DNA of 64,000 nucleotides from Candidatus Sysuiplasma acidicola. Lineage in GTDB: Archaea > Thermoplasmatota > Thermoplasmata > Sysuiplasmatales > Sysuiplasmataceae. The translations under genes and the position numbers were made by a program. The DNA lies in the NCBI GenBank assembly GCA_019721035.1, contig JAHEAA010000004.1:1-64000 (forward strand). Reading direction: 5' to 3'. Under the pieces are notes generated by a model, which did no database searches, was not told the DNA's origin, and saw only the letters and a program-made list of their open reading frames with translations. Shown in pieces: positions 1 to 64,000 of this stretch. Position 1 is the first letter of the stretch, and every line of letters begins with the position of its first letter.

Positions 1-326
1 TAAACGGCGACAGGGGGAGGTCGCCGAAACATGTTATTTCCGCACAACACTGACTGTGTTCGCTGCAGTAACCGTGTCGCTGTCTGCAACTGACGACGAC
101 AGGTGTGATTGCAGCGGGGAGCATTTACAGAAGTCATGAAGCAACTGGAATATCAACGAAAATTTGACAAGGTCGTTTCAACAGCTGTCGAATAATCTGG
201 TCAGCATGTGACGGAAATCCAGGTCTCAGCTTGACAATGAATCGCGAAAATGACATAATTTATACTTCAAATAACTGATGAAGATGTCATCCGGAGTGAC
301 GAAAGTGATTCGGTGGAGCGAACTTC
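1..326. other. Intergenic region, no gene seen
   Basis: I find no convincing coding region, tRNA or repeat here. The only readable signal is an AT-rich TATA-like stretch around 253-265 (AATTTATACTTC), which could drive the gene starting at 327. A GGTGG sequence at about 312-316 would be its ribosome binding site. Confidence 0.4.
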
Positions 327-695
327 ATGGTAAGATCATCATCTGAACAATACGGTTCACGCGACCAGATGCACGATGAAGTCCCGATCGAAGAACAGAA
401 AAAGGCGGCAATTCAGGCTCCCGGCAAGTCTTGGCATGACTGGTTCCTGAACGATTTTCTACGTTATTCTTTCTGGCTCATGGTTCTGATGGAATCCCTG
501 TTTGTGATTTCCATACTCTCTTACGTGACTGGCGTATCGCAGTTCAATCCGCTGCTGATCGGTTCCACGGTCGTGTTCCTGCTGTTGACCGAGTATTATT
601 TCATTTACAGAAGAATCTGGGGGAACGGAAAAAGGAAAGATGAATCTGATGAATTCGATCTGGCAAGCAATGACATTTTTGATAGAATAAAATGA
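327..695 (+). CDS. Small two-helix membrane protein, unknown function
   Basis: I do not recognise a family. The 122-residue product has a polar N-terminus of about 45 residues, two hydrophobic segments at about 48-70 and 75-95 that would form a transmembrane hairpin, and a charged C-terminal tail rich in Lys, Asp and Glu. It starts at ATG with a GGTGG ribosome binding site 11 bases upstream and a TATA-like box near 255. It stands alone, followed by the convergent superoxide dismutase gene. The hydrophobic pattern and upstream signals support a real gene; no function can be assigned. Confidence 0.6.
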   Translation: MVRSSSEQYGSRDQMHDEVPIEEQKKAAIQAPGKSWHDWFLNDFLRYSFWLMVLMESLFVISILSYVTGVSQFNPLLIGSTVVFLLLTEYYFIYRRIWGNGKRKDESDEFDLASNDIFDRIK

Positions 696-860
696 CGCTG
701 CAGCTCAAACCTTTTCCATCAGGTTGTGAGCGTCTAAGGCGTCACCCGGGAATGTAGACCAAATCAAAGCCGAAGCACACTCAGTGCTCCACAACTTCGG
801 GCATGCATTCCAAAGCTGCCGCGTCATATCACGAAGAGTTTACACTGCAGTCCGGCTATC

Positions 861-1484
861 TCATTCGTTCCAAATCTTGTGCATTCTTACGCACTTTTCG
901 TATCTCCGTGAAACACGGTCCCAGTTGAGATTCTTGAAGAATGCTTCTATGTATCCCTTTCTGCCGGTGCCGTAATCGATGAAATATGCATGTTCATACA
1001 CATCCATCAGGACCAGCGGAACGACGGTTGCGGGAAAACCTGCGTTCTGCGCATCAAGCACAACGTTGTGAAGCTTTCCGTCATCCAGACCGTAACACAG
1101 CATTCCCCAGCCGCGTGCTGCCATGCCTGATGCCACAAAATCTTCCTTCCACTTGTCAAAGGAGCCAAAATCCTCACTCATTGCCTTCTGCAGTTGCTCC
1201 GATGGTTTCGTCCCTTTTCCGTCTTCAAAGTCGCCGAAATAGAGTTTGTGATTCCACATGCCTCCGAGATTGAACGAGAGCTGTCTCTTAGCTTCGCCGT
1301 ACTCGCTGTATGTTCCTGCCGATTTTGACGGATCGGCGAAGTTACTGGCAATCTTTTCGTATATTTCATTGGTCTTGTTGACGTATCCTTCGTAGAGTTT
1401 GAAGTGTTCGGCAAATGTCTTCGCCGATATGCCTTCCAGTTCTTTGTACTTGAGCGGTGCTGCTGTATATTTTTGTCTTGACAT
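861..1484 (-). CDS. sod: Superoxide dismutase, Fe/Mn family
   Basis: Cytoplasmic enzyme that converts superoxide to oxygen and hydrogen peroxide. At 207 residues the length is normal for the iron/manganese family. The four metal ligands can be placed: His27, His79 (in GGMWNHKLYFG), Asp161 and His165 in the signature DVYEHAYF. The usual form of this signature is DVWEHAY, so the tryptophan next to the metal site is a tyrosine here. The ATG start is preceded by AGGTGA at about 8 bases and by a TATA-like box (TTATATTT) near 1518-1525. The gene is monocistronic. Metal preference (Fe, Mn or cambialistic) cannot be read from sequence with certainty. Its presence suggests exposure to oxygen. Confidence 0.95.
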   Translation of the reverse strand: MSRQKYTAAPLKYKELEGISAKTFAEHFKLYEGYVNKTNEIYEKIASNFADPSKSAGTYSEYGEAKRQLSFNLGGMWNHKLYFGDFEDGKGTKPSEQLQKAMSEDFGSFDKWKEDFVASGMAARGWGMLCYGLDDGKLHNVVLDAQNAGFPATVVPLVLMDVYEHAYFIDYGTGRKGYIEAFFKNLNWDRVSRRYEKCVRMHKIWNE

Positions 1485-1597
1485 TCAATTCACCTTGCAT
1501 ACCTATTTTGTTTATGAAATATAAGTTTTTAGGTTTATTAATGTGGTCAATAGCTGACTAACAGATAGGATATAATTGTGATGCTCTATCAGAACTC

Positions 1598-2044
1598 ATG
1601 GAAAGTGCAGCAGAAGCCCGCACAGTCATGGGAAGACTGTCCTTCCTTGAGGGAGAGTGGAAAGGGAGCATACAGAACAGGGACTCCAGAAGCACATATG
1701 AGGACATGCTTGTCTGTCGCAGGGAAGGGGAAAGGATTCACTGCGTATCGACGATGTACCACAACGGAGAGTCTATTGCCACCAGAGGATTCGAAATCTG
1801 GCTGGATGATCGCAGTATTCTAGGCAAATGGAACATTGACGGGGAGGACAGTGATATTTATGAATGTGAATATGAGGAGGAAAAAGACGAGTTTCTCTTC
1901 AACCTGATAGACTACCCTACATCGGTGGATTACAGAACAATTCGGCGAATCGACATGATGCATTTTATCACAATGGAACAGTTTCCCCGTGAAGGCACCT
2001 CTTCAGTGGAAACGCTTGAAGTCGAATACTCCAGAACGCTTTAG
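1598..2044 (+). CDS. Small beta-rich protein, possibly lipocalin/nitrobindin-like fold
   Basis: A 148-residue soluble protein with no signal peptide. Near its N-terminus it has the motif FLEGEWKG, followed by alternating hydrophobic strands. This resembles the L-x-G-x-W-x-G opening of small beta-barrel families such as DUF1579 and nitrobindin-like proteins, but the match is only by eye and no heme ligand is evident. A TATA-like box (GATATAAT) lies about 25 bases before the ATG, so the mRNA is probably leaderless. Its 3' end overlaps the convergent asparagine-synthase-like gene by 42 bases. Function unknown. Confidence 0.6.
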   Translation: MESAAEARTVMGRLSFLEGEWKGSIQNRDSRSTYEDMLVCRREGERIHCVSTMYHNGESIATRGFEIWLDDRSILGKWNIDGEDSDIYECEYEEEKDEFLFNLIDYPTSVDYRTIRRIDMMHFITMEQFPREGTSSVETLEVEYSRTL

Positions 2045-2791
2045 GACATCTTCCTCCCTGGAAATAATCCGCTCGAAACCCGAACCGTATTGCATCGCCT
2101 TCTTCGCTTTCGAGCTCGCAGTGAGACCCATCTGCATTGCCAGCTTCCTCAGCAGCACCTTATTCTGGCCCTCCGAGAACCTGTCTCTGTCCTCAATGTC
2201 ACCGGAGAGGCTGACCACCGGTTCATACAGATATGGCGCAGCAAGCGTCTTTCCAAAATGGGCAGCGACGGCCCTGTCCCTGTCCATGCCTTTTTCCAGC
2301 AGCTCTGAAAGATCGTTTTTCATTGAAATACTCCGTTCTGCCACGCTCATCGAACTGTATCTGCTGTATCCACCGAACGCTTCGTCTGCCCCCTGTCCCG
2401 TGAATACAAGTTCTTCTCTTACATGCATCATGGCCATCACCACCGGTGAAAATATTGAAAGCTCCAGCCTGTCAGGCTTCCTTCTCAACGAGCCCTGAAA
2501 TATGGTGCTGAGCAGGCTGCATGCTGAGAGCACATCGTCTACAGCTGCAGTAATCTTCACAAGAGGTATGGCCAGTTCTCTGGCACCCTCCGCTGCCGCC
2601 TTGAGATCGTGACTGCCTTCAATCCCCACTGCATATGCGGTTGTGGTCATTGCTCGTGAAGCCAAAGCCGCTACTATGCTGCTGTCGAGTCCGCCGGAAT
2701 AGAGCACTGCGCATTCACTGTATCTGTCTTTGAATCCTTCAACATATTCAAGCAAGAACGATCGCAGCCTGTCCACAGGGTTCACTTTCAC
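2003..2791 (-). CDS. Asparagine-synthase-like PP-loop ATPase, stand-alone synthetase domain
   Basis: This 262-residue protein corresponds to the C-terminal ATP-pyrophosphatase domain of asparagine synthase B. The PP-loop is SGGLDSS at residues 32-38, and the second conserved block is FTGQGADEAFGGYSRY at about 130-145. The N-terminal glutamine amidotransferase (Ntn) domain is absent, so it would need free ammonia or a partner protein, or it may adenylate another substrate. Stand-alone forms of this kind are common in archaea and their substrates are usually unknown. Its 3' end overlaps the neighbouring convergent gene by 42 bases. Family membership is firm; asparagine as product is not. Confidence 0.8.
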   Translation of the reverse strand: MKVNPVDRLRSFLLEYVEGFKDRYSECAVLYSGGLDSSIVAALASRAMTTTAYAVGIEGSHDLKAAAEGARELAIPLVKITAAVDDVLSACSLLSTIFQGSLRRKPDRLELSIFSPVVMAMMHVREELVFTGQGADEAFGGYSRYSSMSVAERSISMKNDLSELLEKGMDRDRAVAAHFGKTLAAPYLYEPVVSLSGDIEDRDRFSEGQNKVLLRKLAMQMGLTASSKAKKAMQYGSGFERIISREEDVLKRSGVFDFKRFH

Positions 2792-2930
2792 AATTGTTGG
2801 ATGACGTCCGCAAATAGAAAAGTTGTCCTGTAGGTCCTGCTTGAGTGAAAATGCTTTCCGTCAGGGATCCTCCATGAACGACTGTTTTGCGCCAGTGCGG
2901 ACCTCGCAATAATTAACTACGAACCCGTCA

Positions 2931-3536
2931 TTGAGAGCCCCGGTGGTGACTGTGATTAGCCCCGGCGGGCCTTTCAAAATAGATGGAGCTTCAGGCGAAG
3001 TGAAGATCAGGGAATTACGATGGGAGGATTTCGCAGACATAGTGAGAAACTATTACTCTTTCCACGACGAACTCGAAGACAACCCCGATATTGGACTGAT
3101 AATAGACGAACGCAGGCCCTCTATGGAGGAGGAGGCAAACTGGTTTGGCGCTCTCTATGCGGACTTCCTGGCGAGAAAGGCAGTCGTCTTTGTTGCTGAA
3201 GTAGATGGGCATGTAGTGGGTGTGTGTGATGTCAGAGGAGGAGTCAGACGTCCAGTCAGCCACGTGGGAACGCACGGCATCGCCATACTGAAATCGTACA
3301 GGCGTATGGGCATCGGCGAACAATTGATGACCCACACCATAGCATCGGCTAGAGAGTTGTTCGACGTCATTGTGCTGGACGTCTTCACAGTCAATGCAGG
3401 TGCGAGGCATCTCTATGCCAAACTCGGATTCAGGAGCATGGGCATACTCCCAATGGCTGTGAAGAGAAAGGGCCGCTATTACGACGAGGAGCGGATGTAT
3501 CTGCTGTGCAGGTCAGGTGCGCCACCAGTTCACTGA
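2931..3536 (+). CDS. GNAT-family N-acetyltransferase
   Basis: A 201-residue acyl-CoA-dependent transferase of the GNAT fold. Visible marks are the strand VVFVAEVDGHVVGVCDV, the pyrophosphate-binding loop after AILKSYRRMGIGEQL (Q/RxxGxG/A type), and the C-terminal NAGARHLYAKLGF motif, which is typical of RimI-like enzymes. The start is uncertain: the first in-frame start is TTG at 2931, and GTG codons follow at 2943 and 2946. The conserved domain begins near EVKIRELRWED at about residue 23. The substrate (protein N-terminus, antibiotic or small amine) is not predictable. It stands alone upstream of pyrF. Confidence 0.85.
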   Translation: MRAPVVTVISPGGPFKIDGASGEVKIRELRWEDFADIVRNYYSFHDELEDNPDIGLIIDERRPSMEEEANWFGALYADFLARKAVVFVAEVDGHVVGVCDVRGGVRRPVSHVGTHGIAILKSYRRMGIGEQLMTHTIASARELFDVIVLDVFTVNAGARHLYAKLGFRSMGILPMAVKRKGRYYDEERMYLLCRSGAPPVH

Positions 3537-3660
3537 ACTGTGTCATCAGAGGCACCGGACTTCCATGAACAGTTGACATGTTCCGTCAATAGGAAACATT
3601 TTATCCGGTCTGCCAATATGTTTGCTCATATCGGAAAACAACTGTGAGGAACGTGGCATA

Positions 3661-4329
3661 ATGTCAAAGATCAAATTCGAACGGGGTCTGATCCTCGCAC
3701 TCGACGAAACAGATTACAGAAAGGCAATGAACATAGTGAATCAGGTAGGCAAGTATGTTGATGCTATCAAGCTGAACTGGCCTATCGTGCTTTCAAACGG
3801 ACCGCAGATAATCACTGAAATTTCAAACCACTTCCGTGTGATATGCGACTTCAAAGTCTCCGACGTACCGCACACAAATTCCATGGTCGCTTCCGCGGCA
3901 GCAAAACTCGGAGCATCCGGCATAATCGTGCACGGATTTCCAGGCGAGGACGCTGTCGAGGCCTGCATAAACAGTGCTCATGGTGCATCGATCTTTCTGG
4001 TCGTGGAGATGTCCAATCCCGGTTCGGCCGAATTTGGAAAGAAGTATTCTGACGAATTGGCCAGAATGGCTGTTAAACTGAAGGTCGACGGCATTGTGGC
4101 TCCCGCAACCAGGCCGGAGAGGATTAAGCATTTCAGGGGAATAGTTGGCAACCTACCCATCATTGCGCCGGGTGTAGGAGCTCAGGGCGGCGATGCCAGG
4201 AAGGCAATTATGAATGGAGCCGACGCACTGATCGCCGGACGCAGCATCTACGAATCAAGCGAGCCGCTGGAAGTGGTGAACAACTTTCTGTCAGAGGTGC
4301 AGTCCGGAAGGGATGAAATCGGGCAGTGA
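3661..4329 (+). CDS. pyrF: Orotidine 5'-phosphate decarboxylase
   Basis: Last step of UMP synthesis: decarboxylation of OMP to UMP. I chose the ATG at 3661 (MSKIKFERG), giving 222 residues, the usual size of the archaeal enzyme; an upstream in-frame start at 3622 adds 13 unconserved residues. The catalytic charge network is visible as Lys37 (DAIKLNW) and the Asp63-Lys65-Asp68 block (DFKVSDVPHTN). The phosphate-binding loop is GVGAQGGD near the C-terminus. The gene is alone, well away from pyrD/pyrK at about 35-37 kb, so the pyrimidine genes are scattered. A T-tract downstream probably ends its transcript. Confidence 0.95.
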   Translation: MSKIKFERGLILALDETDYRKAMNIVNQVGKYVDAIKLNWPIVLSNGPQIITEISNHFRVICDFKVSDVPHTNSMVASAAAKLGASGIIVHGFPGEDAVEACINSAHGASIFLVVEMSNPGSAEFGKKYSDELARMAVKLKVDGIVAPATRPERIKHFRGIVGNLPIIAPGVGAQGGDARKAIMNGADALIAGRSIYESSEPLEVVNNFLSEVQSGRDEIGQ

Positions 4330-4350
4330 ACAGACGCACGGAAACGCAGA

Positions 4351-4358
4351 TTTTTTTT
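4351..4358 (+). terminator. Poly-T tract after pyrF
   Basis: Eight consecutive T residues lie 21 bases past the pyrF stop codon. Archaeal RNA polymerase terminates at such T-runs without needing a hairpin, so this is a reasonable intrinsic terminator between pyrF and aglB. Confidence 0.5.
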
Positions 4359-4447
4359 ACGGAGATTGTGCAGTTTTCCTGTCGGATCATGACGGCTCTA
4401 GAGGTGCAGCGCGGGGAATATTTTTCCTCTTCAGACGCGTGCAACGC

Positions 4448-4455
4448 TTAAATAG
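4448..4455 (+). promoter_or_regulatory. TATA box of aglB
   Basis: TTAAATAG, about 50 bases before the chosen aglB ATG. The same octamer precedes the S53 peptidase gene at 62651-62658. Transcription would start near 4478, leaving a leader of about 25 bases. Confidence 0.5.
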
Positions 4456-4502
4456 CAAGTTCTTTATTGTGCAAAAAATACACTCTGGTTGTGCTTCAAA
4501 AA

Positions 4503-7500
4503 ATGGCAAATAATGACACGTCGACCATGCAGAAAAACAATCAAAAAAGACAGGACATCACCAGGCGGTCCCGGCTAGCCGGACATTTCACCGTACTTCG
4601 TGGTCTGGACTGGGAGACAATAGGTATACTCGCGTTGCTCGTTTTCTTCGGAGCCTACCTGCGTGTATACTTTGATTTTTCGCAGGCAATAGCCAATGGT
4701 TATCCAGGCCTTTCCGGTGGTTCAGACGCAGATTACTACTTCAGGGTTCTCACATATGCAATGACCACGGGCCATCAGCTTGAGTTTGACAAACTGCTCA
4801 ATTATCCCGTGGGGGCAGGCAATCCTTTCCTGCCTTTCTATGTCTGGTCAACTCTGCTTGCCGCATGGCCCATATCCTTCATATTCCACCTGCCTCCAAC
4901 CGCCTCGATCTATTCGGGAGTGCTTACAGGTGAAGTAGTGGCTTACGTGCTTATATCGGCATTCTCAGGCGTTGTCACAATTATCGTTGCATATTATCTT
5001 GGAAAAGAACTCTTCGACAGGCATACAGGCATATTTGCGGCGGCTTTCATGGCTTTCTTCCCGTCGATTGTTTCGGAAAGCACTGCCGGTTTCGGAGTGC
5101 ACGATCCATTCATACTCATGCTCACGGCCATTTTCTTCTTCTTCCTGTTCCGTTCACTGAAAACAATTAACGGAAGAAGGTGGGTGGAGTCTTACACAAA
5201 AGAGGACTCACGTATGCTCGATTTCAGAGGCATTTATGCCGGTATGCGTAAATACGCCAATGAAAACAGACAGTCCCTGACTTATGCCCTGATGGCCGGT
5301 ATAGTGGTGGCATCCATTGCGAATGCATGGGAGGGTTTCGCCTATCTGATTGTCATAGTCTCTCTCTTTTACCTCATTCAGTCGTTCATATATAAATTCA
5401 AGAACCGCGATACGCTGGCGCTCACATCGATCTATGCGGTCGTCGGCGCTTCTCTTCTTCTCTTCTCACTCCCGATTTATTTCCTGGGGCATCATGAGTA
5501 TCCCTGGTATGTCGTTCCCGTTGTATTCTTCATAGGAACATTCATCGTGGGTGTCATTTACACCGTTACGAGAGATGTTCCATGGCTCACTGTCCTCGCC
5601 TCCTTTGTGATTGGCGTTCTTGCCGTGCTGGCCTTCGCTGAATTTGTCGAGAAACCCCTGCTTCATACAATCGTGGCGGACATCCTTCTGGCACAGAGCT
5701 ACTTCATCAAGACTGCTGTCTATACCACAATTGCAGAAGCACTTGCGCCTCCGTTCAGCCTTCTCGCTCTCTCTCTAGGCGGTGCAGTCTTCTTCATCGC
5801 CTTTGCAGAGCTGGTCTATGCCCTTTATGCGAATAGGAAATCCATTTCAGATTCTATGATGCTGTTCGCTGTGTGGTCGATCATAGCGATTTTCATGGCA
5901 GTTTCCACAGTAAGATTCATACTGGACGCCACAACCGTCTTTGTTATACTGGGCGGAAAGGGCATATCTTCTGTAATACGATGGACGAACTTCGGCGAAG
6001 TGAAGAAAGGATTCGACACGTTCGGCTTCTCGTGGAGCGGAGCTAAGAAGAGCATCAAGCTGAAACACATCGTTGTCACACTGTTCGTAGCGTTTCTGAT
6101 CGTACTCCCTGTTGTCTGGACAGGAATAGATGCTGCGACGCCCACGACAGCCAAACAGAGTCTCAACTCGCAGGTATACAACATACTTCCGTCTTTTCTC
6201 AGGCCGGCAGGTTATACCAACAACGGAAGCAGTCCATATTATTTCGGTGGTTTTGGGTACAGTCTATCGACACAGAATGACTATTTCCCGGCCGCCTGGG
6301 AGTGGCTGCACAACCAGACTGCAGGCATTGAACCGTCCTGGCAGCGGCCTGCCTACCTGAGCTGGTGGGATTATGGAAGTGCCGTAATTACAAAGGCGGG
6401 AGTACCGACGGTTGCCGACGACTTCCAGCAGGGATATCACGTTGCATCGGCAGTTCTTTTCAGTCAGAATCAGACACAGCTGATATCGCTCCTCTCCGCC
6501 AGAGTTATGTATGGAGTCTTCAAGGATTACGGTAATACGCTGCCTTCCAACATAACCACGCTGCTGAACAGTTATGGCATCAACAGTTCCTATATTCTCT
6601 CAGTATACGCCAATCCGGCAAAATACACTCAGACAGTGCTTGCAAACCCCCAGGTTTACGGCCCGTTTGCAAATAGCGTGACTCCGCCAAATGTCATGTG
6701 GGCAGTGCTGATGGCTACACTTTCCAAGATAGGTCTAAACAATTCTGTGCAGCTTTATGGACAACTGTCACAGCTGACGCATTATTTTATTGGTTACTTC
6801 TCTGTGGACACAAGACTCTTTCCGTTCAGCGCAACCAACACCGGTGTATTCTACGCCCCTGCCTTCCTGGGCGGAAGACCAATCATCGGCCCGAGCGTTT
6901 ACAACATACCCTATAACTATTACACACTGACTGCCTCGACGGTTACCGGACTTAGTTATCCAATCCAGAATCTTCCACCAAACACACAGGTATCTTCATA
7001 CTCGATAAATTATCAGCCGATGTTCTACAACATGACGCTTTACAGATTCTTCATGGGATACAGCGGTTATGACCTCACGGGACAGGGCGGTCTTCAGGGA
7101 CTCCCGGGTCTGACAGGCAGCTTCGTATCAACCCCCGGACTCCAGAATCTCCAGCCGCTGCCGGGGTGGATGATGTCACATTTCTTCATGGCGTACAGAA
7201 CTGCCTATTTCAATCCTTATCCCATACAATTTGTCAGGGATCACCCGAATTCCTGGAAGGCAATAGATGTCTCAACGGCATTGAAGCTGCTTAAGAAGGA
7301 TCCGAATAATCAGAATTACACCATAGATCTCAGCCCGCAAAGTGATTACGGCAACGGAATAGTCATAATGCAGTATTACCCGGGCGCATACGTGAACGGG
7401 ACGGTTCTGCTAAACAATGGAAATCCAGCTGCAGGCGTCAGGGTAACCATGCTTGACGAATGGGGTATACCGCACGATATAACCTATACAAATGCGCAGG

Positions 7501-10500
7501 GAAAATACTCGCTCATTGCTCCTCCCGGCAATGATACAGTTGTATTCTCAACCGGTTCATTGTCCTCTCCTTCAGCAAGGGTCGCCGGCATCGGACAGTT
7601 CTTTGGCGAGCAGACGTACAATATTTCATACAACCAGGCAATGCGCAGTCCGGCGCTCAACACCACCACTGGTCTTCCCGCGTTCAACGTTGCGGCAAAG
7701 ACAATGACGCTCCAGGCCACTTCGCTGAGCGGATACGTCTTCTATGACAACAACAGGACCGGAACGTTCAACCCCGGTGTCAGCAGACTGTTCCAGAATG
7801 CGACGGTCAGGATAACGAACACCACAACGGGTCAGTCTTTCACTGCACCCGCCAGTAACGGTCATTACGACTTCTCAGCCGTCCTCCCCGGAATATATCA
7901 GTTCTCCATTCTGAAGGGTAATTCCACAATAACCACTCAGAATCAGACGACTGTTAATTATGCCTCAAACAGCACGCAGAATCTGCCTGTTTATCCCGGC
8001 GCAATTGGAGGCTATGTCAGATTCGGCGGCGGTGCGCCGGCGGCAGGCGTTTCAATAACTGTAGCGGGCGTCAGGAACGGCCTAACTGAAACGACTTCAT
8101 CAACCTCCAACGGCTCATACTCGGCGGTAGGTCTGCCGCAGGGGAACTACACAGTTTCGATCACTTCCGGCGGTACAGTTTCGGGCATATACGACGCTTA
8201 TGTCCGCAGCTTCAACACGACAAGTGTGGACATCACCGCTTCGTCAGAATCACACATTGACGGGAACGTTTTCATCAACGGTTCGGGTGCTGCGTTTGCA
8301 AAACTCTATTTCTATGCCAATTCCGGCAACTCCCTGCCTTATGTCATTACGACCGGCGACAACGGTCAATATAACGTCACTATAGGTTCGGGCAACTACA
8401 CGGCCTACTCCATTTATTACCTCAATGGTGCAAAGTACGTGCTTCTGCAGTCAATATCCGTGGCGCCGGGACAGAATCTCAGTGAGAATCTGTTTTTGAC
8501 TTCTGCGCACAGTGTCTCGGGAGTTGTGAAACAGAATGACGGAGTGCCTGCCTCCTTTGCACTGATACTCGTCCAGAACGGTGGTGCATCCATGGCATTC
8601 CGCTCGGACGGCAGCGGCAATTACTCGCTTGCGGTGCCATCGGGCACTTACAATATGTGGGCTCAGAACCCGGGCGGCGCATTCATGGGGCAGTTCACCG
8701 CCTCCGCGAGCGCAATGACCATGAACATAGCCGAGTCCCCCTCCCTGCGGTTTGCCGGGACCTTGAGCTCCAACACAACCGGTCCGAATCGCGGCATATC
8801 CGGGGCAGACATGGCAGTTGATTTTAACGGTATAACCTATCATTACTATACCGGCTCCGCCGGAAGCTTCTCGCTCTATCTCCCATACGGTAATTCATAC
8901 AGCCTTTCTGTTTCTGCATTCGGTATGATTTCGCACACTTTCCAGACAGGAAAGGGTTCGAATACGTCGGTTAATCTGGTATTGCAGCCGGCAGAGGTTG
9001 CTGTAAGCGGCAACATTGCATCACAGACGTCTCTGCCGTCCGGCATACAGGTGACTTTTGTTCCGCTGGCCTCCAATTACACTTCGAATTCTACTGTTGC
9101 GGTAAAAAATGGAGGTTATTCCGACTCTCTGCTTCCGGGTTCATACGGCATTGTTCTTACGGGCTACAACAATTCCAGCGTGCACTATGAGACGACGGCT
9201 GGTACCGGCACACTGAATGTTCCTGTGGGCAGCCCACTCTCCCATAATGTTTCGATCCAGGCGCTCTATAATCTCACACTGTCTTTTGATTACCCAGCCG
9301 GCTCGGGTTTGAACGGCAGCACCCCCCTTACGAGACTGGATATATTCGGCAGTACGCTTTCTCAGCCCATAGCGGCTGACGGTTTTGCGAACGGCACGCA
9401 TGAATTCCTGCCGTCCGGATCTTATGTACTCTATGCTTATGCCTCTGTATCCGGCAGAGTGTATGTGTTCCTTGACCGTATCACTCTCAATGGCGGAAGG
9501 GCGTTTCAGATGAACCTGACTTCTGCAGTAAACCTGTCAGGCGCGGCATATTATCAGGGTTCGCCGCTCTCCTCGTCTGAAACAGTCACCGTTACACAGC
9601 AGTCAACCGGCGCCAACATAACGGCTGCTGTGCAGTCTAACGGCACATTTACGGTAAGCCTGCCTTCCTCCAGCTACTCGATCAACATAACTTACTCCAC
9701 CACTTCCTCTACTCCGGGTCAGAAATATGTCGTGTATTATGGTGAAGCAACAGTATCTCTGACCTCTGCGACCTTCGTGCCTATAAACGCGACACTGCAC
9801 AGTGATAACAGCTCCGTCACCGGCACGGTGTCCTGGTTCTACGGCACCGGCGCACAGTCAAATATTGAATTTACTGCATCATCCAATACATCGGACACAT
9901 TCAACGTCACCACAGCTGTCAACGGCTCCTTCTCAGCCTCGTTGCAGCCCGGAAGCTATCACGTGCGTGTCCTCTCCACCGGTTACACCGGTTCAAATTA
10001 CACCACGATACAGGTCGTTCAGGGAACGTCCATGGTGCTCAATCCCGTTCTCCACACTTCATACAACGTGACAGGCTCACTGTCCGTATCGGGCATAGGC
10101 CCGGTCAGTGCACAGGTCACATTCATGTCGAACGCTTCATCGATAAGCGCTGTGGCTGTCAACGGTGCGTATTCCGTCCCCATGCCTGCAGGCAAATATG
10201 CGGTCTTCGCATCTTACTCAATGAAGTCGCATGGCACCACTTATTACTATGAATATGCAGGAAACCTTACGCTTGGTTCACCGGCATATGTGCCCATTAC
10301 AATGAATCTCAAAACTGTCTATTCGATAAGCATGAAGGTTCTTTCCAGTCAGCAGAACGGAGGCTCGGGCGGTTTTTCCGAAGTAACCGTTCTGGTCAAC
10401 AATACAGGTGATGTCCCGATAACGCTCAGCATGGGTGTTGTGACGAACGGCTGGTACGGCTCCTTCAGTCCTGCATTCCTGTCGCTTGGAACGGGCAGCA

Positions 10501-11159
10501 ATTCCTCCGCTGTCGTCAAGGGCATTATGTTCACATCGGCTGCCGTAGGCGGCGGAAACTCCTCGGTATACATACAGGCATATTCGCCGCATCTCACTGT
10601 TTCATCAGACACAGTAAAGGTCAGCCTGAGCGTTCCAACCTTCTACTCCTTCAACGGCAAAATTTCCTATTATGCACGTGAAGAACCGGGCAGGGTGTTC
10701 TCCGTCAACCTGGCCGTTTACAACAACGGGAATGCGCCAGCCAGTTTCGTCGTTTCCATCAGCAATTATGCTGAACTGCTGAAAGAGGGATGGACGGGCG
10801 GCATATCCACAGCACTATCAGGACCGTTTAACCACAATTCGACATCGTTTTCTCTTTCTGCCGGACAGAATCAGTCTATAACTATCACACTGACAGCAAA
10901 CAGTTCTGACACTCCTAACGTCGTGCCGATAGGAGTTTACATCGTCAACACAAACACAAACAAATCAAGCTCCATGTCGGTGCCAATAAGTCTGCCTAAT
11001 CCCGTCGTGTCGCTCAGCGGCATCTCGGTCAGCGGGCATGGCGCATCGGTTGTTCCTCCGCCTCTGTTTACGTCAAAGAGAGGGATCATCATATTCATAC
11101 TGGCGGCTATAGTCATAGCCGATATCTACATGGCAAAAAGGAAGAGGCTGATCAGATGA
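4503..11159 (+). CDS. aglB: Giant oligosaccharyltransferase AglB/STT3 with Ig-like repeat tail
   Basis: Membrane enzyme that transfers lipid-linked glycan to Asn in N-x-S/T sequons on exported proteins. The N-terminal half (about residues 30-560) has many transmembrane helices, with the first catalytic acidic motif SDADYYF (Asp75, Asp77). The extracytoplasmic domain carries the STT3 signature WWDYG at 621-625. From about residue 950 to 1990 there are roughly eleven tandem beta-sandwich units of the carboxypeptidase-regulatory type (VNGTVLLNNG..., IGGYVRFGGG..., VSGVVKQNDG...), then a NEW3-like segment, a C-terminal transmembrane helix and a basic tail. The total of about 2,218 residues is more than twice a usual STT3. 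The tail is itself dense in NxS/T sequons. An in-frame TTG at 4467 is less likely as start. The next gene overlaps it by ATGA. Confidence 0.93.
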   Translation: MANNDTSTMQKNNQKRQDITRRSRLAGHFTVLRGLDWETIGILALLVFFGAYLRVYFDFSQAIANGYPGLSGGSDADYYFRVLTYAMTTGHQLEFDKLLNYPVGAGNPFLPFYVWSTLLAAWPISFIFHLPPTASIYSGVLTGEVVAYVLISAFSGVVTIIVAYYLGKELFDRHTGIFAAAFMAFFPSIVSESTAGFGVHDPFILMLTAIFFFFLFRSLKTINGRRWVESYTKEDSRMLDFRGIYAGMRKYANENRQSLTYALMAGIVVASIANAWEGFAYLIVIVSLFYLIQSFIYKFKNRDTLALTSIYAVVGASLLLFSLPIYFLGHHEYPWYVVPVVFFIGTFIVGVIYTVTRDVPWLTVLASFVIGVLAVLAFAEFVEKPLLHTIVADILLAQSYFIKTAVYTTIAEALAPPFSLLALSLGGAVFFIAFAELVYALYANRKSISDSMMLFAVWSIIAIFMAVSTVRFILDATTVFVILGGKGISSVIRWTNFGEVKKGFDTFGFSWSGAKKSIKLKHIVVTLFVAFLIVLPVVWTGIDAATPTTAKQSLNSQVYNILPSFLRPAGYTNNGSSPYYFGGFGYSLSTQNDYFPAAWEWLHNQTAGIEPSWQRPAYLSWWDYGSAVITKAGVPTVADDFQQGYHVASAVLFSQNQTQLISLLSARVMYGVFKDYGNTLPSNITTLLNSYGINSSYILSVYANPAKYTQTVLANPQVYGPFANSVTPPNVMWAVLMATLSKIGLNNSVQLYGQLSQLTHYFIGYFSVDTRLFPFSATNTGVFYAPAFLGGRPIIGPSVYNIPYNYYTLTASTVTGLSYPIQNLPPNTQVSSYSINYQPMFYNMTLYRFFMGYSGYDLTGQGGLQGLPGLTGSFVSTPGLQNLQPLPGWMMSHFFMAYRTAYFNPYPIQFVRDHPNSWKAIDVSTALKLLKKDPNNQNYTIDLSPQSDYGNGIVIMQYYPGAYVNGTVLLNNGNPAAGVRVTMLDEWGIPHDITYTNAQGKYSLIAPPGNDTVVFSTGSLSSPSARVAGIGQFFGEQTYNISYNQAMRSPALNTTTGLPAFNVAAKTMTLQATSLSGYVFYDNNRTGTFNPGVSRLFQNATVRITNTTTGQSFTAPASNGHYDFSAVLPGIYQFSILKGNSTITTQNQTTVNYASNSTQNLPVYPGAIGGYVRFGGGAPAAGVSITVAGVRNGLTETTSSTSNGSYSAVGLPQGNYTVSITSGGTVSGIYDAYVRSFNTTSVDITASSESHIDGNVFINGSGAAFAKLYFYANSGNSLPYVITTGDNGQYNVTIGSGNYTAYSIYYLNGAKYVLLQSISVAPGQNLSENLFLTSAHSVSGVVKQNDGVPASFALILVQNGGASMAFRSDGSGNYSLAVPSGTYNMWAQNPGGAFMGQFTASASAMTMNIAESPSLRFAGTLSSNTTGPNRGISGADMAVDFNGITYHYYTGSAGSFSLYLPYGNSYSLSVSAFGMISHTFQTGKGSNTSVNLVLQPAEVAVSGNIASQTSLPSGIQVTFVPLASNYTSNSTVAVKNGGYSDSLLPGSYGIVLTGYNNSSVHYETTAGTGTLNVPVGSPLSHNVSIQALYNLTLSFDYPAGSGLNGSTPLTRLDIFGSTLSQPIAADGFANGTHEFLPSGSYVLYAYASVSGRVYVFLDRITLNGGRAFQMNLTSAVNLSGAAYYQGSPLSSSETVTVTQQSTGANITAAVQSNGTFTVSLPSSSYSINITYSTTSSTPGQKYVVYYGEATVSLTSATFVPINATLHSDNSSVTGTVSWFYGTGAQSNIEFTASSNTSDTFNVTTAVNGSFSASLQPGSYHVRVLSTGYTGSNYTTIQVVQGTSMVLNPVLHTSYNVTGSLSVSGIGPVSAQVTFMSNASSISAVAVNGAYSVPMPAGKYAVFASYSMKSHGTTYYYEYAGNLTLGSPAYVPITMNLKTVYSISMKVLSSQQNGGSGGFSEVTVLVNNTGDVPITLSMGVVTNGWYGSFSPAFLSLGTGSNSSAVVKGIMFTSAAVGGGNSSVYIQAYSPHLTVSSDTVKVSLSVPTFYSFNGKISYYAREEPGRVFSVNLAVYNNGNAPASFVVSISNYAELLKEGWTGGISTALSGPFNHNSTSFSLSAGQNQSITITLTANSSDTPNVVPIGVYIVNTNTNKSSSMSVPISLPNPVVSLSGISVSGHGASVVPPPLFTSKRGIIIFILAAIVIADIYMAKRKRLIR

Positions 11160-11932
11160 AAAAGTTTCTTCTCACTTTGGCAGCATTGCTGTTGCTCATG
11201 CCATCGCTTTCCGGGGCGGTAATGGCCATACCTGCATATCAGAACAGTTCAGCACCGCTTAACGTCTACCTGGCCGGACCCTCTCTGGTGGCCAACGGCT
11301 CGACTTCACAGTACTATCTAAATCTCTCGGGGGGCCCGTCCGGCTCCACGTCATTCAACTATTCCTATTCGGCAACAGTGCACGCCTCGAATATCACCGG
11401 ATCCAGCGTGAGTCCATCGTCAGGAAAGAGTCCAACCGGTGTATTTCCGATAAACATAACCGCCACCTCCGGTTCGGGCGTCATGACGATCGTCGTTAAC
11501 GCGTCCTATGCTGCAGGAAGCGTTACTGTAAACAAGTCACAGTCATTCCTCATTACTGTTGTGCACCCGATAGTAATCATCGTTCCTATTGTCAACAACG
11601 GCAATGTGGGAGTGCACAACGTTCCGGTTTCCATGTATGTGGATGGCGTATTTGTCCAGTCTCAGACTGTGAGTATTGCTGCCCACAATGAGACAAACAT
11701 CACGTTCGACTGGATTGCTTATTCATACTCTCCCGGGACTCACTACATTACGCTCGTTATAGATCACAACGGGACGCTTCTGTTTTCAAACGGTGCCAGC
11801 CGGACTACCGTCACTCTGTACATACCGTCCAGCACGTTTACCATGATTGACGATCTGCTGATTTCAGGCATAATTCTTGCGAGCGTTGCCTTCTTCCTGA
11901 TTTACATGAGAAGACCCAAACCCAGAAAATGA
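11156..11932 (+). CDS. Secreted, C-terminally anchored protein with CARDB-like domain
   Basis: A 258-residue protein whose ATG overlaps the aglB stop codon (ATGA), so the two are probably translationally coupled. It has a clear signal peptide (basic MKK, hydrophobic core at about 4-22). An extracytoplasmic stretch rich in Ser/Thr/Asn follows, then a beta-sandwich resembling CARDB (cell-adhesion-related domain in bacteria) at about 135-225: IVPIVNNGNVGVHNVPVSM. A transmembrane helix at about 233-253 and a basic tail end the protein. Many NxS/T sequons suggest it is N-glycosylated, possibly by AglB. It may be an accessory subunit or surface-layer partner of AglB; this is inferred from coupling and architecture only. 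Confidence 0.75.
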   Translation: MKKFLLTLAALLLLMPSLSGAVMAIPAYQNSSAPLNVYLAGPSLVANGSTSQYYLNLSGGPSGSTSFNYSYSATVHASNITGSSVSPSSGKSPTGVFPINITATSGSGVMTIVVNASYAAGSVTVNKSQSFLITVVHPIVIIVPIVNNGNVGVHNVPVSMYVDGVFVQSQTVSIAAHNETNITFDWIAYSYSPGTHYITLVIDHNGTLLFSNGASRTTVTLYIPSSTFTMIDDLLISGIILASVAFFLIYMRRPKPRK

Positions 11933-11939
11933 GTTGGCG

Positions 11940-12011
11940 GGCCGGGACCGGGAGTTGAACCCGGGTCTAGGGATCCACAGTCCCACAGGATACCGCTACC
12001 CCACCCCGGCC
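11940..12011 (-). tRNA. tRNA-His (GTG)
   Basis: On the minus strand the sequence folds as a cloverleaf with acceptor stem GCCGGGG/TCCCGGC, T-arm CCGGG-TTCAACT-CCCGG and anticodon loop CTGTGGA (anticodon GTG). The histidine identity pair is encoded in the genome: G-1 at 12011 opposite discriminator C73 at 11940. No intron and no encoded CCA. It lies convergent to the aglB operon. Confidence 0.95.
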
Positions 12012-12100
12012 ATGCGCATCTGTGAAATAGGGGGCATTATTTAAAGTTATGACGATGCTGTTTCCATGGATTAACGCCGGCAGGGGAAAGGCAGTCATGT

Positions 12101-12796
12101 GTGCAGGCGATGAGGCGGATGGTGCTGCTGATGCAGGATGAGGCTGAGCGGAACGTGCTGGACAGGACGGAAGCGATGGTCAGGAACAGGCTCTGCGGAG
12201 AGAGCTCCGGACATGACTGGTGGCATGTTCTGCGAGTCAGGAGAAACGCCGCACTAATTGCCTCTGCAGAGGAAGGCGTGAACACATATGTTGTGGAGCT
12301 CGCATCGCTGCTGCATGACATTTCCGACTGGAAGTTCAACGGCGGAGATGCTGCTGCAGGTTCCAGGGAAGCCGAAGAATGGTTGAGAAGGCTCGGAGTG
12401 CCTGAAGAGACCATCCGGAACGTGTGCACTGCAATCAGCGAAGTGTCGTTCAAGGGAAGCGGCACGAGCACGATCCCATCCACGCTGGAGGGCAAAATCG
12501 TGCAGGACGCTGACAGGCTGGACGCCATAGGGGCGATAGGCATAGCAAGAGCTTTTGCATACGGTGGCAGGATGGAGAGGGAGATATACGACCCGTCGGT
12601 AAAACCCCACATGCACCGGACCTTTGAAGAGTACAAGCGAAGCAGGAGTCACACGATTAACCATTTCTATGAAAAATTGCTGCTTCTGAAGGATATGATG
12701 AACACTGAAACTGCTAGGCAGTTGGCCGTGGAAAGACATGATTTTATGCTAGCATACATTGACAGATTCAAGCGGGAATGGGAAGGGACTCTCTGA
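12101..12796 (+). CDS. HD-domain metal-dependent phosphohydrolase
   Basis: Predicted cytoplasmic phosphohydrolase of the HD superfamily (YedJ/COG1418-like), 231 residues. The metal-binding pattern is visible: GHDWWHVLRV (His42), SLLHDISD (His72-Asp73), and the distal QDADRLDAIGAIGIAR block that supplies a further Asp near residue 139. This last block, with its Asp-Ala-Ile-Gly run, is typical of the YedJ-type subgroup; the natural substrate is unknown but nucleotides or phosphorylated metabolites are likely. The start is GTG at 12101, with ATG at 12110 as an alternative. It is followed closely by an isochorismatase-like gene and probably shares its transcript. Confidence 0.85.
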   Translation: MQAMRRMVLLMQDEAERNVLDRTEAMVRNRLCGESSGHDWWHVLRVRRNAALIASAEEGVNTYVVELASLLHDISDWKFNGGDAAAGSREAEEWLRRLGVPEETIRNVCTAISEVSFKGSGTSTIPSTLEGKIVQDADRLDAIGAIGIARAFAYGGRMEREIYDPSVKPHMHRTFEEYKRSRSHTINHFYEKLLLLKDMMNTETARQLAVERHDFMLAYIDRFKREWEGTL

Positions 12797-12819
12797 AAAT
12801 TGCGGAAGTGCTGAATAAT

Positions 12820-13398
12820 ATGCCAGAAACAAACATTGCTGCCAGCAGGACTGCCCTTGTGGTCATAGATCTGCAGAAAGGTATCACCTCAATACCTGTA
12901 TTCCCGCGTGGTTCCGGTGAAGTCATCGCAAACGCTGCCACGATTGCAAATGAATTCAGAAAGAAGAAGATGCCTGTGTTCCTCGTCCGAGTTATGCCCG
13001 GCCAGCCTCTCGGCCTCACGCCGGAAAGCGATGCCCAGCCGCCTGCGGCTCAAAGCTTCCCTTCCGGCTGGGCCGACATTGTTCCAGAACTCGGTCCCAT
13101 GGAGGAGGATGTTGTCATCACTAAGAGACAGTGGGGCGCATTCTACGGCACGGAACTTGAAATGCAGCTGAGAAGGAGGGGCATCGATACAATCGTGCTG
13201 TGCGGCATATCGACGAACATAGGTGTCGAGAGCACGGCGCGATTCGCATACGAGTTCGGATTCAACCAGATATTCGTTGAAGACGCCATGGCTGCAAGAT
13301 CCGAAGAGGAACACCGTCTTGCCATGCGCACGACGTTTCCGAGGATGGGAAGAGTAAGGAGCACTTCGGATGTGCTTGTGGCGCTGTCCCGCTGCTGA
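12820..13398 (+). CDS. Isochorismatase-family hydrolase with Gly at the nucleophile position
   Basis: Member of the isochorismatase/nicotinamidase fold, 192 residues from ATG at 12820 (an upstream ATG at 12778 would overlap the HD gene by 19 bases). Catalytic Asp is in ALVVIDLQKG and the Lys in ITKRQWGAFYGT. In nicotinamidases and other cysteine hydrolases the third residue is a Cys; here the block reads GISTNIGVEST, with Gly where the Cys would be. True isochorismatases such as EntB also have Gly there and hydrolyse a vinyl ether without a covalent intermediate. So an amidase function is unlikely. No siderophore or menaquinone genes adjoin it, and the substrate remains open. Confidence 0.85.
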   Translation: MPETNIAASRTALVVIDLQKGITSIPVFPRGSGEVIANAATIANEFRKKKMPVFLVRVMPGQPLGLTPESDAQPPAAQSFPSGWADIVPELGPMEEDVVITKRQWGAFYGTELEMQLRRRGIDTIVLCGISTNIGVESTARFAYEFGFNQIFVEDAMAARSEEEHRLAMRTTFPRMGRVRSTSDVLVALSRC

Positions 13399-13442
13399 TG
13401 CGCACCGGTGCGAATACAAAGTCAGACAGGTGGCACGTTACA

Positions 13443-13450
13443 ATTAAATA
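13443..13450 (+). promoter_or_regulatory. TATA box of the gfcR-like gene
   Basis: ATTAAATA, 35 bases before the ATG at 13485. It lies inside the reading frame upstream of that ATG, which argues that the upstream in-frame start at 13398 is not used. Confidence 0.5.
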
Positions 13451-13484
13451 CATTGGCACTGAATATTTGGCCCGAGGATTCATA

Positions 13485-14126
13485 ATGGTGGACGTGAAGG
13501 AACTTGCTTCCAGGGCGATGGAATTGCACAGGAAGGGCCTTAAGCCCATGGAAATAGGAGATGAGCTGCATCTGAGTCCTGACACCGTTGGTTATCTGCT
13601 TGAAGAAGGACTGGAAGGAACGCTTCCGCCATCTGACGTGAAAATCGGCTGGCGTTCAGTCGGTGTGAGTCCGAAGAGGATGAGGCTGGCGTCGGAGATT
13701 CTTGCCGACATAGCGCAGGAGGAGATAACGAAGCAGGGCAAACCTGCGGACGCCGTTGCAGGCATAGCTATAAACGGGGTGCCGTTCGCCCTGTCCATGG
13801 CTGAAATAATGGGACTCGAGATTATCGTCTACCGCCCTCCGCCGGAAAGAGGAAAATCTGTCGGTGCCTTCAGTTCCAATTATGCGGCAACAGCCGGAAA
13901 GCGTGTCATACTCGTTGACGATGTATTGTCTACCGGGCACGCAATGGAGTTTGCGATTAATGACGTCAAGGCATCCGGCGGAGAGCCGGTAATGGCCGTT
14001 GTGATGGTAAATAAGAGCAGCCTTAACGAGATTGCAGGCATACCGCTGAGGGGAATGATTCGCGCACGTTCCATTGGCGGCACCATACTCGGCGGAGGGC
14101 CCCTTCGTTCCTTCGCATACAAGTGA
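13485..14126 (+). CDS. gfcR: GfcR-type regulator: HTH plus phosphoribosyltransferase domain
   Basis: A 213-residue archaeal protein often annotated as orotate phosphoribosyltransferase-like. Residues 1-45 form a helix-turn-helix (LASRAMELHRKGLKPMEIGDE, then LSPDTVGYLLEEG). The rest is a type I PRTase domain with the PRPP-binding motif VILVDDVLSTGHAME. In Haloferax volcanii, GfcR regulates glycolytic and semi-phosphorylative genes, with the PRTase domain proposed as a sensor of a phosphorylated sugar. Here it would bind DNA in the cytoplasm and respond to PRPP or a pentose/hexose phosphate. I chose the ATG at 13485 because a TATA box lies 35 bases upstream. Catalytic PyrE activity is possible but less likely given the HTH. 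Confidence 0.85.
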   Translation: MVDVKELASRAMELHRKGLKPMEIGDELHLSPDTVGYLLEEGLEGTLPPSDVKIGWRSVGVSPKRMRLASEILADIAQEEITKQGKPADAVAGIAINGVPFALSMAEIMGLEIIVYRPPPERGKSVGAFSSNYAATAGKRVILVDDVLSTGHAMEFAINDVKASGGEPVMAVVMVNKSSLNEIAGIPLRGMIRARSIGGTILGGGPLRSFAYK

Positions 14127-14180
14127 AGAGTCGGCATACATCTTCGTGACCGTGGCACATCAGCCGCTGGAAGCATCTTG

Positions 14181-14189
14181 TTTATTTAT
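14181..14189 (+). promoter_or_regulatory. TATA box of RNase H-fold gene
   Basis: TTTATTTAT centred about 32 bases before the GTG at 14217. Transcription starting near 14210 would give an almost leaderless mRNA and supports the GTG start. Confidence 0.45.
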
Positions 14190-14216
14190 CGGCACATCAA
14201 TAAACTGTAGCGGAGA

Positions 14217-15062
14217 GTGGAATATCCTGCCTTAGCCCGCAGACCGGAGTTGGCGCATGCCGACAGAGCCGTTCAGACGCATCATCACGGCTTGAAAGCG
14301 GAATATCAGCCCATTTGCATAGTTTCTGATGATTTCCGTTTTTCATACGATGTTTCAAGGCGCTTCTTTGAGCTCAGATTGCATTTCTATCAGGCAGAAA
14401 ACGACGCCGGCATACCCCGGGAAGCGGGCATAATAGTGAAGAAGGGACTGTCCGGTGTTTCCATCCAGGGGAGACGTTTTATCATTTACGGTGATGCAGA
14501 GGAATGCTCAGCAAAGGCGTGGCTCATACAGGGTGGCCTTGTCAACTGGAAGATCCGGGCTGTTGTAGGTATAGATCCGGGTGAGAGGCCGGGCATAGCC
14601 ATTTATTCCGCAGGGAAGCGAATAGCTGTCACAAGCGCTTCGTCACCCGAAGACGTTTCGCGCTTTACGCGCGTTATATCCTCCTTGGTTGGCGTCAGGC
14701 GTGTTCTCGTCCGCATAGGAAACGGCGATCCGACAAACAGAAACAGAATCATCCGTTCCGTCTGGTCCACATGCCACTCCGTGGAGATTGTTGATGAGAA
14801 GAGTACGAGCAGGATTGCCGGTTCGGACGGCGAGGCAGCAGCCATCATCGCCGGAACACCGGGTATCAGTCTCAGTGAGCTGCCTGAACTCTCTCCTACA
14901 GACGGTGAAATCAGAAACATACAGCGCAGGAGCAGACTTTCAAGCGGCGGTCTTACAACAATATCCAGAACCATGGCAAAGTCTGTTGCCACGGGCGAAT
15001 ACACACTTGATGAAGCAATCAGGAAACAGAAGTCTGTCGACAGGAAGAGAACGTCAAAATAG
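14217..15062 (+). CDS. Predicted RNase H-fold (RuvC-like) nuclease
   Basis: A 281-residue soluble protein of unknown function. The middle of the protein has the start of an RNase H-like domain: VVGIDPGERPGIAIYS at about residues 120-135, with Asp followed by Gly as in RuvC, then VRRVLVRIGNGDP at about 160-172 as a second strand with an acidic residue, and a late acidic helix GEAAAIIAG near 205. This spacing resembles archaeal predicted nucleases of the RuvC/YqgF class. The first 110 residues and the basic C-terminus (KQKSVDRKR) are unassigned and may bind nucleic acid. Start GTG at 14217 is supported by the TATA box. The 3' end overlaps the convergent decarboxylase gene by 9 bases. Confidence 0.6.
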   Translation: MEYPALARRPELAHADRAVQTHHHGLKAEYQPICIVSDDFRFSYDVSRRFFELRLHFYQAENDAGIPREAGIIVKKGLSGVSIQGRRFIIYGDAEECSAKAWLIQGGLVNWKIRAVVGIDPGERPGIAIYSAGKRIAVTSASSPEDVSRFTRVISSLVGVRRVLVRIGNGDPTNRNRIIRSVWSTCHSVEIVDEKSTSRIAGSDGEAAAIIAGTPGISLSELPELSPTDGEIRNIQRRSRLSSGGLTTISRTMAKSVATGEYTLDEAIRKQKSVDRKRTSK

Positions 15063-16025
15063 ATGCCTGCCGATGATTCTGCTCGGTCCGCCAACGCTGC
15101 ACCGTATGGTCTCTATTCCGATTTCCCTGATTCTCTTTTCCACTTCTGCCGATTCGCCTTCAGGGGAGTTGATGTATACCGTCGCGCCTGTATCTATGGA
15201 AAAGTAGGCGCTCAGCCCATCCTTTCTCATTGCACGCACTTCCTCGATTACTTTCAACGTGTCCGGTTTCCACAGCAGCATACCGCCGGGCCCAGTCATG
15301 GTTACGGCGTGAAGAACGAGCGTATCTCTTTCGGCAATCCTGCCTATCCCGTCAACATCGCCCGCTCTTATTGCTTTCTCCATCTCATCGAGCGCCCCGT
15401 CCAGATACGCGAGCCGTCCCTGAAACAAGGGTGAATGCAGGACCTCCGCGTGCGCATCCTCTGTCTGTTTGACAGTTTTCACTATGGCAACCACAATGCC
15501 CATCTGAAGATCTTCCGGTCCGGCGATACATCTGGCAATGCTGTCATCATCCCCGCTGCCCTTGTACCATCTGGCGAAACCGCCTGCGACAGATCTGGAA
15601 GCGGAGCCTGCGCCTAGTCTGGCGATTGCCGAAACGCGATCGGTATCGAGTTTGAGTCCCGCGGCAGTGCACGCAGCAGTTGCAAGAGCTGCAAATCCCG
15701 AGGCGGATGCACCGAGTCCTATGCCTGATTCGAAATCACTCACGGATACTATTCTGAAATGCTCCTCTATTGATGCCATCTCTCTGACACGGTCGACGAC
15801 GCTCAGCACGCGCTCAAATGATCTGCCACCGGCCTTCTTCCCGTCTATCACAGCACTGTCCTGGTCAGATTCGCCAAATTCTATGGTGGTGGTGGTCGTT
15901 ATCGGTGCCGTTGCCACGGAGATGGAATCATGGAAAGGAAGACGCAATTTTTCATCTTTCAGACCATGGTATTTCACAAGTCCCTGCATTGGGTGAGCAA
16001 CGGCTGTTGCCTTCATTGATGACAT
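15054..16025 (-). CDS. mvaD: Diphosphomevalonate decarboxylase family protein (mevalonate pathway)
   Basis: GHMP-superfamily enzyme of isoprenoid-lipid synthesis, 323 residues. It starts with the family motif AVAHPMQGLVKYHG, where Lys18 aligns with the catalytic lysine of decarboxylases. It has the phosphate-binding loop GIGLGASASGFAAL at 101-114 and the C-terminal FSIDTGATV with Asp278. Thermoplasma relatives include a mevalonate 3-kinase in which the decarboxylase Lys and Asp are lost. Both are retained here, which favours a decarboxylase acting on a mevalonate (bis/di)phosphate. The exact substrate (5-diphosphate, 5-phosphate or 3,5-bisphosphate) is not settled by sequence. It follows the archease gene by 12 bases with GAGG upstream of the ATG. 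Confidence 0.8.
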   Translation of the reverse strand: MSSMKATAVAHPMQGLVKYHGLKDEKLRLPFHDSISVATAPITTTTTIEFGESDQDSAVIDGKKAGGRSFERVLSVVDRVREMASIEEHFRIVSVSDFESGIGLGASASGFAALATAACTAAGLKLDTDRVSAIARLGAGSASRSVAGGFARWYKGSGDDDSIARCIAGPEDLQMGIVVAIVKTVKQTEDAHAEVLHSPLFQGRLAYLDGALDEMEKAIRAGDVDGIGRIAERDTLVLHAVTMTGPGGMLLWKPDTLKVIEEVRAMRKDGLSAYFSIDTGATVYINSPEGESAEVEKRIREIGIETIRCSVGGPSRIIGRHLF

Positions 16026-16037
16026 AATCGTGATGCC

Positions 16038-16442
16038 TCAGACATCTATTATGAAACGTGCGTAACCCTTATCAATATTTAATTCAAGCATGTGGTATGT
16101 CACCGCCTTCACATCATCCTTCAGCACATGTCTTCGCCTGTCGATTTTCTCACCTTTTACGGTGGAAGACAGCCGGAGTCCATTCACCCTGACTGAGAAA
16201 TCACAAAAGAGGAAATGCATCGTACTGCAGAGAAATATAAGTTCGCTCAGATAGTCTACGAGCAGCGTATCCTGTGAGCCTGCCTCAAGTGTTATGGATT
16301 CAGTTCCCTTTTTCCGGACAATTCCTATGTCTGTTATCTGGTCAAACAGTGCGTACGCAGAGTTTTCGAATATCTCATTTATGTCTTTTCCGAAGGCTTC
16401 AATCCGTATGTCGGCAGTATGTTCAAGGAGCCTGTATCTCAC
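16038..16442 (-). CDS. Archease
   Basis: A 134-residue cofactor protein that activates the RtcB tRNA-splicing ligase by promoting its guanylylation and turnover. The N-terminal signature EHTADIRIEAFG (His8, Asp11) and the C-terminal metal-binding ARFIIDV (Asp133) are both present, and the length is standard. The start codon is GTG at 16442, with a TATA-like TTTAACATAT about 25 bases upstream, so the mRNA is probably leaderless. It is first in a two-gene operon with the mevalonate-pathway decarboxylase. Its role fits this window, which has three intron-containing tRNA genes needing exon ligation. Confidence 0.93.
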   Translation of the reverse strand: MRYRLLEHTADIRIEAFGKDINEIFENSAYALFDQITDIGIVRKKGTESITLEAGSQDTLLVDYLSELIFLCSTMHFLFCDFSVRVNGLRLSSTVKGEKIDRRRHVLKDDVKAVTYHMLELNIDKGYARFIIDV

Positions 16443-16498
16443 AGGCTGAGGTAGCTGCTGCGATATGTTAAACGTGCCGTTTTAAGTTCTGGTAACAA

Positions 16499-16506
16499 TT
16501 TATATC
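16499..16506 (+). promoter_or_regulatory. TATA box of pepQ
   Basis: TTTATATC about 25 bases before the ATG at 16527, implying a leaderless transcript. It lies in the 84-base divergent region shared with archease. Confidence 0.5.
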
Positions 16507-16526
16507 ACAATCTCCATTGACTGGAC

Positions 16527-17612
16527 ATGAAGAGCAGGAATGCAAGACTGTTTGAGTTCATCGGCGACAGGACAGACGCTGTCGTCATAGTCAATGGTCA
16601 CGATACGCATGTCGATCAGAACTTCAGGTATTTCGTCCAGGCGGATTCCGGTGTTTTTGAAGGTTCGGCTTTAATAATCGAGAAGAAAAAGCTGAGTGTC
16701 ATAACATCGCCTCTCGAAGCTAGCGCACTCTCCGGGACCGATGCATCGGTCACCGTCGCAAAAGGCGCTGACGAGTTCGATTCCAGTCTTCGGCGCAAAC
16801 TCTCGGGATTCGGCAGCATAGGCATGAATTTTCCAGCCCTCACGCATGACGGTTACAGACGTGTCAGAAAGAATTTCAGGGGAAAGATCGTTGACTGCAG
16901 CAAGGCGATATCACAATGCAGGGCGGTGAAGGACGAGCATGAGCTCAGGCGCCTCTCCGTTTCGTGCAGAATCGCATCAAAGGTTGCCGCCAGCATACCG
17001 GAGATGCTGAAAGATGGAATGACTGAAAGGGAACTGTCCTCGTCTATATCTGTGGCGCTCTACGAGGAAGGCAGCGAAAGTCCTTCGTTCCCGCCTATTG
17101 TTTCGTTCGGCAGAACAAGCGCCATACCGCATTACTCCCCAGGAGGCGTCAGGCTGAAGAAGGGCAGCTTCGTTCTCGCAGACTTCGGCGGCACGTATCA
17201 GCGTTACTGTTCTGATATCACCAGGACATTCGTTTACGGCAAGGCAAACAGCAGACAGCGGGAGCTGTACAACACCGTGCTGGAGGCACAGAAGAGTGCG
17301 CTCTCTGTCATGAAGGCGGGCGTAACCGGAAAGCAGGCTGACGCCGCTGCAAGAAAGGTTATAGATGATTCCCGGTTCAAGGGAACATTCATACACAGCC
17401 TCGGTCACGGTCTTGGCATGCAGGTGCATGATGGTCAGCCTGTCCTCTGGCCCAGGGGGAAGGAGAAACTGGAACCGGGCATGGTAGTCACTGTCGAGCC
17501 GGGTGCGTATATTCAGGGTTTCGGCGGCGTGAGAATTGAAGACGACGTCGTGATAACACCTAACGGTGTGAAAATACTCACCGACGCTCCAAGGGAATTT
17601 ATCGAATGCTGA
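16527..17612 (+). CDS. pepQ: Xaa-Pro dipeptidase/aminopeptidase (M24)
   Basis: Cytoplasmic dimetal peptidase that cleaves bonds before proline, 361 residues, the usual length of archaeal PepQ. The N-terminal creatinase-like domain spans about 1-130. The catalytic pita-bread domain contains all the metal-ligand blocks: ADFGGTYQRYCSDITRTF (two Asp), HSLGHGLGMQVHD (His), VTVEPGAYI (Glu) and VRIEDDVVIT (Glu). The leaderless ATG start is supported by a TATA box 25 bases upstream. It is not in an obvious operon. A second M24 enzyme, methionine aminopeptidase, is at about 49-50 kb. Confidence 0.93.
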   Translation: MKSRNARLFEFIGDRTDAVVIVNGHDTHVDQNFRYFVQADSGVFEGSALIIEKKKLSVITSPLEASALSGTDASVTVAKGADEFDSSLRRKLSGFGSIGMNFPALTHDGYRRVRKNFRGKIVDCSKAISQCRAVKDEHELRRLSVSCRIASKVAASIPEMLKDGMTERELSSSISVALYEEGSESPSFPPIVSFGRTSAIPHYSPGGVRLKKGSFVLADFGGTYQRYCSDITRTFVYGKANSRQRELYNTVLEAQKSALSVMKAGVTGKQADAAARKVIDDSRFKGTFIHSLGHGLGMQVHDGQPVLWPRGKEKLEPGMVVTVEPGAYIQGFGGVRIEDDVVITPNGVKILTDAPREFIEC

Positions 17613-17758
17613 GCGTGCCGCATGCGTCGGCTTCAGCCGATATGTAATGGCCCTGGAGCGGAGCGATATATTCGTCGTGCATGCCTGAACCGGTTGAATT
17701 CGCGATGAATCCGGTTCACTCCAGTTTAAGTATCCGGCGCATCTCTACAATATATTGA

Positions 17759-18445
17759 ATGACGGAAAAAGGGCTTCCGGACAATGATGTCGATCGCAAT
17801 GCCACCCTGCACGAGGGTGAACCGATGGAAACCAGGCTGGATATACCATGTCATGTGTGCGGAGAGAAGAATGTTTTGAACATTTCAGTTACGCTGCGTC
17901 TTCCGCATTTCGGAAATGCGCTTCAGATGACACATCTCTGCACCTCGTGCGGCTTCAGGCATTCGGATGTGATCATGCTTGAAAACAGAGGTCCCACGAG
18001 ATGCGAGCTCTTCGTAAATACGGCTGAATTGTTGAACTCGAGGGTCCTCAGATCTAATTCCGGAACGATCAGAGTGCCTGAAATAGGCGCAGTGATAGAA
18101 CCTGCCGCCGCATCAGATAGTTTCGTCTCAAATGTGGAAGGAGTGCTGGACAGAATAGTCGAGGTTGTTAAACTTGTCAGTTCCGATTCCGAACTGGATG
18201 TCTATGAGCGATGCTCGGCCCTGCTAGGCAAGATAGAGAGAATGCGAGAAGGTCGCGAAAAATTCCATCTGGTAATAGACGATCCATACGGCAACAGCGC
18301 TATATTGGGTGATGGTGTCTCCGTGAGGAAGCTCAGCGAAAAAGAAACTTCTGAGCTGCAAACGGGTGAAATGACTTTGGACTCCGGGCATATATCCGCA
18401 ATCCGCACCGGTGATGAAGGAGCAGGTCACAGGTCAGGTTGGTGA
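17759..18445 (+). CDS. ZPR1-type zinc finger protein
   Basis: A 228-residue archaeal ZPR1 protein. The zinc knuckle is made by Cys31/Cys34 (PCHVCGEKN) and Cys61/Cys64 (LCTSCGFRHSD), with the C-x2-C-G-F/Y-R-x2-D end typical of the family. In eukaryotes ZPR1 binds and helps fold EF-1alpha; archaea carry single-copy versions that are not well studied, so a chaperone role for the EF-1alpha at 53-54 kb is inference. TTTAAGTAT at 17725-17733 lies about 30 bases before the ATG, so the mRNA is probably leaderless. Its 3' end overlaps the convergent sensor kinase gene by 12 bases. Confidence 0.9.
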   Translation: MTEKGLPDNDVDRNATLHEGEPMETRLDIPCHVCGEKNVLNISVTLRLPHFGNALQMTHLCTSCGFRHSDVIMLENRGPTRCELFVNTAELLNSRVLRSNSGTIRVPEIGAVIEPAAASDSFVSNVEGVLDRIVEVVKLVSSDSELDVYERCSALLGKIERMREGREKFHLVIDDPYGNSAILGDGVSVRKLSEKETSELQTGEMTLDSGHISAIRTGDEGAGHRSGW

Positions 18446-20911
18446 CTTCAGATCAATGACAAACGTCGTTCCCTGCGTGTAGTCCCCGGGAACACGTTCC
18501 TCTGCATGGATTTTCCCGTCGACACTCTCGACAATCTCCCTGACAAGAGATAAACCGAGACCAGTGCCTTTTGCAGCCGTGTCGAATCTGTGGAATAACG
18601 TTTCGCGCCGATCTGGCGAAATGCCCCCGCCGTTGTCAGATACCATCACTCTGACTATGTGTTCACTTCCGTTGTTGAGTCTTTCGGCTTTTACGACAAT
18701 CTCGACAGCTGAACCGGTGCAATACTTGGCGGAATTAGAGAACAGATTCGAGAAGATCTCACCAAACAGGCTGTTCCCCTTTACCAGAACGGCATCCTCG
18801 GCAATATCAAATTTGAAGTTTATGTTCTTTGAGCCGAAGTTGAGCTTTATCAGATTCGCAGATTCCTCGACAATCCTGCTCAAGTTGAGCTCGGTCGAGG
18901 AGGCAATAGATCCTGCCTTCAATTTCATTATTTTCAGCGTATTTTCAAGAAAGCTTGTTGCAGTATCAATGGACATCAACGTCTTCCTGATGTAATCGAC
19001 ATCGTTCGCCCCGACAGTGCTGTTTTTCGACAAATCGATCATAAGAAGCTGCATGTAAATCCGTATGGGCTGGAATATGTTTCGCAAATCGTGCGAAATC
19101 AGTCCGGCTCTTGCCTCAGCCAGATTCCTCTGCATGGTCAAGCCGTCTTTCAGTGCATTGGTTTCTATTGCAACGGACAGCAGCCTGGTCATGGAATTTA
19201 TAACTTCGGTGTCCAGTCTGTTGAATGCATTTAGCGCATTTGACTGGATATCCAGGACGGCCACGACTTTGTCATGATGTATTATTGGTGCGTCATATTC
19301 ACTCTTCGTTCCGGAGCCGGCAGGGTCAAAATAAGTCTGCTCGGATTTCACGTCATTGGCAAGCATGGCAACACCGGTTTGTGCGACCTGACTGATCATG
19401 CCGCGTCCGGGCGGCAATTCAGCTCCTTTCTTCATTATGCCGAGGTCCCTGTCTTTCCACGCCATGCTCTGCAGAATCATGTTATTGCCTTCGACTTTCC
19501 AGACGGCCACATTTTCAAACCCGAGTCCGTCCGAAACCAGTCTGACTGAAGCGTCATAGAGATCATCTGTTTCAGATAAGGAAAACAGCGTATCTGTTGC
19601 GTGAATCATCGACAGAAGCTGAGTCACCGTTCTTGACTGCCTGACCGAAGTTTCTCTCTGAAATGCAAGGAAGCCTATTCCTGTGGCTATCGAGCGCAGC
19701 ATCGTTATTTCGGCCCTCTCCCACCACACTCTGTCTCTTTCCCTCATACCCACCATGTGATATCTGCCGTTGGGCGCCTTCGCGATGACCGAAATATATG
19801 GAACTCCGGATGCAGCCATGAGTTTACTCGCAGTATCAGAATTCTGGGAAGAGGATATGGTCACATCCGTCTCCGACAGTACAGAGACACTGTCTGTGAG
19901 ATTCAGCAATCCCGGCATCTTTGCCATAGGCACGCTGTATGACATGGCCTCCAGTTCAAGCTCCCAGTCAATGCCGTTCATCGACGTGTAACAGAATACC
20001 GATGATTGTTCAAACACAGTCGGAATAAGCTCAATCACACTGCTTGCATGCTCTCTCTGCGTCATTGAAGACAGCGTGCTGTGTCCGTCACGTATGATTT
20101 TGAACGCGCCTCTCAGATCTCTGTTGAACCACCTGTAATCCTGAAGCATGCCCCAAGCCACAAAGAGCATAGACAGCCAGATGAAGATGCTTGAAAGCCA
20201 CCATGCATTATCGAACGTGACACCGGACAGAAGGTGGAGTACAATTCCTGTAGACTGCAGTCCGGCAAAAATGCACAGGCCAGTCAGACTCTTGCTGAAC
20301 TGGACAATGTGCAGGCGTCTGATTTCAAGAACCACAATCATGGCTGCAACTATTGCGACAATGTGTACGGACAGATCGGCCGTGGTTTTAGATGCGGAAT
20401 AGAGATAGTGGACTGGACTGAGCAATAATAAAATGAGAAACGCAAGCGATGTAAGCGACGGTCCCAGAAGCAGCAAAATCAGTTGTTTACGTCCGAATCG
20501 CTTCCGTGTTACAGTCCGGGGAATACCAACGGCAAGAATTACTAAGGTTTCGGTTGCAATGTTCGGAATCAGTATGTTGGAAATAACTGTAAGAGAATAA
20601 AATCGCATGAATGCCGACACCAGGAATAACTGGAAAAATGCAACCGAAACAACTGCATCCTGGCGGAATCCGGTCTGACCATATCTCAGCCAGTATGAAA
20701 CCGTCAATACTGATGCTGTCGTCATGAAATATACAGTTGACACAAGATATATTTCCGTCTCAAGCTGTGTTCCGTGCAGTAAAATCCCCAACACATTCAC
20801 GATTGACAATGCGATTAGTGATGAAATGATGGCGGCCACCGGGAGCCACCAGCGAGCCAGATGTGATAGCCCCCTCTTCAGTGGCACGCTTTTCATGAAT
20901 GTAATTGTCAT
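18434..20911 (-). CDS. Membrane sensor histidine kinase with GAF domain
   Basis: An 825-residue sensor. About seven transmembrane helices occupy residues 15-250, followed by a cytoplasmic sensor region at about 270-430 without a clear family and a GAF domain at about 430-585. The kinase core has an H-box (LISHDLRNIFQPIR, His607), an N-box (FSNLFSNSAKYC), G1 (VSDNGGGISP) and G2 (GTGLGLSLV). It would autophosphorylate His607 in response to a membrane or small-molecule signal. No response regulator adjoins it, so it is an orphan kinase. A TATA-like stretch (20977-20985) lies about 70 bases upstream and is nearly symmetrical, so it could also serve the divergent RNA genes. Confidence 0.9.
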   Translation of the reverse strand: MTITFMKSVPLKRGLSHLARWWLPVAAIISSLIALSIVNVLGILLHGTQLETEIYLVSTVYFMTTASVLTVSYWLRYGQTGFRQDAVVSVAFFQLFLVSAFMRFYSLTVISNILIPNIATETLVILAVGIPRTVTRKRFGRKQLILLLLGPSLTSLAFLILLLLSPVHYLYSASKTTADLSVHIVAIVAAMIVVLEIRRLHIVQFSKSLTGLCIFAGLQSTGIVLHLLSGVTFDNAWWLSSIFIWLSMLFVAWGMLQDYRWFNRDLRGAFKIIRDGHSTLSSMTQREHASSVIELIPTVFEQSSVFCYTSMNGIDWELELEAMSYSVPMAKMPGLLNLTDSVSVLSETDVTISSSQNSDTASKLMAASGVPYISVIAKAPNGRYHMVGMRERDRVWWERAEITMLRSIATGIGFLAFQRETSVRQSRTVTQLLSMIHATDTLFSLSETDDLYDASVRLVSDGLGFENVAVWKVEGNNMILQSMAWKDRDLGIMKKGAELPPGRGMISQVAQTGVAMLANDVKSEQTYFDPAGSGTKSEYDAPIIHHDKVVAVLDIQSNALNAFNRLDTEVINSMTRLLSVAIETNALKDGLTMQRNLAEARAGLISHDLRNIFQPIRIYMQLLMIDLSKNSTVGANDVDYIRKTLMSIDTATSFLENTLKIMKLKAGSIASSTELNLSRIVEESANLIKLNFGSKNINFKFDIAEDAVLVKGNSLFGEIFSNLFSNSAKYCTGSAVEIVVKAERLNNGSEHIVRVMVSDNGGGISPDRRETLFHRFDTAAKGTGLGLSLVREIVESVDGKIHAEERVPGDYTQGTTFVIDLKSPT

Positions 20912-20976
20912 CCCTTTACGATCCCCGTTTAGCCGGACGCATCTGCTCGTTCGTTAAAGAAAATCTTCTTCTCAAC

Positions 20977-20985
20977 ATATATAAT
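20977..20985 (+). promoter_or_regulatory. Near-symmetric TATA box between sensor kinase and RNA genes
   Basis: ATATATAAT reads as a TATA box on both strands. On the plus strand, transcription would begin near 21005-21010, just before the folded region at 21023-21112. Confidence 0.4.
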
Positions 20986-21004
20986 GCATTCGTGCACAGT
21001 TTGC

Positions 21005-21115
21005 CTACAGGTGAATCTGAGCGCATATCTTCGATATGCCCAGGGCAGGCTCAGGAGGTTACCTCCATTGCGGGCTGAAGCCCACTGTCCTGATACTGCG
21101 ACTTGTTGGCAGCAC
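21005..21115 (+). ncRNA. Candidate structured non-coding RNA
   Basis: This stretch has no supported reading frame but is full of exact inverted repeats. They are a hairpin GCATATC/GATATGC at 21023-21039; an 8-base-pair stem (one G-U) between 21041-21048 and 21085-21092; two hairpins enclosed by it, GGAGG/CCTCC at 21054-21066 and GGGC-TGAA-GCCC at 21072-21083; and a short stem CTGC/GCAG at 21096-21112. The enclosed pair forms a three-way junction. TGCC at 21002-21005 can pair with GGCA at 21108-21111 to close the whole. A TATA box lies about 25-30 bases upstream. I do not recognise it as RNase P, SRP or a C/D box RNA. Boundaries are approximate. Confidence 0.4.
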
Positions 21116-21156
21116 AGCATCGCTTTTATATGGCATCTGTGAATTGTGCAATCGGC

Positions 21157-21245
21157 GCCACCATAGCTCAGGCGGTAGAGCGGCTGACTTGTATCTGATG
21201 CAGGCAATCAGCAGGCCGGGAGTTCAAATCTCCCTGGTGGCTCCA
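21157..21245 (+). tRNA. tRNA-Thr (TGT) with 13-nt intron
   Basis: Acceptor stem GCCACCA/TGGTGGC, T-arm GGGAG-TTCAAAT-CTCCC and discriminator T73 followed by an encoded CCA. Anticodon stem GCTGA/TCAGC encloses the loop CTTGTA|A once the intron at 21194-21206 is removed, giving anticodon TGT. A bulge-helix-bulge is visible: CTTG pairs with CAGG (one G-U), leaving 3-base bulges TAT and CAA that would be cut after their second base. This is the canonical 37/38 site. A TATA-like TTTTATAT lies at 21124-21131. Confidence 0.93.
21194..21206 (+). other. Intron of tRNA-Thr
   Basis: A 13-base archaeal tRNA intron between positions 37 and 38, with splice sites defined by the bulge-helix-bulge described for the tRNA. 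It would be cut by the tRNA-splicing endonuclease and the exons joined by RtcB with archease. Confidence 0.85.
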
Positions 21246-21430
21246 GTGCGATTCCGGCATCTGACACCTGTAACGCCGCTGTCCTTCCTCATGTGCAGCG
21301 AAGCAGGAATGCGGCAATTGAACCATTCAAAGGCATGCGGAAGGCATTCGCACCTTAACAACATCATGTCTCTTTCCTTGCACCGCCAAATTTCGAAAAG
21401 CATTAATCGTTATTGACTTTACTCACCCCC

Positions 21431-24187
21431 ATGACGTCCAGCCGTTCAAAGGATGCGGGTCTTCACAACGAATGGGGCACACTCAGAACTTTCAGCTCAG
21501 GTGGCAGGACATTGCATTATTATTCCCTGCCGGCCCTCGAAGAGGCAGGCATCGGGCCTGTCTCCACTCTTCCGCTCTCAATAAGAATTGTGCTGGAATC
21601 GCTGTTAAGAAACATGGACGGCAAGGCCGTAACCGAGCGTGACGTCAGAGCGCTGGCAAACTGGAACGCCACTTCCCCTGCAGATGTCGAAGTTCCATTC
21701 AAGGTTGCCAGAGTTCTCATGCAGGATCTCACGGGCGTTCCAGCTATCGTCGATCTGGCGGCGATGAGGGATGCTGTAAAGAAGCTTGAAAAGGATCCAG
21801 GACTGATTGAGCCGCAGGTGCCTGTAGACCTTGTGATAGACCATTCAGTTCAGGTCGACTCTTTCGGCACTTCCGAGTCGTTCGTGCTCAACAGGGAAAT
21901 CGAGTTCAAGAGAAACCATGAGCGTTACCTGTTTCTCAAATGGGCAGCAACCGCATTCCATAACCTCAGAGTCATGCCCCCCTCGCTGGGCATCGTGCAC
22001 CAGGTGAATCTTGAGTATCTGGCCACCTGCGTAACAGTGCGATCTCAGGGAGGCGTGGAGATGGCGTATCCGGATACGCTCGTCGGCACCGATTCGCACA
22101 CAACGATGGTTAACGGAATAGGTGTGCTGGCCTTCGGCGTCGGTGGTATCGAGGCCGAGGCAGCGACACTCAATCAGCCGGTCACTTTCGCGCAGCCTGA
22201 AGTCGTTGGCGTCCATGTTGTCAACAGAATGAATGAGGGTGTGACCGCAACAGACGTCGTGCTCACGCTTACACAACTGATGCGTAAACACAAAGTGGTA
22301 GGCAAATTCGTGGAATTTTACGGGCCCGGTATAGCAAATCTCAGCATACCGGACCGTGCGACGCTCACCAACATGTGTCCGGAATACGGTGCTACAATAG
22401 CGCTCTTCCCCATCGACGAGAAGACGCTGGATTATCTCAGGCTCACGGCCAGAGCTGAAGACCATATTTCCATCGTGAAAGAGTATTGCCGTCTGCAGGC
22501 CTTTGATGTCATTGATTATTCAAAAGTGAAGTACAGCAGCACAATGGAATTGGATTTGTCAGCAGTCAGGCCAAGTGTAGCGGGACCGAAACTTCCGCAA
22601 TCCAGAATCGATCTCGCCGATATTGGTGCAAATTTCCTGAGTTCCTTCCCTACGGTACAACGCTCTGCGGCCGTTGCGGATTCCGGCCGGAATGCCAGTC
22701 TGATGCAGGAGAAGCGGTTGGGCAAGGGCAGCGTAGGCATTGAATATCCGCCCGGGGTAAACACCACCATCTCAGACGGAGATGTCGTGATCGCGGCAAT
22801 AACCAGCTGCACAAATACCAGCAACCCGGAAGTCATGATCGCTGCTGGCCTTCTTGCCAGGAATGCTGTTGAGAGGGGGCTGAAAGTTGAAAAGAAGGTA
22901 AAGACGAGCCTTGCACCTGGATCCAGGGTTGTGACCGATTATCTGCAGAGAGCCGGTCTCATGGAACCGCTGGAGAAACTCGGTTTCTATCTTGTCGGAT
23001 ACGGCTGTACGACGTGTATAGGAAACAGCGGACCGCTTCCGGGACCGGTATCCGCGGCCATTACTGAAAACAAGCTGTCTGTCGCAAGCGTTCTTTCCGG
23101 CAACAGGAACTTTGAAGCGCGCATTCACGGCGATGTGATGGCAAATTACCTGATGTCGCCGCCGCTCGTGGTGGCGTTCGCCATTGCCGGAACCGTTCTC
23201 ACCGATCTCACTAGAGACCCTCTTTCCAGAGGTGGTGCGGAAAAGGTCTACCTCCGCGACATATGGCCTTCAAATGAGGAAGTACGGAAGGCACTTTCTC
23301 TGGCGCTTACGCCCGAAATGTTCAGGCAGCGCTATTCCGATGTGGACACTGCAAACGATGAATGGAACAAACTCCGGGCTCCGGAAGGGACGCTCTATGC
23401 CTGGGACGACGAAAGCACGTACATACAGCTTCCGCCCTTCTTCACGGAAGTCGGGCAGCAGGTGGCGCGGTTGAGAATCAGAATAAGCGATGCAAGGGTG
23501 CTCGCGGTATTCGGTGATGCTGTCACAACCGATCACATTTCTCCGGCTGGTGCATTTTCACCGGAAACGCCGGCCGGAAAATATCTGATTTCCAGAGGAG
23601 TCGCTGCGGCGAATTTCAATACTTACGGGGCGAGGCGTGGAAACGACAAGGTCATGGTCAGGGGAACATTTGCCAACAAACGTATAAGGAACCTTCTGGT
23701 TCCAGGCGTCGAAGGAGGCTTCACGCGTCACTTCCCGGACGGAGAAAAAATGACAATATTCGATGCATCCCTCAGATACAGAGATGAAGGCGTTCCGCTG
23801 GTCGTGTTCGCAGGTGCGGAGTACGGCACGGGCAGCTCGCGCGACTGGGCGGCAAAGGGACCGAAACTTCTCGGAGTCAATGCGGTCATAGCAAAATCAT
23901 TCGAAAGAATTCACAGGAGTAATCTCATTGGCATGGGCATACTTCCGCTTCAGTTCAGCCCCGGGGAAGACGTGCGGTCGCTCGACATCGACGTTGCGGA
24001 AACGGTGACAATAGAACTGCCGGACAGGCTGACGCCAAGGGCAAAGGCAAAACTGTCGTTCAGTAACGCTAAAACCCACAGCGTGGAAAGTACCACTCTC
24101 GACGTGCGCATAGATACGGAGATAGAGGTGGAATACTACACGCACGGCGGCATTTTGCACTATGTTCTCTCGAGGCTATTGAACTGA
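21431..24187 (+). CDS. acnA: Aconitate hydratase A
   Basis: [4Fe-4S] enzyme of the TCA cycle that interconverts citrate and isocitrate. From the ATG at 21431 the protein has 918 residues, standard for AcnA/IRP-type aconitase (a TTG at 21413 adds six unconserved residues). Cluster ligands are Cys460 (TSCTNTSNP), Cys526 and Cys529 (GYGCTTCIGNSG). The swivel domain near the C-terminus has GAEYGTGSSRDWAAKGP with the catalytic Ser/Arg. The substrate-binding block DSHTTMVNGIGVLAFGVGG is intact. It is transcribed alone after tRNA-Thr. With sucCD and the methylmalonyl-CoA mutase genes it supports an oxidative TCA cycle. Confidence 0.96.
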   Translation: MTSSRSKDAGLHNEWGTLRTFSSGGRTLHYYSLPALEEAGIGPVSTLPLSIRIVLESLLRNMDGKAVTERDVRALANWNATSPADVEVPFKVARVLMQDLTGVPAIVDLAAMRDAVKKLEKDPGLIEPQVPVDLVIDHSVQVDSFGTSESFVLNREIEFKRNHERYLFLKWAATAFHNLRVMPPSLGIVHQVNLEYLATCVTVRSQGGVEMAYPDTLVGTDSHTTMVNGIGVLAFGVGGIEAEAATLNQPVTFAQPEVVGVHVVNRMNEGVTATDVVLTLTQLMRKHKVVGKFVEFYGPGIANLSIPDRATLTNMCPEYGATIALFPIDEKTLDYLRLTARAEDHISIVKEYCRLQAFDVIDYSKVKYSSTMELDLSAVRPSVAGPKLPQSRIDLADIGANFLSSFPTVQRSAAVADSGRNASLMQEKRLGKGSVGIEYPPGVNTTISDGDVVIAAITSCTNTSNPEVMIAAGLLARNAVERGLKVEKKVKTSLAPGSRVVTDYLQRAGLMEPLEKLGFYLVGYGCTTCIGNSGPLPGPVSAAITENKLSVASVLSGNRNFEARIHGDVMANYLMSPPLVVAFAIAGTVLTDLTRDPLSRGGAEKVYLRDIWPSNEEVRKALSLALTPEMFRQRYSDVDTANDEWNKLRAPEGTLYAWDDESTYIQLPPFFTEVGQQVARLRIRISDARVLAVFGDAVTTDHISPAGAFSPETPAGKYLISRGVAAANFNTYGARRGNDKVMVRGTFANKRIRNLLVPGVEGGFTRHFPDGEKMTIFDASLRYRDEGVPLVVFAGAEYGTGSSRDWAAKGPKLLGVNAVIAKSFERIHRSNLIGMGILPLQFSPGEDVRSLDIDVAETVTIELPDRLTPRAKAKLSFSNAKTHSVESTTLDVRIDTEIEVEYYTHGGILHYVLSRLLN

Positions 24188-24251
24188 CGTGCATGAGCAA
24201 CCGGTCAACGAGGCCTGCGGAGCCGGCGCGATTGTTTCCCGGGCATCAAAC

Positions 24252-24259
24252 CTTTTATG
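24252..24259 (+). promoter_or_regulatory. TATA box of the thioesterase gene
   Basis: CTTTTATG about 26 bases before the ATG at 24281. It overlaps the upstream in-frame ATG at 24257, so that ATG is unlikely to be the start. Confidence 0.4.
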
Positions 24260-24280
24260 CGTATTGTGTTTTCCGGTTTC

Positions 24281-24724
24281 ATGGATCGCAAGGAAGACAG
24301 TGGCATATTCGGCTCAATCGCTTCAATAATACGAGGAGATCCTTATCTGCGGAGCCTCGACGTTCAGGTCCTTGAAATGGAAAAGGGGCACGCCAAACTG
24401 ATGCTGCCGGGCAGCGATCGTGTTCTCAGACACGGCGGTATAGTCAACGGCGGTGCGATATGCACGCTGATGGATGCGGCCGGTGGCACGGCCACCGCCA
24501 CGGTCAACACCGGCAAGAATCAGGTCACAATAGAATTGAAGGTCAATTTTCTGGAACCAGTGAAGAAGGGCAACATGTACTGCGCTGCCGAAGTGATCAG
24601 GGCCGGGAAAAATATAGTGGTCGTCAAAATGGATCTTACTGATGCTGACGGAGTGCTGTGTGCCAGCGGCATAGGAACATGGATGATATTGCACGAAGAC
24701 AGGTTCCCGGCACGCAAAGATTGA
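24281..24724 (+). CDS. PaaI-like hotdog-fold thioesterase
   Basis: A 147-residue acyl-CoA thioesterase of the PaaI/YbgC-like hotdog family. The active-site helix block is HGGIVNGGAICTLMDAAGG, where the family usually has HGG...G...D/N. Later strands (VTIELKVNFLEPV, then YCAAEVIRAGKNIVVVKMDL) match the fold. It likely hydrolyses an aromatic or medium-chain acyl-CoA in the cytoplasm; the substrate is unknown. I chose the ATG at 24281, which is about 26 bases from a TATA-like box and makes the mRNA leaderless. An upstream ATG at 24257 adds eight residues. The endonuclease III gene follows after one base, so the two are co-transcribed. Confidence 0.88.
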   Translation: MDRKEDSGIFGSIASIIRGDPYLRSLDVQVLEMEKGHAKLMLPGSDRVLRHGGIVNGGAICTLMDAAGGTATATVNTGKNQVTIELKVNFLEPVKKGNMYCAAEVIRAGKNIVVVKMDLTDADGVLCASGIGTWMILHEDRFPARKD

Positions 24725-24725
24725 G

Positions 24726-25430
24726 TTGAAGGAAGTATTGTCGAGTCAGGCCATGGCTGGTAAAAGGGGCGCCGAATCCCGGCGTAAACGCTCTTCAAGG
24801 GTTGCACTGATACTGTCCACACTCAAGAGGAACTATCCAGATGCCAAGTGCGAGCTGAATTTCACAACGCCGGAAGAACTGCTTATCGCCACCATACTGT
24901 CAGCTCAGTCGACCGACAGAACAGTGAATTCCGTCACTCAAGAACTCTTCTCCCGTCTTCCTGTACCCGGCGTTCTTGCAAGAACGAAATTGAGCGAAAT
25001 TGAACGCCTCATCAGGCCGTGCGGCTATTACAGGCAAAAGGCACGCAGCATCAGGGAGACTGCGGCTGCTCTTTCCTCACGCTACGATGGGCACGTTCCG
25101 GCAAGAATGGAGGATTTGCTGACGCTGCGAGGTGTTGCCAGAAAAACAGCGAACGTCGTGCTCTCCGTCGCCTTCGGCATCAATGAGGGTGTTGCAGTAG
25201 ACACTCACGTTGCGAGGCTGAGCAGAAGACTTGGTCTTTCAGAAGCGACAAGGCCGGATATCATTGAGAAGGACCTGATGGCTGCAATACCAAACATGGA
25301 ATGGGGCAATTTCACCACTCTGCTGATAGCTCACGGACGCAAAGTATGCAACGCCAGAAAGCCACGCTGCTCTGCATGCTGCATCAGCTCCCAGTGCCCT
25401 TCTGCCTTCAGACTTTCGTCATGGTCCTGA
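24726..25430 (+). CDS. nth: Endonuclease III, DNA glycosylase/AP lyase
   Basis: Base-excision-repair enzyme for oxidised pyrimidines, with AP-lyase activity. Of 234 residues, the helix-hairpin-helix is LLTLRGVARKTANVVLS with catalytic Lys140, and catalytic Asp159 is in VAVDTHVARLSRRLG. The C-terminal [4Fe-4S] motif C-x6-C-x2-C-x5-C is Cys208, Cys215, Cys218 and Cys224. The first in-frame start is TTG at 24726, one base after the thioesterase stop; an ATG at 24753 is also possible because conservation begins around residue 25. A uracil-DNA glycosylase follows 200 bases downstream, so two repair genes lie together. Confidence 0.94.
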   Translation: MKEVLSSQAMAGKRGAESRRKRSSRVALILSTLKRNYPDAKCELNFTTPEELLIATILSAQSTDRTVNSVTQELFSRLPVPGVLARTKLSEIERLIRPCGYYRQKARSIRETAAALSSRYDGHVPARMEDLLTLRGVARKTANVVLSVAFGINEGVAVDTHVARLSRRLGLSEATRPDIIEKDLMAAIPNMEWGNFTTLLIAHGRKVCNARKPRCSACCISSQCPSAFRLSSWS

Positions 25431-25637
25431 CGCGTGTCGGCGCAGATTTCCCTGCTGATTGCTCAATCGAAAACACAGCACTCATGGCGGGACAGGAACA
25501 CTGTCGGCAACTGACAACTACAGGCAGGACTGCGGCGGACAGCCTTGACAAACGTCATGAATCAGCCGGATTGCCGGCGAAAAGTTGCCGAGGTCGTTAT
25601 AGCCGGATTGTGTATTTCAGGCTCGTATACGGTGTAA

Positions 25638-26357
25638 ATGATGGTGAAAATGGCCGATGTGGATAATTTCGACAGACTCAGGCGCGATATCGTCTGCTGC
25701 AGGAAGTGCCGGAGGCTCGTCAGTTTCAGAGAGGCGGTTGCCGCCAAGAGAACACGCAGATACAGCGACTGGGATTACTGGGCGAAACCTGTCCCCGGAT
25801 TCGGCGATCCACTGGCAGAGCTTGTGATCATAGGTCTAGCGCCCGCAGCCCACGGAGGAAACAGGACAGGCAGAGTATTTACCGGCGATCTATCAGCCAA
25901 GTTTCTTGTTTCATGCCTTCATGAAGCAGGTTTCACCAACCAGCCGAATTCAGACGCTATTGATGACGGTCTGCAGATGATCAACGCCTACATGCTCGCC
26001 GCTGTCAGATGCGTACCGCCGGATAACGTACCAACGCCATCCGAAGCGTCAAACTGCTATCCCTTCCTTGAAAGGGAACTGAAGCTGCTGTCTCGTGCCA
26101 GGGTGGTTCTGCTTCTGGGCAAGTTTGCATTCGATTCTTATCTCCGATTCATCAAAGGCAGAGCTGTACAGGGCATGGGCCCGATGGTGTTCCGTCACGG
26201 TGCTGTCTACAGCATACCGCATATGCCGGCGATATACGTCTCATACCATCCGAGTCCGCGAAATACAAATACCGGAATATTGACAAGGGAGATGTTCATC
26301 TCGTTGCTTGAAAGGATAAAATCGGACCTTGAACACGCTCCATATAAGGTGATATGA
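25638..26357 (+). CDS. Family-5 uracil-DNA glycosylase (UDGb)
   Basis: A 239-residue Fe-S glycosylase that removes uracil, and in this family often hypoxanthine, from DNA. Motif 1 is GLAPAAHGGNRTGRVFTGD, which is diagnostic for family 5 because the usual catalytic polar residue of other UDGs is Ala here. Motif 2 is SYHPSPRNTNTG. The N-terminal CCRKCRRL and two later Cys (VRCVPP, SNCYPFL) would bind the [4Fe-4S] cluster. ATG ATG at the start leaves a choice of 25638 or 25641. The next gene starts directly after the stop codon, suggesting one transcript. Confidence 0.93.
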   Translation: MMVKMADVDNFDRLRRDIVCCRKCRRLVSFREAVAAKRTRRYSDWDYWAKPVPGFGDPLAELVIIGLAPAAHGGNRTGRVFTGDLSAKFLVSCLHEAGFTNQPNSDAIDDGLQMINAYMLAAVRCVPPDNVPTPSEASNCYPFLERELKLLSRARVVLLLGKFAFDSYLRFIKGRAVQGMGPMVFRHGAVYSIPHMPAIYVSYHPSPRNTNTGILTREMFISLLERIKSDLEHAPYKVI

Positions 26358-27512
26358 GTGACTGATGCAGCAGACACTGGCAGGAAGCTGTCAGATTCCG
26401 TAGTGATAGACAGGGCAGACCTCATGATTGTACGCCTGCCGCTGGTAAGCCCCTTTGAAACGAGTTTCGGTATGACACGTGTTAAGGAGGCGATACTGGC
26501 GAGAATCGAAAGTGACGGGATGGAGTCATACGGTGAATGTGTCGCGGAACCATCTCCCTATTATTCCTATGAATACAACAGGCAGGCATGGGATGTAATG
26601 CACAGCTATCTGCTGCCTTCCCTTAAGGGGGTAGAGCTGCATACCCCGGCAGACTTCATTTCAGTGACAAAGAGAGTGCGCGGTCATAATATGGCAAAGG
26701 CATGCATCGAGATGGCCATATGGGATTTATTTGCCAGACGCGCCGGACGCCCTCTGAGCAAGGTGATCGGCGGCCGCAGGACACGCATAGAATGTGGTAT
26801 CAGCATAGGCATTCAGAAGACGCCGGACGCTCTCCTCGGCGTCATTTCTAACAGCCTGGATGCAGGATACAGGAGAATCAAGATAAAAATCAGGCCCGGA
26901 TGGGACACCAGCGTCCTCGGAAAAGTCAGAAAATCGTTCCCGGATATTCCGCTTCAGGTGGATGCCAATGCCGCCTACACCACTTCAGATTTCACGAAGC
27001 TGGGTAAACTGGATCGCTTCGGACTGCAGATGATTGAGCAGCCACTGGACTACGACGACCTGTACGGGCACTCTCTGCTGCAGCGAAAGCTCTCGACTCC
27101 AATCTGTCTGGACGAGAGCATAAAGGGGCCGGAAAGTGTGCGTCTCATGAGCAAACTCGGATCAGGCAGAATAGTGAACATCAAGGCAGGACGGGTCGGC
27201 GGTCTGTCCGCCTCGCTCGAAGTGCATGACATAGCGATGAAATCAAAGATTCCTGTCTGGATAGGCGGCATGCTGGAGACCGGTATAGGCAGGGCATTCA
27301 ATGTGGCACTGAACACACTGCCGAACGTCAGGTTCCCCGGCGACACCTCTCCGAGTTCGCGCTATTTTACGAGGGATATTATTACGCATCCTTTTGAAAT
27401 GAATGGCAGCGGCCTGATGGAAGTGCCGAAAGGTCACGGAACGGGCGTGGAAGTGGATGCACGCGAGCTCGAGAAAAGAGTGGTGAAGAGAAAATCGATT
27501 GATATGGCCTGA
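26358..27512 (+). CDS. Enolase-superfamily enzyme, OSBS/N-acylamino acid racemase type
   Basis: A 384-residue member of the muconate-lactonizing subgroup. The N-terminal capping domain is followed by a TIM barrel with the K-x-K pair in RRIKIKIRP, metal ligands in QVDANAAY (Asp), QMIEQPLDY (Glu) and CLDESI (Asp), and the second catalytic Lys in VNIKAGRVGG. The late blocks GGMLETGIGRAFN and RFPGDTSPSSRYF match o-succinylbenzoate synthase / N-succinylamino acid racemase proteins. These activities often coexist in one enzyme and cannot be separated by sequence. No menaquinone genes adjoin it. The GTG start abuts the uracil glycosylase stop with no spacer. It is convergent to the sugar ABC operon. 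Confidence 0.85.
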   Translation: MTDAADTGRKLSDSVVIDRADLMIVRLPLVSPFETSFGMTRVKEAILARIESDGMESYGECVAEPSPYYSYEYNRQAWDVMHSYLLPSLKGVELHTPADFISVTKRVRGHNMAKACIEMAIWDLFARRAGRPLSKVIGGRRTRIECGISIGIQKTPDALLGVISNSLDAGYRRIKIKIRPGWDTSVLGKVRKSFPDIPLQVDANAAYTTSDFTKLGKLDRFGLQMIEQPLDYDDLYGHSLLQRKLSTPICLDESIKGPESVRLMSKLGSGRIVNIKAGRVGGLSASLEVHDIAMKSKIPVWIGGMLETGIGRAFNVALNTLPNVRFPGDTSPSSRYFTRDIITHPFEMNGSGLMEVPKGHGTGVEVDARELEKRVVKRKSIDMA

Positions 27513-28547
27513 TCACTCTGCCTGGCCGAATTTGATCGCGCTTCCGGTTGCGCGCTCGAAAAGATATATGTTTTCCTGCCTGATGTACAGTTTCAGATTG
27601 TCTACGATTGCGTCGCGCTCATTGATGCTTGTGAGGAATATAAAATCATCATCTGCCACCGTAGTGTGTACAAGCAGTTCGTTTCCCAGAAGATCGGTCC
27701 CTATGTGCTTTGCCTCAATGATCGCACCGCCGCCCGCAGGCGAAAGACTAACAGCCCTTGGTCTTACGCCCACAAGCACATCGTCCTTTATGCCCAGCTG
27801 CTTCCTTACATAGGGTGTGTCGAGTATGTTCATTGGCGGCGAGCCTGTGAAGGTTGCCACAAAAGAGTCCACCGGTTTATGGAAGATGTCGAAGGGTGTT
27901 CCGCACTGTTTGACTACGCCTTCGTTGAGTATTGCTATTCTGTCCCCCATCGTCATGGCCTCGACCTGATCGTGCGTCACGTAAATCACGGTGATGCCCG
28001 TCTCCCTCTGTATGCGCTTTATCTCAAAACGCATGGTTGTTCTGAGTTTTGCGTCCAGATTCGACAGCGGTTCATCCATCAAAAGCACATTCGGTGATCT
28101 GACTAGCGCCCTTCCAATGGCTACTCTCTGCCTCTGCCCCCCGGACAGTTCCTTCGGCTTTTTTTTGAGAAAGTCTCCTATCCTCAGCAGTTGAGTAATG
28201 GCGGCTACCCGTTTCTTTATCTCGTCGGCACGCATCTTCGCCATTTTCAGTGGGAATGAAATATTCCCTTCGACGGTCATGTGCGGATACAATGCATAAT
28301 CCTGGAATACCATGGCTATGTTCCGCTCACGCGGCGAAAGCTCGGAAACATCTCTGTCGCCAATGATCAGACGGCCACCGCTCTGTTCAGACAGTCCCGC
28401 TATGATCCTGAGCAGCGTCGTTTTGCCGCAGCCTGACGGACCGAGCAATATGAAAAATTCACCGTCTTTGATTTCCAGATTTATGTTTTTCAGAACTTCT
28501 GTCGTTCCGAATGTTTTTACGATGTTGTCTATGGTGACTTTTGCCAA
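27513..28547 (-). CDS. ABC transporter ATPase, MalK/UgpC type
   Basis: ATPase subunit of a carbohydrate importer, 344 residues. Walker A is GPSGCGKTT at about 36-44, the ABC signature is LSGGQRQRVAIGRAL and Walker B is VLLMDEPLSNLD. The last 100 residues form the TOBE domain typical of MalK-type subunits (VGVRPRAVSLS). It is the last gene of a four-gene operon with binding protein and two permeases, 10 bases after the MalG-like gene. It works at the inner face of the membrane. The sugar is not predictable from this subunit. Confidence 0.94.
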   Translation of the reverse strand: MAKVTIDNIVKTFGTTEVLKNINLEIKDGEFFILLGPSGCGKTTLLRIIAGLSEQSGGRLIIGDRDVSELSPRERNIAMVFQDYALYPHMTVEGNISFPLKMAKMRADEIKKRVAAITQLLRIGDFLKKKPKELSGGQRQRVAIGRALVRSPNVLLMDEPLSNLDAKLRTTMRFEIKRIQRETGITVIYVTHDQVEAMTMGDRIAILNEGVVKQCGTPFDIFHKPVDSFVATFTGSPPMNILDTPYVRKQLGIKDDVLVGVRPRAVSLSPAGGGAIIEAKHIGTDLLGNELLVHTTVADDDFIFLTSINERDAIVDNLKLYIRQENIYLFERATGSAIKFGQAE

Positions 28548-28557
28548 CTTATCACAC

Positions 28558-29406
28558 TCACTTCAGCGCTCCGGCCATGACGTCGCTTCTCAGATATTTC
28601 TGCAGGAAAAAAGTCATTGCAATGACCGGCAGAATCAGTATAATTGAATAGGCGTCTGCAGCGGGTATGCCTCCCGCTCCTCTCGTTATATAATAAAAAA
28701 TCTTCGGCGGTATTGTCTGGTTGAAGGGCACAAGTATTTCTGCAAATATGAATTCGTCCCATGAAAAGAGCCATGCCAGTATGGCGGCCACGGAAACGCC
28801 TGTCAGAGCAAGCGGCAGTTCCACCGAAGCGAACGTTCTCCACTTAGGTGCTCCGTCTATCGCAGCAGATTGGGCCAGATTCGGCGGAATCGTCCTGAAC
28901 GTTCCCACCAGTATGTATGTTATCATCGGTATGGCTATGGAACTCTGTGCCAGCGCAAGGCCAAGGGCAGTATTCATCAGCCCGAGTCTTATGAAGAGCG
29001 CGGCAATCGGAACCGCAATCTGTATCTCGGGAACCATTTCAGTAACGAAGAGGAACATTATCATTGCATACCTTATTCTTGCAGGCAGTTTGGAAATAGA
29101 ATATGCCGCAGGTACGCCGACCGCCAGACAGATAAGGGCAACCATTGTCGCAGTCTCAACGCTCATAGACAGGGGGCCGACTATATTGAGTGTATGAATG
29201 GCAAAGGTCAGATTTGAAAGTGTATAAGTGGTGGGTATGAGCGTGGGTACGCTGACGAATACCTGGCGTTTATCGGCAAACGCAACAAGGAAAATAAGGT
29301 AGACCGGAAAGAGTACAAACCCGGTTATAATCAGCAAAAGCAGATACCACACGCCATCCCGCACTGTCCTTCTCGTGCCGGCCATATGTCTACCCCTCCA
29401 TGCCAA
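28558..29406 (-). CDS. ABC sugar permease, MalG type
   Basis: Inner membrane subunit with about six transmembrane helices in 282 residues. The EAA loop that docks to the ATPase reads SAAIDGAPKWRTFASVELPLA. Its start overlaps the end of the MalF-like gene by 17 bases, showing tight coupling within the importer operon. The short C-terminus ends with LRSDVMAGALK, in which the V-x-G-A-x-K ending is characteristic of MalG-type permeases. Confidence 0.93.
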   Translation of the reverse strand: MAWRGRHMAGTRRTVRDGVWYLLLLIITGFVLFPVYLIFLVAFADKRQVFVSVPTLIPTTYTLSNLTFAIHTLNIVGPLSMSVETATMVALICLAVGVPAAYSISKLPARIRYAMIMFLFVTEMVPEIQIAVPIAALFIRLGLMNTALGLALAQSSIAIPMITYILVGTFRTIPPNLAQSAAIDGAPKWRTFASVELPLALTGVSVAAILAWLFSWDEFIFAEILVPFNQTIPPKIFYYITRGAGGIPAADAYSIILILPVIAMTFFLQKYLRSDVMAGALK

Positions 29407-30262
29407 GTCTTCTGGAAACGAAGATGTACAAAGTGACGAGCAATACCACTATGCCAAGCAATATTGTGGCAACGGCGGCAGCCTGATTTGCAGAACCCAG
29501 ACTGAACGACTCGTAAATCTGGAATGACAGTGTTCCAAGGAATGCAGGCGTATATCCCGTAAGCACGAGCGGCAGAGACAGTATATTGACTTCCTGTATC
29601 AGTCTGATTGTTACGGCTATCATGATGAACGGATACAGGCCCGGAAGGGTGATGTAGACAAATTGTTTTATGAAACCGGCTCCGTCTATCGCAGCAGACT
29701 CATACTGGCTCTGCGGAATCGACGACAGCCCCCCCAGCAATATGAGCATGATGAGTGGAAAGTTTTTCCAGGAATCCGCAAGAGCTATTGAAATGATTGC
29801 TCTTGGAATCGGTCTTATCCAGTCAATGCTTGTGCTTATCAGGCCCAGGTGAATCAGCATTGAATTCAGATACCACCCTGATGGTGAGAAAATGAATGTG
29901 AAGGCTATACCGCTCACCACCGTGGCCACGCCGAAAGGCACCATTATGACCGTTCTGAAAAAGCCCCTTCCGCGGAAATCCCTGTTGAGGAGCAGCGCTG
30001 TCAATAGGGCGAGCAGGAACTGGATGGTCAGGGCTGTAACAACAATTAACACCGTGTTTATTATCGCGTCAACAACGCCGTACGTGGAAAATACATATCT
30101 GTAATTGGCCAGTCCCACCTTACCTGAGAATTCTGAAAAGCCGAGGAAGATACCGCTGAGGATAGGATAAATCGTAATGACAGAAACCATAGATAAAAGA
30201 GGTAAAAGAAAAAGGATTTCCATCAGATTCCGTTTCAGGAATCTTATGGCTCTGCTTCGCAA
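29390..30262 (-). CDS. ABC sugar permease, MalF type
   Basis: Second transmembrane subunit of the importer, 290 residues with about six helices. The EAA loop is SAAIDGAGFIKQFVYITLPGL. It lies 17 bases after the binding-protein gene and overlaps the MalG-like gene by 17 bases. Together with MalG it forms the translocation path for the sugar delivered by the binding protein. Confidence 0.93.
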   Translation of the reverse strand: MRSRAIRFLKRNLMEILFLLPLLSMVSVITIYPILSGIFLGFSEFSGKVGLANYRYVFSTYGVVDAIINTVLIVVTALTIQFLLALLTALLLNRDFRGRGFFRTVIMVPFGVATVVSGIAFTFIFSPSGWYLNSMLIHLGLISTSIDWIRPIPRAIISIALADSWKNFPLIMLILLGGLSSIPQSQYESAAIDGAGFIKQFVYITLPGLYPFIMIAVTIRLIQEVNILSLPLVLTGYTPAFLGTLSFQIYESFSLGSANQAAAVATILLGIVVLLVTLYIFVSRRLGMEG

Positions 30263-30279
30263 AACAGCATCATCTCACT

Positions 30280-31707
30280 TCATGTGGGACCTGTGTAGTT
30301 GCCCGACGGATAGTACGCTCCGCTCTGGTATGGGGAGACATCGCTGGAATAGTATATCTTGAGGTAATTCAGCATGCTGGAGTGTGCCTGGCCAAGTGCC
30401 TTGGTCACATTGCCGTTGCTGCCGATTATTACTCCCCACGCCACGTCAAACACAGAGTTCCACTGTGTCATCCATGGCACCGCAGGCCTGAATATGCCGT
30501 GGGTTTCCTCATAATGGAAATAGTTGAACAGATAGCTGATGCTGGAAGGCAGATTGTTGTATGCAAGCTCATTGACCACGGGCCAGCTCAGGTTCATCAG
30601 AAGATCTCTCTGAATCTGATAGCTGTTCACAAATTTCAGCCAGTCAAGAGAAGCCCACACATTCGGTGAGTTGGCCGGTATGCCCAGAACATCTCCGCCG
30701 ACGACGTATTGTGCGTTGTTGTTTGGACCTGCAAATACCGGTGCCACTCCAAGGTTATATCTGGTTCCGCTGCTGGGTGCGAATGTCGTGTTGTTCATTC
30801 CCAGTCCTCCCAGAAGGCTGGTGACATAGGGCCACTGGTTAATGTATTGATAATTGTCGGACACAAGTCCCTTGTATGAGCCCCAGTAACCTGTCGCATT
30901 GTTCGGTGACATGAGTCCCGCTCTCATCATGTTCTGCAGGTATGTAAGTGCCGCAATGTCTCCGGTGTCATTGAAGACCATCGGATTACCGCCAAACTCG
31001 GCCATCCACTGAAATACCTGTGTCGGTGTGCTCGCGCCGCCGTGTCCCTGCATGTTGAACGGATGAGAATACCCCTTACTGTTGAGAAGCACCATATCAG
31101 TCATCAGATTCGTGGCGTTGGTCGGCTGAACCGTAGCGCCTGCCTTTGTCAAAGCAGACTGGTTGTAATATGCAAGCTGAACGTTTCCCCTGAACGGGAA
31201 GAAGTAGTATGTGCCGTTGAAAAGCCCCTCTTTGTAGTATGCAGGTATGATGGTCCCGCTCGATGTTGTTCCCGTTGTGCCGCCATTCATTGCTTCAAGC
31301 TGGCTGAGATAGGGGTTGAGCGGTGTTACCAGACCCTGGGAAACGAGTGCTCCCATCTCCAGATTGTCTTCCTCGATAATATTGACGCTTACATGGTGGG
31401 CAGATTCCTGGGACAGTAATGAGCTGATAATTGTTGATGCGCTCAATGTCGAATATTTCACGGTTATGTTTGGATATGCCCTCTCAAACATGGGAATAAC
31501 CTTCGTCGACATGTAAGCGCCCTCCGTTCCGGCCAGACTCCAGTTTATTGTAAGTGTGGTTTTAGACGATGAAGTAGGATGTTTGCTGGAAGTGAGATAC
31601 AGTGCTCCCGCAACGGCAGCTACTATGAATATTATTATGACTGCAACTGCAATTGTCTTTCCTGCCATCGCTCCCTTTCTGCTTTTCATGTTCTTTGTCG
31701 AAAACAT
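30280..31707 (-). CDS. ABC sugar-binding protein, membrane-anchored
   Basis: Family 1 extracellular solute-binding protein, 475 residues. The N-terminus is basic (KNMKSRKGAMAGK), followed by one long hydrophobic helix at about 17-40, then a Ser/Thr-rich linker and the two-lobed binding domain (TINWSLAGTEGAYM..., later GHGGASTPTQVFQWMAEFGG). There is no lipobox Cys, so it is probably anchored by its uncleaved N-terminal helix, a common archaeal arrangement. Many Asn-x-Ser/Thr sites suggest N-glycosylation. It is the first gene of the operon. A TATA box (TATAAAT on the plus strand at 31730-31736) lies about 27 bases before the ATG, so the mRNA is leaderless. Confidence 0.92.
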   Translation of the reverse strand: MFSTKNMKSRKGAMAGKTIAVAVIIIFIVAAVAGALYLTSSKHPTSSSKTTLTINWSLAGTEGAYMSTKVIPMFERAYPNITVKYSTLSASTIISSLLSQESAHHVSVNIIEEDNLEMGALVSQGLVTPLNPYLSQLEAMNGGTTGTTSSGTIIPAYYKEGLFNGTYYFFPFRGNVQLAYYNQSALTKAGATVQPTNATNLMTDMVLLNSKGYSHPFNMQGHGGASTPTQVFQWMAEFGGNPMVFNDTGDIAALTYLQNMMRAGLMSPNNATGYWGSYKGLVSDNYQYINQWPYVTSLLGGLGMNNTTFAPSSGTRYNLGVAPVFAGPNNNAQYVVGGDVLGIPANSPNVWASLDWLKFVNSYQIQRDLLMNLSWPVVNELAYNNLPSSISYLFNYFHYEETHGIFRPAVPWMTQWNSVFDVAWGVIIGSNGNVTKALGQAHSSMLNYLKIYYSSDVSPYQSGAYYPSGNYTGPT

Positions 31708-31729
31708 ATTTCCTAAAACGTGCTCATCC

Positions 31730-31736
31730 TATAAAT
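31730..31736 (-). promoter_or_regulatory. TATA box of the sugar ABC operon
   Basis: ATTTATA on the minus strand, centred about 27 bases before the binding-protein ATG. It predicts a leaderless mRNA for the whole transporter operon. Confidence 0.5.
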
Positions 31737-31859
31737 GATTTTTGGGAAATTCGCAAATTCAATTATATATTTATCTATTATTATATAGTTTAGTTATTTT
31801 CGCATTGCCGGCAAACACCAAGTCTCAGACGCTCTATCTCACTCAAACCATGGGCAAAG

Positions 31860-31944
31860 AGCCGGGAAGGAGATTTGAACTCCTGTCTGCAGATGTCGAC
31901 AATTTATACTGCAGTCTGCCACATGGCCGCTCTGTCATCCCGGC
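31860..31944 (-). tRNA. tRNA-Cys (GCA) with 14-nt intron
   Basis: Acceptor stem GCCGGGA/TCCCGGC, T-arm AGGAG-TTCAAAT-CTCCT and discriminator T73, the cysteine identity base. Anticodon stem GCAGA/TCTGC surrounds the loop CTGCAG|A after removal of 14 bases at 31895-31908, giving anticodon GCA. The D-stem has only three clear pairs. No CCA is encoded. The bulge-helix-bulge here is weaker than in the Thr and Ser genes. Confidence 0.88.
31895..31908 (-). other. Intron of tRNA-Cys
   Basis: A 14-base AT-rich insertion between positions 37 and 38. Its existence follows from the perfect anticodon stem around it. The central helix of the splice motif has only two Watson-Crick pairs and one G-U, so the exact cut sites are less certain. 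Confidence 0.7.
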
Positions 31945-32021
31945 AGTAAGTGATTCGATATATTCCATCTTTATAACACTTTTATTGCATCCGCGGCCGT
32001 GCGGAATGGTTCTAAGCCCGA

Positions 32022-32987
32022 TCATCTCGCTGTCACGTGCTTCTTTCTCACCAGTTCTGCCGTCATGCGCTCAGCTTCTGAATAAGGACTTGACTTTCTC
32101 TCCAGCATGCTGCAGAGCATATCATCGAGCTCCTTCATGCCGATGTTGTCAAAAATCTTCCTGGTGATGTCCCTGGAAACGAGCTCCTGCAGCTCTCTCC
32201 TGAGCTGCGCCTTTTTCCTCGATGCGAGATGTTCAGAATCACCGGCGAATGCATGATGTTTCTGTATGCTGTCGAACAGTTCGCTGATGCCCTTTCCTTC
32301 GCGCGCATTGGTCTGCAGAACAGGCGGTTTCCATCCATGCCAGTCTTCTACGAGATCCAGCATGGACCTGATATCGCTCACAGTCCTCATTGCGCCAGTC
32401 AAATCGCATTTGTTGACTACGTAGATGTCTGCAATTTCTAGCAGACCTGCCTTTATTGACTGCACCTCATCTCCGGTGCCCGGCATCGTCACAACAACTA
32501 TCGTGTCTGCCATGCCCATTATGTCTACCTGCGTCTGTCCGGCGCCGACTGTTTCAACTATTATGGTGTCGCATCCCAGCGCATCGAGTATCCTCACCAC
32601 GCTGCCTGCCTGTGACGAAAGGCCTCCGCTGCCGCCCCTGCTTCCCATGCTCCTTATGAATACGCCAGGATCAGCAAAGAGTTCTGTCATCCTGATCCTG
32701 TCACCGAGTATCGCGCCGCCTGTAATGGGGCTCGTGGGGTCAATGGCGACAATGCCCAGCTTCATTCCCTGAGCCCTCATTCTCTTCGCTATCTCGAGCA
32801 CGATGGTGCTCTTCCCTACTCCCGGGGGACCCGTTATGCCAAGCACAGGCACGCCCCTCGCATGTTCGTAGAGGAGCTTCATCGCCTCGCCGCATCCCTC
32901 TTCCTCGTCCTCCACAAGTGAAATGAGTCTTGCGGCGGATTTCCTGTCGCCTTTCATTATGTCATCGGCAAGTTTGCGGAAGTTCAA
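32022..32987 (-). CDS. meaB: Methylmalonyl-CoA mutase chaperone GTPase MeaB
   Basis: A 321-residue G3E-family GTPase that gates cofactor loading and protects methylmalonyl-CoA mutase from inactivation. The P-loop is GPPGVGKST at 53-61, followed by Switch-region blocks (VAIDPTSPITGGAILGDR, IIVETVGAGQ) and the guanine-specificity motif VNKCDL. The length is normal for MeaB/ArgK. It lies 14 bases after the B12-binding small subunit gene and completes a three-gene mutase operon. Older annotations call this family ArgK, a transport kinase, which is misleading. Confidence 0.95.
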   Translation of the reverse strand: MNFRKLADDIMKGDRKSAARLISLVEDEEEGCGEAMKLLYEHARGVPVLGITGPPGVGKSTIVLEIAKRMRAQGMKLGIVAIDPTSPITGGAILGDRIRMTELFADPGVFIRSMGSRGGSGGLSSQAGSVVRILDALGCDTIIVETVGAGQTQVDIMGMADTIVVVTMPGTGDEVQSIKAGLLEIADIYVVNKCDLTGAMRTVSDIRSMLDLVEDWHGWKPPVLQTNAREGKGISELFDSIQKHHAFAGDSEHLASRKKAQLRRELQELVSRDITRKIFDNIGMKELDDMLCSMLERKSSPYSEAERMTAELVRKKHVTAR

Positions 32988-33001
32988 AACGGATCACTGC
33001 C

Positions 33002-33406
33002 TCATGTTCTCTGCTTGATGTGTTCCCTGTGAAATTTTACAATTTCCTCTATGGCTGTTCCGGGTCCGAAAACAGCAGCGATGCCGCTCTTCTTGAGCAT
33101 GGGCAAGTCCTCTTTGGGTATGATGCCTCCGGCCGTCACAAGGACGTCCATCCCGTTCTCTTTTATTAGTTCCATGACTCTTGGAAAGAGGACATCGTGC
33201 GCTCCCGAAAGACAGCTCAGTCCTATGGCATCCACATCCTCCTGCAGCGCCGCCTGCACGATCTGCTCGGGCGTCTGGTGCAGGCCCGTGTATATTACCT
33301 CCATGCCCGCGTCCCTCAGTGCCCGTGCAACCACTTTGGCTCCCCTGTCGTGACCGTCGAGGCCGGGCTTTGCAATCATAACGCGAATCTTCCTCGGCAT
33401 CTGCAT
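33002..33406 (-). CDS. mcmA2: Methylmalonyl-CoA mutase, B12-binding small subunit
   Basis: A 134-residue adenosylcobalamin-binding subunit. The signature D-x-H-x-x-G is DGHDRG at residues 17-22, where His19 replaces the dimethylbenzimidazole ligand of cobalt, and the downstream [10 protein letters not shown] and [10 protein letters not shown] blocks complete the B12 site. In bacteria and animals this domain is fused to the large subunit; the split form is typical of archaea. It lies 3 bases after the large subunit gene and 14 before meaB. Confidence 0.96.
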
Positions 33407-33409
33407 ACC

Positions 33410-35104
33410 TCAGATAATGTGCTGCTCCCTGTATTCGCCGAAAACTTCGCGCAGTACTCCTGTGACCTCACCCAGCGTCGCCTTAGCCTTTACGGCAGCT
33501 AAGATCGCCGGCATTGTGTTGGCGCTTCCTTCCGCTGTCTTTCTGAGCGTGTCCATTGCTTCCTGGAATCTGCGCTTGTTCCGTCCGTTTCTGAGTCTTT
33601 TCAACCGCTCGATTTGCTTGTCGCGACCCTTCGGATCCAGCTTCAGAATCGGAACATTGAGCGGCTCGTCAACTGTATACTCATTGACGCCTACGATGAT
33701 TCTCTCTTTTTTCTCCAGCTCCCTCTGATACCTGTACGACGACTCTGTGATGGCCTTCTGAAAATAACCCATCTCTATTGCCTGTATGACCCCACCGTAT
33801 TCTTCAATATCGTCAAATATTGCGTACGCTTCCTCCTCCATCCTGTCCGTCAGCCACTCGACATAGTAGGAGCCGCCGAGCGGGTCTGCCACGCGCGGAA
33901 TCCCGCTCTCATATGCTATTATCTGCTGTGTTCTCAGAGCTATTCTGACTGCCTTCTCGGTTGGTAGTGCAAGGGCTTCGTCAAGTGAATTCGTGTGCAG
34001 CGACTGTGTCCCTCCGAATACGGCGGCCATGGCCTGAAGCGCCACCCTGACGATGTTGTTTTCAGGCTGCTCGGCCGTAAGAGAACAGCCAGCAGTCTGC
34101 GTGTGGAAACGGAGTTTCATCGCACGCTCATTTTTCAGGCCGAATCTCTCCTTCATCTCACGTGCCCAAATCCTCCTCGCTGCCCTGTATTTCGCTATCT
34201 CCTCGAAGAAGTCGTTGTGCGCGTTGAAGAAGAACGAAAGTCTCGGAACGAACATGTTCGGGTCCAGTCCCCTCTCTATCCCCTGTCTCACATACTCGAA
34301 GCCATCGGCGAGCGTGAAAGCAAGTTCCTGGACGGCTGTCGAGCCCGCTTCCCTGATGTGGTAGCCGCTTATGCTTATTGTGTTCCAGAGCGGAACTTCC
34401 TTCATGCCATATTCAAACGTGTCAAGCACGAGCCTCATTGACGGCTCAGGCGGAAAGATGAAGCTCTTCTGGGCTATGTATTCCTTCAGCACGTCGTTCT
34501 GTATGGTGCCCCTAAGCACACTCTTCGGCACATTCTGCGCTTCGCCAGTGGCTATGTACATGGCCCACAGCACGGATGCGGGGCCGTTAATCGTCATGGA
34601 GGTGCTGACCTTATCGAGCGGTATCCCGCTGAAGAGCGCCTGCATGTCCTCGAGCGAAGAGACTGCGACGCCGCACTTCCCGAATTCCCCCTCGGAATGC
34701 GGATCGTCGGTATCGTAACCGTAAAGCGTCGGATAATCGAATGCCACGCTGAGTCCAGTTTCGCCGTGCGAAAGGAGGTATTTGAACCGTCTGTTTGTCT
34801 CTGCTGCGCTGCCGAAACCGGCGAACTGTCTCATGGTCCATAACTTGCCGGTGTACATGTTCTCGTGAATACCCCTTGTGTAGGGATAATGCCCGGGATT
34901 GCCGAGTTTCGCATCATAATCAAAATCCTCCTGCGGTGTGTACAGAGGCTCTATTTCCATCCAGGAAAGATTGTAGAATTTGTCCCTTCGCTGCTTTCCG
35001 GCTCTTATCTCCTCATCGAATTTCCGTTTCCATTCTCTGAATGTTTCCTGCAATACATTCCTGTCTGCAGGGTCGGATTCCTTTTCCCTGAGGGAAAGCG
35101 CCAT
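33410..35104 (-). CDS. mcmA1: Methylmalonyl-CoA mutase, large catalytic subunit
   Basis: Catalytic TIM-barrel subunit, 564 residues, that isomerises methylmalonyl-CoA to succinyl-CoA using adenosylcobalamin. Conserved blocks are [20 protein letters not shown] (substrate site with the Tyr-Thr-Arg triad), [19 protein letters not shown], and [18 protein letters not shown]. The C-terminal B12 domain is absent and supplied by the next gene. It heads the mutase operon and sits 75 bases from pyrK. Methylmalonyl-CoA epimerase is not in this window. Product succinyl-CoA would feed the sucCD enzyme at about 46-48 kb. Confidence 0.96.
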
Positions 35105-35179
35105 GCTCTTTCAATGTATGACAATGGATAAATTCTTTGCCCACTGCAGCCGTTCATCATACACTGCTTCGGCCCGCGG

Positions 35180-35962
35180 TCAGATTGGCACTCTGGCCCC
35201 GCAGGGCGAAAGCCTGTATCTGCCGAAATCATCACATCCAAGCAGGAATTCTCCATCGAAAACGGGGCCATCTCTGCACACAAGCGCACCATTCAGGGAG
35301 CAGGCATCGCAAATGCCTATGCCGCACTTCATGAAGCGTTCAGTCGAAATCTGGGCAGGCGTCCTGAACTCCGACGCAAGCTCTGCCACCCTGCGAAGCA
35401 TCAGTTCCGGACCGCATGCAATTATCGTGTCAAAATCTTCACGCTCCAGGACTCGTCTGGCGACAGCAGTCACAAACCCTTTCTCTCCCTGACTTCCGTC
35501 ATCTGTTGAAATGAGCACATCAGCACCGGCCTGTTTCATCCTGCCGGCGAAGAATATGCCGTCCCGGTTCTTTGCGCCTATGGCCGCTACTGCTCTCCTC
35601 CCGGGGGAAAACAGGTCTGCAGCTGAAATGATGGATGCGACTCCGGTTCCGCCGCCGATGAAAAGTATGCGAGAGCCGACGGGTCTGAAGGAGTTGCCGA
35701 AGACGCCCCTGACACCGATCCGATCGCCCTTCCCGAGTCTGGAGAGCGCGGTGGTTGTCTTTCCCAGTACCCTGAACGTGAACCCCTTTTCGTCTCCAAT
35801 GAATGAAAGGGACATTGGCACTTCGTTGACACCCGGCGCCCAGACCATAATGAACTGTCCTGGAGATGCTTTCGTCCTGTCCCTGTACATTACGGTAAAG
35901 ACATCAGCGCACTCCTCAGTGATGTCTGTAATTTCGACGATCTCAAGTTTGCCTGTGTGCAA
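35180..35962 (-). CDS. pyrK: Dihydroorotate dehydrogenase electron-transfer subunit
   Basis: A 260-residue flavin/iron-sulfur subunit that passes electrons from dihydroorotate oxidation by PyrD to NAD. The N-terminal FAD-binding part ends in the NAD-domain glycine loop LFIGGGTGVASI. The [2Fe-2S] motif is FMKCGIGICDACSLNG with a distal Cys in GALVCRDGP. The TTG start at 35962 overlaps the pyrD 3' end by 20 bases, so translation is coupled. Its presence means the PyrD is a class 1B, NAD-linked enzyme. Confidence 0.93.
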   Translation of the reverse strand: MHTGKLEIVEITDITEECADVFTVMYRDRTKASPGQFIMVWAPGVNEVPMSLSFIGDEKGFTFRVLGKTTTALSRLGKGDRIGVRGVFGNSFRPVGSRILFIGGGTGVASIISAADLFSPGRRAVAAIGAKNRDGIFFAGRMKQAGADVLISTDDGSQGEKGFVTAVARRVLEREDFDTIIACGPELMLRRVAELASEFRTPAQISTERFMKCGIGICDACSLNGALVCRDGPVFDGEFLLGCDDFGRYRLSPCGARVPI

Positions 35963-36866
35963 TGCCTATCATCTCTCCGATGGTGCTGAAATGTTCTTTC
36001 TTCATGAAGGCAAAAAGTTGTCTGTTAACCGCCGAAAATACCTGAGGCCCTCTTTCTGCGACGGCCGTTCCGATCTCAAACGCAGATGCTCCTGCCATCA
36101 GGTATTCGGCTGCATCCTCGCCGGTATAGATGCCGCCCACTCCTATGACTGGTATATGCACGGATTCATAAATTTCGTAAACGCAGCGCAGGCCCACGTG
36201 CTTCACTGCCTTTCCCGACAGCCCGCCGTACCTGTTCGACAGTACAGGCATCCTCAGCCTTGCCGAAATCGCCATTGCTCTGACTGTGTTGATCGCAACT
36301 ATGGCGTCTGCGCCACCTTTCTCTGCGGATATTGCGAGTGAGGATATGCTGTCTGTGTTTGGAGTGAGCTTCGCCCACACCGGAACAGAGGCATGCGTCC
36401 TGGCGCTTTTGACCACACGTTCAACCATGTCAGGATCGCTTCCAATCTCCGAACCAACACCTTTTGCATGAGGGCAGCTGAGATTCAATTCCAGTCCATC
36501 GACCTTCAGAGAAGACATGGTCTTCGCAAGAGCTCCAAATTCCTGCTCATCCTTTCCAAAAATACTTCCTATGACGATTCCGCCGGATTCTTTCTTCAGC
36601 TTTTCTATAACCTGTTTGTAATTTTCCATGCCGGGATTCGGAAGACCCATCGCATTCAGTAATCCTTCCTGAAATGAGTAGACCGTGGGATTAAGATAGC
36701 CATCTCTCGGCTCCATTCCTATTGATTTTGTCACCACTCCCCCGGCACCGTTCTTCAGGGCACGCATCATCGACTCTGCTGTTTCGCCAAGAATACCGCT
36801 CGCCAGCATCGACGGATTTTCGAGTTTGATGCTTCCCACAGAGGAATCAAGGTTCGGCTTCCGCAC
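35943..36866 (-). CDS. pyrD: Dihydroorotate dehydrogenase, class 1B catalytic subunit
   Basis: Oxidises dihydroorotate to orotate in pyrimidine synthesis. The FMN-binding barrel of 307 residues includes NAMGLPNPGMENY, the active-site block LNLSCPHAKGVG with catalytic Cys (class 1B; class 2 uses Ser), and the phosphate loops VGGIYTGEDAAEYL and FEIGTAVAERG. It is followed by overlapping pyrK. pyrF is about 32 kb away on the other strand and no other pyrimidine gene is nearby. Confidence 0.95.
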   Translation of the reverse strand: MRKPNLDSSVGSIKLENPSMLASGILGETAESMMRALKNGAGGVVTKSIGMEPRDGYLNPTVYSFQEGLLNAMGLPNPGMENYKQVIEKLKKESGGIVIGSIFGKDEQEFGALAKTMSSLKVDGLELNLSCPHAKGVGSEIGSDPDMVERVVKSARTHASVPVWAKLTPNTDSISSLAISAEKGGADAIVAINTVRAMAISARLRMPVLSNRYGGLSGKAVKHVGLRCVYEIYESVHIPVIGVGGIYTGEDAAEYLMAGASAFEIGTAVAERGPQVFSAVNRQLFAFMKKEHFSTIGEMIGIAHRQT

Positions 36867-36929
36867 GTTATACCGTTAGAATTGAGTGTTATTTAAGGGT
36901 CCCTCAGATGAAAAGAGAAGAACGTTTCG

Positions 36930-38330
36930 TCAGTCTGTAATGCTCATCGTCCCTGTTACAAGTATGAGCGAAGCGATGTTGAATATTGTCAGGTGGAGTG
37001 TGTTTCCGCTTACTGTCATTGAATAAGCTCCCCATGTGACATAAGTGTTGAGATTGCATCCGCTGCCAATGTCAGCCACAGATGGGTTCGATGTGACGTT
37101 CTGAAGATGGGCGAGGTAAGGAGCAAGCATCTGCAGCCAGCCTGAAATCTCGGGCGATGTGACCGACAGAGAGATGTTGTTTATCAAATTAAGTCCCCTG
37201 TACTGTAAGTATTTTTGAGATTGGTTGGAAAAGTACGTTGAAAGCAGATTGGCTGAACCAGAACCGGATACGGAGAAACCTGTGCCGCGCAGCGAAGTCA
37301 TGTCCATGCTCAGTATAGCTCCCGTACTGGAGTTCCTGAGACTGAATTGGGGGTTCTTGATAACTGCAATCTGTCCTCCTTGATTGAGGAGTATTGAGCC
37401 ACCCTCAAACGTGACGGTTCCCTGCGAATAGTAGCGGTTCTGAACATAAAGAGACAGCAATCCGGACAATGCCATCGACTGATGCACTGATAAGAAATGC
37501 GGCCATCCCAGGGGCGCCTTGTCGTTGGCACCGTAATTCTGCACATAGCCAATGTCGTTGTTGCCATAGAAATTGAAACCACATGGATAGCTGTTGTCCC
37601 CAAGTCGGTTGTTACTTCCATATGAGATATACCAGGCAGTCAGGTTATTTCCCAGACCGTAAAATCTGACATTATCATGATTTCCTTGAACGTAGGTTAT
37701 CAGATTGAAGTCATTCAGCGGCCTAAGATTGGAACTGTTTCCCCAGCCTAGGTAGATGTTATATCTGTCACTATTTACGTATGAACCATTGATGTAAAGG
37801 CAGATTACGCTTCCAGCAGAAACATTCCATACGCTTCCTCCGTCGTGTATCTTGCCTTTCCAGAGTGATATGCCGTTACCTGTTGTGTTTGGAATGAATG
37901 TTATGCTCAACTGTATTCCGTTTGCGACTGTTCCACTTGTGTTGTTGTAAATGTCATACTGGCACTGCGGAAGATATTGGGGTAATCCGACACTGTATGA
38001 GATGGATGCGTTGAAGCCTCCAGGCTGGAAAGACAGCGTTCCGGTTGTTGGCGATGTGAAAGGCGCTTCACCCGATGAGCCCATGACAAACGTGGTTGGC
38101 AGTGGATATGGCCAGTGCCCGGACTGCTGGACATAATTCTGGAGCTGGAATGATGAAAATTCCTGGTATACCTCCTGCATGTGGTTGTATTCCTGTGTGC
38201 GCATGTAACTGGGCACATAGGCGCCAATGTAAATGTTGATGAATGACAGCACAATCAGGAGTATGAAAATAGTTGCAACTGCTCCGGCTACGCCCTCTCT
38301 GTTTCCGGCAATATGTTTGCTTCGGAGCAT
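36930..38330 (-). CDS. Exported protein with N-terminal pilin-like anchor, unknown function
   Basis: I do not recognise a named family. The 466-residue product starts with a short basic segment (RSKHIAGNREG) and a hydrophobic helix at about 14-37 (VAGAVATIFILLIVLSFINI), an arrangement seen in archaeal class III (pilin-like) and DUF7289-like secreted proteins. The remaining 430 residues are beta-rich, low in charge, and full of Asn, Ser, Gly and Tyr with many NxS/T sequons. That points to an extracellular or surface location and N-glycosylation. It lies alone between pyrD and the divergent cysS. Confidence 0.7.
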   Translation of the reverse strand: MLRSKHIAGNREGVAGAVATIFILLIVLSFINIYIGAYVPSYMRTQEYNHMQEVYQEFSSFQLQNYVQQSGHWPYPLPTTFVMGSSGEAPFTSPTTGTLSFQPGGFNASISYSVGLPQYLPQCQYDIYNNTSGTVANGIQLSITFIPNTTGNGISLWKGKIHDGGSVWNVSAGSVICLYINGSYVNSDRYNIYLGWGNSSNLRPLNDFNLITYVQGNHDNVRFYGLGNNLTAWYISYGSNNRLGDNSYPCGFNFYGNNDIGYVQNYGANDKAPLGWPHFLSVHQSMALSGLLSLYVQNRYYSQGTVTFEGGSILLNQGGQIAVIKNPQFSLRNSSTGAILSMDMTSLRGTGFSVSGSGSANLLSTYFSNQSQKYLQYRGLNLINNISLSVTSPEISGWLQMLAPYLAHLQNVTSNPSVADIGSGCNLNTYVTWGAYSMTVSGNTLHLTIFNIASLILVTGTMSITD

Positions 38331-38441
38331 GCAATCAAATAAACCACATCGGATCGTCTTTTTAAGAATGCTATTTGAATTTCAAAGGTGATAATTAGAT
38401 ATAGGCAATATATCACCACTCAAGAAAGCGGTGGTGTCGGT

Positions 38442-39821
38442 TTGCTGATATATGATACGATGTCCAGGGGAAAGGTGGAATTCCAGCCTCTCACCAAGGG
38501 TGCGGTTCATATATATGTCTGCGGCCCAACGGTCTATGACCATATGCATGTGGGGCATGCGCGTTCCTTTGTGTCGTTCGATTTCATTGCCCGTTATCTG
38601 GAATACAGGGGATACCGTGTTTCACTCGTCGTAAACATTACGGATGTGGAAGACAAGATCATAAACAGGGCTCAGGAACTCAATATTTCAGCTCTCGAAC
38701 TCTCCTCCCGTTTTGCCGATGAGTTCATAAGAAGCTGCTCGTCGCTGCTGCTGAAACCCGCAGACGTGTACCCACGGGCCAGCGAACACATTGCCGAGAT
38801 ACTGAAAATGGTAATGGAGCTGGTTGCAGGCGGTTTTGCATACGAGATTGAGGGCAGCGTGTATTTCGACATTACGAAGGCAAAGGATTACGGAAAGCTC
38901 TCCGGACAGGCGCTGGAACAGATACTGGCTGGCGCCAGGGTCGACGTGGATGAGAGGAAACGACATCCTGCCGACTTTGCACTGTGGAAGGCTGCAAAGC
39001 CCGGCGAGGTGAGCTGGGACAGCCCATGGGGGCGTGGCAGACCCGGCTGGCATATTGAATGTTCGGCGATGTCAATGAAGTATCTCGGCAGGACGCTGGA
39101 CATACACGGTGGTGGCGAAGATCTCATATTTCCTCATCATGAAAATGAAATACAGCAGTCTGAAGCTTTCACAGGTGTGACTTTTTCACGATACTGGATG
39201 CACGGAGGAATGCTAAATGTCACAGGTGAAAAGATGTCCAAGTCGCTTCACAATTTCATGTCCGTCGAGGAAGCTCTTAAGCTCCATCCGCCGGAAACGC
39301 TTCGCCTGCTCTTTGCAAACAGCTTATACAGAAGACAGATGGAATTCAGTCCGGAACTGCTCGCGGAGAGTGATAAGGCGAGAGAGAGGCTGGAAGGATA
39401 CATACAGCATCTGCTGTCCGTTCAGACGCAGGGTGATGGCGGAAGCGAGATTGCCTCGCTCATTCGCGAAGACTTTGTCCGCGCCATGGATGACGATTTC
39501 AATACAAGAGATGCCGTTGCATCTCTGTTCAACAATCTCAGGGAAGCCAGAAAACTTGCAGACGGTGCCCTTCTCTCATCTGCCGCCGCTGAGGCGGTCA
39601 TTGCAGCGGCAAGGGAAGTCAACGGGGTGCTGCGCATTTTACGGGAGACGGCATTCCACAAACAGTCTATCGGGAAGGATATCGAAGAGCTGATATCAAA
39701 AAGGGAGGAGGCACGCAGGCAGAGGCGCTTCGACGACGCGGATGCAATACGCAGGGAACTTTCCGCCAGGGGAATAATACTCGAGGACACGGAAAGCGGT
39801 GTAAGGTGGAAAAGAAAGTAG
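38442..39821 (+). CDS. cysS: Cysteinyl-tRNA synthetase
   Basis: Class I synthetase charging tRNA-Cys. I chose TTG at 38442 (MLIYDTMSRG), giving 459 residues, because family conservation starts at this LxxYDTxxR block and a TATA-like TTAGATATA lies at about 38394-38402; an earlier in-frame ATG at 38388 would precede that box. The HIGH motif appears as HVGH within CGPTVYDHMHVGHARSF, and KMSKS as GEKMSKSLHN. Zinc ligands include Cys in YVCGPTVYD and HIECSAM with the later HHENE. Its substrate tRNA-Cys is also in this window, at 31.9 kb. Confidence 0.95.
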   Translation: MLIYDTMSRGKVEFQPLTKGAVHIYVCGPTVYDHMHVGHARSFVSFDFIARYLEYRGYRVSLVVNITDVEDKIINRAQELNISALELSSRFADEFIRSCSSLLLKPADVYPRASEHIAEILKMVMELVAGGFAYEIEGSVYFDITKAKDYGKLSGQALEQILAGARVDVDERKRHPADFALWKAAKPGEVSWDSPWGRGRPGWHIECSAMSMKYLGRTLDIHGGGEDLIFPHHENEIQQSEAFTGVTFSRYWMHGGMLNVTGEKMSKSLHNFMSVEEALKLHPPETLRLLFANSLYRRQMEFSPELLAESDKARERLEGYIQHLLSVQTQGDGGSEIASLIREDFVRAMDDDFNTRDAVASLFNNLREARKLADGALLSSAAAEAVIAAAREVNGVLRILRETAFHKQSIGKDIEELISKREEARRQRRFDDADAIRRELSARGIILEDTESGVRWKRK

Positions 39822-39824
39822 CAT

Positions 39825-41522
39825 TCAGGTATGCGTGTAATAGAACAGCATGCTGCTCCCCTTCTCCCTTGGATTCACGAAACCGAACCGCTCAAACTGG
39901 ACGGGTCTGTCTGTTTCAATGCTCCTTACGGCACCTTCCGCAAAACCCTGTACCCTCGAGCCGTCCACCATTATCACTTCGCACGGTACAGCCTCTTCCA
40001 CAGGGACCCACTGCACTTTCTGTACATCTCTATTCTCTCTTCCGGTGCATTTGGCCCTGCCGTCGCTAATTATGACATTGCAATAATCCTTCAGCCTGAT
40101 TTCGGTGCCGCTGAACTGAGAAACATCTCTTGATGACACATACACATGATCAGAGGCCAGAATCTTCCTCCTCCCTCTTTCAGGGAAATCGGGGTGCAGG
40201 GCAGCCTCGATATGGCCCAGGCGTGGAGCATTTTCAATCTTTATTTTCACCGGACTGTCGACGAAGAAGTATCTGTCTGCTGAAGGCTCGATGATCTTCC
40301 TGTTCTCCGAATATATGGAGTCAACGGCCACTTCTATGTCGTTGAGGCTCATGCCCAGATTCAAAATGAAATTTCTTATCGCGTCGGGGCTGAAACCTCT
40401 CGCGCGCAGAGACTGAAGGCTCCACGTTCTCGGATCTTCCCACCCGAAATACTCACCGCTTACAATCTCTTTCATCGACTTGCTCTTCGAGATCTTCACG
40501 CCGGCTATTCTCAGCAGGCCGAAATGCTCAAAGCGCGGTCCTTTGATCCCGAGCTCCTTCCATATGAAGTCCTCCATGAAGTCTTCCGTATAGAGTTCCT
40601 TGCCTCTGATTACATGCGTCATTCCCAGTTCGATGTCGTCCACCGCCCATGAGAATTCGAGCATGGGCCAGACATGGTACTTTCTGCCCACCCTCGGATG
40701 TTCCCTGTGGGAGATCCTGCAGAGCACCCTGTCTCTGAACGCTGGGTTTTTGTGTTTCATGTCAGTCCTGGCCCTCAGCACTGCCTTCCCCTCCTCAAAG
40801 CTTCCTTTCAGCATTTCGGCCCAGATTGCTGCATTCTCGGCAATGCTGTGGCTCCTGTGCACGCATTCCACGCCATCCTCTCTGTTTTTCCTCAGCTCCT
40901 CCGCGCTGCAAGTGCATGCGTAGGCTATCCCCTTCTCGACGAGCATGGACGCCCATTTATAGAATAGTTCCAGCCTGTCAGACTTGTAATATTCGCCGCT
41001 CCATTTTACTCCAAGCCAGCTCAATCCGTCCCTTATGAGTTCATAGGAATCGAGTCTGGGCAGCTTCTCCTCCGAGCCTATCGTGTCATCATAGACGAGC
41101 ATCAGCTCTCCGGAATATTTTTTGGCGTATTCGTCGTTGAGTATGAGCATCCTGCTGTTACCGATGTGCAGCGCGCCTGACGGGTAAGGAGCAAGGCGAA
41201 CCCTGAAACCCGGGCCCGCCCCCTCAAGCTCCCTAAGCCTTGCGATCTTCTCCTTTTTCTGCTTTACCAGAAGATCGGGTGAAGTTTCACTGAGTGCATG
41301 CACCTGCTCGTCATACGTCATGCTGTTTGCTCTCGCTACCGCATCTGCAATGACAGGCATCGCTTCCCTTGCGACGGTGCCCTTGAACTTCGCCATGATC
41401 CTGCCAAGCACGGCGTTCACATCCGCTTTTCCTTCATGGCTGACGGCATTCTGCAGCGCAAGAAGATAAGCCTCCTCACTGACCTTCGCATCCATCGTGT
41501 CCTGCAGAGATGCAGTCAGCAT
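39825..41522 (-). CDS. gltX: Glutamyl-tRNA synthetase, archaeal type
   Basis: Class I synthetase of 565 residues. The HIGH motif is in APYPSGALHIGNSRM and the KMSKS motif reads KISKSKS. The C-terminal anticodon-binding part is all-beta, as in archaeal/eukaryal GluRS and GlnRS, rather than the alpha-helical cage of bacterial GluRS. In archaea this enzyme usually also charges tRNA-Gln with Glu for later amidation; tRNA-Gln is at 50.3 kb. It is convergent with cysS, with 3 bases between the stops. Confidence 0.95.
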   Translation of the reverse strand: MLTASLQDTMDAKVSEEAYLLALQNAVSHEGKADVNAVLGRIMAKFKGTVAREAMPVIADAVARANSMTYDEQVHALSETSPDLLVKQKKEKIARLRELEGAGPGFRVRLAPYPSGALHIGNSRMLILNDEYAKKYSGELMLVYDDTIGSEEKLPRLDSYELIRDGLSWLGVKWSGEYYKSDRLELFYKWASMLVEKGIAYACTCSAEELRKNREDGVECVHRSHSIAENAAIWAEMLKGSFEEGKAVLRARTDMKHKNPAFRDRVLCRISHREHPRVGRKYHVWPMLEFSWAVDDIELGMTHVIRGKELYTEDFMEDFIWKELGIKGPRFEHFGLLRIAGVKISKSKSMKEIVSGEYFGWEDPRTWSLQSLRARGFSPDAIRNFILNLGMSLNDIEVAVDSIYSENRKIIEPSADRYFFVDSPVKIKIENAPRLGHIEAALHPDFPERGRRKILASDHVYVSSRDVSQFSGTEIRLKDYCNVIISDGRAKCTGRENRDVQKVQWVPVEEAVPCEVIMVDGSRVQGFAEGAVRSIETDRPVQFERFGFVNPREKGSSMLFYYTHT

Positions 41523-41624
41523 ATATTACTGACGCCTTCGGACGAACGTTCCGGCCGTCAAGATGCTCAACGGGCAGCCCCACTGAAAGGTAATTATCCA
41601 GGTGCGCATGATCGGACGACCGTT

Positions 41625-43196
41625 TTGTCATACATAAAACAGGACTCGATAAATGAACGGCTGTATCAGAGACGGATAGCCGACGTTGCTTCAACAGTCT
41701 CAACGCTGGTGGTCCTTCCGACAGGGCTCGGGAAGACAGTCATTGCCCTGCTTGTCATCGACAGCGTGCTGCGGTCATCGCCTTCGAAAGTGCTGTTCAT
41801 GGCGCCGACCAAGCCGCTCGTCGAGCAGCATCACGCTTTTCTGTGCGAGAGGCTCACACTCGATCCAAATCTCATATCGCTTATGACTGGAGAGATGCCC
41901 CCGGAGCACCGTCCGGAACTGTGGAAGAAGCCGCGTATCGTCGTTTCGACGCCACAGGTTGTCGAGAACGATGCCGCCTCCGGCCTGTGCGATCTTTCCA
42001 CCTTCGACCTGCTCGTGTTCGACGAATGTCACAGGGCGAAGGGCGATTACTCGTACGTCCGCATTTCCGCACTCTACTCAGAGGCGAAGGAAGATGGTCT
42101 CGTGCTCGGGATGACTGCTTCACCGGGAAGTGATTTGAGCTCGGTTGAGGAGATATGCAGGACACTGAATCTGGAGCACATCGAGGTCAGGAGCGAGGAC
42201 GATCCAGATGTTGAACCGTACGTACAGGAAACGGCCGTCAAGTGGGTGCCGGTGGAACTCTCCGCAGAACTGAAGAGCATCTCAAATGAGCTGAAGTCCA
42301 TGCTCAATGAGCGCATAGAGAAGCTCAGGCAGCTGCAGCTCATTCCGCAGGATTCACAGGGGTCTACCAAAGATCTTCTTGCTGCCGGAAGAGAGCTCTC
42401 CTCCAGGCTCTCTTCGGGGTTGAAACACAGAATACTGTTCGATTCCATGCGCATACAGTCCGAAGCGGTAAAACTCTCACATGGTGTGGATATGGCTGAA
42501 ACACAGACGGTGTTTGCACTCCGCAGATATATTCAGAAACTTCAGGACGAGGCTGCCGAAAAATCGTCAAAAGCATCGAGATTTATTGTCGCCGATGAGC
42601 GATTTCAGCATCTTGTATCGATGCTCTCGGCGATTAAAGCGGAGCATCCCAAAATTTCAAAGTTGACACAGATACTCAATGAACAGTTTGCACAGAGCCG
42701 CTCGAGCAGGATCATGGTATTCACACAGTTCAGGGATACTGCCGAAATCGTTTTCAGAACGCTTTCGGAACTCGACGGTGTCAGGCCCATCAAGCTCATA
42801 GGCCAGAGCGCGCGTCGCGACGAGCGGGGCTTGAAACAGAAGGAGCAGATTGATGTAATATCCAGGTTCAGCAGCGGCGATGCAAACGTGCTCATATCTA
42901 CCTCAGTGGGCGAGGAGGGGCTTGATATATCGTCCACGGACATGGTGGTTTTTTATGAAACGGTCCCGTCCGAGATAAGATCCATTCAGCGGAGAGGCAG
43001 GACGGGCAGGCTGAGCTCGGGAAAGGTGTTTGTGCTCGTGACCACAGGCACAAAGGATGAAAGCTTCTATTACTCTTCACGCCGTAAGGAGAATTCAATG
43101 AAGGCTGCACTCATGAGCCTCAACGCAAGGCTGAGCAGGGGCGCAAAGCTGTCAGAGCTCACAGAGCCAAAACAGAAGTCGCTGTTTGACTATTGA
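41625..43196 (+). CDS. hef: Hef/FANCM-type DNA helicase lacking the nuclease domain
   Basis: Superfamily 2 helicase acting on stalled forks and branched DNA. I chose TTG at 41625 (MSYIKQDSINERLYQRRIAD), giving 523 residues, because the family starts just before LVVLPTGLGKTV; the frame is open upstream to 41298 but there it runs antisense through gltX. A TATA-like TAATTATC lies at about 41591. Visible motifs are Walker A (PTGLGKT), DECH box (FDECHRAKG), motif III (GMTASPGS) and motif VI (SIQRRGRTGR). The XPF-like nuclease and HhH domains found in Pyrococcus Hef are missing. It precedes DNA ligase on the same strand. Confidence 0.88.
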   Translation: MSYIKQDSINERLYQRRIADVASTVSTLVVLPTGLGKTVIALLVIDSVLRSSPSKVLFMAPTKPLVEQHHAFLCERLTLDPNLISLMTGEMPPEHRPELWKKPRIVVSTPQVVENDAASGLCDLSTFDLLVFDECHRAKGDYSYVRISALYSEAKEDGLVLGMTASPGSDLSSVEEICRTLNLEHIEVRSEDDPDVEPYVQETAVKWVPVELSAELKSISNELKSMLNERIEKLRQLQLIPQDSQGSTKDLLAAGRELSSRLSSGLKHRILFDSMRIQSEAVKLSHGVDMAETQTVFALRRYIQKLQDEAAEKSSKASRFIVADERFQHLVSMLSAIKAEHPKISKLTQILNEQFAQSRSSRIMVFTQFRDTAEIVFRTLSELDGVRPIKLIGQSARRDERGLKQKEQIDVISRFSSGDANVLISTSVGEEGLDISSTDMVVFYETVPSEIRSIQRRGRTGRLSSGKVFVLVTTGTKDESFYYSSRRKENSMKAALMSLNARLSRGAKLSELTEPKQKSLFDY

Positions 43197-43215
43197 GCGG
43201 CGGCCGGGTCAATTC

Positions 43216-43223
43216 TATATTTA
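43216..43223 (+). promoter_or_regulatory. TATA box of DNA ligase gene
   Basis: TATATTTA centred about 28 bases before the ligase ATG, predicting a leaderless mRNA and a promoter separate from that of the helicase. Confidence 0.5.
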
Positions 43224-43247
43224 TGCTGATGCGGATACGCTTCATGC

Positions 43248-45002
43248 ATGTTATACAGGGAAGTGGCAAACTTCTACGAGAAAGTTGAGGCCACCACAAA
43301 GAGGCTCGAAATCACGGCGTTGCTCGTCGATATGTTCCGTAACGCCTCATGCGAGGAGATAGCGAACGTTGTCTACATGACGCACGGCAGACTGTTCCCC
43401 GATTTCTATCCTGAAAAGATAGGCATGGCAGAGAAGATGGCGATCAGAACGCTTTCAACGGTTTGCAGGGTGGAACAGGCCAGAGTCGAAGCTATGTGGA
43501 AGCAGATTGGCGACGTCGGGCTGCTCGGCGAGCAGATGCTCACCGTTTCATCGCCCACCGGTTTCGGCTCGGCTGCGCTTACCGTCAACGATGTCCACAG
43601 ATCCCTCTCAAAGATGGCTTCGGCGTCCGGCCAGGGCTCCCAGGAGATGAAGATCAACCTGCTCTCTGAACTCCTGGCCTCTTCGACGCCTGTGGAGGCA
43701 AAATACATACTCAGAATAGTTGTCGGCAAGATGAGAATCGGTGTTGCAGCCATGACACTGATAGATGCCCTCTCCGCGACATTCGCAACAAAGGAGGACC
43801 GGGATGCAGTCGAGACGGCATTCAACATTACCAGCGACCTCGGCAGGGTCGCCGTCGCTCTCTGCAGGAACGGCATAAGCGGTCTGAGTTCGCTGAGCCT
43901 TGAAGTCAATGTGCCCGTGCGATCAATGCTCGCCGAAAGACTGCCGGGACTGGTGGAGATACTGGAAAAGATGGGAGGCAGGGCGGCACTGGACTTCAAG
44001 TACGACGGCCTGAGGATGCAGGCACACATCAAAGACGGGAATGTCAGGCTCTTTTCAAGACAGCTGGAAGAGATAACGGATCAGTTTCCGGAGATGTTGA
44101 AAGCGGTTGCCTCGGCATTCGGCGGAAAGGAGGGAATTATAGAAGGTGAATGCGTGCCCGTGGACATCAACACTGCCGAAATGCTGCCATTTCAGGTTGT
44201 ATCAAGGAGAAGAGGAAGGAAACACGGGGTGGAGGAAGCGATCGAAGAGTTTCCCGTAACTCTCTTCCTGTTTGATATACTGCTCGCAGACGGAAAGAAT
44301 TTTATGAATTTGCCGTACAGCGAGAGAAGAAAGGCGCTTGAGGAAATTATTAGGGAGAATGATAGGGTAAAACTTTCGACAGTGCGTTTCGTCAGCACCG
44401 CGGAGGAGGCAGAAGACTTCTTCAATCATGCCCTGCAGTCCGGATGCGAGGGCATAGTCGCTAAATCACTCTCAGACGAATCAGTCTATCAGCCCGGTGC
44501 AAGGGGATGGCTCTGGATAAAGTACAAGAAGGATTACAAGGCAGAAATGATAGACACGGTGGATATGGTCGTTGTCGGCGCCTTCGCGGGGAGAGGCAGA
44601 AGAAGCGGGACATACGGCGCACTTCTCATGGCAACATACAACAGTGAAAGCCGTATGTTCGAGACGGTGACAAAGCTCGGAAGCGGTTTCGACGATGAAA
44701 CGCTGGCTGCGCTTCCGGAGATGATGAAACCGTATCTGTCTGAAACCAAATCCCCGGACGTCGAAAGCCGCATGGTTGCAGATTTCTGGTTCAGACCCGC
44801 AGTCGTACTCGAGGTTATTGGTGCCGAAGTCACGCACAGCCCTGTTCACACATGCGGCTGGGGGAAGGTTAAGGCGGGTTCAGGTCTCGCTGTCAGATTC
44901 CCGAGATTCACAGGCAATTTCAGGCATGACAAAAGCGCTTATGATGCAACGACAAGCAACGAAATACTCGAAATGTACAGGATGCAGCTGAAGAAGGCGT
45001 GA
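43248..45002 (+). CDS. lig: ATP-dependent DNA ligase
   Basis: Replicative/repair ligase of the archaeal-eukaryal type I family, 584 residues. The DNA-binding domain occupies about 1-210. The adenylation domain has motif I LDFKYDGLRMQ with nucleophile Lys251, motif III (VTLFLFDILLADG), motif IV (EGIVAKSL) and motif V (WIKYKKDY). The C-terminal OB fold ends with the family motif AVRFPRF. A TATA box about 25 bases before the ATG implies a leaderless mRNA. The gene follows the Hef-like helicase by 51 bases. Confidence 0.96.
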   Translation: MLYREVANFYEKVEATTKRLEITALLVDMFRNASCEEIANVVYMTHGRLFPDFYPEKIGMAEKMAIRTLSTVCRVEQARVEAMWKQIGDVGLLGEQMLTVSSPTGFGSAALTVNDVHRSLSKMASASGQGSQEMKINLLSELLASSTPVEAKYILRIVVGKMRIGVAAMTLIDALSATFATKEDRDAVETAFNITSDLGRVAVALCRNGISGLSSLSLEVNVPVRSMLAERLPGLVEILEKMGGRAALDFKYDGLRMQAHIKDGNVRLFSRQLEEITDQFPEMLKAVASAFGGKEGIIEGECVPVDINTAEMLPFQVVSRRRGRKHGVEEAIEEFPVTLFLFDILLADGKNFMNLPYSERRKALEEIIRENDRVKLSTVRFVSTAEEAEDFFNHALQSGCEGIVAKSLSDESVYQPGARGWLWIKYKKDYKAEMIDTVDMVVVGAFAGRGRRSGTYGALLMATYNSESRMFETVTKLGSGFDDETLAALPEMMKPYLSETKSPDVESRMVADFWFRPAVVLEVIGAEVTHSPVHTCGWGKVKAGSGLAVRFPRFTGNFRHDKSAYDATTSNEILEMYRMQLKKA

Positions 45003-45215
45003 CTGTTGCGCGCATTCTGCGCGCCATTTTGCCACCGGTCAAACCTCTTCCTTATTTTCAATTTACACCGCTCAGGCTCCGCCGTTGTTATCCGATATGT
45101 TGGAGAGCATTGCCTCAAAGCATTCGACACATAAAACTCGAATCAAAAAGCGTTATAAGGTTTGTGAAAATAGGTCAGGACGAAGCGTTTGAACACATTG
45201 TGAGGATATGATGCA

Positions 45216-46157
45216 ATGGCCGATACTGAGGCAGTACCAAATGGCGGAAAATTTAGGATTCTGGAGTCAACAGTAATACTCCTCTTTCTGATTGGAGGCA
45301 TAGTATACGGCGTAAACTACGTCCTTGGGCGGTATTTCAAAAGCATCACTGCAGGCTGGATGCCTGTAATCACCTCGATCTTGATTCTTGCCGCCGGATA
45401 TGCATTCATAACTATCCTCGGCAGAATGATGATAAGGTTCCTCACTGGAAGGATTGGCAAGGCAAGGGCGGTGAGCATTCACTATGTCTTTATTCTTGTG
45501 GCCTACATTCTGCTCTTATTCATCGTCTTCCACGCAGTTGGCCTGAGCCTCACCGGTTTGCTCGTGGGCGGCGCGTTTGCCGGACTCATACTCGGACAGG
45601 CGGCTTCCATCGTTCTTTCCAATTTCTTCGGCGGTCTGGTCCTCGTGCTCTCCAAGCCCATCAAGGCAGGCGACAGAATCACCATGGCAACGTGGCAGTT
45701 CGGTCTTTTCGCACCGGCCTATCCCCCGAAATTTTATTCAAACGATTTGCTCGTCAGCGGCTACACATGTACAGTGGATTCCATCGGTTTCATTTATGTC
45801 AGAATGACAACGGATGATGGAAGACCGCTCGTTGTCCCAGCCGGCATCGTGGTCCAGGCGCTGATGATCAAGAACTCCGATATAAGCACGCTTCGCGTAA
45901 GGTCGAAATTCGAGGTTGAGAAAGCACTCGAACCAGAGATTGTGATTCCCCGCATCATTAAGGAAGTGAAAAAAATTACATATGTTGCGGACGGAACCGA
46001 ACCTGTTGTAATGATCAATGAGACTACCTTTCAGTCCTATGTCATAGCCGTAGATGTGGTGTCAAACATGCAGTTCGAAGAGCCGGTCAGGAGCGAAGTG
46101 CTCAGGGTCATAATGAAAACGGTTGGCGAGATAAGGAAAGAACGGCTGCCAACCTGA
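45216..46157 (+). CDS. MscS-family mechanosensitive channel
   Basis: A 313-residue small-conductance channel. Three transmembrane helices lie at about 15-40, 48-72 and 85-110, followed by the pore-lining TM3 (VGGAFAGLILGQAASIVLSN), rich in Ala and Gly with the later FFGGLVLVLSKPIKAGD that marks the MscS beta domain. The insertion between the beta-strands (TWQFGLFAPAYPPKF) is unusual. The C-terminal alpha/beta vestibule domain follows. It would release osmolytes during osmotic downshock. A TATA-like GTTATAAGG lies near 45153-45161. Confidence 0.9.
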   Translation: MADTEAVPNGGKFRILESTVILLFLIGGIVYGVNYVLGRYFKSITAGWMPVITSILILAAGYAFITILGRMMIRFLTGRIGKARAVSIHYVFILVAYILLLFIVFHAVGLSLTGLLVGGAFAGLILGQAASIVLSNFFGGLVLVLSKPIKAGDRITMATWQFGLFAPAYPPKFYSNDLLVSGYTCTVDSIGFIYVRMTTDDGRPLVVPAGIVVQALMIKNSDISTLRVRSKFEVEKALEPEIVIPRIIKEVKKITYVADGTEPVVMINETTFQSYVIAVDVVSNMQFEEPVRSEVLRVIMKTVGEIRKERLPT

Positions 46158-46204
46158 CTGTGCACCCCTACCTGCCGATTTTCTTTGCTCGTCAGAATGC
46201 AGTT

Positions 46205-47068
46205 TCAGTGCTTCTTCATCAGTCCGGGTATGTCTGTCGGAAGGGCAGCAACGGTTACGCCAGCCTTTTTCAGGCTCTCTATCTTGCTCTCTGCCGTCCC
46301 TCTTCCCCTGCTTATTATGGCGCCGGCGTGTCCCATTCTCTTTCCTTCCGGAGCGCTCCTGCCAGCGATGTAAGCATAGACTGGCTTGGAGACATGGCTG
46401 CTTATGAACGCGGCGGCCTCCTCCTCCGCAGTTCCGCCGATCTCTCCGACCATCACTATTCTCTTTGTTTTCTCGTCAGCCTCGAGTAGCGGCAGGATCT
46501 CCACAAAGTTCGAACCTATGATAGGATCTCCTCCGATGCCGACGCACGTCGTCTCTCCGAAACCGCTCTCAGTGAGCGCATTCACAATCTCATATGTAAG
46601 CGTCCCGCTCCTCGATATGACGCCCACGTCTCCCTTCGCAAATATTTTCGATGGCATTATTCCTATCTTGCCGTAACCGGGTGAGGAGACGCCAGGACAG
46701 TTCGGGCCTATGACAACCGCTCCCTTGAGTTTTGCATATGCCGTGAACTGCATGGCGTCCAGAAACGGTATGTGCTCAGTGATTACGACGATGAGCCTGA
46801 TGCCTGCGTTCACCGCCTCGAAAACTGCGTCCTTTGCAAACTTTGCAGGGACAAATATGCATGTCGCATTGGCACCCGTCGAAGCTGCCGCTTCCATCAC
46901 CGTGTCGAAAACAGGAATGCCGTCGACCGTGCTGCCGCCCTTGCCCGGAGTAACGCCGCCTACAACCTTCGTTCCGAATTCTCTCATCGATTTCGCATGG
47001 AACTGTCCCTGGTGCCCCGTTATGCCCTGGACAATAACCTTTGTTCCATCCCCTACCAGGACTGCCAT
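46205..47068 (-). CDS. sucD: Succinyl-CoA synthetase alpha subunit
   Basis: CoA-binding subunit of the enzyme that couples succinyl-CoA cleavage to ATP or GTP synthesis. The 287 residues show the CoA-binding Rossmann start ([16 protein letters not shown]), [19 protein letters not shown] and the phosphohistidine block [19 protein letters not shown]. The start ATG directly follows the sucC stop, so the two are coupled. It could draw succinyl-CoA from the methylmalonyl-CoA mutase encoded at 32-35 kb. Confidence 0.96.
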
Positions 47069-48169
47069 TCAGTTCACCCCGGCCGCGACTGCCTTCTTCG
47101 CCGCGCTTATCAGGTCCGCGGTGGCCTCTATGCCTATGGCCTGCAGTATGCCGCGCGCGATGTCGTCGTTTACTCCTCTTATCCTGGCAACAATCGGCAC
47201 CTTTATGCCGCTCTCCTCCACGGCGGCCTTGACGCCCAGAGCCACGGTGTCGCACTTCGTTATGCCGCCGAAAATATTAAGAAAGATGACAGACGGTTTC
47301 GCATCTTTCATCAGATTGAATGCAGCCCTGACCTTCTCCGGATCATCTGTTCCGCCGAGATCCAGGAAGACGCCTGCCCTTCCGCCGTTTATGGTGAGTA
47401 TATCGAGCGTCGCCATTGTGAGTCCGGCACCGTTTGCAATGACGCCTATGTTTCCGTCCAGCTGGACAAATGATATGTCCTCCTTCTTCGCCCTCAGTTC
47501 GAGAGGCGTGAGATCGTCCACATCCTCGGAGAATTCCTTGTGCCTGAAGAGGGCGTCGTCATTTATTGTTATTTTTGCATCGGCCGCTATGAGCTTCCCA
47601 TCCCCGGTTATCACCAGCGGATTGATTTCCGCAAGTTCACAGTCCTCCGAAACAAAAAGCCTGTAGAGTTTCATCGCAAGATCGTCCAGCTGTTCCGTTA
47701 CTGCCTTGTCCGTTCCCATTCTGTTCTTCAGCAGTTTCGTCAGGAACGGCGAATAACCAAAGGGCGGAACAGAGACGATGAGTATCCTGTCCTCCGGAAC
47801 ACTCTCTATTTCGACACCACCGTCGCCGCTCGCCATCATAACAATGGATCTGCTTCCCCTGTCTATCACAAAGCTGAGGTAGAGTTCTTTTGCAACGTCC
47901 AGCCTCTCTTCAAGGAGAACGCTCTTTGTTCTCTCCCCCTTTATCGTCATACCTATGATTTCGGCAGCCCTCTGCCTTGCTTCCTGCAGGTTGTCGGCGA
48001 ACTTGATGCCGCCGGCTTTGCCTCTTCCGCCCGCGAGCACCTGTGCCTTGACCGCCACGGGATACTCTATTGCCGCAATATCCTCCGGGCGGGACGCGAC
48101 AACTCCTCTAGGTACGGGTATACCGTACTCTGCCATCAGCTGTTTAGCCCTGTATTCGAACAGTTTCAA
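47069..48169 (-). CDS. sucC: Succinyl-CoA synthetase beta subunit
   Basis: Nucleotide-binding (ATP-grasp) subunit, 366 residues. I chose TTG at 48169 (MKLFEYRAKQLMAEYGIPVP): the conserved family start is exactly here, and AGGTG lies 6 bases upstream. An open frame continues to 48349 but adds 60 unconserved residues, and a GTG at 48178 is a minor alternative. Conserved blocks are VKAQVLAGGRGKAGGIKFA, EINPLVITGDGKLIAADAK and the C-terminal FLNIFGGITKCD. It is first in the sucC-sucD operon. Confidence 0.94.
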   Translation of the reverse strand: MKLFEYRAKQLMAEYGIPVPRGVVASRPEDIAAIEYPVAVKAQVLAGGRGKAGGIKFADNLQEARQRAAEIIGMTIKGERTKSVLLEERLDVAKELYLSFVIDRGSRSIVMMASGDGGVEIESVPEDRILIVSVPPFGYSPFLTKLLKNRMGTDKAVTEQLDDLAMKLYRLFVSEDCELAEINPLVITGDGKLIAADAKITINDDALFRHKEFSEDVDDLTPLELRAKKEDISFVQLDGNIGVIANGAGLTMATLDILTINGGRAGVFLDLGGTDDPEKVRAAFNLMKDAKPSVIFLNIFGGITKCDTVALGVKAAVEESGIKVPIVARIRGVNDDIARGILQAIGIEATADLISAAKKAVAAGVN

Positions 48170-48500
48170 AATATACACCTGCCAATTCAATTGTTTCGAC
48201 TTTTTTTCTGCAATCGGATCGGTGCCTGTAGCAAGCCGGAAGCACCGTAGTCTTCTTCCACTGTCTGGGTCAAAACGCACTATGCATATTAACTTAACAT
48301 AAATTTTGCTCCGCCGCTCCGGCTGCCTGCTTCCTGCCGTGTGTCGCATCCCGGATTCATATTATCACTTCACGCCACACCAGGACCTCGCGCACCCGGA
48401 CTTCGGGTGTTCACGGCCTTACAGCGCATTCGAGCGCAAAAGTAAATAACTAGATTACTTAAGGAAACATCTGCAATCGCAGATCAGGGGAGAAAAGTAA
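48170..48500. other. Divergent intergenic region of sucC and Sua5 genes
   Basis: No gene is supported here. TATA-like AGTAAATAAC at about 48440-48449 would serve the Sua5 gene, with GGGGAG at 48487-48492 as its ribosome binding site. The segment next to sucC contains the AGGTG that supports its TTG start. Confidence 0.4.
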
Positions 48501-49163
48501 TTGAAAAAAATAGACTGCAGGGGGTTCTGCAAATCCGATATCAGTGACGCTAGCGGTTGCGACATACCGCAGGCGGCGCTCGCGGAGATAGTCGGAGCTC
48601 TGAAGCACGGCGACGTCATAGTCTACCCGTCAGATACGATATACTGTCTCGGTGCTGACATTTATGATGAACAGGCAATCAAGAAGGTATTCATGATCAA
48701 GAAGAGACCGTTTGATATGCCAATCTCCGTTTGTGTTCAAAATGCGAAGGCGGCTTCGGCTGTCGGTTTTATCAACAAGACTGCGAGGAAACTGCTGGAT
48801 GCTTTCACACCGGGACCGCTGATTGTGCTCGTGGACAAAAGGGAGGATGTGCCTGATCTCCTCACCGCCGGCAGCACGACGGTCGGAATACGCATACCCG
48901 ACTTCCCGCTTGCGCTTAAGATTCTGGAAGAATTCGGTCCGATTACATCCGCCAGTGCTAACATCCACTCCAGGAAGAATGCAGTGACAGTGAACACCTG
49001 CATAAAGGATTTCGGAGACAGGGTATCACTTTACCTGGACAGCGGCAAGACCAGGTACGGCATGCAGTCGACGATTGTAGACGCAACCGACGACGATATC
49101 AGGGTAGTCAGGGAAGGTCCCATCGAGAACAGGAGAATAGAGGACTTCCTTGCTACAGTGTAG
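48501..49163 (+). CDS. Threonylcarbamoyl-AMP synthase (Sua5/YrdC family)
   Basis: First enzyme of t6A synthesis at position 37 of ANN-decoding tRNAs: makes threonylcarbamoyl-AMP from Thr, bicarbonate and ATP. The 220-residue protein has the family core VIVYPSDTIYCLGADIY and KKRPFDMPISVCV, and the late block PITSASANIHSRK. The C-terminal SUA5 domain found in longer archaeal forms is absent, so it is YrdC-like. The start is TTG at 48501 with GGGGAG upstream. The methionine aminopeptidase gene follows after 5 bases. Confidence 0.93.
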   Translation: MKKIDCRGFCKSDISDASGCDIPQAALAEIVGALKHGDVIVYPSDTIYCLGADIYDEQAIKKVFMIKKRPFDMPISVCVQNAKAASAVGFINKTARKLLDAFTPGPLIVLVDKREDVPDLLTAGSTTVGIRIPDFPLALKILEEFGPITSASANIHSRKNAVTVNTCIKDFGDRVSLYLDSGKTRYGMQSTIVDATDDDIRVVREGPIENRRIEDFLATV

Positions 49164-49168
49164 CGAAG

Positions 49169-50062
49169 GTGTTGCCGACGAACTGCGAGGAACTGGAAAA
49201 ACTGCTGTTCGCCGGCCGTATAGCAAAGGAGGCCAGGGAACATGGCATCCAGCTCGCTCAACCCGGAGCCGTCATACTGGATGTGGTTGAGGACATCGAG
49301 GCATTCATCATCAGAAGGGGCGGCAGGCCGGCCTTTCCTGTCAACGTCGGCATCGACAGCGTTGCTGCGCACTTCACACCTTCATCAGATAACACGGATC
49401 GTTTTCCCTCACGGGGCATTGTGAAGGTCGATGTCGGCGTTCACGTAGACGGCTATGTGGCGGACACCGCTGCAACAGTGGATCTGGGCGGCAACAACCA
49501 GGCTCTCGTCGGTTCCTCAAAGAGGGCGCTTGAGGAGGCGCTTCCGCTCATCAAACCGGGTGCTTCAATCAGGCTGATTGGAGGTACAATTGAGAAGACA
49601 ATAACGGCCAGCGGCTACAGGCCGGTGACTAACCTCATGGGCCACAGCATTGAACGGTACAATCTGCATGCCGGCTTCAACGTGCCGAACACCGGAAGCA
49701 CCGGAGACGCAACCATTCCGTCTGAGATAGTGATTGCGGTTGAGCCCTTTGCTACAGGAGGCAGGGGTTTTGTGGTTTCAGGCAGGAACGGCAATATATT
49801 CTCTCTCGTGAATGATAAGAAGCTCGATGACGAGGCGTCCGCATCGATGCTCAAAATAATCAGGGAGCGGTTCAGCACTCTGCCGTTCGCAGAACGCTGG
49901 CTATCGGATGAGCACAGACACAGGGAGATACTCAACAGGCTCGTTAGACGCGGCGCCATTCATGCCTATCAGGTGTTACTGGAAGCGGGCGGCGGACAGG
50001 TCAGCCAGTGGGAGCATACGATTATAGTGGACAGAGACAGTGTGACTGCCACGAGCATGTGA
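49169..50062 (+). CDS. map: Methionine aminopeptidase, type II
   Basis: Removes N-terminal Met from new proteins. Of 297 residues, the dimetal site is formed by KVDVGVHVDGYVADTA (two Asp), NLMGHSIERY (His), IAVEPFAT (Glu) and VSQWEHTIIVD (Glu); the substrate His is in AAHFTPSSD. The roughly 60-residue helical insertion after SIERY is the hallmark of type II (archaeal/eukaryal) enzymes. The start is GTG at 49169 or TTG at 49172. It is co-transcribed with the Sua5 gene and a small membrane protein. Confidence 0.94.
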   Translation: MLPTNCEELEKLLFAGRIAKEAREHGIQLAQPGAVILDVVEDIEAFIIRRGGRPAFPVNVGIDSVAAHFTPSSDNTDRFPSRGIVKVDVGVHVDGYVADTAATVDLGGNNQALVGSSKRALEEALPLIKPGASIRLIGGTIEKTITASGYRPVTNLMGHSIERYNLHAGFNVPNTGSTGDATIPSEIVIAVEPFATGGRGFVVSGRNGNIFSLVNDKKLDDEASASMLKIIRERFSTLPFAERWLSDEHRHREILNRLVRRGAIHAYQVLLEAGGGQVSQWEHTIIVDRDSVTATSM

Positions 50063-50266
50063 GTGATGGTCATAGCCAGGATACACCGTAAAGCGGCGTT
50101 GATAATCGTACCTTATGCAGCGGCCGTCATCGCGCTGAACATCTATCTATCCAGCTTCGGCTACGTGCCGCTGGTGTTCTATTCCAGCCTGTTCTGGATA
50201 GTGATGCCGTTCTTCTTCTACGCGGCAGTGCGCACATGGCTCACCAGACGCAGAGAGGAAAAATAA
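50063..50266 (+). CDS. Small two-helix membrane protein
   Basis: A 67-residue protein that begins immediately after the methionine aminopeptidase stop codon (GTG at 50063 or ATG at 50066), so translation is probably coupled. Two hydrophobic helices at about 12-30 and 36-55 are followed by a basic tail (RTWLTRRREEK). I do not recognise a family. The tight spacing and membrane pattern support a real gene. tRNA-Gln follows on the opposite strand. Confidence 0.6.
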   Translation: MMVIARIHRKAALIIVPYAAAVIALNIYLSSFGYVPLVFYSSLFWIVMPFFFYAAVRTWLTRRREEK

Positions 50267-50272
50267 AGGCGA

Positions 50273-50345
50273 TAGCCCCGGGCAGATTCGAACTGCCGTC
50301 GCCGGCTCCAAAGGCCAGCATGATTGACCACTACACCACGGGGCT
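50273..50345 (-). tRNA. tRNA-Gln (TTG)
   Basis: On the minus strand: acceptor AGCCCCG/CGGGGCT with A73, anticodon stem CTGGC/GCCGG and loop CTTTGGA, anticodon TTG. T-arm GGCAG-TTCGAAT-CTGCC. 73 bases, no intron and no encoded CCA. The A1-U72 first pair is typical of tRNA-Gln. Confidence 0.94.
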
Positions 50346-50380
50346 GCGGATGAGCGATGTCATATTCCCTTAAACCTTTT

Positions 50381-51661
50381 TCAGCGGGCAGCTGCTGCAG
50401 CCGGTTCAGCGTAACTCCGGTGCGTGAGCGGCTCGCATACGATGTGTATGGGTGTGGATGATACGGCACGGCACATAATGCTCTCGCCCAGAGGGTACTC
50501 GCCGGGTACGATGACCTGCCTGTAGCTGGCCGTTCTTCCAATCATGCTTCCATTCCTGCCCTTCTCCGTTATCAGAACTCTCATTTCTCTTCCCGTGAAC
50601 TCCAGGTTCTTGCGGGCGGAAATCCGGAATCTGAGTGCCGTCGCCTGCCGGGACCACTCTTTTGCCTTCCATCCGGGCACCCTGCCAGTCATTCCTGCAG
50701 CGTCCGTGCCCTCCCTTGCTGAAAAACGCGTCACGTTAACTATGTCGGGCTCAGTCTCACTGATTATTTCCAGACTCTTGCTGAAATCCTCTTCCGTTTC
50801 GCCGGGGAAGCCCACGATAAGATCAGTCGAAAGCGTCAAGTCCGGATATCTGTTCCTCACCTTCCTCACTATCTCGAGGAACTGGCCGGCCGTGTTCCCC
50901 CTTTTCATCAGCCTGAGAATGCGGTCCGAACCGCTCTGAAACGGAATGTGGAAGAATTTGTACACTTTCTCGCTGCTGTACGCGTCAAGCAGTTCATCCA
51001 TCAGTGGCATCAGCAGGGAAGGATTCATCATGCCGACTCTCACCATGAAGTCACCCTCAATCGCACACACTTTCTTCAGGAGGGCAGGCAGCGTTGTGCC
51101 ACGATCCCTTCCGTATGTAATGGAATCCATTCCCGAAAGGAGTATCTCTCTGGTCTTCCCGCCTACGAGGCTTTTCTTCACCTCCCCGACGATCTTCTCC
51201 GGATCAATACTTCTGAGCCTGGGTCTCGCAATCCTGCTGAAACAGTAGGTGCATCTGGACAGACAACCCTGCGCAATCGGTATGATGATGTCGTTTCTGC
51301 CCGGGCTGTTCCAGCAGTCCGTGTCTGCGCTGAGGTTCAGGCCAAGGAGAGCATCGAGCATCTCATGCTCACCGGGACCATACAAAAACGCCCCCGGAGC
51401 CGCTGACAGTATACTTTCTCTCCTGACCGGTGCCATGCATCCGGTCACAACAATCATCTTTCCCAGCGAATGTAACTCCCTGAGCCTCCTCAACATTGTG
51501 TTTTCCGTGAACTCTATGACTGCACATGTGTTTAGCAACAGGACGTCGGCGTCCGACGGATTCGGGCATATTTCGACGCCTCCTGCCCTCATCCTCGACT
51601 CGGCCTCTCTTCCTTCGCCGTAGTTCATCGTGCAGCCGTGCGATTCGATATAGGCCTTCAC
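50381..51661 (-). CDS. MiaB-like tRNA methylthiotransferase (CDKAL1/MtaB type)
   Basis: Radical-SAM enzyme that converts t6A37 to ms2t6A in tRNA. I chose GTG at 51661 (MKAYIESHGCTMN), giving 426 residues; the frame stays open to 51802 but runs into the tRNA-Ser gene, and a TATA box (TATTTAGG, minus strand, 51683-51690) lies about 25 bases before the GTG. The three N-terminal cluster Cys are in SHGCTMN, LNTCAV and VTGCM. The radical-SAM motif is GCLSRCTYCFSR. A TRAM-like RNA-binding tail follows. It acts downstream of the Sua5 enzyme at 48.5 kb, so two steps of one modification pathway are in this window. Confidence 0.92.
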   Translation of the reverse strand: MKAYIESHGCTMNYGEGREAESRMRAGGVEICPNPSDADVLLLNTCAVIEFTENTMLRRLRELHSLGKMIVVTGCMAPVRRESILSAAPGAFLYGPGEHEMLDALLGLNLSADTDCWNSPGRNDIIIPIAQGCLSRCTYCFSRIARPRLRSIDPEKIVGEVKKSLVGGKTREILLSGMDSITYGRDRGTTLPALLKKVCAIEGDFMVRVGMMNPSLLMPLMDELLDAYSSEKVYKFFHIPFQSGSDRILRLMKRGNTAGQFLEIVRKVRNRYPDLTLSTDLIVGFPGETEEDFSKSLEIISETEPDIVNVTRFSAREGTDAAGMTGRVPGWKAKEWSRQATALRFRISARKNLEFTGREMRVLITEKGRNGSMIGRTASYRQVIVPGEYPLGESIMCRAVSSTPIHIVCEPLTHRSYAEPAAAAAR

Positions 51662-51761
51662 GGGCACTGCAATCGTTCTCTTCCTAAATACGGTTTCCAC
51701 ATGCAGGCTTTCATGCGCCGGGCCCGGACCGTGCCATAAAACAGTCTCATGGCGGTTTGAG

Positions 51762-51857
51762 CGCGAGGAGGGGGATTTGAACCCCCGAGTCCTTACGGAC
51801 AATGGATGTTTGCGATGCTTAGCAATCCATCGCCTTACCGGGCTGGGCCATCCTCGC
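51762..51857 (-). tRNA. tRNA-Ser (GCT) with 12-nt intron
   Basis: Class II tRNA with long variable arm. Acceptor GCGAGGA/TCCTCGC with G73, T-arm GGGGG-TTCAAAT-CCCCC, and anticodon stem ATGGA/TCCAT. Removing 51808-51819 gives the loop TTGCTA|A, anticodon GCT. The splice motif is a perfect bulge-helix-bulge: TTGC pairs with GCAA, leaving 3-base bulges TAA and ACA. The mature length is 84 bases. No CCA is encoded. Confidence 0.95.
51808..51819 (-). other. Intron of tRNA-Ser
   Basis: A 12-base intron at the canonical 37/38 site, with cut sites set by the perfect 3-4-3 bulge-helix-bulge. It is close to the minimum size for an archaeal tRNA intron. Confidence 0.88.
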
Positions 51858-51913
51858 CCGCGTGGTGCATACAGCAGAACTCATAAAACACTTTTCGAAG
51901 GACTCCGGGCTGC

Positions 51914-52834
51914 TCACCTGACGGCCAGCACCTCGGCTCCCTTTCCGGGGCCCGTTATGAATGACTGTGATTTGAGTCCGGCGGATTTGAATGCATTCTC
52001 CATCGCCGCAGCGACATCCTTCGATCCGCCCTTGCATATTGCAAAAACGGAGGGTCCGGCACCGCTGATTGAAAAACCGAGCGCGCCGCTGTCCATGGCC
52101 GCCTTCTTCACCCTGTCGAACCACGGCATGAGCTGCTTCCTGTACGGCAGGACGATTTCATCATTCAGGTATCTTCCAACCCTTTCGATATCGTTGCTCA
52201 TCATCGCATGGACAATCGTGGAACAGCACGAAATGTTTTCCACTGCACTGGTCAGAGGAACATTCTTCGGCAGGATGCCTCTGGATTTGCGCGTTTCGAT
52301 GACGACATCCGGGAGTGTCACAACTATGCCGAATTCAGGCAGCTTCTCCGGAGGTATGCTTATGACCTCAACCGGGTTGCGCGAGGAGACGATTGTGAAT
52401 CCCCCGAGCAGAGATGCCGTGACATTGTCGATGTGCGCTGTGCCTGAAGCCATTTTCTCTCCGAGAGAGGAAGCCTGTATTATGTCTTCGTTCTTTGCGT
52501 CATAATCCATGGCCACTGCCATCGCCAGGGCCGCGCCCACGGATGAGGCGGCGCTGCTGCCGATACCGCTGCCCGGCCTCGCACCTTTGGTGATTTTCAT
52601 GTGAAACGGCGCGTTGACCCTGTTCTTCCACGCCATGGAATTGGCTGCGGCGAAGGCGGCATTCTTCTTTGTGGGAATGGAATAATCGGGCACAGTTTCT
52701 ATTTCAGTTTCGTACACATCCATGGTAAGTTCAATAATGTCCCTGGGTTCACGCAGCGCGAGGCCGAAGGTGTCGAAGCCGGGTCCAAAGTTGGCTACCG
52801 TTGTTGGGGCTGAAACTTTAACATACGATTTCAA
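51914..52834 (-). CDS. thrB: Homoserine kinase
   Basis: GHMP kinase of threonine synthesis: homoserine to O-phosphohomoserine. Its 306 residues have the N-terminal block TTVANFGPGFDTFGLAL, the phosphate loop PGSGIGSSAASSVGAAL and the C-terminal FSISGAGPSVFAICKGG, all typical of ThrB. It is monocistronic, between tRNA-Ser and rps10 on the same strand. Threonine synthase is not in the window. Confidence 0.94.
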   Translation of the reverse strand: MKSYVKVSAPTTVANFGPGFDTFGLALREPRDIIELTMDVYETEIETVPDYSIPTKKNAAFAAANSMAWKNRVNAPFHMKITKGARPGSGIGSSAASSVGAALAMAVAMDYDAKNEDIIQASSLGEKMASGTAHIDNVTASLLGGFTIVSSRNPVEVISIPPEKLPEFGIVVTLPDVVIETRKSRGILPKNVPLTSAVENISCCSTIVHAMMSNDIERVGRYLNDEIVLPYRKQLMPWFDRVKKAAMDSGALGFSISGAGPSVFAICKGGSKDVAAAMENAFKSAGLKSQSFITGPGKGAEVLAVR

Positions 52835-52921
52835 TAATTGTCACCACTGACGTGCCAGAGAACTCTACTGTGCTGATTGTTATTCAACGTTGTCATGCCC
52901 GTATGCAGCATGGACAGCAGT

Positions 52922-53236
52922 TCAGCTCCTCAGAACAATTTCTATGTTGACTCCGTCAGGCACCTGTATTCTCATGAGCTGCCTCAGCGCCCTGTCGTCT
53001 TCCGCATCCATGTCGATCATGCGCTTGTGTATGCGCATCTCCCATCTGTCCCATGTTGCGCTGCCTTCGCCGTCCGGGCTCTTCCTGACAGGCACAACCA
53101 TATGCTTCGTGGGCAGCGGAACAGGTCCGCTCATTCTTACCCCGGTCTTGCTCGCAATCTGCTTTATCTGGCTGCAAACACTCTCAATCTTCGCAGGATC
53201 CGTGCCGCTCAATGAAATTCTAGCCCTCTGCGCCAT
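52922..53236 (-). CDS. rps10: Ribosomal protein S10 (uS10)
   Basis: Small-subunit protein, 104 residues, [17 protein letters not shown] at the start and the conserved [20 protein letters not shown] in the rRNA-binding loop. It follows tuf by 12 bases, the classic archaeal EF-1alpha-S10 pair. Confidence 0.97.
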
Positions 53237-53248
53237 CCCACAATCAGC

Positions 53249-54526
53249 TCACAAGGTTCTCTTTTCGACTTCGACGCAGACGCCGGCTGCAACGGTCTGT
53301 CCCATGTCTCTGATGGCGAACCTTCCCAGCTGAGGGAAATCAGAAGCTTTCTCGATTACCATTGGCTTTGTCGGCTCGATTTTGACGAATGCAACATCGC
53401 CTGTCTTGAGGAACTGCGGTTTGTCCTCTTTTACGCCGCCGGTCCCAGGGTCGATTTTCTTCTGCAGCTCTGTGAATGTGCATGCAATCTGCGACGTGTG
53501 GCAGTGGAATACAGGAGTGTATCCGACCGTTATGACGCTTGGATGGTTAAGAACGGCTATCTGGGCAACAAACGACTTCGCAACGGTTGGAACCGAGTCC
53601 ACTGGCCCGGCGACGTCGCCCCTTTTGATATCGGTCTTGGCAAGGCCCCTGACGTTGAAGCCGACATTGTCTCCGGGATAGGCAGCATCCATCGTCTCAT
53701 GGTGCATCTCAATCGATTTCACTTCGCCAGTCTTGTCGGAAGGCATGAATACGATCTTCATATCCTTCTTCAGCACGCCCGTCTCGACTCTCCCGACCGG
53801 AACGGTGCCTATGCCCGTGATCGTGTATACATCCTGCACAGGCAGCCTGAGCGGTTTGTCGGTGACCTTAGGCGGCTCTTTCAGCTTGTCAAGCGTTCCG
53901 AGCAGCGTGTCTCCTTTCCACCAGGACAAGTTTGCCGAGGGCTCGGTGGTATTGTCGCCACCATAAGCGCTCACGGGTATGAACGGAACCTCCTCCGTCT
54001 TGTATCTGACGGACTTAAGCAGTTCGGTGACTGCCTTCTTTGTCTTCTCATAGGCTTCCTGGGAATATGGAGGCTGAGTGGAATCCATCTTGTTCACAGC
54101 GACAATCAGCTGTGTGACGCCAAGCGTCCTTGCCAGGAATACGTGTTCTTTCGTCTGCGCTTCGGGTCCCTTTCCGGCATCGACCACCAGAACAGCGGCA
54201 TCTGCCTGGCTTGTGCCCGTGATCATGTTCTTCACGAAATCCCTGTGCCCCGGCGCATCAATGATTGTGAAATAATACCTCTGCGTATCGAACCGCCTGT
54301 GGGAAACATCGATCGTAACTCCTCTTTCCCTCTCTTCCTTCAGGCTGTCCATGACCCATGCGAATTCGAACGTGGCCTTGCCCTTCTCTTCAGCTTCCTT
54401 CTTGTACTTGTCAATAAGGTACTGGTCGACGTTCTTTGTGTTGAACAGCATCCTTCCTACAAGTGTCGACTTACCATGGTCGACGTGACCGATAAACACG
54501 ATGTTAAGATGTGGTTTATTCGCCAT
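53249..54526 (-). CDS. tuf: Translation elongation factor 1-alpha
   Basis: GTPase that delivers aminoacyl-tRNA to the ribosome, 425 residues. G1 is [10 protein letters not shown]3 is DAPGHRDF, G4 is NKMD and the switch region is ERGVTIDVS. Domains II and III are complete. No intein interrupts its P-loop, in contrast to EF-2 nearby. A strong promoter (ATTATATA, minus strand, 54587-54594) lies about 60 bases upstream. Co-transcribed with rps10. Confidence 0.97.
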
Positions 54527-54586
54527 ACATTTACACTCTCTTTTTATGCGATTGACACGCGATTTCGCTTATCAATCACAGTCTTG

Positions 54587-54594
54587 TATATAAT
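54587..54594 (-). promoter_or_regulatory. TATA box of tuf-rps10 operon
   Basis: ATTATATA on the minus strand, preceded by an A-rich GTGAAAAT that would suit a BRE. Transcription would start near 54560, leaving a leader of about 35 bases. Confidence 0.5.
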
Positions 54595-54737
54595 ATTTTC
54601 ACACTGTCGAGTTGCCAGCACGAGAACTGCATTTGCGAAATCCATGCGGCCGGAGACCGGCGCTGACCGCGAAATTCACATAGGCGACAGCTTAAAGCTG
54701 TCCTGCCGCATCGGCGGCCAATTGAGGAACACATCCC

Positions 54738-55313
54738 TTGCAGGAGCTCGTTGTGTTTGCGTCCGGCGTTGCACTGGGCTTTTCACTCACCGTCCCACCG
54801 GGGCCGATGAACGCACTTATTGCATCGCAGACCGCGATGAGAGGCACGAAGGCCGGCATGCTCACTGGAGCAGGGGCGATGACCGCAGATCTGATACTGG
54901 GCATAGCTGTCTATCTGGCCAGGACGCTTGTGGATTTGCGCCCTCTGGTAAGATTCATTTATCTTGTCGGTTCGGCCGTCCTGTTCCTGCTCGCATATTT
55001 CATGCTGGCTGGCCGGAAGACAGTCATGACAGAGGAAGTGAAACTCAGGACGTATTCCAGGGCAGTGCTCCTTGGCGTATCCAATCCCTTCCAGGTGCTC
55101 TGGTGGCTCACTGCAGGACTCGCATTCGCCTACCTTGGCGGCATAGTGCTCCTAGCCGGACTGTTCACGGCAGTTGCTGTGTGGATCATCCTGTTCCCGT
55201 TGCTGCTGCACATGAGCACAAAAAAGCACCCCGGTGCTTCGAAAGCCGTCACTGCAGCCTCGGTGATTATAATGCTCTTTTTCGCAGGATATTTCCTGTT
55301 TTCCGCCCTGTGA
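54738..55313 (+). CDS. LysE-family amino acid exporter
   Basis: A 191-residue membrane protein with about six helices. The family signature at the N-terminus, SGVALGFSLTVPPGPMNALI, includes the conserved P-P/G-P motif. The rest (AGMLTGAGAMTADLILG, then NPFQVLWWLTAGLAF) matches LysE/RhtB exporters. The start is TTG at 54738, with GAGG about 10 bases upstream; a GTG at 54753 is an alternative. It is on the opposite strand to the translation genes on both sides, so it interrupts their order and may have been inserted there. The substrate is unknown. Confidence 0.88.
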   Translation: MQELVVFASGVALGFSLTVPPGPMNALIASQTAMRGTKAGMLTGAGAMTADLILGIAVYLARTLVDLRPLVRFIYLVGSAVLFLLAYFMLAGRKTVMTEEVKLRTYSRAVLLGVSNPFQVLWWLTAGLAFAYLGGIVLLAGLFTAVAVWIILFPLLLHMSTKKHPGASKAVTAASVIIMLFFAGYFLFSAL

Positions 55314-55316
55314 CAT

Positions 55317-58300
55317 TCAGTCGGAGTAGTAGTTGGCGTCGTAAGGCTGCGGACTCAATCCCTTTCTCTTTCTTATTTCGGGGACCACTTTGTCTGCTAT
55401 CTCCTTCGGCATCTTCTCGTATCCGGAGTTCTCTGTGGACCACAGCGCCCTTCCCTGCGTGGCGCTCCTTATCGCGCTGGCAAAGCCGAACATTTCAGAT
55501 ACCGGCGCCTTCGATTCGATTACTGTGTTCTCTCCTTCCTGTCTCATGTCCAGGATGACGCCGCGCCGCTGCTGAATCTCACGTATAGCGTCACCCATCA
55601 CGTCCGGCGGGACGTTGATGTATATTTTCTGAATGGGCTCGTAAAGCACTCTTCCTGCGACCGCCATCGCGCCGTATATCGCGGAACGTGTTGCGGGAAT
55701 GACCTGTGCCGGTCCTCTGTGTATGCTGTCCTCGTGAAGTTTTGCATCGACAATCTTCACCTTCAGGTGCATCACCCTCTCCTGTGCGAGCGGCCCGAGC
55801 CGCATCGCCTCCTCGTAGGACTGTTTGCACAGTTCCATCGTCTCGAAGAGGTACTGAATACCCTTGGTGTAGTCGATGAGCACGTTCGTGTCGTAAAACA
55901 TCTGAACGCCCCTCGCCTCATCCCTCTCCATTCCATATTCCTGGAGCTTCTTGGCCAGTGCCTTCGAATCCTTGATTCTTCCTTCCGTCTTGATTTCACC
56001 GGACGTGATGGCCTTCACGACGCTCTCTTCGAGCGGCTCGACCTCGACATAGAATCTGTTGTGCTTGTTGGGCGACTTTCCTTCAAACGGACCGCCCTTT
56101 CCTTCCACACTCTCCCGGTAGACGACAATCGGCTTAGAGGCCTTGATCTCACACTTGTAGTCGTTGACGATCCTGTATTGAGTGACTTCAAGGTGCAGTT
56201 CGCCCATTCCGGAGAGCAGGTGCTCTCCAGTCTCCTGATTTATCTCGACTGTTATCGACGGATCCGCTTTACCGATGTTTCTCAGAACCTCGATGAGTTT
56301 CGGCAGATCCTTCATCTGCTTTGCTTCTATGGCCACAGTGACCACAGGCTCGCTGTAATGAACCATTCTTTCGAACGGCTCTATGCCTTCGATGGAAGAC
56401 ACGGTGGAACCGGCTATCGCATCCTTGAGGCCTGTGACAGCAGCTATGTTGCCTGCCCTGATCTCCTCGACCGTAATCCTGTCCGCTCCGACCGACAGTG
56501 CAACCGTCTGCACCCTGTTAGCCTGGTGCATTCCCGACACGTAAAGTTCCTGTCCCCGTTTCAGCGTGCCTGAAAACAGTCTTCCCACGGCAACTTCGCC
56601 TGCATGCGGATCAATGATGATTTTTGTTACCATGAATATGGTAGGTCCGCCCGGATCAACCTTGAGCATCGACTGGCCCAATTCAGACTCCTGATCTCCC
56701 TTCCAGATTGCAGGAATCCTCATCTTCTGGGCATCAATCGGACTCGGATGATTCTTAATTACAGATTCCAGGACCACCTTATGGAGCGGTATGCGCTGTG
56801 CAAGGGCCTTCTGGTCTCCTCTCTTCAGGTGTTCGTAAATGTCGCCAAAAGTTATGCCTGATTTCTTCATGTATGCTGCCGATATTGCCCAGTTGTTGTA
56901 TGCACTGCCGAACAGCACTGTTCCGTCCTCCACGCGGACGCCCCACAGTTTTTTGAGCTCTTCCGGAGCCGCCGCATGGATTCTCTTGTTAACATCGTTG
57001 ATAATGTTCACAAATCTTTTCTGCATGTCTTCAGGAGTGACCTTGAGTTCGTTGATCAGCCTGTCCACCTTGTTTATGAACAGTATCGGGCGTACCCTCT
57101 CTCTCAGCGCCTGCCTTATGACTGTTTCAGTCTGCGGCATGACTTGTTCTACAGCATCAACAAGTATTATGACGCCGTCTATGGCCCTCATGGCCCTCGT
57201 TACGTCGCCGCCAAAGTCGACATGCCCCGGTGTATCAATGAGATTGATCAGATAGTCGTTCCCGTCTATATCCTCCACCATTGATGCGTTAGCCGCGTTT
57301 ATCGTTATGCCTCTTGCCTGTTCCTGTTCGTCATAATCAAGCAAGAGCTGCTTTCCTGCGAGCTCCTCGCTCATCATTCCCGCGCCGGCAATCAGATTGT
57401 CGCTCAGCGTCGTGTTGTGTATGATGAGACCCTCCACGAGCAGGTTGTGCGTTTCCTCGACAGAGAAGTCAAAGACAAACTCATCGTAAGCGCTCTCCAG
57501 CCCCTCCACTTCAACAACAGTGAGTGTGGAAGGCAATTGCGGTGCGAGCAGCGAGACTGTTCCACCCGCTACCGAAGTCATCAGTGCGAGGGACACTTCC
57601 GGCACGCTGTTATCCTTGTCATGATGTGCATTCACGACATCCGCGAGCCTGCTGACTTCATTATGGAAATCAGGATCTGACGGCTCCAGCGAGAAGCGGT
57701 AACCGTACCTGAGCATTGAAAGTGCAATGGCCCTGAGTGCTTTCCTCTGCGCTTCCCCGTGCCCGTCACCGTCCAACATATCGAGCATCGCCGACGACAG
57801 CGCGAAAAGCGTGCCCGTTTCCAGTTTCGGGAATATCCCCGCCTGGCTGCCTTTTCCGAACAGCACGTTTACGAGTTCATCTCCGGTATCATCCAGGACA
57901 TCGGTTATAATCGCAGATGCCGTCTCCTTCAGCGCGTCAGGAGCTGTGCTCTTTCCAGTGAGTCTGGTGAATTCGTCGGCGCCGACGACGGACGTTTCCA
58001 CATCGACTGCAGACGGCACTATGAGTTTGTCCCCGATGACAAGTTCCGAAGATCGGAGTTCATGAACAACTCCCTTTCTGTATGCGATGAATTTGTGTTC
58101 AGGCGTGACTGTCACTGGTCTGCCAGACTGCGGCCTGACCCTGATCAGCGGTTCGTCGTTCCTGATCTTCCAGACGTGCGTGATTCTCCTCTTTTCCAGT
58201 TTCATTTCGTTTGTGTTAAGCGATATTGTGTACTCGTCGCCGTCTGATAAGTATACCGTCTGGTCCGCGTCCGAGAAAACGGGCTGCCCGGTCGCATACT

Positions 58301-58469
58301 TCGAGTACAGCGCCATTGCCTCAATCCATGTTCCGTTCGTGAACACCATTGCGTCGCCAGTCATGCACTTTCCGTGATCGATGTGCGCCGCTGTTCCGAT
58401 GTTTCGTATGAATCTCGGATCCTTCATTATAGCCTGAGCTTTGGCAATATTGTCTTCCTTTCTTCCCAA
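55317..58469 (-). CDS. fusA: Translation elongation factor 2 with in-frame intein
   Basis: GTPase that drives ribosomal translocation. The precursor is 1,050 residues; removing the intein (residues 35-352) leaves 732, exactly the usual EF-2 length. The intein splits the P-loop AHIDHGK|TT. Other G motifs are [20 protein letters not shown] and [12 protein letters not shown]. The C-terminal domains have the diphthamide loop, with the target His in [13 protein letters not shown]. Until the intein is removed, the factor cannot bind GTP, so splicing is essential. It lies 26 bases after rps7 on the same strand in the S12-S7-EF-2 cluster. Confidence 0.97.
57414..58367 (-). mobile_element. Intein in EF-2, 318 residues, P-loop insertion
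   Basis: Protein intron that excises itself after translation. Block A begins with Cys1 (CMTGDAMVF). Block B is [11 protein letters not shown] with the T-x-x-H. Block F is [16 protein letters not shown] and block G ends GLIIHN, with the penultimate His, terminal Asn and +1 Thr of the EF-2 P-loop. All splicing residues are present, so it should be active. Intein residues 130-290 form a middle domain of about 160 residues with one weak LAGLIDADG-like stretch ([11 protein letters not shown] at 192-202), which suggests a degenerate homing endonuclease. No second dodecapeptide is clear. Confidence 0.95.
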
Positions 58470-58495
58470 ATCAATCGCCCTTTCCTGAAACAGGG

Positions 58496-59146
58496 TTAAC
58501 GTGCCGACATGGCAACTCTTTCAATTTCATCTCTCTTGGAAACGGCCGAGCTCGTCATATCGCCGTTGGCCGCCAGAATAATCTCATCTGCAAGACACTG
58601 AGCGATGGGTTTTGTCGAGCCGTGAGAGGCGGCAACAGCGCCAAGGCAGATGTACCTGAGTGACAGGTCAAGCCTCCTTGAAGAGGATACGTCTACAGCC
58701 TTTGGAACTGAAATGCCTCCGAACTGGAGTCTTGTTATTTCCTCCCTCGGTGCGGCATGTTCAATGGCATTGACGAGAAGCTGTACCGGATTCTTTCCGG
58801 TCTTCGAATGCATGATCGTGAACGCCTGCTCTATGACCTTCAATGACTTGCTCTTTTTGCCTGTGTATCTTTCAGTTCTCATCATCTGATTCGCGAGTCG
58901 TTCGACGATGTTAAGGCGGCTCTTGGCAAAATTCTTGTTTGCGTGTTTGCCGGCCGTGTGAGGTACATATATCGGTGTCAGGTTGATGTATTTCGCAAGT
59001 CCGCGATCAGAAACAGCGACCTCTGCCAGACTGTACTTTCCGAAAAGAGGGGCGTCGTAGAGGAGGACGTGTTCCTGCTCCTTTTCCTCCGCCTCATCCA
59101 CAGGCTGCTCTTCAGCAGCATCATTTTCAATATCTTCTTCAGGCAT
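58496..59146 (-). CDS. rps7: Ribosomal protein S7 (uS7)
   Basis: Small-subunit protein. I chose the ATG at 59146 ([14 protein letters not shown]), giving 216 residues, since it is 4 bases after the S12 stop and AGGTGA lies just upstream; the frame is open to 59191 inside rps12. An acidic N-terminal extension of about 35 residues precedes the conserved core ([22 protein letters not shown], then [15 protein letters not shown]). Confidence 0.95.
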
Positions 59147-59150
59147 AGCT

Positions 59151-59579
59151 TCACCTGACCGGCTTTTCTTTTCTTCCTCTGACCATTTCATTCAACGACA
59201 CGTTGTTCACCTTGATTACTTTGTATCTGACGCCGGGAATATCACCATATGACCTGCCCATCCTGCCGCCTATTCCCTCCACCAGCACCTCATCATGCTC
59301 GTCTATGAAATTTATGGCGCCGTCACCGACCGCAAAAGCAGTGACCTGCCTGCCGTTCTTTATCAGCTGCACCTTGACACATTTGCGGATCGCTGAATTG
59401 GGCTGTTTTGCCTCTATGCCGACCTTTTCAAGCACGATGCCGCGTGCCTGAGGAGCGCCCTCCAGCGGATCTGACTTCTCCTTGAGCTTGAGAATCCTCT
59501 TCTTGTAGGCTCTCTCACTCCACCTGAATTTCTTCCTGTTATTCTTGAGCTTCCTTGCTGTGTTCATTCCTCTGGCCAT
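59151..59579 (-). CDS. rps12: Ribosomal protein S12 (uS12)
   Basis: Decoding-centre protein, 142 residues, ending at KPVR. The conserved loops [20 protein letters not shown] and [17 protein letters not shown] are intact; the first contains the Pro-Asn-Ser-Ala-Ile-Arg-Lys decoding motif. GGAG precedes the ATG by 6 bases. It is the first gene of the S12-S7-EF-2 cluster. Confidence 0.97.
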
Positions 59580-59945
59580 TATATCTCCTCAGATCAAACG
59601 TGACGCTAGCGCCCTGTCCTGAATTGCATTTGGGACAATGGCATGCCTGCAGCTTAGTTTGGATTAATAGCAAAATGACTCTCAATATATACGTTTCTAC
59701 GATCGGTTCAGCTTAAATCCGGCACCGATTCACTGTTTTCGGGGTGTGGTCGTCCTCTCTCACACTTTCATCAGTTTCCAGAGCCGCCTGGCTGCCTTTT
59801 CCGGATTGGCCGAGCGGAAGACAGCCCTGATACCCGCCGTGATTCTCCGTTTTTGTGTTCGAATACAACGGCGGAAACACCGTTTGGGCATTCAGAAGGG
59901 CCGCGCACCGGGGCGATAAAGTCGTTACTCAGTACTGCTGCAGTT
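59580..59945. other. Intergenic region upstream of rps12
   Basis: AATATATA at 59684-59691 is a TATA-like box for rps12 on the minus strand, about 105 bases before its ATG, which would give a leader of about 80 bases. At 59805-59885 there is a stretch resembling tRNA A and B boxes, but it does not fold (see rejected items). A 60-codon open frame at 59771-59953 on the minus strand overlaps the transporter stop but shows no coding character. I see no other gene. Confidence 0.4.
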
Positions 59946-61181
59946 TCAGGCATTGTCAGTCACCTTGAAATCCGGGCTGATATTGCTCGTTTCGACACCA
60001 CGCATATACCAGTAAACCGCGGCTGCAAGACCGGCTCCCCACAGTATCACGTTTATGAGCACGAATTCGAAAAGTCCGGCACTGCTCAGAAGGATGATGC
60101 TCGCTATATACGCTATAATCGGGAACATCCTGACAAGGCCGATGCCGGTGCCGCGCATGGCAGTGGGGAACAGCTCCGGCTCCAGTGTCGTCCGTGCGGC
60201 CCATGCAAACTCGCTGAATGCCATGTTGAGGAAAAGAAGCGGCAGAAATACATACTCGTTTGAAAGGCTGCTGAAGGCAATCAGTATCGCAACAATCGTG
60301 ACAAATCCGCCACCGAATGAAAGGAGCGTGTACTGTTTCCTTCCCCTGGATACTAGCGGTGCGGCTATGAAACCGCTGATGGAAGCGCCGGCGAGCGCAA
60401 CGAAAATTATCAGGGCTGTCTGGGATGGAAATTCGTCCGGGCCGAGAACGAAAGCCATCAGGCCGAATGTCAGGAACTGGGAAACGCCGAGTACGCTGAG
60501 AAGTATGTAGCTCTTCCAGAGCGGCGGAAGGCTCACAGCCTCTCCCTCGGAACCTATGTTCAGATGACTCTTCTCTTCCCTTGCTTCCCCGTCCCTGCCC
60601 CTGGAATGCAGCCACCTGAACGATTCAGGCATTGTCAATCTCGTGAACACAAGAAGTGCTATGATTGCAAGCGACGATGCCATGAGATATATCCGTTCTA
60701 TAAATATGGAGCCGGAAACGGAGAATAGGAAAAAGGCTGCCGCGAACGCGCTGCCTATGTTGTTGAAGTTTGGAATGAGCGTCAGCAGTCTTCCCCGCTG
60801 TCTTACCGGCACGTCTTCGGCAATCAGCGCGAGCGACGGTGCCTCCTCGCCTCCCACGCCGAACGAAGATACTACCACGCCTGCAAGCAGCAGCGGGAAC
60901 GTCGTTGCTACGGAAATGAACACGATGCCGAGGCTGTACATTGCCATCGTCAGCATGAATATTTTTCTTCTGCCGACGACATCCGACAACATACCCATTA
61001 TCACATTTCCGGCAAGCAGTCCTACGGGTCCCGCGGAGAGGACAAGCATCCTTACAAGCGGGTCATTACCGTTGACGAACGGCCAGGACAGAGAAAGCGG
61101 GGCCATCGATGCCACAATGCCCCATATGAAGAAACCGCCCGAGGATGAAATCAGGAGCGAGCGCTGCCTGGAAGTCAGCAT
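59946..61181 (-). CDS. MFS transporter under a TPP riboswitch, probable thiamine or precursor uptake
   Basis: A 411-residue major facilitator with about twelve helices. The signature between TM2 and TM3 is MGMLSDVVGRRKIF, and the conserved acidic motif GVGGEEAPSLALIAED is in TM4. On sequence alone it resembles metabolite permeases. The TPP riboswitch 77 bases upstream on the same strand assigns it to thiamine metabolism: it likely imports thiamine, HMP or another precursor. THI elements ahead of predicted transporters are known in Thermoplasma. The ATG is preceded by CAGGGGG at about 8 bases, the likely target for sequestration. Confidence 0.9.
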   Translation of the reverse strand: MLTSRQRSLLISSSGGFFIWGIVASMAPLSLSWPFVNGNDPLVRMLVLSAGPVGLLAGNVIMGMLSDVVGRRKIFMLTMAMYSLGIVFISVATTFPLLLAGVVVSSFGVGGEEAPSLALIAEDVPVRQRGRLLTLIPNFNNIGSAFAAAFFLFSVSGSIFIERIYLMASSLAIIALLVFTRLTMPESFRWLHSRGRDGEAREEKSHLNIGSEGEAVSLPPLWKSYILLSVLGVSQFLTFGLMAFVLGPDEFPSQTALIIFVALAGASISGFIAAPLVSRGRKQYTLLSFGGGFVTIVAILIAFSSLSNEYVFLPLLFLNMAFSEFAWAARTTLEPELFPTAMRGTGIGLVRMFPIIAYIASIILLSSAGLFEFVLINVILWGAGLAAAVYWYMRGVETSNISPDFKVTDNA

Positions 61182-61560
61182 GGAGACAGCCCCCTGGAAA
61201 CTCTGGAAAAAGCAGAATGCGTTCTCTCTTCAGGCTCCCTTACAGAACGTTGTGCAGACACTTTCTTTCCCTCCGCCAGCATTACCTGGATCAGGTTCAA
61301 AGGGTCGACCGCAAAGGTCCTCTCAGCCTCTTCAGAAGCTCCCCTTCGTCAGTGTACCCCAGCATCAGCTTCTATTTCAACTTTGTTTCAGGTCACAACG
61401 GATACAGAAAAATAGTATAATCAATGCCTCATGGTCACCGCGCGAATAGAGATGGATTTTTGATGTGGTTAAACGGGTTTTGCGCGGTTAAATGCATCGC
61501 TCACATGCCTCTTTTCCGTCTGCTCAATGGATGGGGCTGTGTTCCGGAATATAATCGTGT
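61182..61560. other. Leader and spacer around the TPP riboswitch
   Basis: Contains the riboswitch, its promoter at 61414-61421 (minus strand) and the 76-base link to the transporter gene. The remaining 61430-61560, at the 3' end of arsC, shows no gene. Confidence 0.5.
61258..61355 (-). promoter_or_regulatory. TPP riboswitch (THI element)
   Basis: On the minus strand the thi-box consensus is nearly complete: CTGAGA, then ACCCTTTGAACCTGATC and AGGTAATGCTGGCGGAGGGA in correct order and spacing. P1 is ACACT (61351-61355) paired with AGTGT (61258-61262). It is followed by the MFS transporter, with a possible ribosome-binding-site control. A TATA-like ATTATACT lies upstream at 61414-61421. Binding of thiamine pyrophosphate would reduce transporter synthesis. 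Confidence 0.93.
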
Positions 61561-61983
61561 TTAACTGTAGCGCCGTCCGGCATATTCGGCAAGTTCGTTC
61601 ACTCTCTTCTGTATATCATCCCTTATCCTTCGTATTTCAGCCATCGATTTTCCCTTCGGATCTTCAAGCTCCCAGTCGATTAGCTTTTTGTTCATTTCTG
61701 CAAGCATCGGCTTCGGACAGGCCCGGTCGACCGAACATCCCATTGTGACCACGATATCGGCATCGTTGATCATCTGCAGGGTGAGCATGGCAGGAACGTG
61801 GGACGATATGTCAATGCCGGCCTCAGACATGGCATTAACCACCAATGGGTTTGCATGAGATGATGGCTGCGTCCCAGCACTTGAGGCATTCAGGCCGAGC
61901 CTTTTCGCAAACGCTTCCGCCATGAGGCTTCGACCCGCATTTTCTACGCATACGAAGAGTACTTTAGTTGCCAGATGAATCAC
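61561..61983 (-). CDS. arsC: Arsenate reductase, low-molecular-weight phosphatase type
   Basis: Reduces arsenate to arsenite in the cytoplasm. The 140-residue protein has the P-loop CVENAGRS (C-x5-R; nucleophile Cys) and the redox pair in MGCSVDRACPKP, followed by DWELEDPKG, which together match the thioredoxin-coupled ArsC family rather than plain protein-tyrosine phosphatases. The GTG start overlaps the arsR stop (GTGA), so the two are translationally coupled. No arsenite pump gene adjoins. Confidence 0.9.
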   Translation of the reverse strand: MIHLATKVLFVCVENAGRSLMAEAFAKRLGLNASSAGTQPSSHANPLVVNAMSEAGIDISSHVPAMLTLQMINDADIVVTMGCSVDRACPKPMLAEMNKKLIDWELEDPKGKSMAEIRRIRDDIQKRVNELAEYAGRRYS

Positions 61984-62384
61984 CCGCTTCCAACGGAGAT
62001 TGTTTTGCTGCGCACATTCGTCCGCTCGTGACTACTTCCCCTTTCCGCAGTGCCTGAAGGTTTTGTTTCACTGCCTATTGATGATGCAAGGAGAAGCACA
62101 TCATTCACCCTCTCCCCGGTGATGCCGAAGAAGGTCCACTTGCCTTTCGGCCTGCGGTAAATGGCACCTGCCCTTTCCAATAACTTCAAGTGGTGCGTTA
62201 TGGTCGGCTGTTTCAGGTGCAGCGCTGAGGCAATTTCGCACGTGCAGATTTCTCCGTATGCTGTCATCAACCTGATTATCTGCAGCCTGACAGGCTCAGA
62301 TAATGCCCCGAATATTCCTGCGAGTCTTGAAAGCTCCTCGCCGTCACTACGCACAGTAATTGTTCTTGGAAAACAGGTTTCCAT
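61980..62384 (-). CDS. arsR: ArsR-family transcriptional repressor
   Basis: Metalloregulator of 134 residues from the ATG at 62384 (METCFPRT); an ATG at 62417 lies inside the probable promoter. The winged helix (SEPVRLQIIRLMTAYG..., recognition helix KQPTITHHLKLLERAGA) is followed by the wing RRPKGKWTFFG. The metal-binding stretch in helix 3, EICTCEIASAL, has the two Cys of the ELCVCDL motif that senses arsenite. It probably represses its own operon with arsC through the palindrome at 62417-62430. Confidence 0.9.
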   Translation of the reverse strand: METCFPRTITVRSDGEELSRLAGIFGALSEPVRLQIIRLMTAYGEICTCEIASALHLKQPTITHHLKLLERAGAIYRRPKGKWTFFGITGERVNDVLLLASSIGSETKPSGTAERGSSHERTNVRSKTISVGSG

Positions 62385-62686
62385 GCACGATAAATGTAAG
62401 ATATCAAATTTAAGCATATCTATTTAGATAGCATCAGAAGGGAAGTAAGTCACACTATTGATGTGTCATTTTCAATTCAACATATCGTGTATGTGCTGGA
62501 GTGAAAGGGAATTAATACTCTTGTTAAATAGATTAATATGAATGTAGGTCGTCTTATCCAGATATTAGTCGTTTCCAGATATGCCGGTTGATTTGAACTC
62601 GGGAGCAATATCCGGTATAAGTGGCGGTACAGATCAACAGGCGTTGCTGATTAAATAGTCCTTCAAACATTTACTGTCGGGGAAAA
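62385..62686. other. Divergent intergenic region, arsR and S53 peptidase
   Basis: AT-rich. It holds the ArsR operator (62417-62430) and the TATA box of the peptidase gene (TTAAATAG, 62651-62658). No gene is seen between 62440 and 62640. Confidence 0.45.
62417..62430 (-). promoter_or_regulatory. Palindrome over the arsR promoter, likely ArsR operator
   Basis: A perfect inverted repeat TATCTA-TT-TAGATA, 33 bases before the arsR ATG at 62384. On the minus strand it contains the TATA-like TCTAAATAG, so a bound dimer would block TBP. Confidence 0.55.
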
Positions 62687-62689
62687 GTG

Positions 62690-63928
62690 ATGAAGCAAAA
62701 ATTAAGCTCGGCGCTGATAGTGATAATTTTTGTGATTGTGGCCGCAATGCCTGCTCTTGCAGTGCAGCAGAACACGGCAGCGGCAGGAACGCCATTTATG
62801 CACACCTTCATAACAAGTGTGCGGGCAGGAAACGGGAAGGGTCCAAGCGGAGGTTCCAGCTCCTCGGGACCTACTTCATATCCCGCATACACACCCGGCC
62901 AGATATTCCACGCTTATAACTACAGTGCGAATTACAATGGGACTGGGGAGACAATTGCAATCATAGATGCATATGGGAGTCCGTCAATTCAGAATGATGT
63001 GAAAGTTTTCGACTCCCAGTTCAATCTTCCACCGATTAAACTCACTGTACTTTCTCCCTTTGGCAAGGTGGGAAGAAACGCAGGATGGGCGCTCGAAACA
63101 TCGCTTGATGTGGAGTGGTCCCATGCAATGGCACCGAATGCCAGTATTTTGCTGATAGAGGCACCCTCAGCCTCAACAACCTATCTCATAACCGACTCCA
63201 TCAACTACATTGTGAATAACACGCATGCGAATGTCGTTTCCATGTCCTGGGGGGCAGCAGAGAGCGGACTCACTGCTTCTGAACTGTCACAGTATTCATC
63301 CACCTTTGCTTATGCGGCAAGTCACGGAGTCATAATGGTCGCCGCCTCAGGAGACAGCGGGGCCAATGACAGCACGTCTTCCCCAACTGTGAATTATCCT
63401 GCTTCCGATCCAAGCGTTGTGGGGGCAGGCGGAACCACTCTGCAACTCGCCAATATTACTTCCACAAGCGCCAATTATTCCTACGAATATGCCTGGAATT
63501 CCTCAGGAGGAGGCATAAGCACCTACTTCCCTGAGCCAAAGTACCAGTCAGGTGCCGGCATCACCGCTTCCGGAAGAGCCGTTCCGGATGTTTCATACGA
63601 CGCAAACCCGAACACAGGTTTCTGGATTTACGACAGCACAACCTACGAAGGACTGAAGGGCTGGATACAGGTGGGAGGGACAAGTGCATCATCACCGCAG
63701 TGGGCCGCAATCTTCACGGAAGTGCAGCAATACAAGGGTTCTACAACTTTCAACGGGACAAATGTACTCTCGTCTCTCTATTCTGTTTACAGCAGCAGTA
63801 CAGAGTATGCAAGTGCATTCCATGACATTACTATTGGATACAACGGGTATTACTATGCCGGGACAGGATACGACGAAGTCACAGGAATAGGCTCACCCAA
63901 CGTGAGTGCACTTATAGAATATTTGTGA
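62690..63928 (+). CDS. Secreted S53 (sedolisin/kumamolisin-like) peptidase without pro-domain
   Basis: Extracellular serine-carboxyl peptidase. The GTG ATG start at 62687/62690 is preceded by GGGGA and a TATA box. A signal peptide (core at about 7-25) is followed by a Gly/Ser-rich linker to residue 65, and then directly by the catalytic domain. Counting from the GTG, catalytic residues are Glu137 and Asp141 (WALETSLDVEW), oxyanion Asp223 (ASGDSGAND) and Ser333 (GGTSASSP). Calcium ligands lie in HDITIGYNGYY. At 413 residues it lacks the roughly 170-residue propeptide usual for the family. S53 enzymes are usually acid-active. Confidence 0.92.
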   Translation: MKQKLSSALIVIIFVIVAAMPALAVQQNTAAAGTPFMHTFITSVRAGNGKGPSGGSSSSGPTSYPAYTPGQIFHAYNYSANYNGTGETIAIIDAYGSPSIQNDVKVFDSQFNLPPIKLTVLSPFGKVGRNAGWALETSLDVEWSHAMAPNASILLIEAPSASTTYLITDSINYIVNNTHANVVSMSWGAAESGLTASELSQYSSTFAYAASHGVIMVAASGDSGANDSTSSPTVNYPASDPSVVGAGGTTLQLANITSTSANYSYEYAWNSSGGGISTYFPEPKYQSGAGITASGRAVPDVSYDANPNTGFWIYDSTTYEGLKGWIQVGGTSASSPQWAAIFTEVQQYKGSTTFNGTNVLSSLYSVYSSSTEYASAFHDITIGYNGYYYAGTGYDEVTGIGSPNVSALIEYL

Positions 63929-64000
63929 GTGGTTTTGCTGCCAAACATTTTAAAAACCTCTTCCCGCCGTTTTTGATCGGCTCATATGGGTGTTGATTTT

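Follow-up and report, generated by a model that had tools for sequence, protein, structure and literature searches.

AglB is generally regarded as an enzyme that acts on its own and only as a catalyst. Lengths of 754-1054 aa have been given for AglB proteins (PMC5131992), and the roles of the first DXD and TIXE motifs are known from the A. fulgidus enzyme, AfAglB (PMC8342417). Among eukaryotic translocon factors, NOMO possesses 12 Ig-like lumenal domains, one transmembrane (TM) helix and a short tail (PMC12262048). One proposal is that it tethers translocon factors to one another (PMC11169918). In mammals, the positions of the BOS and OST complexes behind Sec61 overlap (PMC9630114).

We examined a 64,000-nucleotide stretch of DNA from Candidatus Sysuiplasma acidicola (the window), in which one gene encodes an AglB/STT3 core (residues 1-950) followed by about 11 transthyretin (TTR)/CarboxypepD_reg-like units, two Ig/NEW3-like domains and a TM helix. 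The unit count (~11 TTR-like and 2 Ig/NEW3-like, ~13 in total) is our own reading of AF2 strands and Pfam matches. A search of the open literature yielded no earlier description of this fusion. The host archaea of the fusion enzyme are acid-loving.

The fusion gene and its protein

The gene and its upstream region comprise the following features.

3658..4329, + strand: pyrF (orotidine-5'-phosphate decarboxylase), from Pfam; upstream neighbour in many class loci and in family f6
4446..4455, + strand: candidate archaeal TATA box (GCTTAAATAG), 47 bases 5' of the ATG; presumed function
4503..11159, + strand: whole fusion gene, 2218 aa (ORF; ATG start; stop-free copy; full-length homologs)

The TATA-box candidate is the sole match within the window, against a chance expectation of 0.07. 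The first ATG of the uninterrupted ORF lies at 4503 and its stop ends at 11159, while an alternative in-frame TTG start at 4467 would give a protein of 2230 aa. One copy of the gene was found in the genome, with zero internal stops. Homologs at 81, 61, 60, 51 and ~30% identity from independent assemblies are of equal length without stops, and the assemblies that share the open frame include closed single-contig genomes. When compared with a relative that is 80.8% identical, the arm beyond the core gave a dN/dS of 0.107, which indicates purifying selection. A frameshift or assembly artefact joining two genes, which the initial annotation had raised as a potential objection, is refuted by this shared frame and the arm's dN/dS; no point was found in its favour, and its probability is practically nil.

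The core was assigned the following features.

4605..6146, + strand: STT3/AglB transmembrane core, residues ~35-548 (hydropathy; Pfam STT3; AF2/Foldseek to AfAglB)
4719..4727, + strand: first DXD motif, G73-S74-D75 (D75 invariant in a 34-homolog alignment)
5727..5738, + strand: TIXE motif, T409-I-A-E412 (T409 and E412 conserved in all 34 homologs)
6147..7352, + strand: extracytoplasmic catalytic globular domain, residues 549-950 (AF2; Foldseek; conservation)
6363..6377, + strand: WWDYG catalytic motif, residues 621-625 (sequence; W621-G625 invariant in 34 homologs)

Judged from sequence and model, the core carries the STT3 fold, with a multi-TM core and a C-terminal globular domain, together with the first DXD, TIXE and WWDYG motifs. 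Pfam STT3 (PF02516) matched residues 75-485 (E 7.7e-13; 49.2 bits against a cut-off of 24.5). The AF2 model of residues 1-1200 reached a pLDDT of 84.0 and a pTM of 0.75, and its top PDB match by Foldseek was A. fulgidus AglB (7e9s; E 4.1e-26; TM 0.66 on target). The globular catalytic domain was the most conserved region (89.8% against the nearest relative). TIGR04154 archaeo_STT3, of the archaeosortase-A system, gave a partial match over 42-660 at 132.7 bits, below its curated cut-off of 450.

The remainder of the protein forms the arm and its anchor.

7359..10334, + strand: arm of ~11 tandem TTR/CarboxypepD_reg-like beta-sandwich units, residues ~953-1944 (Pfam; AF2)
7359..7628, + strand: first TTR-like unit, residues ~953-1042 (conservation among homologs; AF2 strands)
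10335..10982, + strand: two Ig/NEW3-like domains at the arm end, residues ~1945-2160 (AF2 strands; NPCBM_assoc/FixG_C matches in homologs)
11073..11141, + strand: C-terminal TM helix, residues ~2191-2213, then a short basic tail (hydropathy; AF2 helix)

CarboxypepD_reg matched the arm in seven stretches (E 4.3e-40), with further Pfam matches to SdrD_B, CarbopepD_reg_2 and NOMO_5th. Near the C terminus, NPCBM_assoc/NEW3 was found in 3/34 homologs and the FixG_C Ig domain in 14/34. The AF2 model of residues 1019-2218 (pLDDT 81.1; pTM 0.44) consists of all-beta units and a terminal helix. The first TTR-like unit is more conserved than the remaining arm, with D985 and H991 invariant in the 34-homolog alignment. 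The layout first proposed, from the STT3/AglB part through the repeats and NEW3-like region to the final TM helix, was confirmed by Pfam, hydropathy and AF2, and the same evidence supports a long extracellular arm on the N-glycosylation enzyme that is tethered at both ends.

We further compared the arm with known structures. Among PDB sequences, NOMO2 matched the arm profile best, with a total of E 7.7e-35. The repeats contribute much of this total, and profile stretch 68-283 matches three NOMO regions. The best single stretch gave 6.5e-11 for NOMO2, and the next protein reached 2.7e-7. One control protein from the same genome gave a marginal NOMO-domain match (9.6e-4). The Foldseek search of the arm model matched flexible or generic bead-string proteins and gave no function, and NOMO was not in its top 50; a NOMO fragment appeared at rank 37 (E 7e-4) in the search with the core model. 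Orthology to NOMO is unsupported, with one profile region set against three NOMO regions and no colinear domain-by-domain match.

The initial annotation had overlooked a second gene that overlaps the 3' end of the fusion gene by 4 bases.

11156..11932, + strand: partner gene, 258 aa, with signal peptide, CARDB beta-sandwich, C-terminal TM and basic tail (ORF; Pfam CARDB; conserved in class loci)

A partner of ~260 aa lies directly downstream of the fusion gene in all readable Thermoplasmata loci, mostly with a gap of -4. No Sec or ribosome genes were seen adjoining the operon. Identification of the partner as a TRAP or OST subunit by sequence was rejected, as CARDB was the only match in Pfam and PDB sequence searches.

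Distribution and loss of the active site

Stop-free homologs with the matching layout were found throughout the class Thermoplasmata (2.05-2.4 kaa), with full-length colinear homologs in 19 class families, and longer forms (2.3-3.2 kaa) occur in other lineages of the phylum. The survey ruled out confinement to one genus or family, and the earlier notion of a lineage-specific fusion was corrected to a class-wide one that is also present in several other phylum lineages. The arm measures ~1.0 kaa in family f6, ~1.2 kaa in the class and ~1.85-1.9 kaa in f38/f46; within the class its length is near-constant, and the C-terminal anchor is conserved. Two genomes of the same family lacked a match (G005 and G006), with contigs ending 73 and ~440 bases past pyrF, where the gene should start, so that these absences are probably assembly gaps. 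In a third genome without a match (G037, 89% complete), the contig runs 1.5 kb past pyrF and the fusion gene is not there.

It was noted that one mcrA-positive family, f6, probably the Methanomethylophilaceae, departs from this pattern at the active site. These methane-producing relatives carry the fusion gene in 45/45 genomes, and the WWDYG motif was lost in 43 of the 44 copies with data. The first-DXD Asp was retained in 9/45 and Arg471 in 1/45, and nearly all other catalytic residues are gone. A second STT3 was sought in 20 f6 genomes, with no other PF02516 match at E<=10. Despite the loss of the active site, f6 keeps the arm, the C-terminal TM helix and the partner. The dead TM core is still constrained (dN/dS 0.09-0.22), and the arm evolves fast in one f6 genus (dN/dS 0.35-0.66). 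In the core tree, f6 was placed beside f17 and f9 and apart from the other mcrA-positive families, a placement that is unreliable because dead cores evolve fast. One copy, L114 of f6 genus g39, has an intact active site and is nearest to the mcrA-positive families f20/f22/f23; its truncated arm holds sequons at 7 against 3, too few to decide.

From these sequences, f6 seems to have abandoned N-glycosylation by STT3 but retained the scaffold. Since arm and partner both persist beyond the loss of the active site, the arm must have a role independent of catalysis. The arm could also be a passive by-product, in which cheap beta-sandwich units were tandemly duplicated with no specific function, and the differing arm lengths between lineages agree with this. 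Its near-constant length in the class, conserved anchor, low dN/dS and conserved partner speak against such an origin, which is effectively refuted by retention in all 45 genomes of f6, the family with the dead core, and has a very slight probability.

We assessed sequon excess by counting N-glycosylation sequons against the mirrored motif as control. Active arms contained 1950 sequons against 920 mirror motifs (2.12x), and active partners 249 against 93 (2.68x). In the f6 dead family the ratios were 491/428 for arms (1.15x; 351/327 and 140/101) and 47/40 for partners (1.18x), a difference that is no independent-sample test, since f6 is a single clade and its active-site loss therefore probably one event. 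Arm density reached up to 7 sequons per 100 residues, with z up to 17.8 against shuffles. At the second DXD position, V199-H200-D201 here, f9 reads N-Y-L and f17 G-R-M/A, and both families still show sequon excess. Some active members (L008, L018, L023, L042, L044) have few sequons and no excess. Because both arm and partner are sequon-rich against the mirror control, the enzyme probably glycosylates its own arm and partner.

Role of the arm and partner

In the initial annotation, binding to the S-layer or the capture of acceptor proteins was suggested for the arm, which on this reading would raise glycosylation efficiency. The position of the arm on the catalytic membrane side and its adhesion-type folds accord with this reading. 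However, the arm was retained after catalysis was lost, probably in organisms without an S-layer: M. alvi, an isolate of the probable family, shows neither a cell wall nor an S-layer (PMC10673518). S-layer binding is thereby disfavoured. Cuniculiplasma, which is S-layer-less, also has AglB (PMC5155288), a comparison by the presence of the enzyme. A role in acceptor capture alone is likewise disfavoured, as both arm and partner outlast the active site in f6. The reading by S-layer or acceptor binding cannot explain the partner kept there, and we consider it improbable.

A further possibility, which we regard as rather unlikely, is a surface stalk or brush that bears glycans and force, built from the arm and partner where cells have neither wall nor S-layer. 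On the same reading, and with equal doubt, the fusion would ensure the enzyme's own dense glycosylation, and in f6 the protein rod would stay without sugar. The dense arm sequons, the surface-type repeats as in pilins, SdrD and UafA (profile and fold matches) and the condition of M. alvi are consistent with a stalk. The fast arm evolution in one f6 genus also fits exposure to the outside better than a housekeeping machine, and so weighs against a scaffold. Against the stalk stand the active members with few sequons and no excess; moreover, a pure rod needs neither to be the unique OST nor to keep a constrained dead TM core.

Our favoured reading, which we hold to be an evenly balanced prospect, is that the fusion protein has a NOMO-like scaffold role, the single-chain AglB oligosaccharyltransferase doubling as a membrane scaffold. 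Such a role needs no glycosyl transfer, because in f6 the loss of the active site left the core, arm, anchor and partner in place. The arm would start at the multi-TM core and curve back to the membrane at its own C-terminal TM helix, the enzyme would glycosylate both arm and partner, and the partner may bind the arm. Together they could make up a vestibule or tether outside the cytoplasm, with a protein-export site as the likeliest location, and by analogy hold factors as NOMO tethers others at the eukaryotic multipass translocon. We place the scaffold at the export site only tentatively; the earlier suggestion that the arm holds the enzyme near export sites comes close to the favoured reading, and we view it with similar caution. 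The combined proposal is also somewhat doubtful: glycosylation and a NOMO-like translocon scaffold with a TRAP-like partner, the whole complex being kept by f6 methanogens as a dead-enzyme 'pseudo-OST'.

If true, an STT3 without catalytic activity has been kept as a scaffold and is a prokaryotic equivalent of the OST/BOS accessories of the eukaryotic translocon, and a whole archaeal class turns AglB into a scaffold with two anchors and a partner of its own. Family f6 would separate the two roles of AglB in nature, making a non-catalytic OST function directly testable. The presence of 'AglB' in such genomes would be no evidence of N-glycosylation, and the locus points to possible counterparts of NOMO-type translocon tethers in prokaryotes.

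Comparison with known systems

By both fold and profile, the best match of the core is archaeal AglB (A. fulgidus; PDB 3waj/5gmy/7e9s), with which it shares the multi-TM core, globular catalytic domain, first DXD, TIXE and WWDYG. The second DXD reads V-H-D here, whereas it is D-H-H in AfAglB or D-H-D. Compared with the AglB proteins of 754-1054 aa, the fusion protein has ~1,200 aa more and carries a TM helix at its C terminus. TRAP alpha/beta and OST1 possess a signal peptide, an extracytoplasmic beta-sandwich, one TM helix and a short tail. The partner resembles these translocon accessory single-pass proteins in topology only, which is a lead. Like NOMO (nodal modulator; BOS complex, ER multipass translocon), the arm presents tandem TTR/Ig-like extracytoplasmic beta-sandwiches, then a single C-terminal TM helix and a short tail, with ~11 TTR-like and 2 Ig-like domains by AF2 and Pfam against ~12 tandem domains in NOMO. 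NOMO, however, is a separate protein in complex with nicalin and TMEM147, whereas the arm here is fused to STT3.

Domain architecture and integrity of the fusion gene

The survey established an AglB/STT3 core, a long extracytoplasmic beta-sandwich arm, a second membrane anchor, a linked partner gene and, in one family, catalytic loss with retention of the protein. The features of the fusion gene were as follows.

4503-11159, + strand: fusion gene, a single intact open reading frame 2218 codons long; an in-frame TTG at 4467 is a possible alternative start
G73-S74-D75, fusion protein core: first DXD motif
T409-I-A-E412, fusion protein core: TIXE motif
Residues 621-625, fusion protein core: WWDYG motif

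The key residues of these three motifs were unchanged across 34 homologs. Pfam placed STT3 at residues 75-485, and the core profile matched A. fulgidus AglB (3waj; E 3e-33). AglB 7e9s was the nearest structure (E 4.1e-26) to the AF2 model of residues 1-1200 (pLDDT 84.0, pTM 0.75), while the model of residues 1019-2218 (pLDDT 81.1, pTM 0.44) was a string of beta-sandwiches with a helix at the end (2191-2213). Arm matches in Pfam comprised seven CarboxypepD_reg stretches, SdrD_B, CarbopepD_reg_2 and NOMO_5th. Counted from the strands and Pfam matches, the arm holds about 11 TTR-like units and two Ig/NEW3-like domains. The initial annotation, which described some eleven units with one NEW3-like domain and a transmembrane (TM) helix at the end, was accurate.

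The second DXD was altered to V-H-D in the window's fusion protein (residues 199-201), to N-Y-L in L026, L027 and L029 (family f9) and to G-R-M/A in L035 and L036 (family f17). WWDYG, TIXE and the sequon excess persist in these enzymes, whose metal site may differ.

A frameshift or assembly join, named in the initial annotation as what would refute the fusion, was rejected. The gene is present once in its genome, and 37 of 41 relatives had a match, mostly a single stop-free frame of 2,050-2,400 aa. All 2218 residues align with a relative at 80.8% identity, against which dN/dS was low (TM core 0.06, globular domain 0.037, arm 0.107). In two same-family genomes without the gene, the contigs stop shortly past pyrF, the upstream neighbor. 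The nearest named records were the MAG 'Thermoplasmata archaeon WH2.bin25' and Candidatus Sysuiplasma superficiale (Sysuiplasmatales, class Thermoplasmata).

Two other features of the window were noted.

55317-58469, - strand: Elongation factor 2-like open reading frame, 1050 aa, with an intein just before or in the GTPase domain (Pfam Intein_splicing 78-352)
21157-21245, + strand: tRNA gene with an anticodon unreadable by ARAGORN (two bases), a good tRNA in Rfam (60.8 bits)

Distribution of long and short forms

We surveyed PF02516 in 295 genomes of the phylum and fetched and read 40 loci. Long forms with a C-terminal TM helix were class-wide in Thermoplasmata and also occurred in families f29, f30, f31, f33, f35, f38, f39, f45, f46 and f47; the f41 form was likewise long, its copy being cut by the contig end. 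Forms of 0.9-1.4 kaa without this helix were found in f27, f28, f32, f36, f37, f40, f42, f44, f49 and f53. The AglBs listed in PMC5131992 measure 754-1054 aa. In a FastTree tree of the core, three changes of the long/short label were needed (one of them at the truncated copy L099), compared with a shuffled mean of 11.9, and the long arm is thus old and clustered, perhaps through one gain and some losses.

The f38 and f46 forms reach about 3.2 kaa (L057, L058, L066, L067). Their WWDYG appears only at about 930-980, preceded by 16-19 hydrophobic segments, and the downstream CARDB partner is replaced by another gene, possibly a subtilase from its C-terminal motif.

Linked partner and sequon content

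In every readable class locus, a same-strand gene begins no more than about 40 bases from the fusion stop, commonly with a 4-base overlap (in the window, at 11156); pyrF upstream was also widely conserved. The encoded partner (about 250-280 aa) has a signal peptide, a CARDB-type domain (matched in 24 of 27 members), a C-terminal TM helix and a basic tail. The L039 partner was shorter, with no evident TM helix, and those of L046 and L047 (f15) were lengthened to about 350 aa with four TM/hydrophobic segments.

Sequons (N-x-S/T, x not P) were compared with mirrored S/T-x-N. The 56 intact-core arms carried 1950 against 920 (ratio 2.12; N-x-T versus T-x-N, 2.57) and the partners 249 against 93 (2.68). 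Because the mirrored control has identical composition, a by-product of N/S/T-rich sequence is unlikely, and the enzyme would appear to glycosylate its own arm. The excess was absent in a few active members (L008, L018, L023, L042, L044).

Catalytic loss with retention of the arm in family f6

Family f6 carries mcrA, which places it within Methanomassiliicoccales, most likely as Methanomethylophilaceae. All 45 f6 genomes searched contained the fusion gene. Among the 44 copies whose sequence covers the motif, WWDYG was kept in L114 (genus g39) alone, and no TIXE was recognizable in f6 copies other than L114. Residue retention was W622 1/44, D623 17/44, G625 3/44, D75 9/45 and R471 1/45. Since L114 and the sister mcrA-positive families f20, f22 and f23 (L039-L043) are intact, the loss arose inside f6. 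No second STT3 was found, as PF02516 matches at E<=10 in 20 f6 genomes comprised the fusion gene only.

Sequon ratios in the dead copies (491/428 = 1.15) and their partners (47/40 = 1.18) were lower, as expected if N-glycosylation is gone; f6 being a single clade, the loss is essentially one evolutionary event and this active-versus-dead difference is no test on independent samples. The arm, C-terminal TM helix and partner were kept wherever readable. The dead TM core was still constrained (dN/dS 0.09-0.22), with the arm spanning 0.11 to 0.66. In genus g35 (L082/L087, L088/L092), the arm evolves fast (0.63-0.67; dead TM core about 0.2), possibly reflecting surface diversification.

Proposed function and comparison with known systems

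We propose that the arm bends back to reach the membrane and that the partner binds it, perhaps at the two Ig domains closest to the membrane. Arm and partner could then make up a scaffold or vestibule where export takes place, with the core glycosylating emerging chains as well as its own arm. In the main rival reading, the arm would serve as an envelope rod in wall-less cells. M. alvi shows neither S-layer nor wall (PMC10673518), and for this reason S-layer binding, suggested initially, is unlikely as a general function.

The fusion, partner and inactive family were undescribed in the full-text literature searched, and the AglB survey of Nikolayev et al. 2020 (cited in PMC12153357) could contain them. 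One STT3/AglB phylogeny drew criticism from the paper's own referee because over-long sequences had been discarded (PMC4973528).

The scaffold reading draws a comparison with the eukaryotic translocon-associated protein NOMO. NOMO2 (9c7v_B) was the top PDB sequence match of the arm profile (E 7.7e-35; next protein 2.7e-7), and NOMO_5th was matched by 26 of 34 arms and by none of three further CarboxypepD_reg proteins encoded in the window's genome, one of which gave a marginal NOMO1-like_2nd match. The match is not colinear, however, and NOMO was not singled out by a fold search of the arm; we therefore suggest that the arm possibly works like NOMO, not that it is one. NOMO itself has 12 Ig-like domains, one TM helix and a short tail, is force-bearing (PMC12262048), and has been proposed as a tether of translocon factors (PMC11169918).
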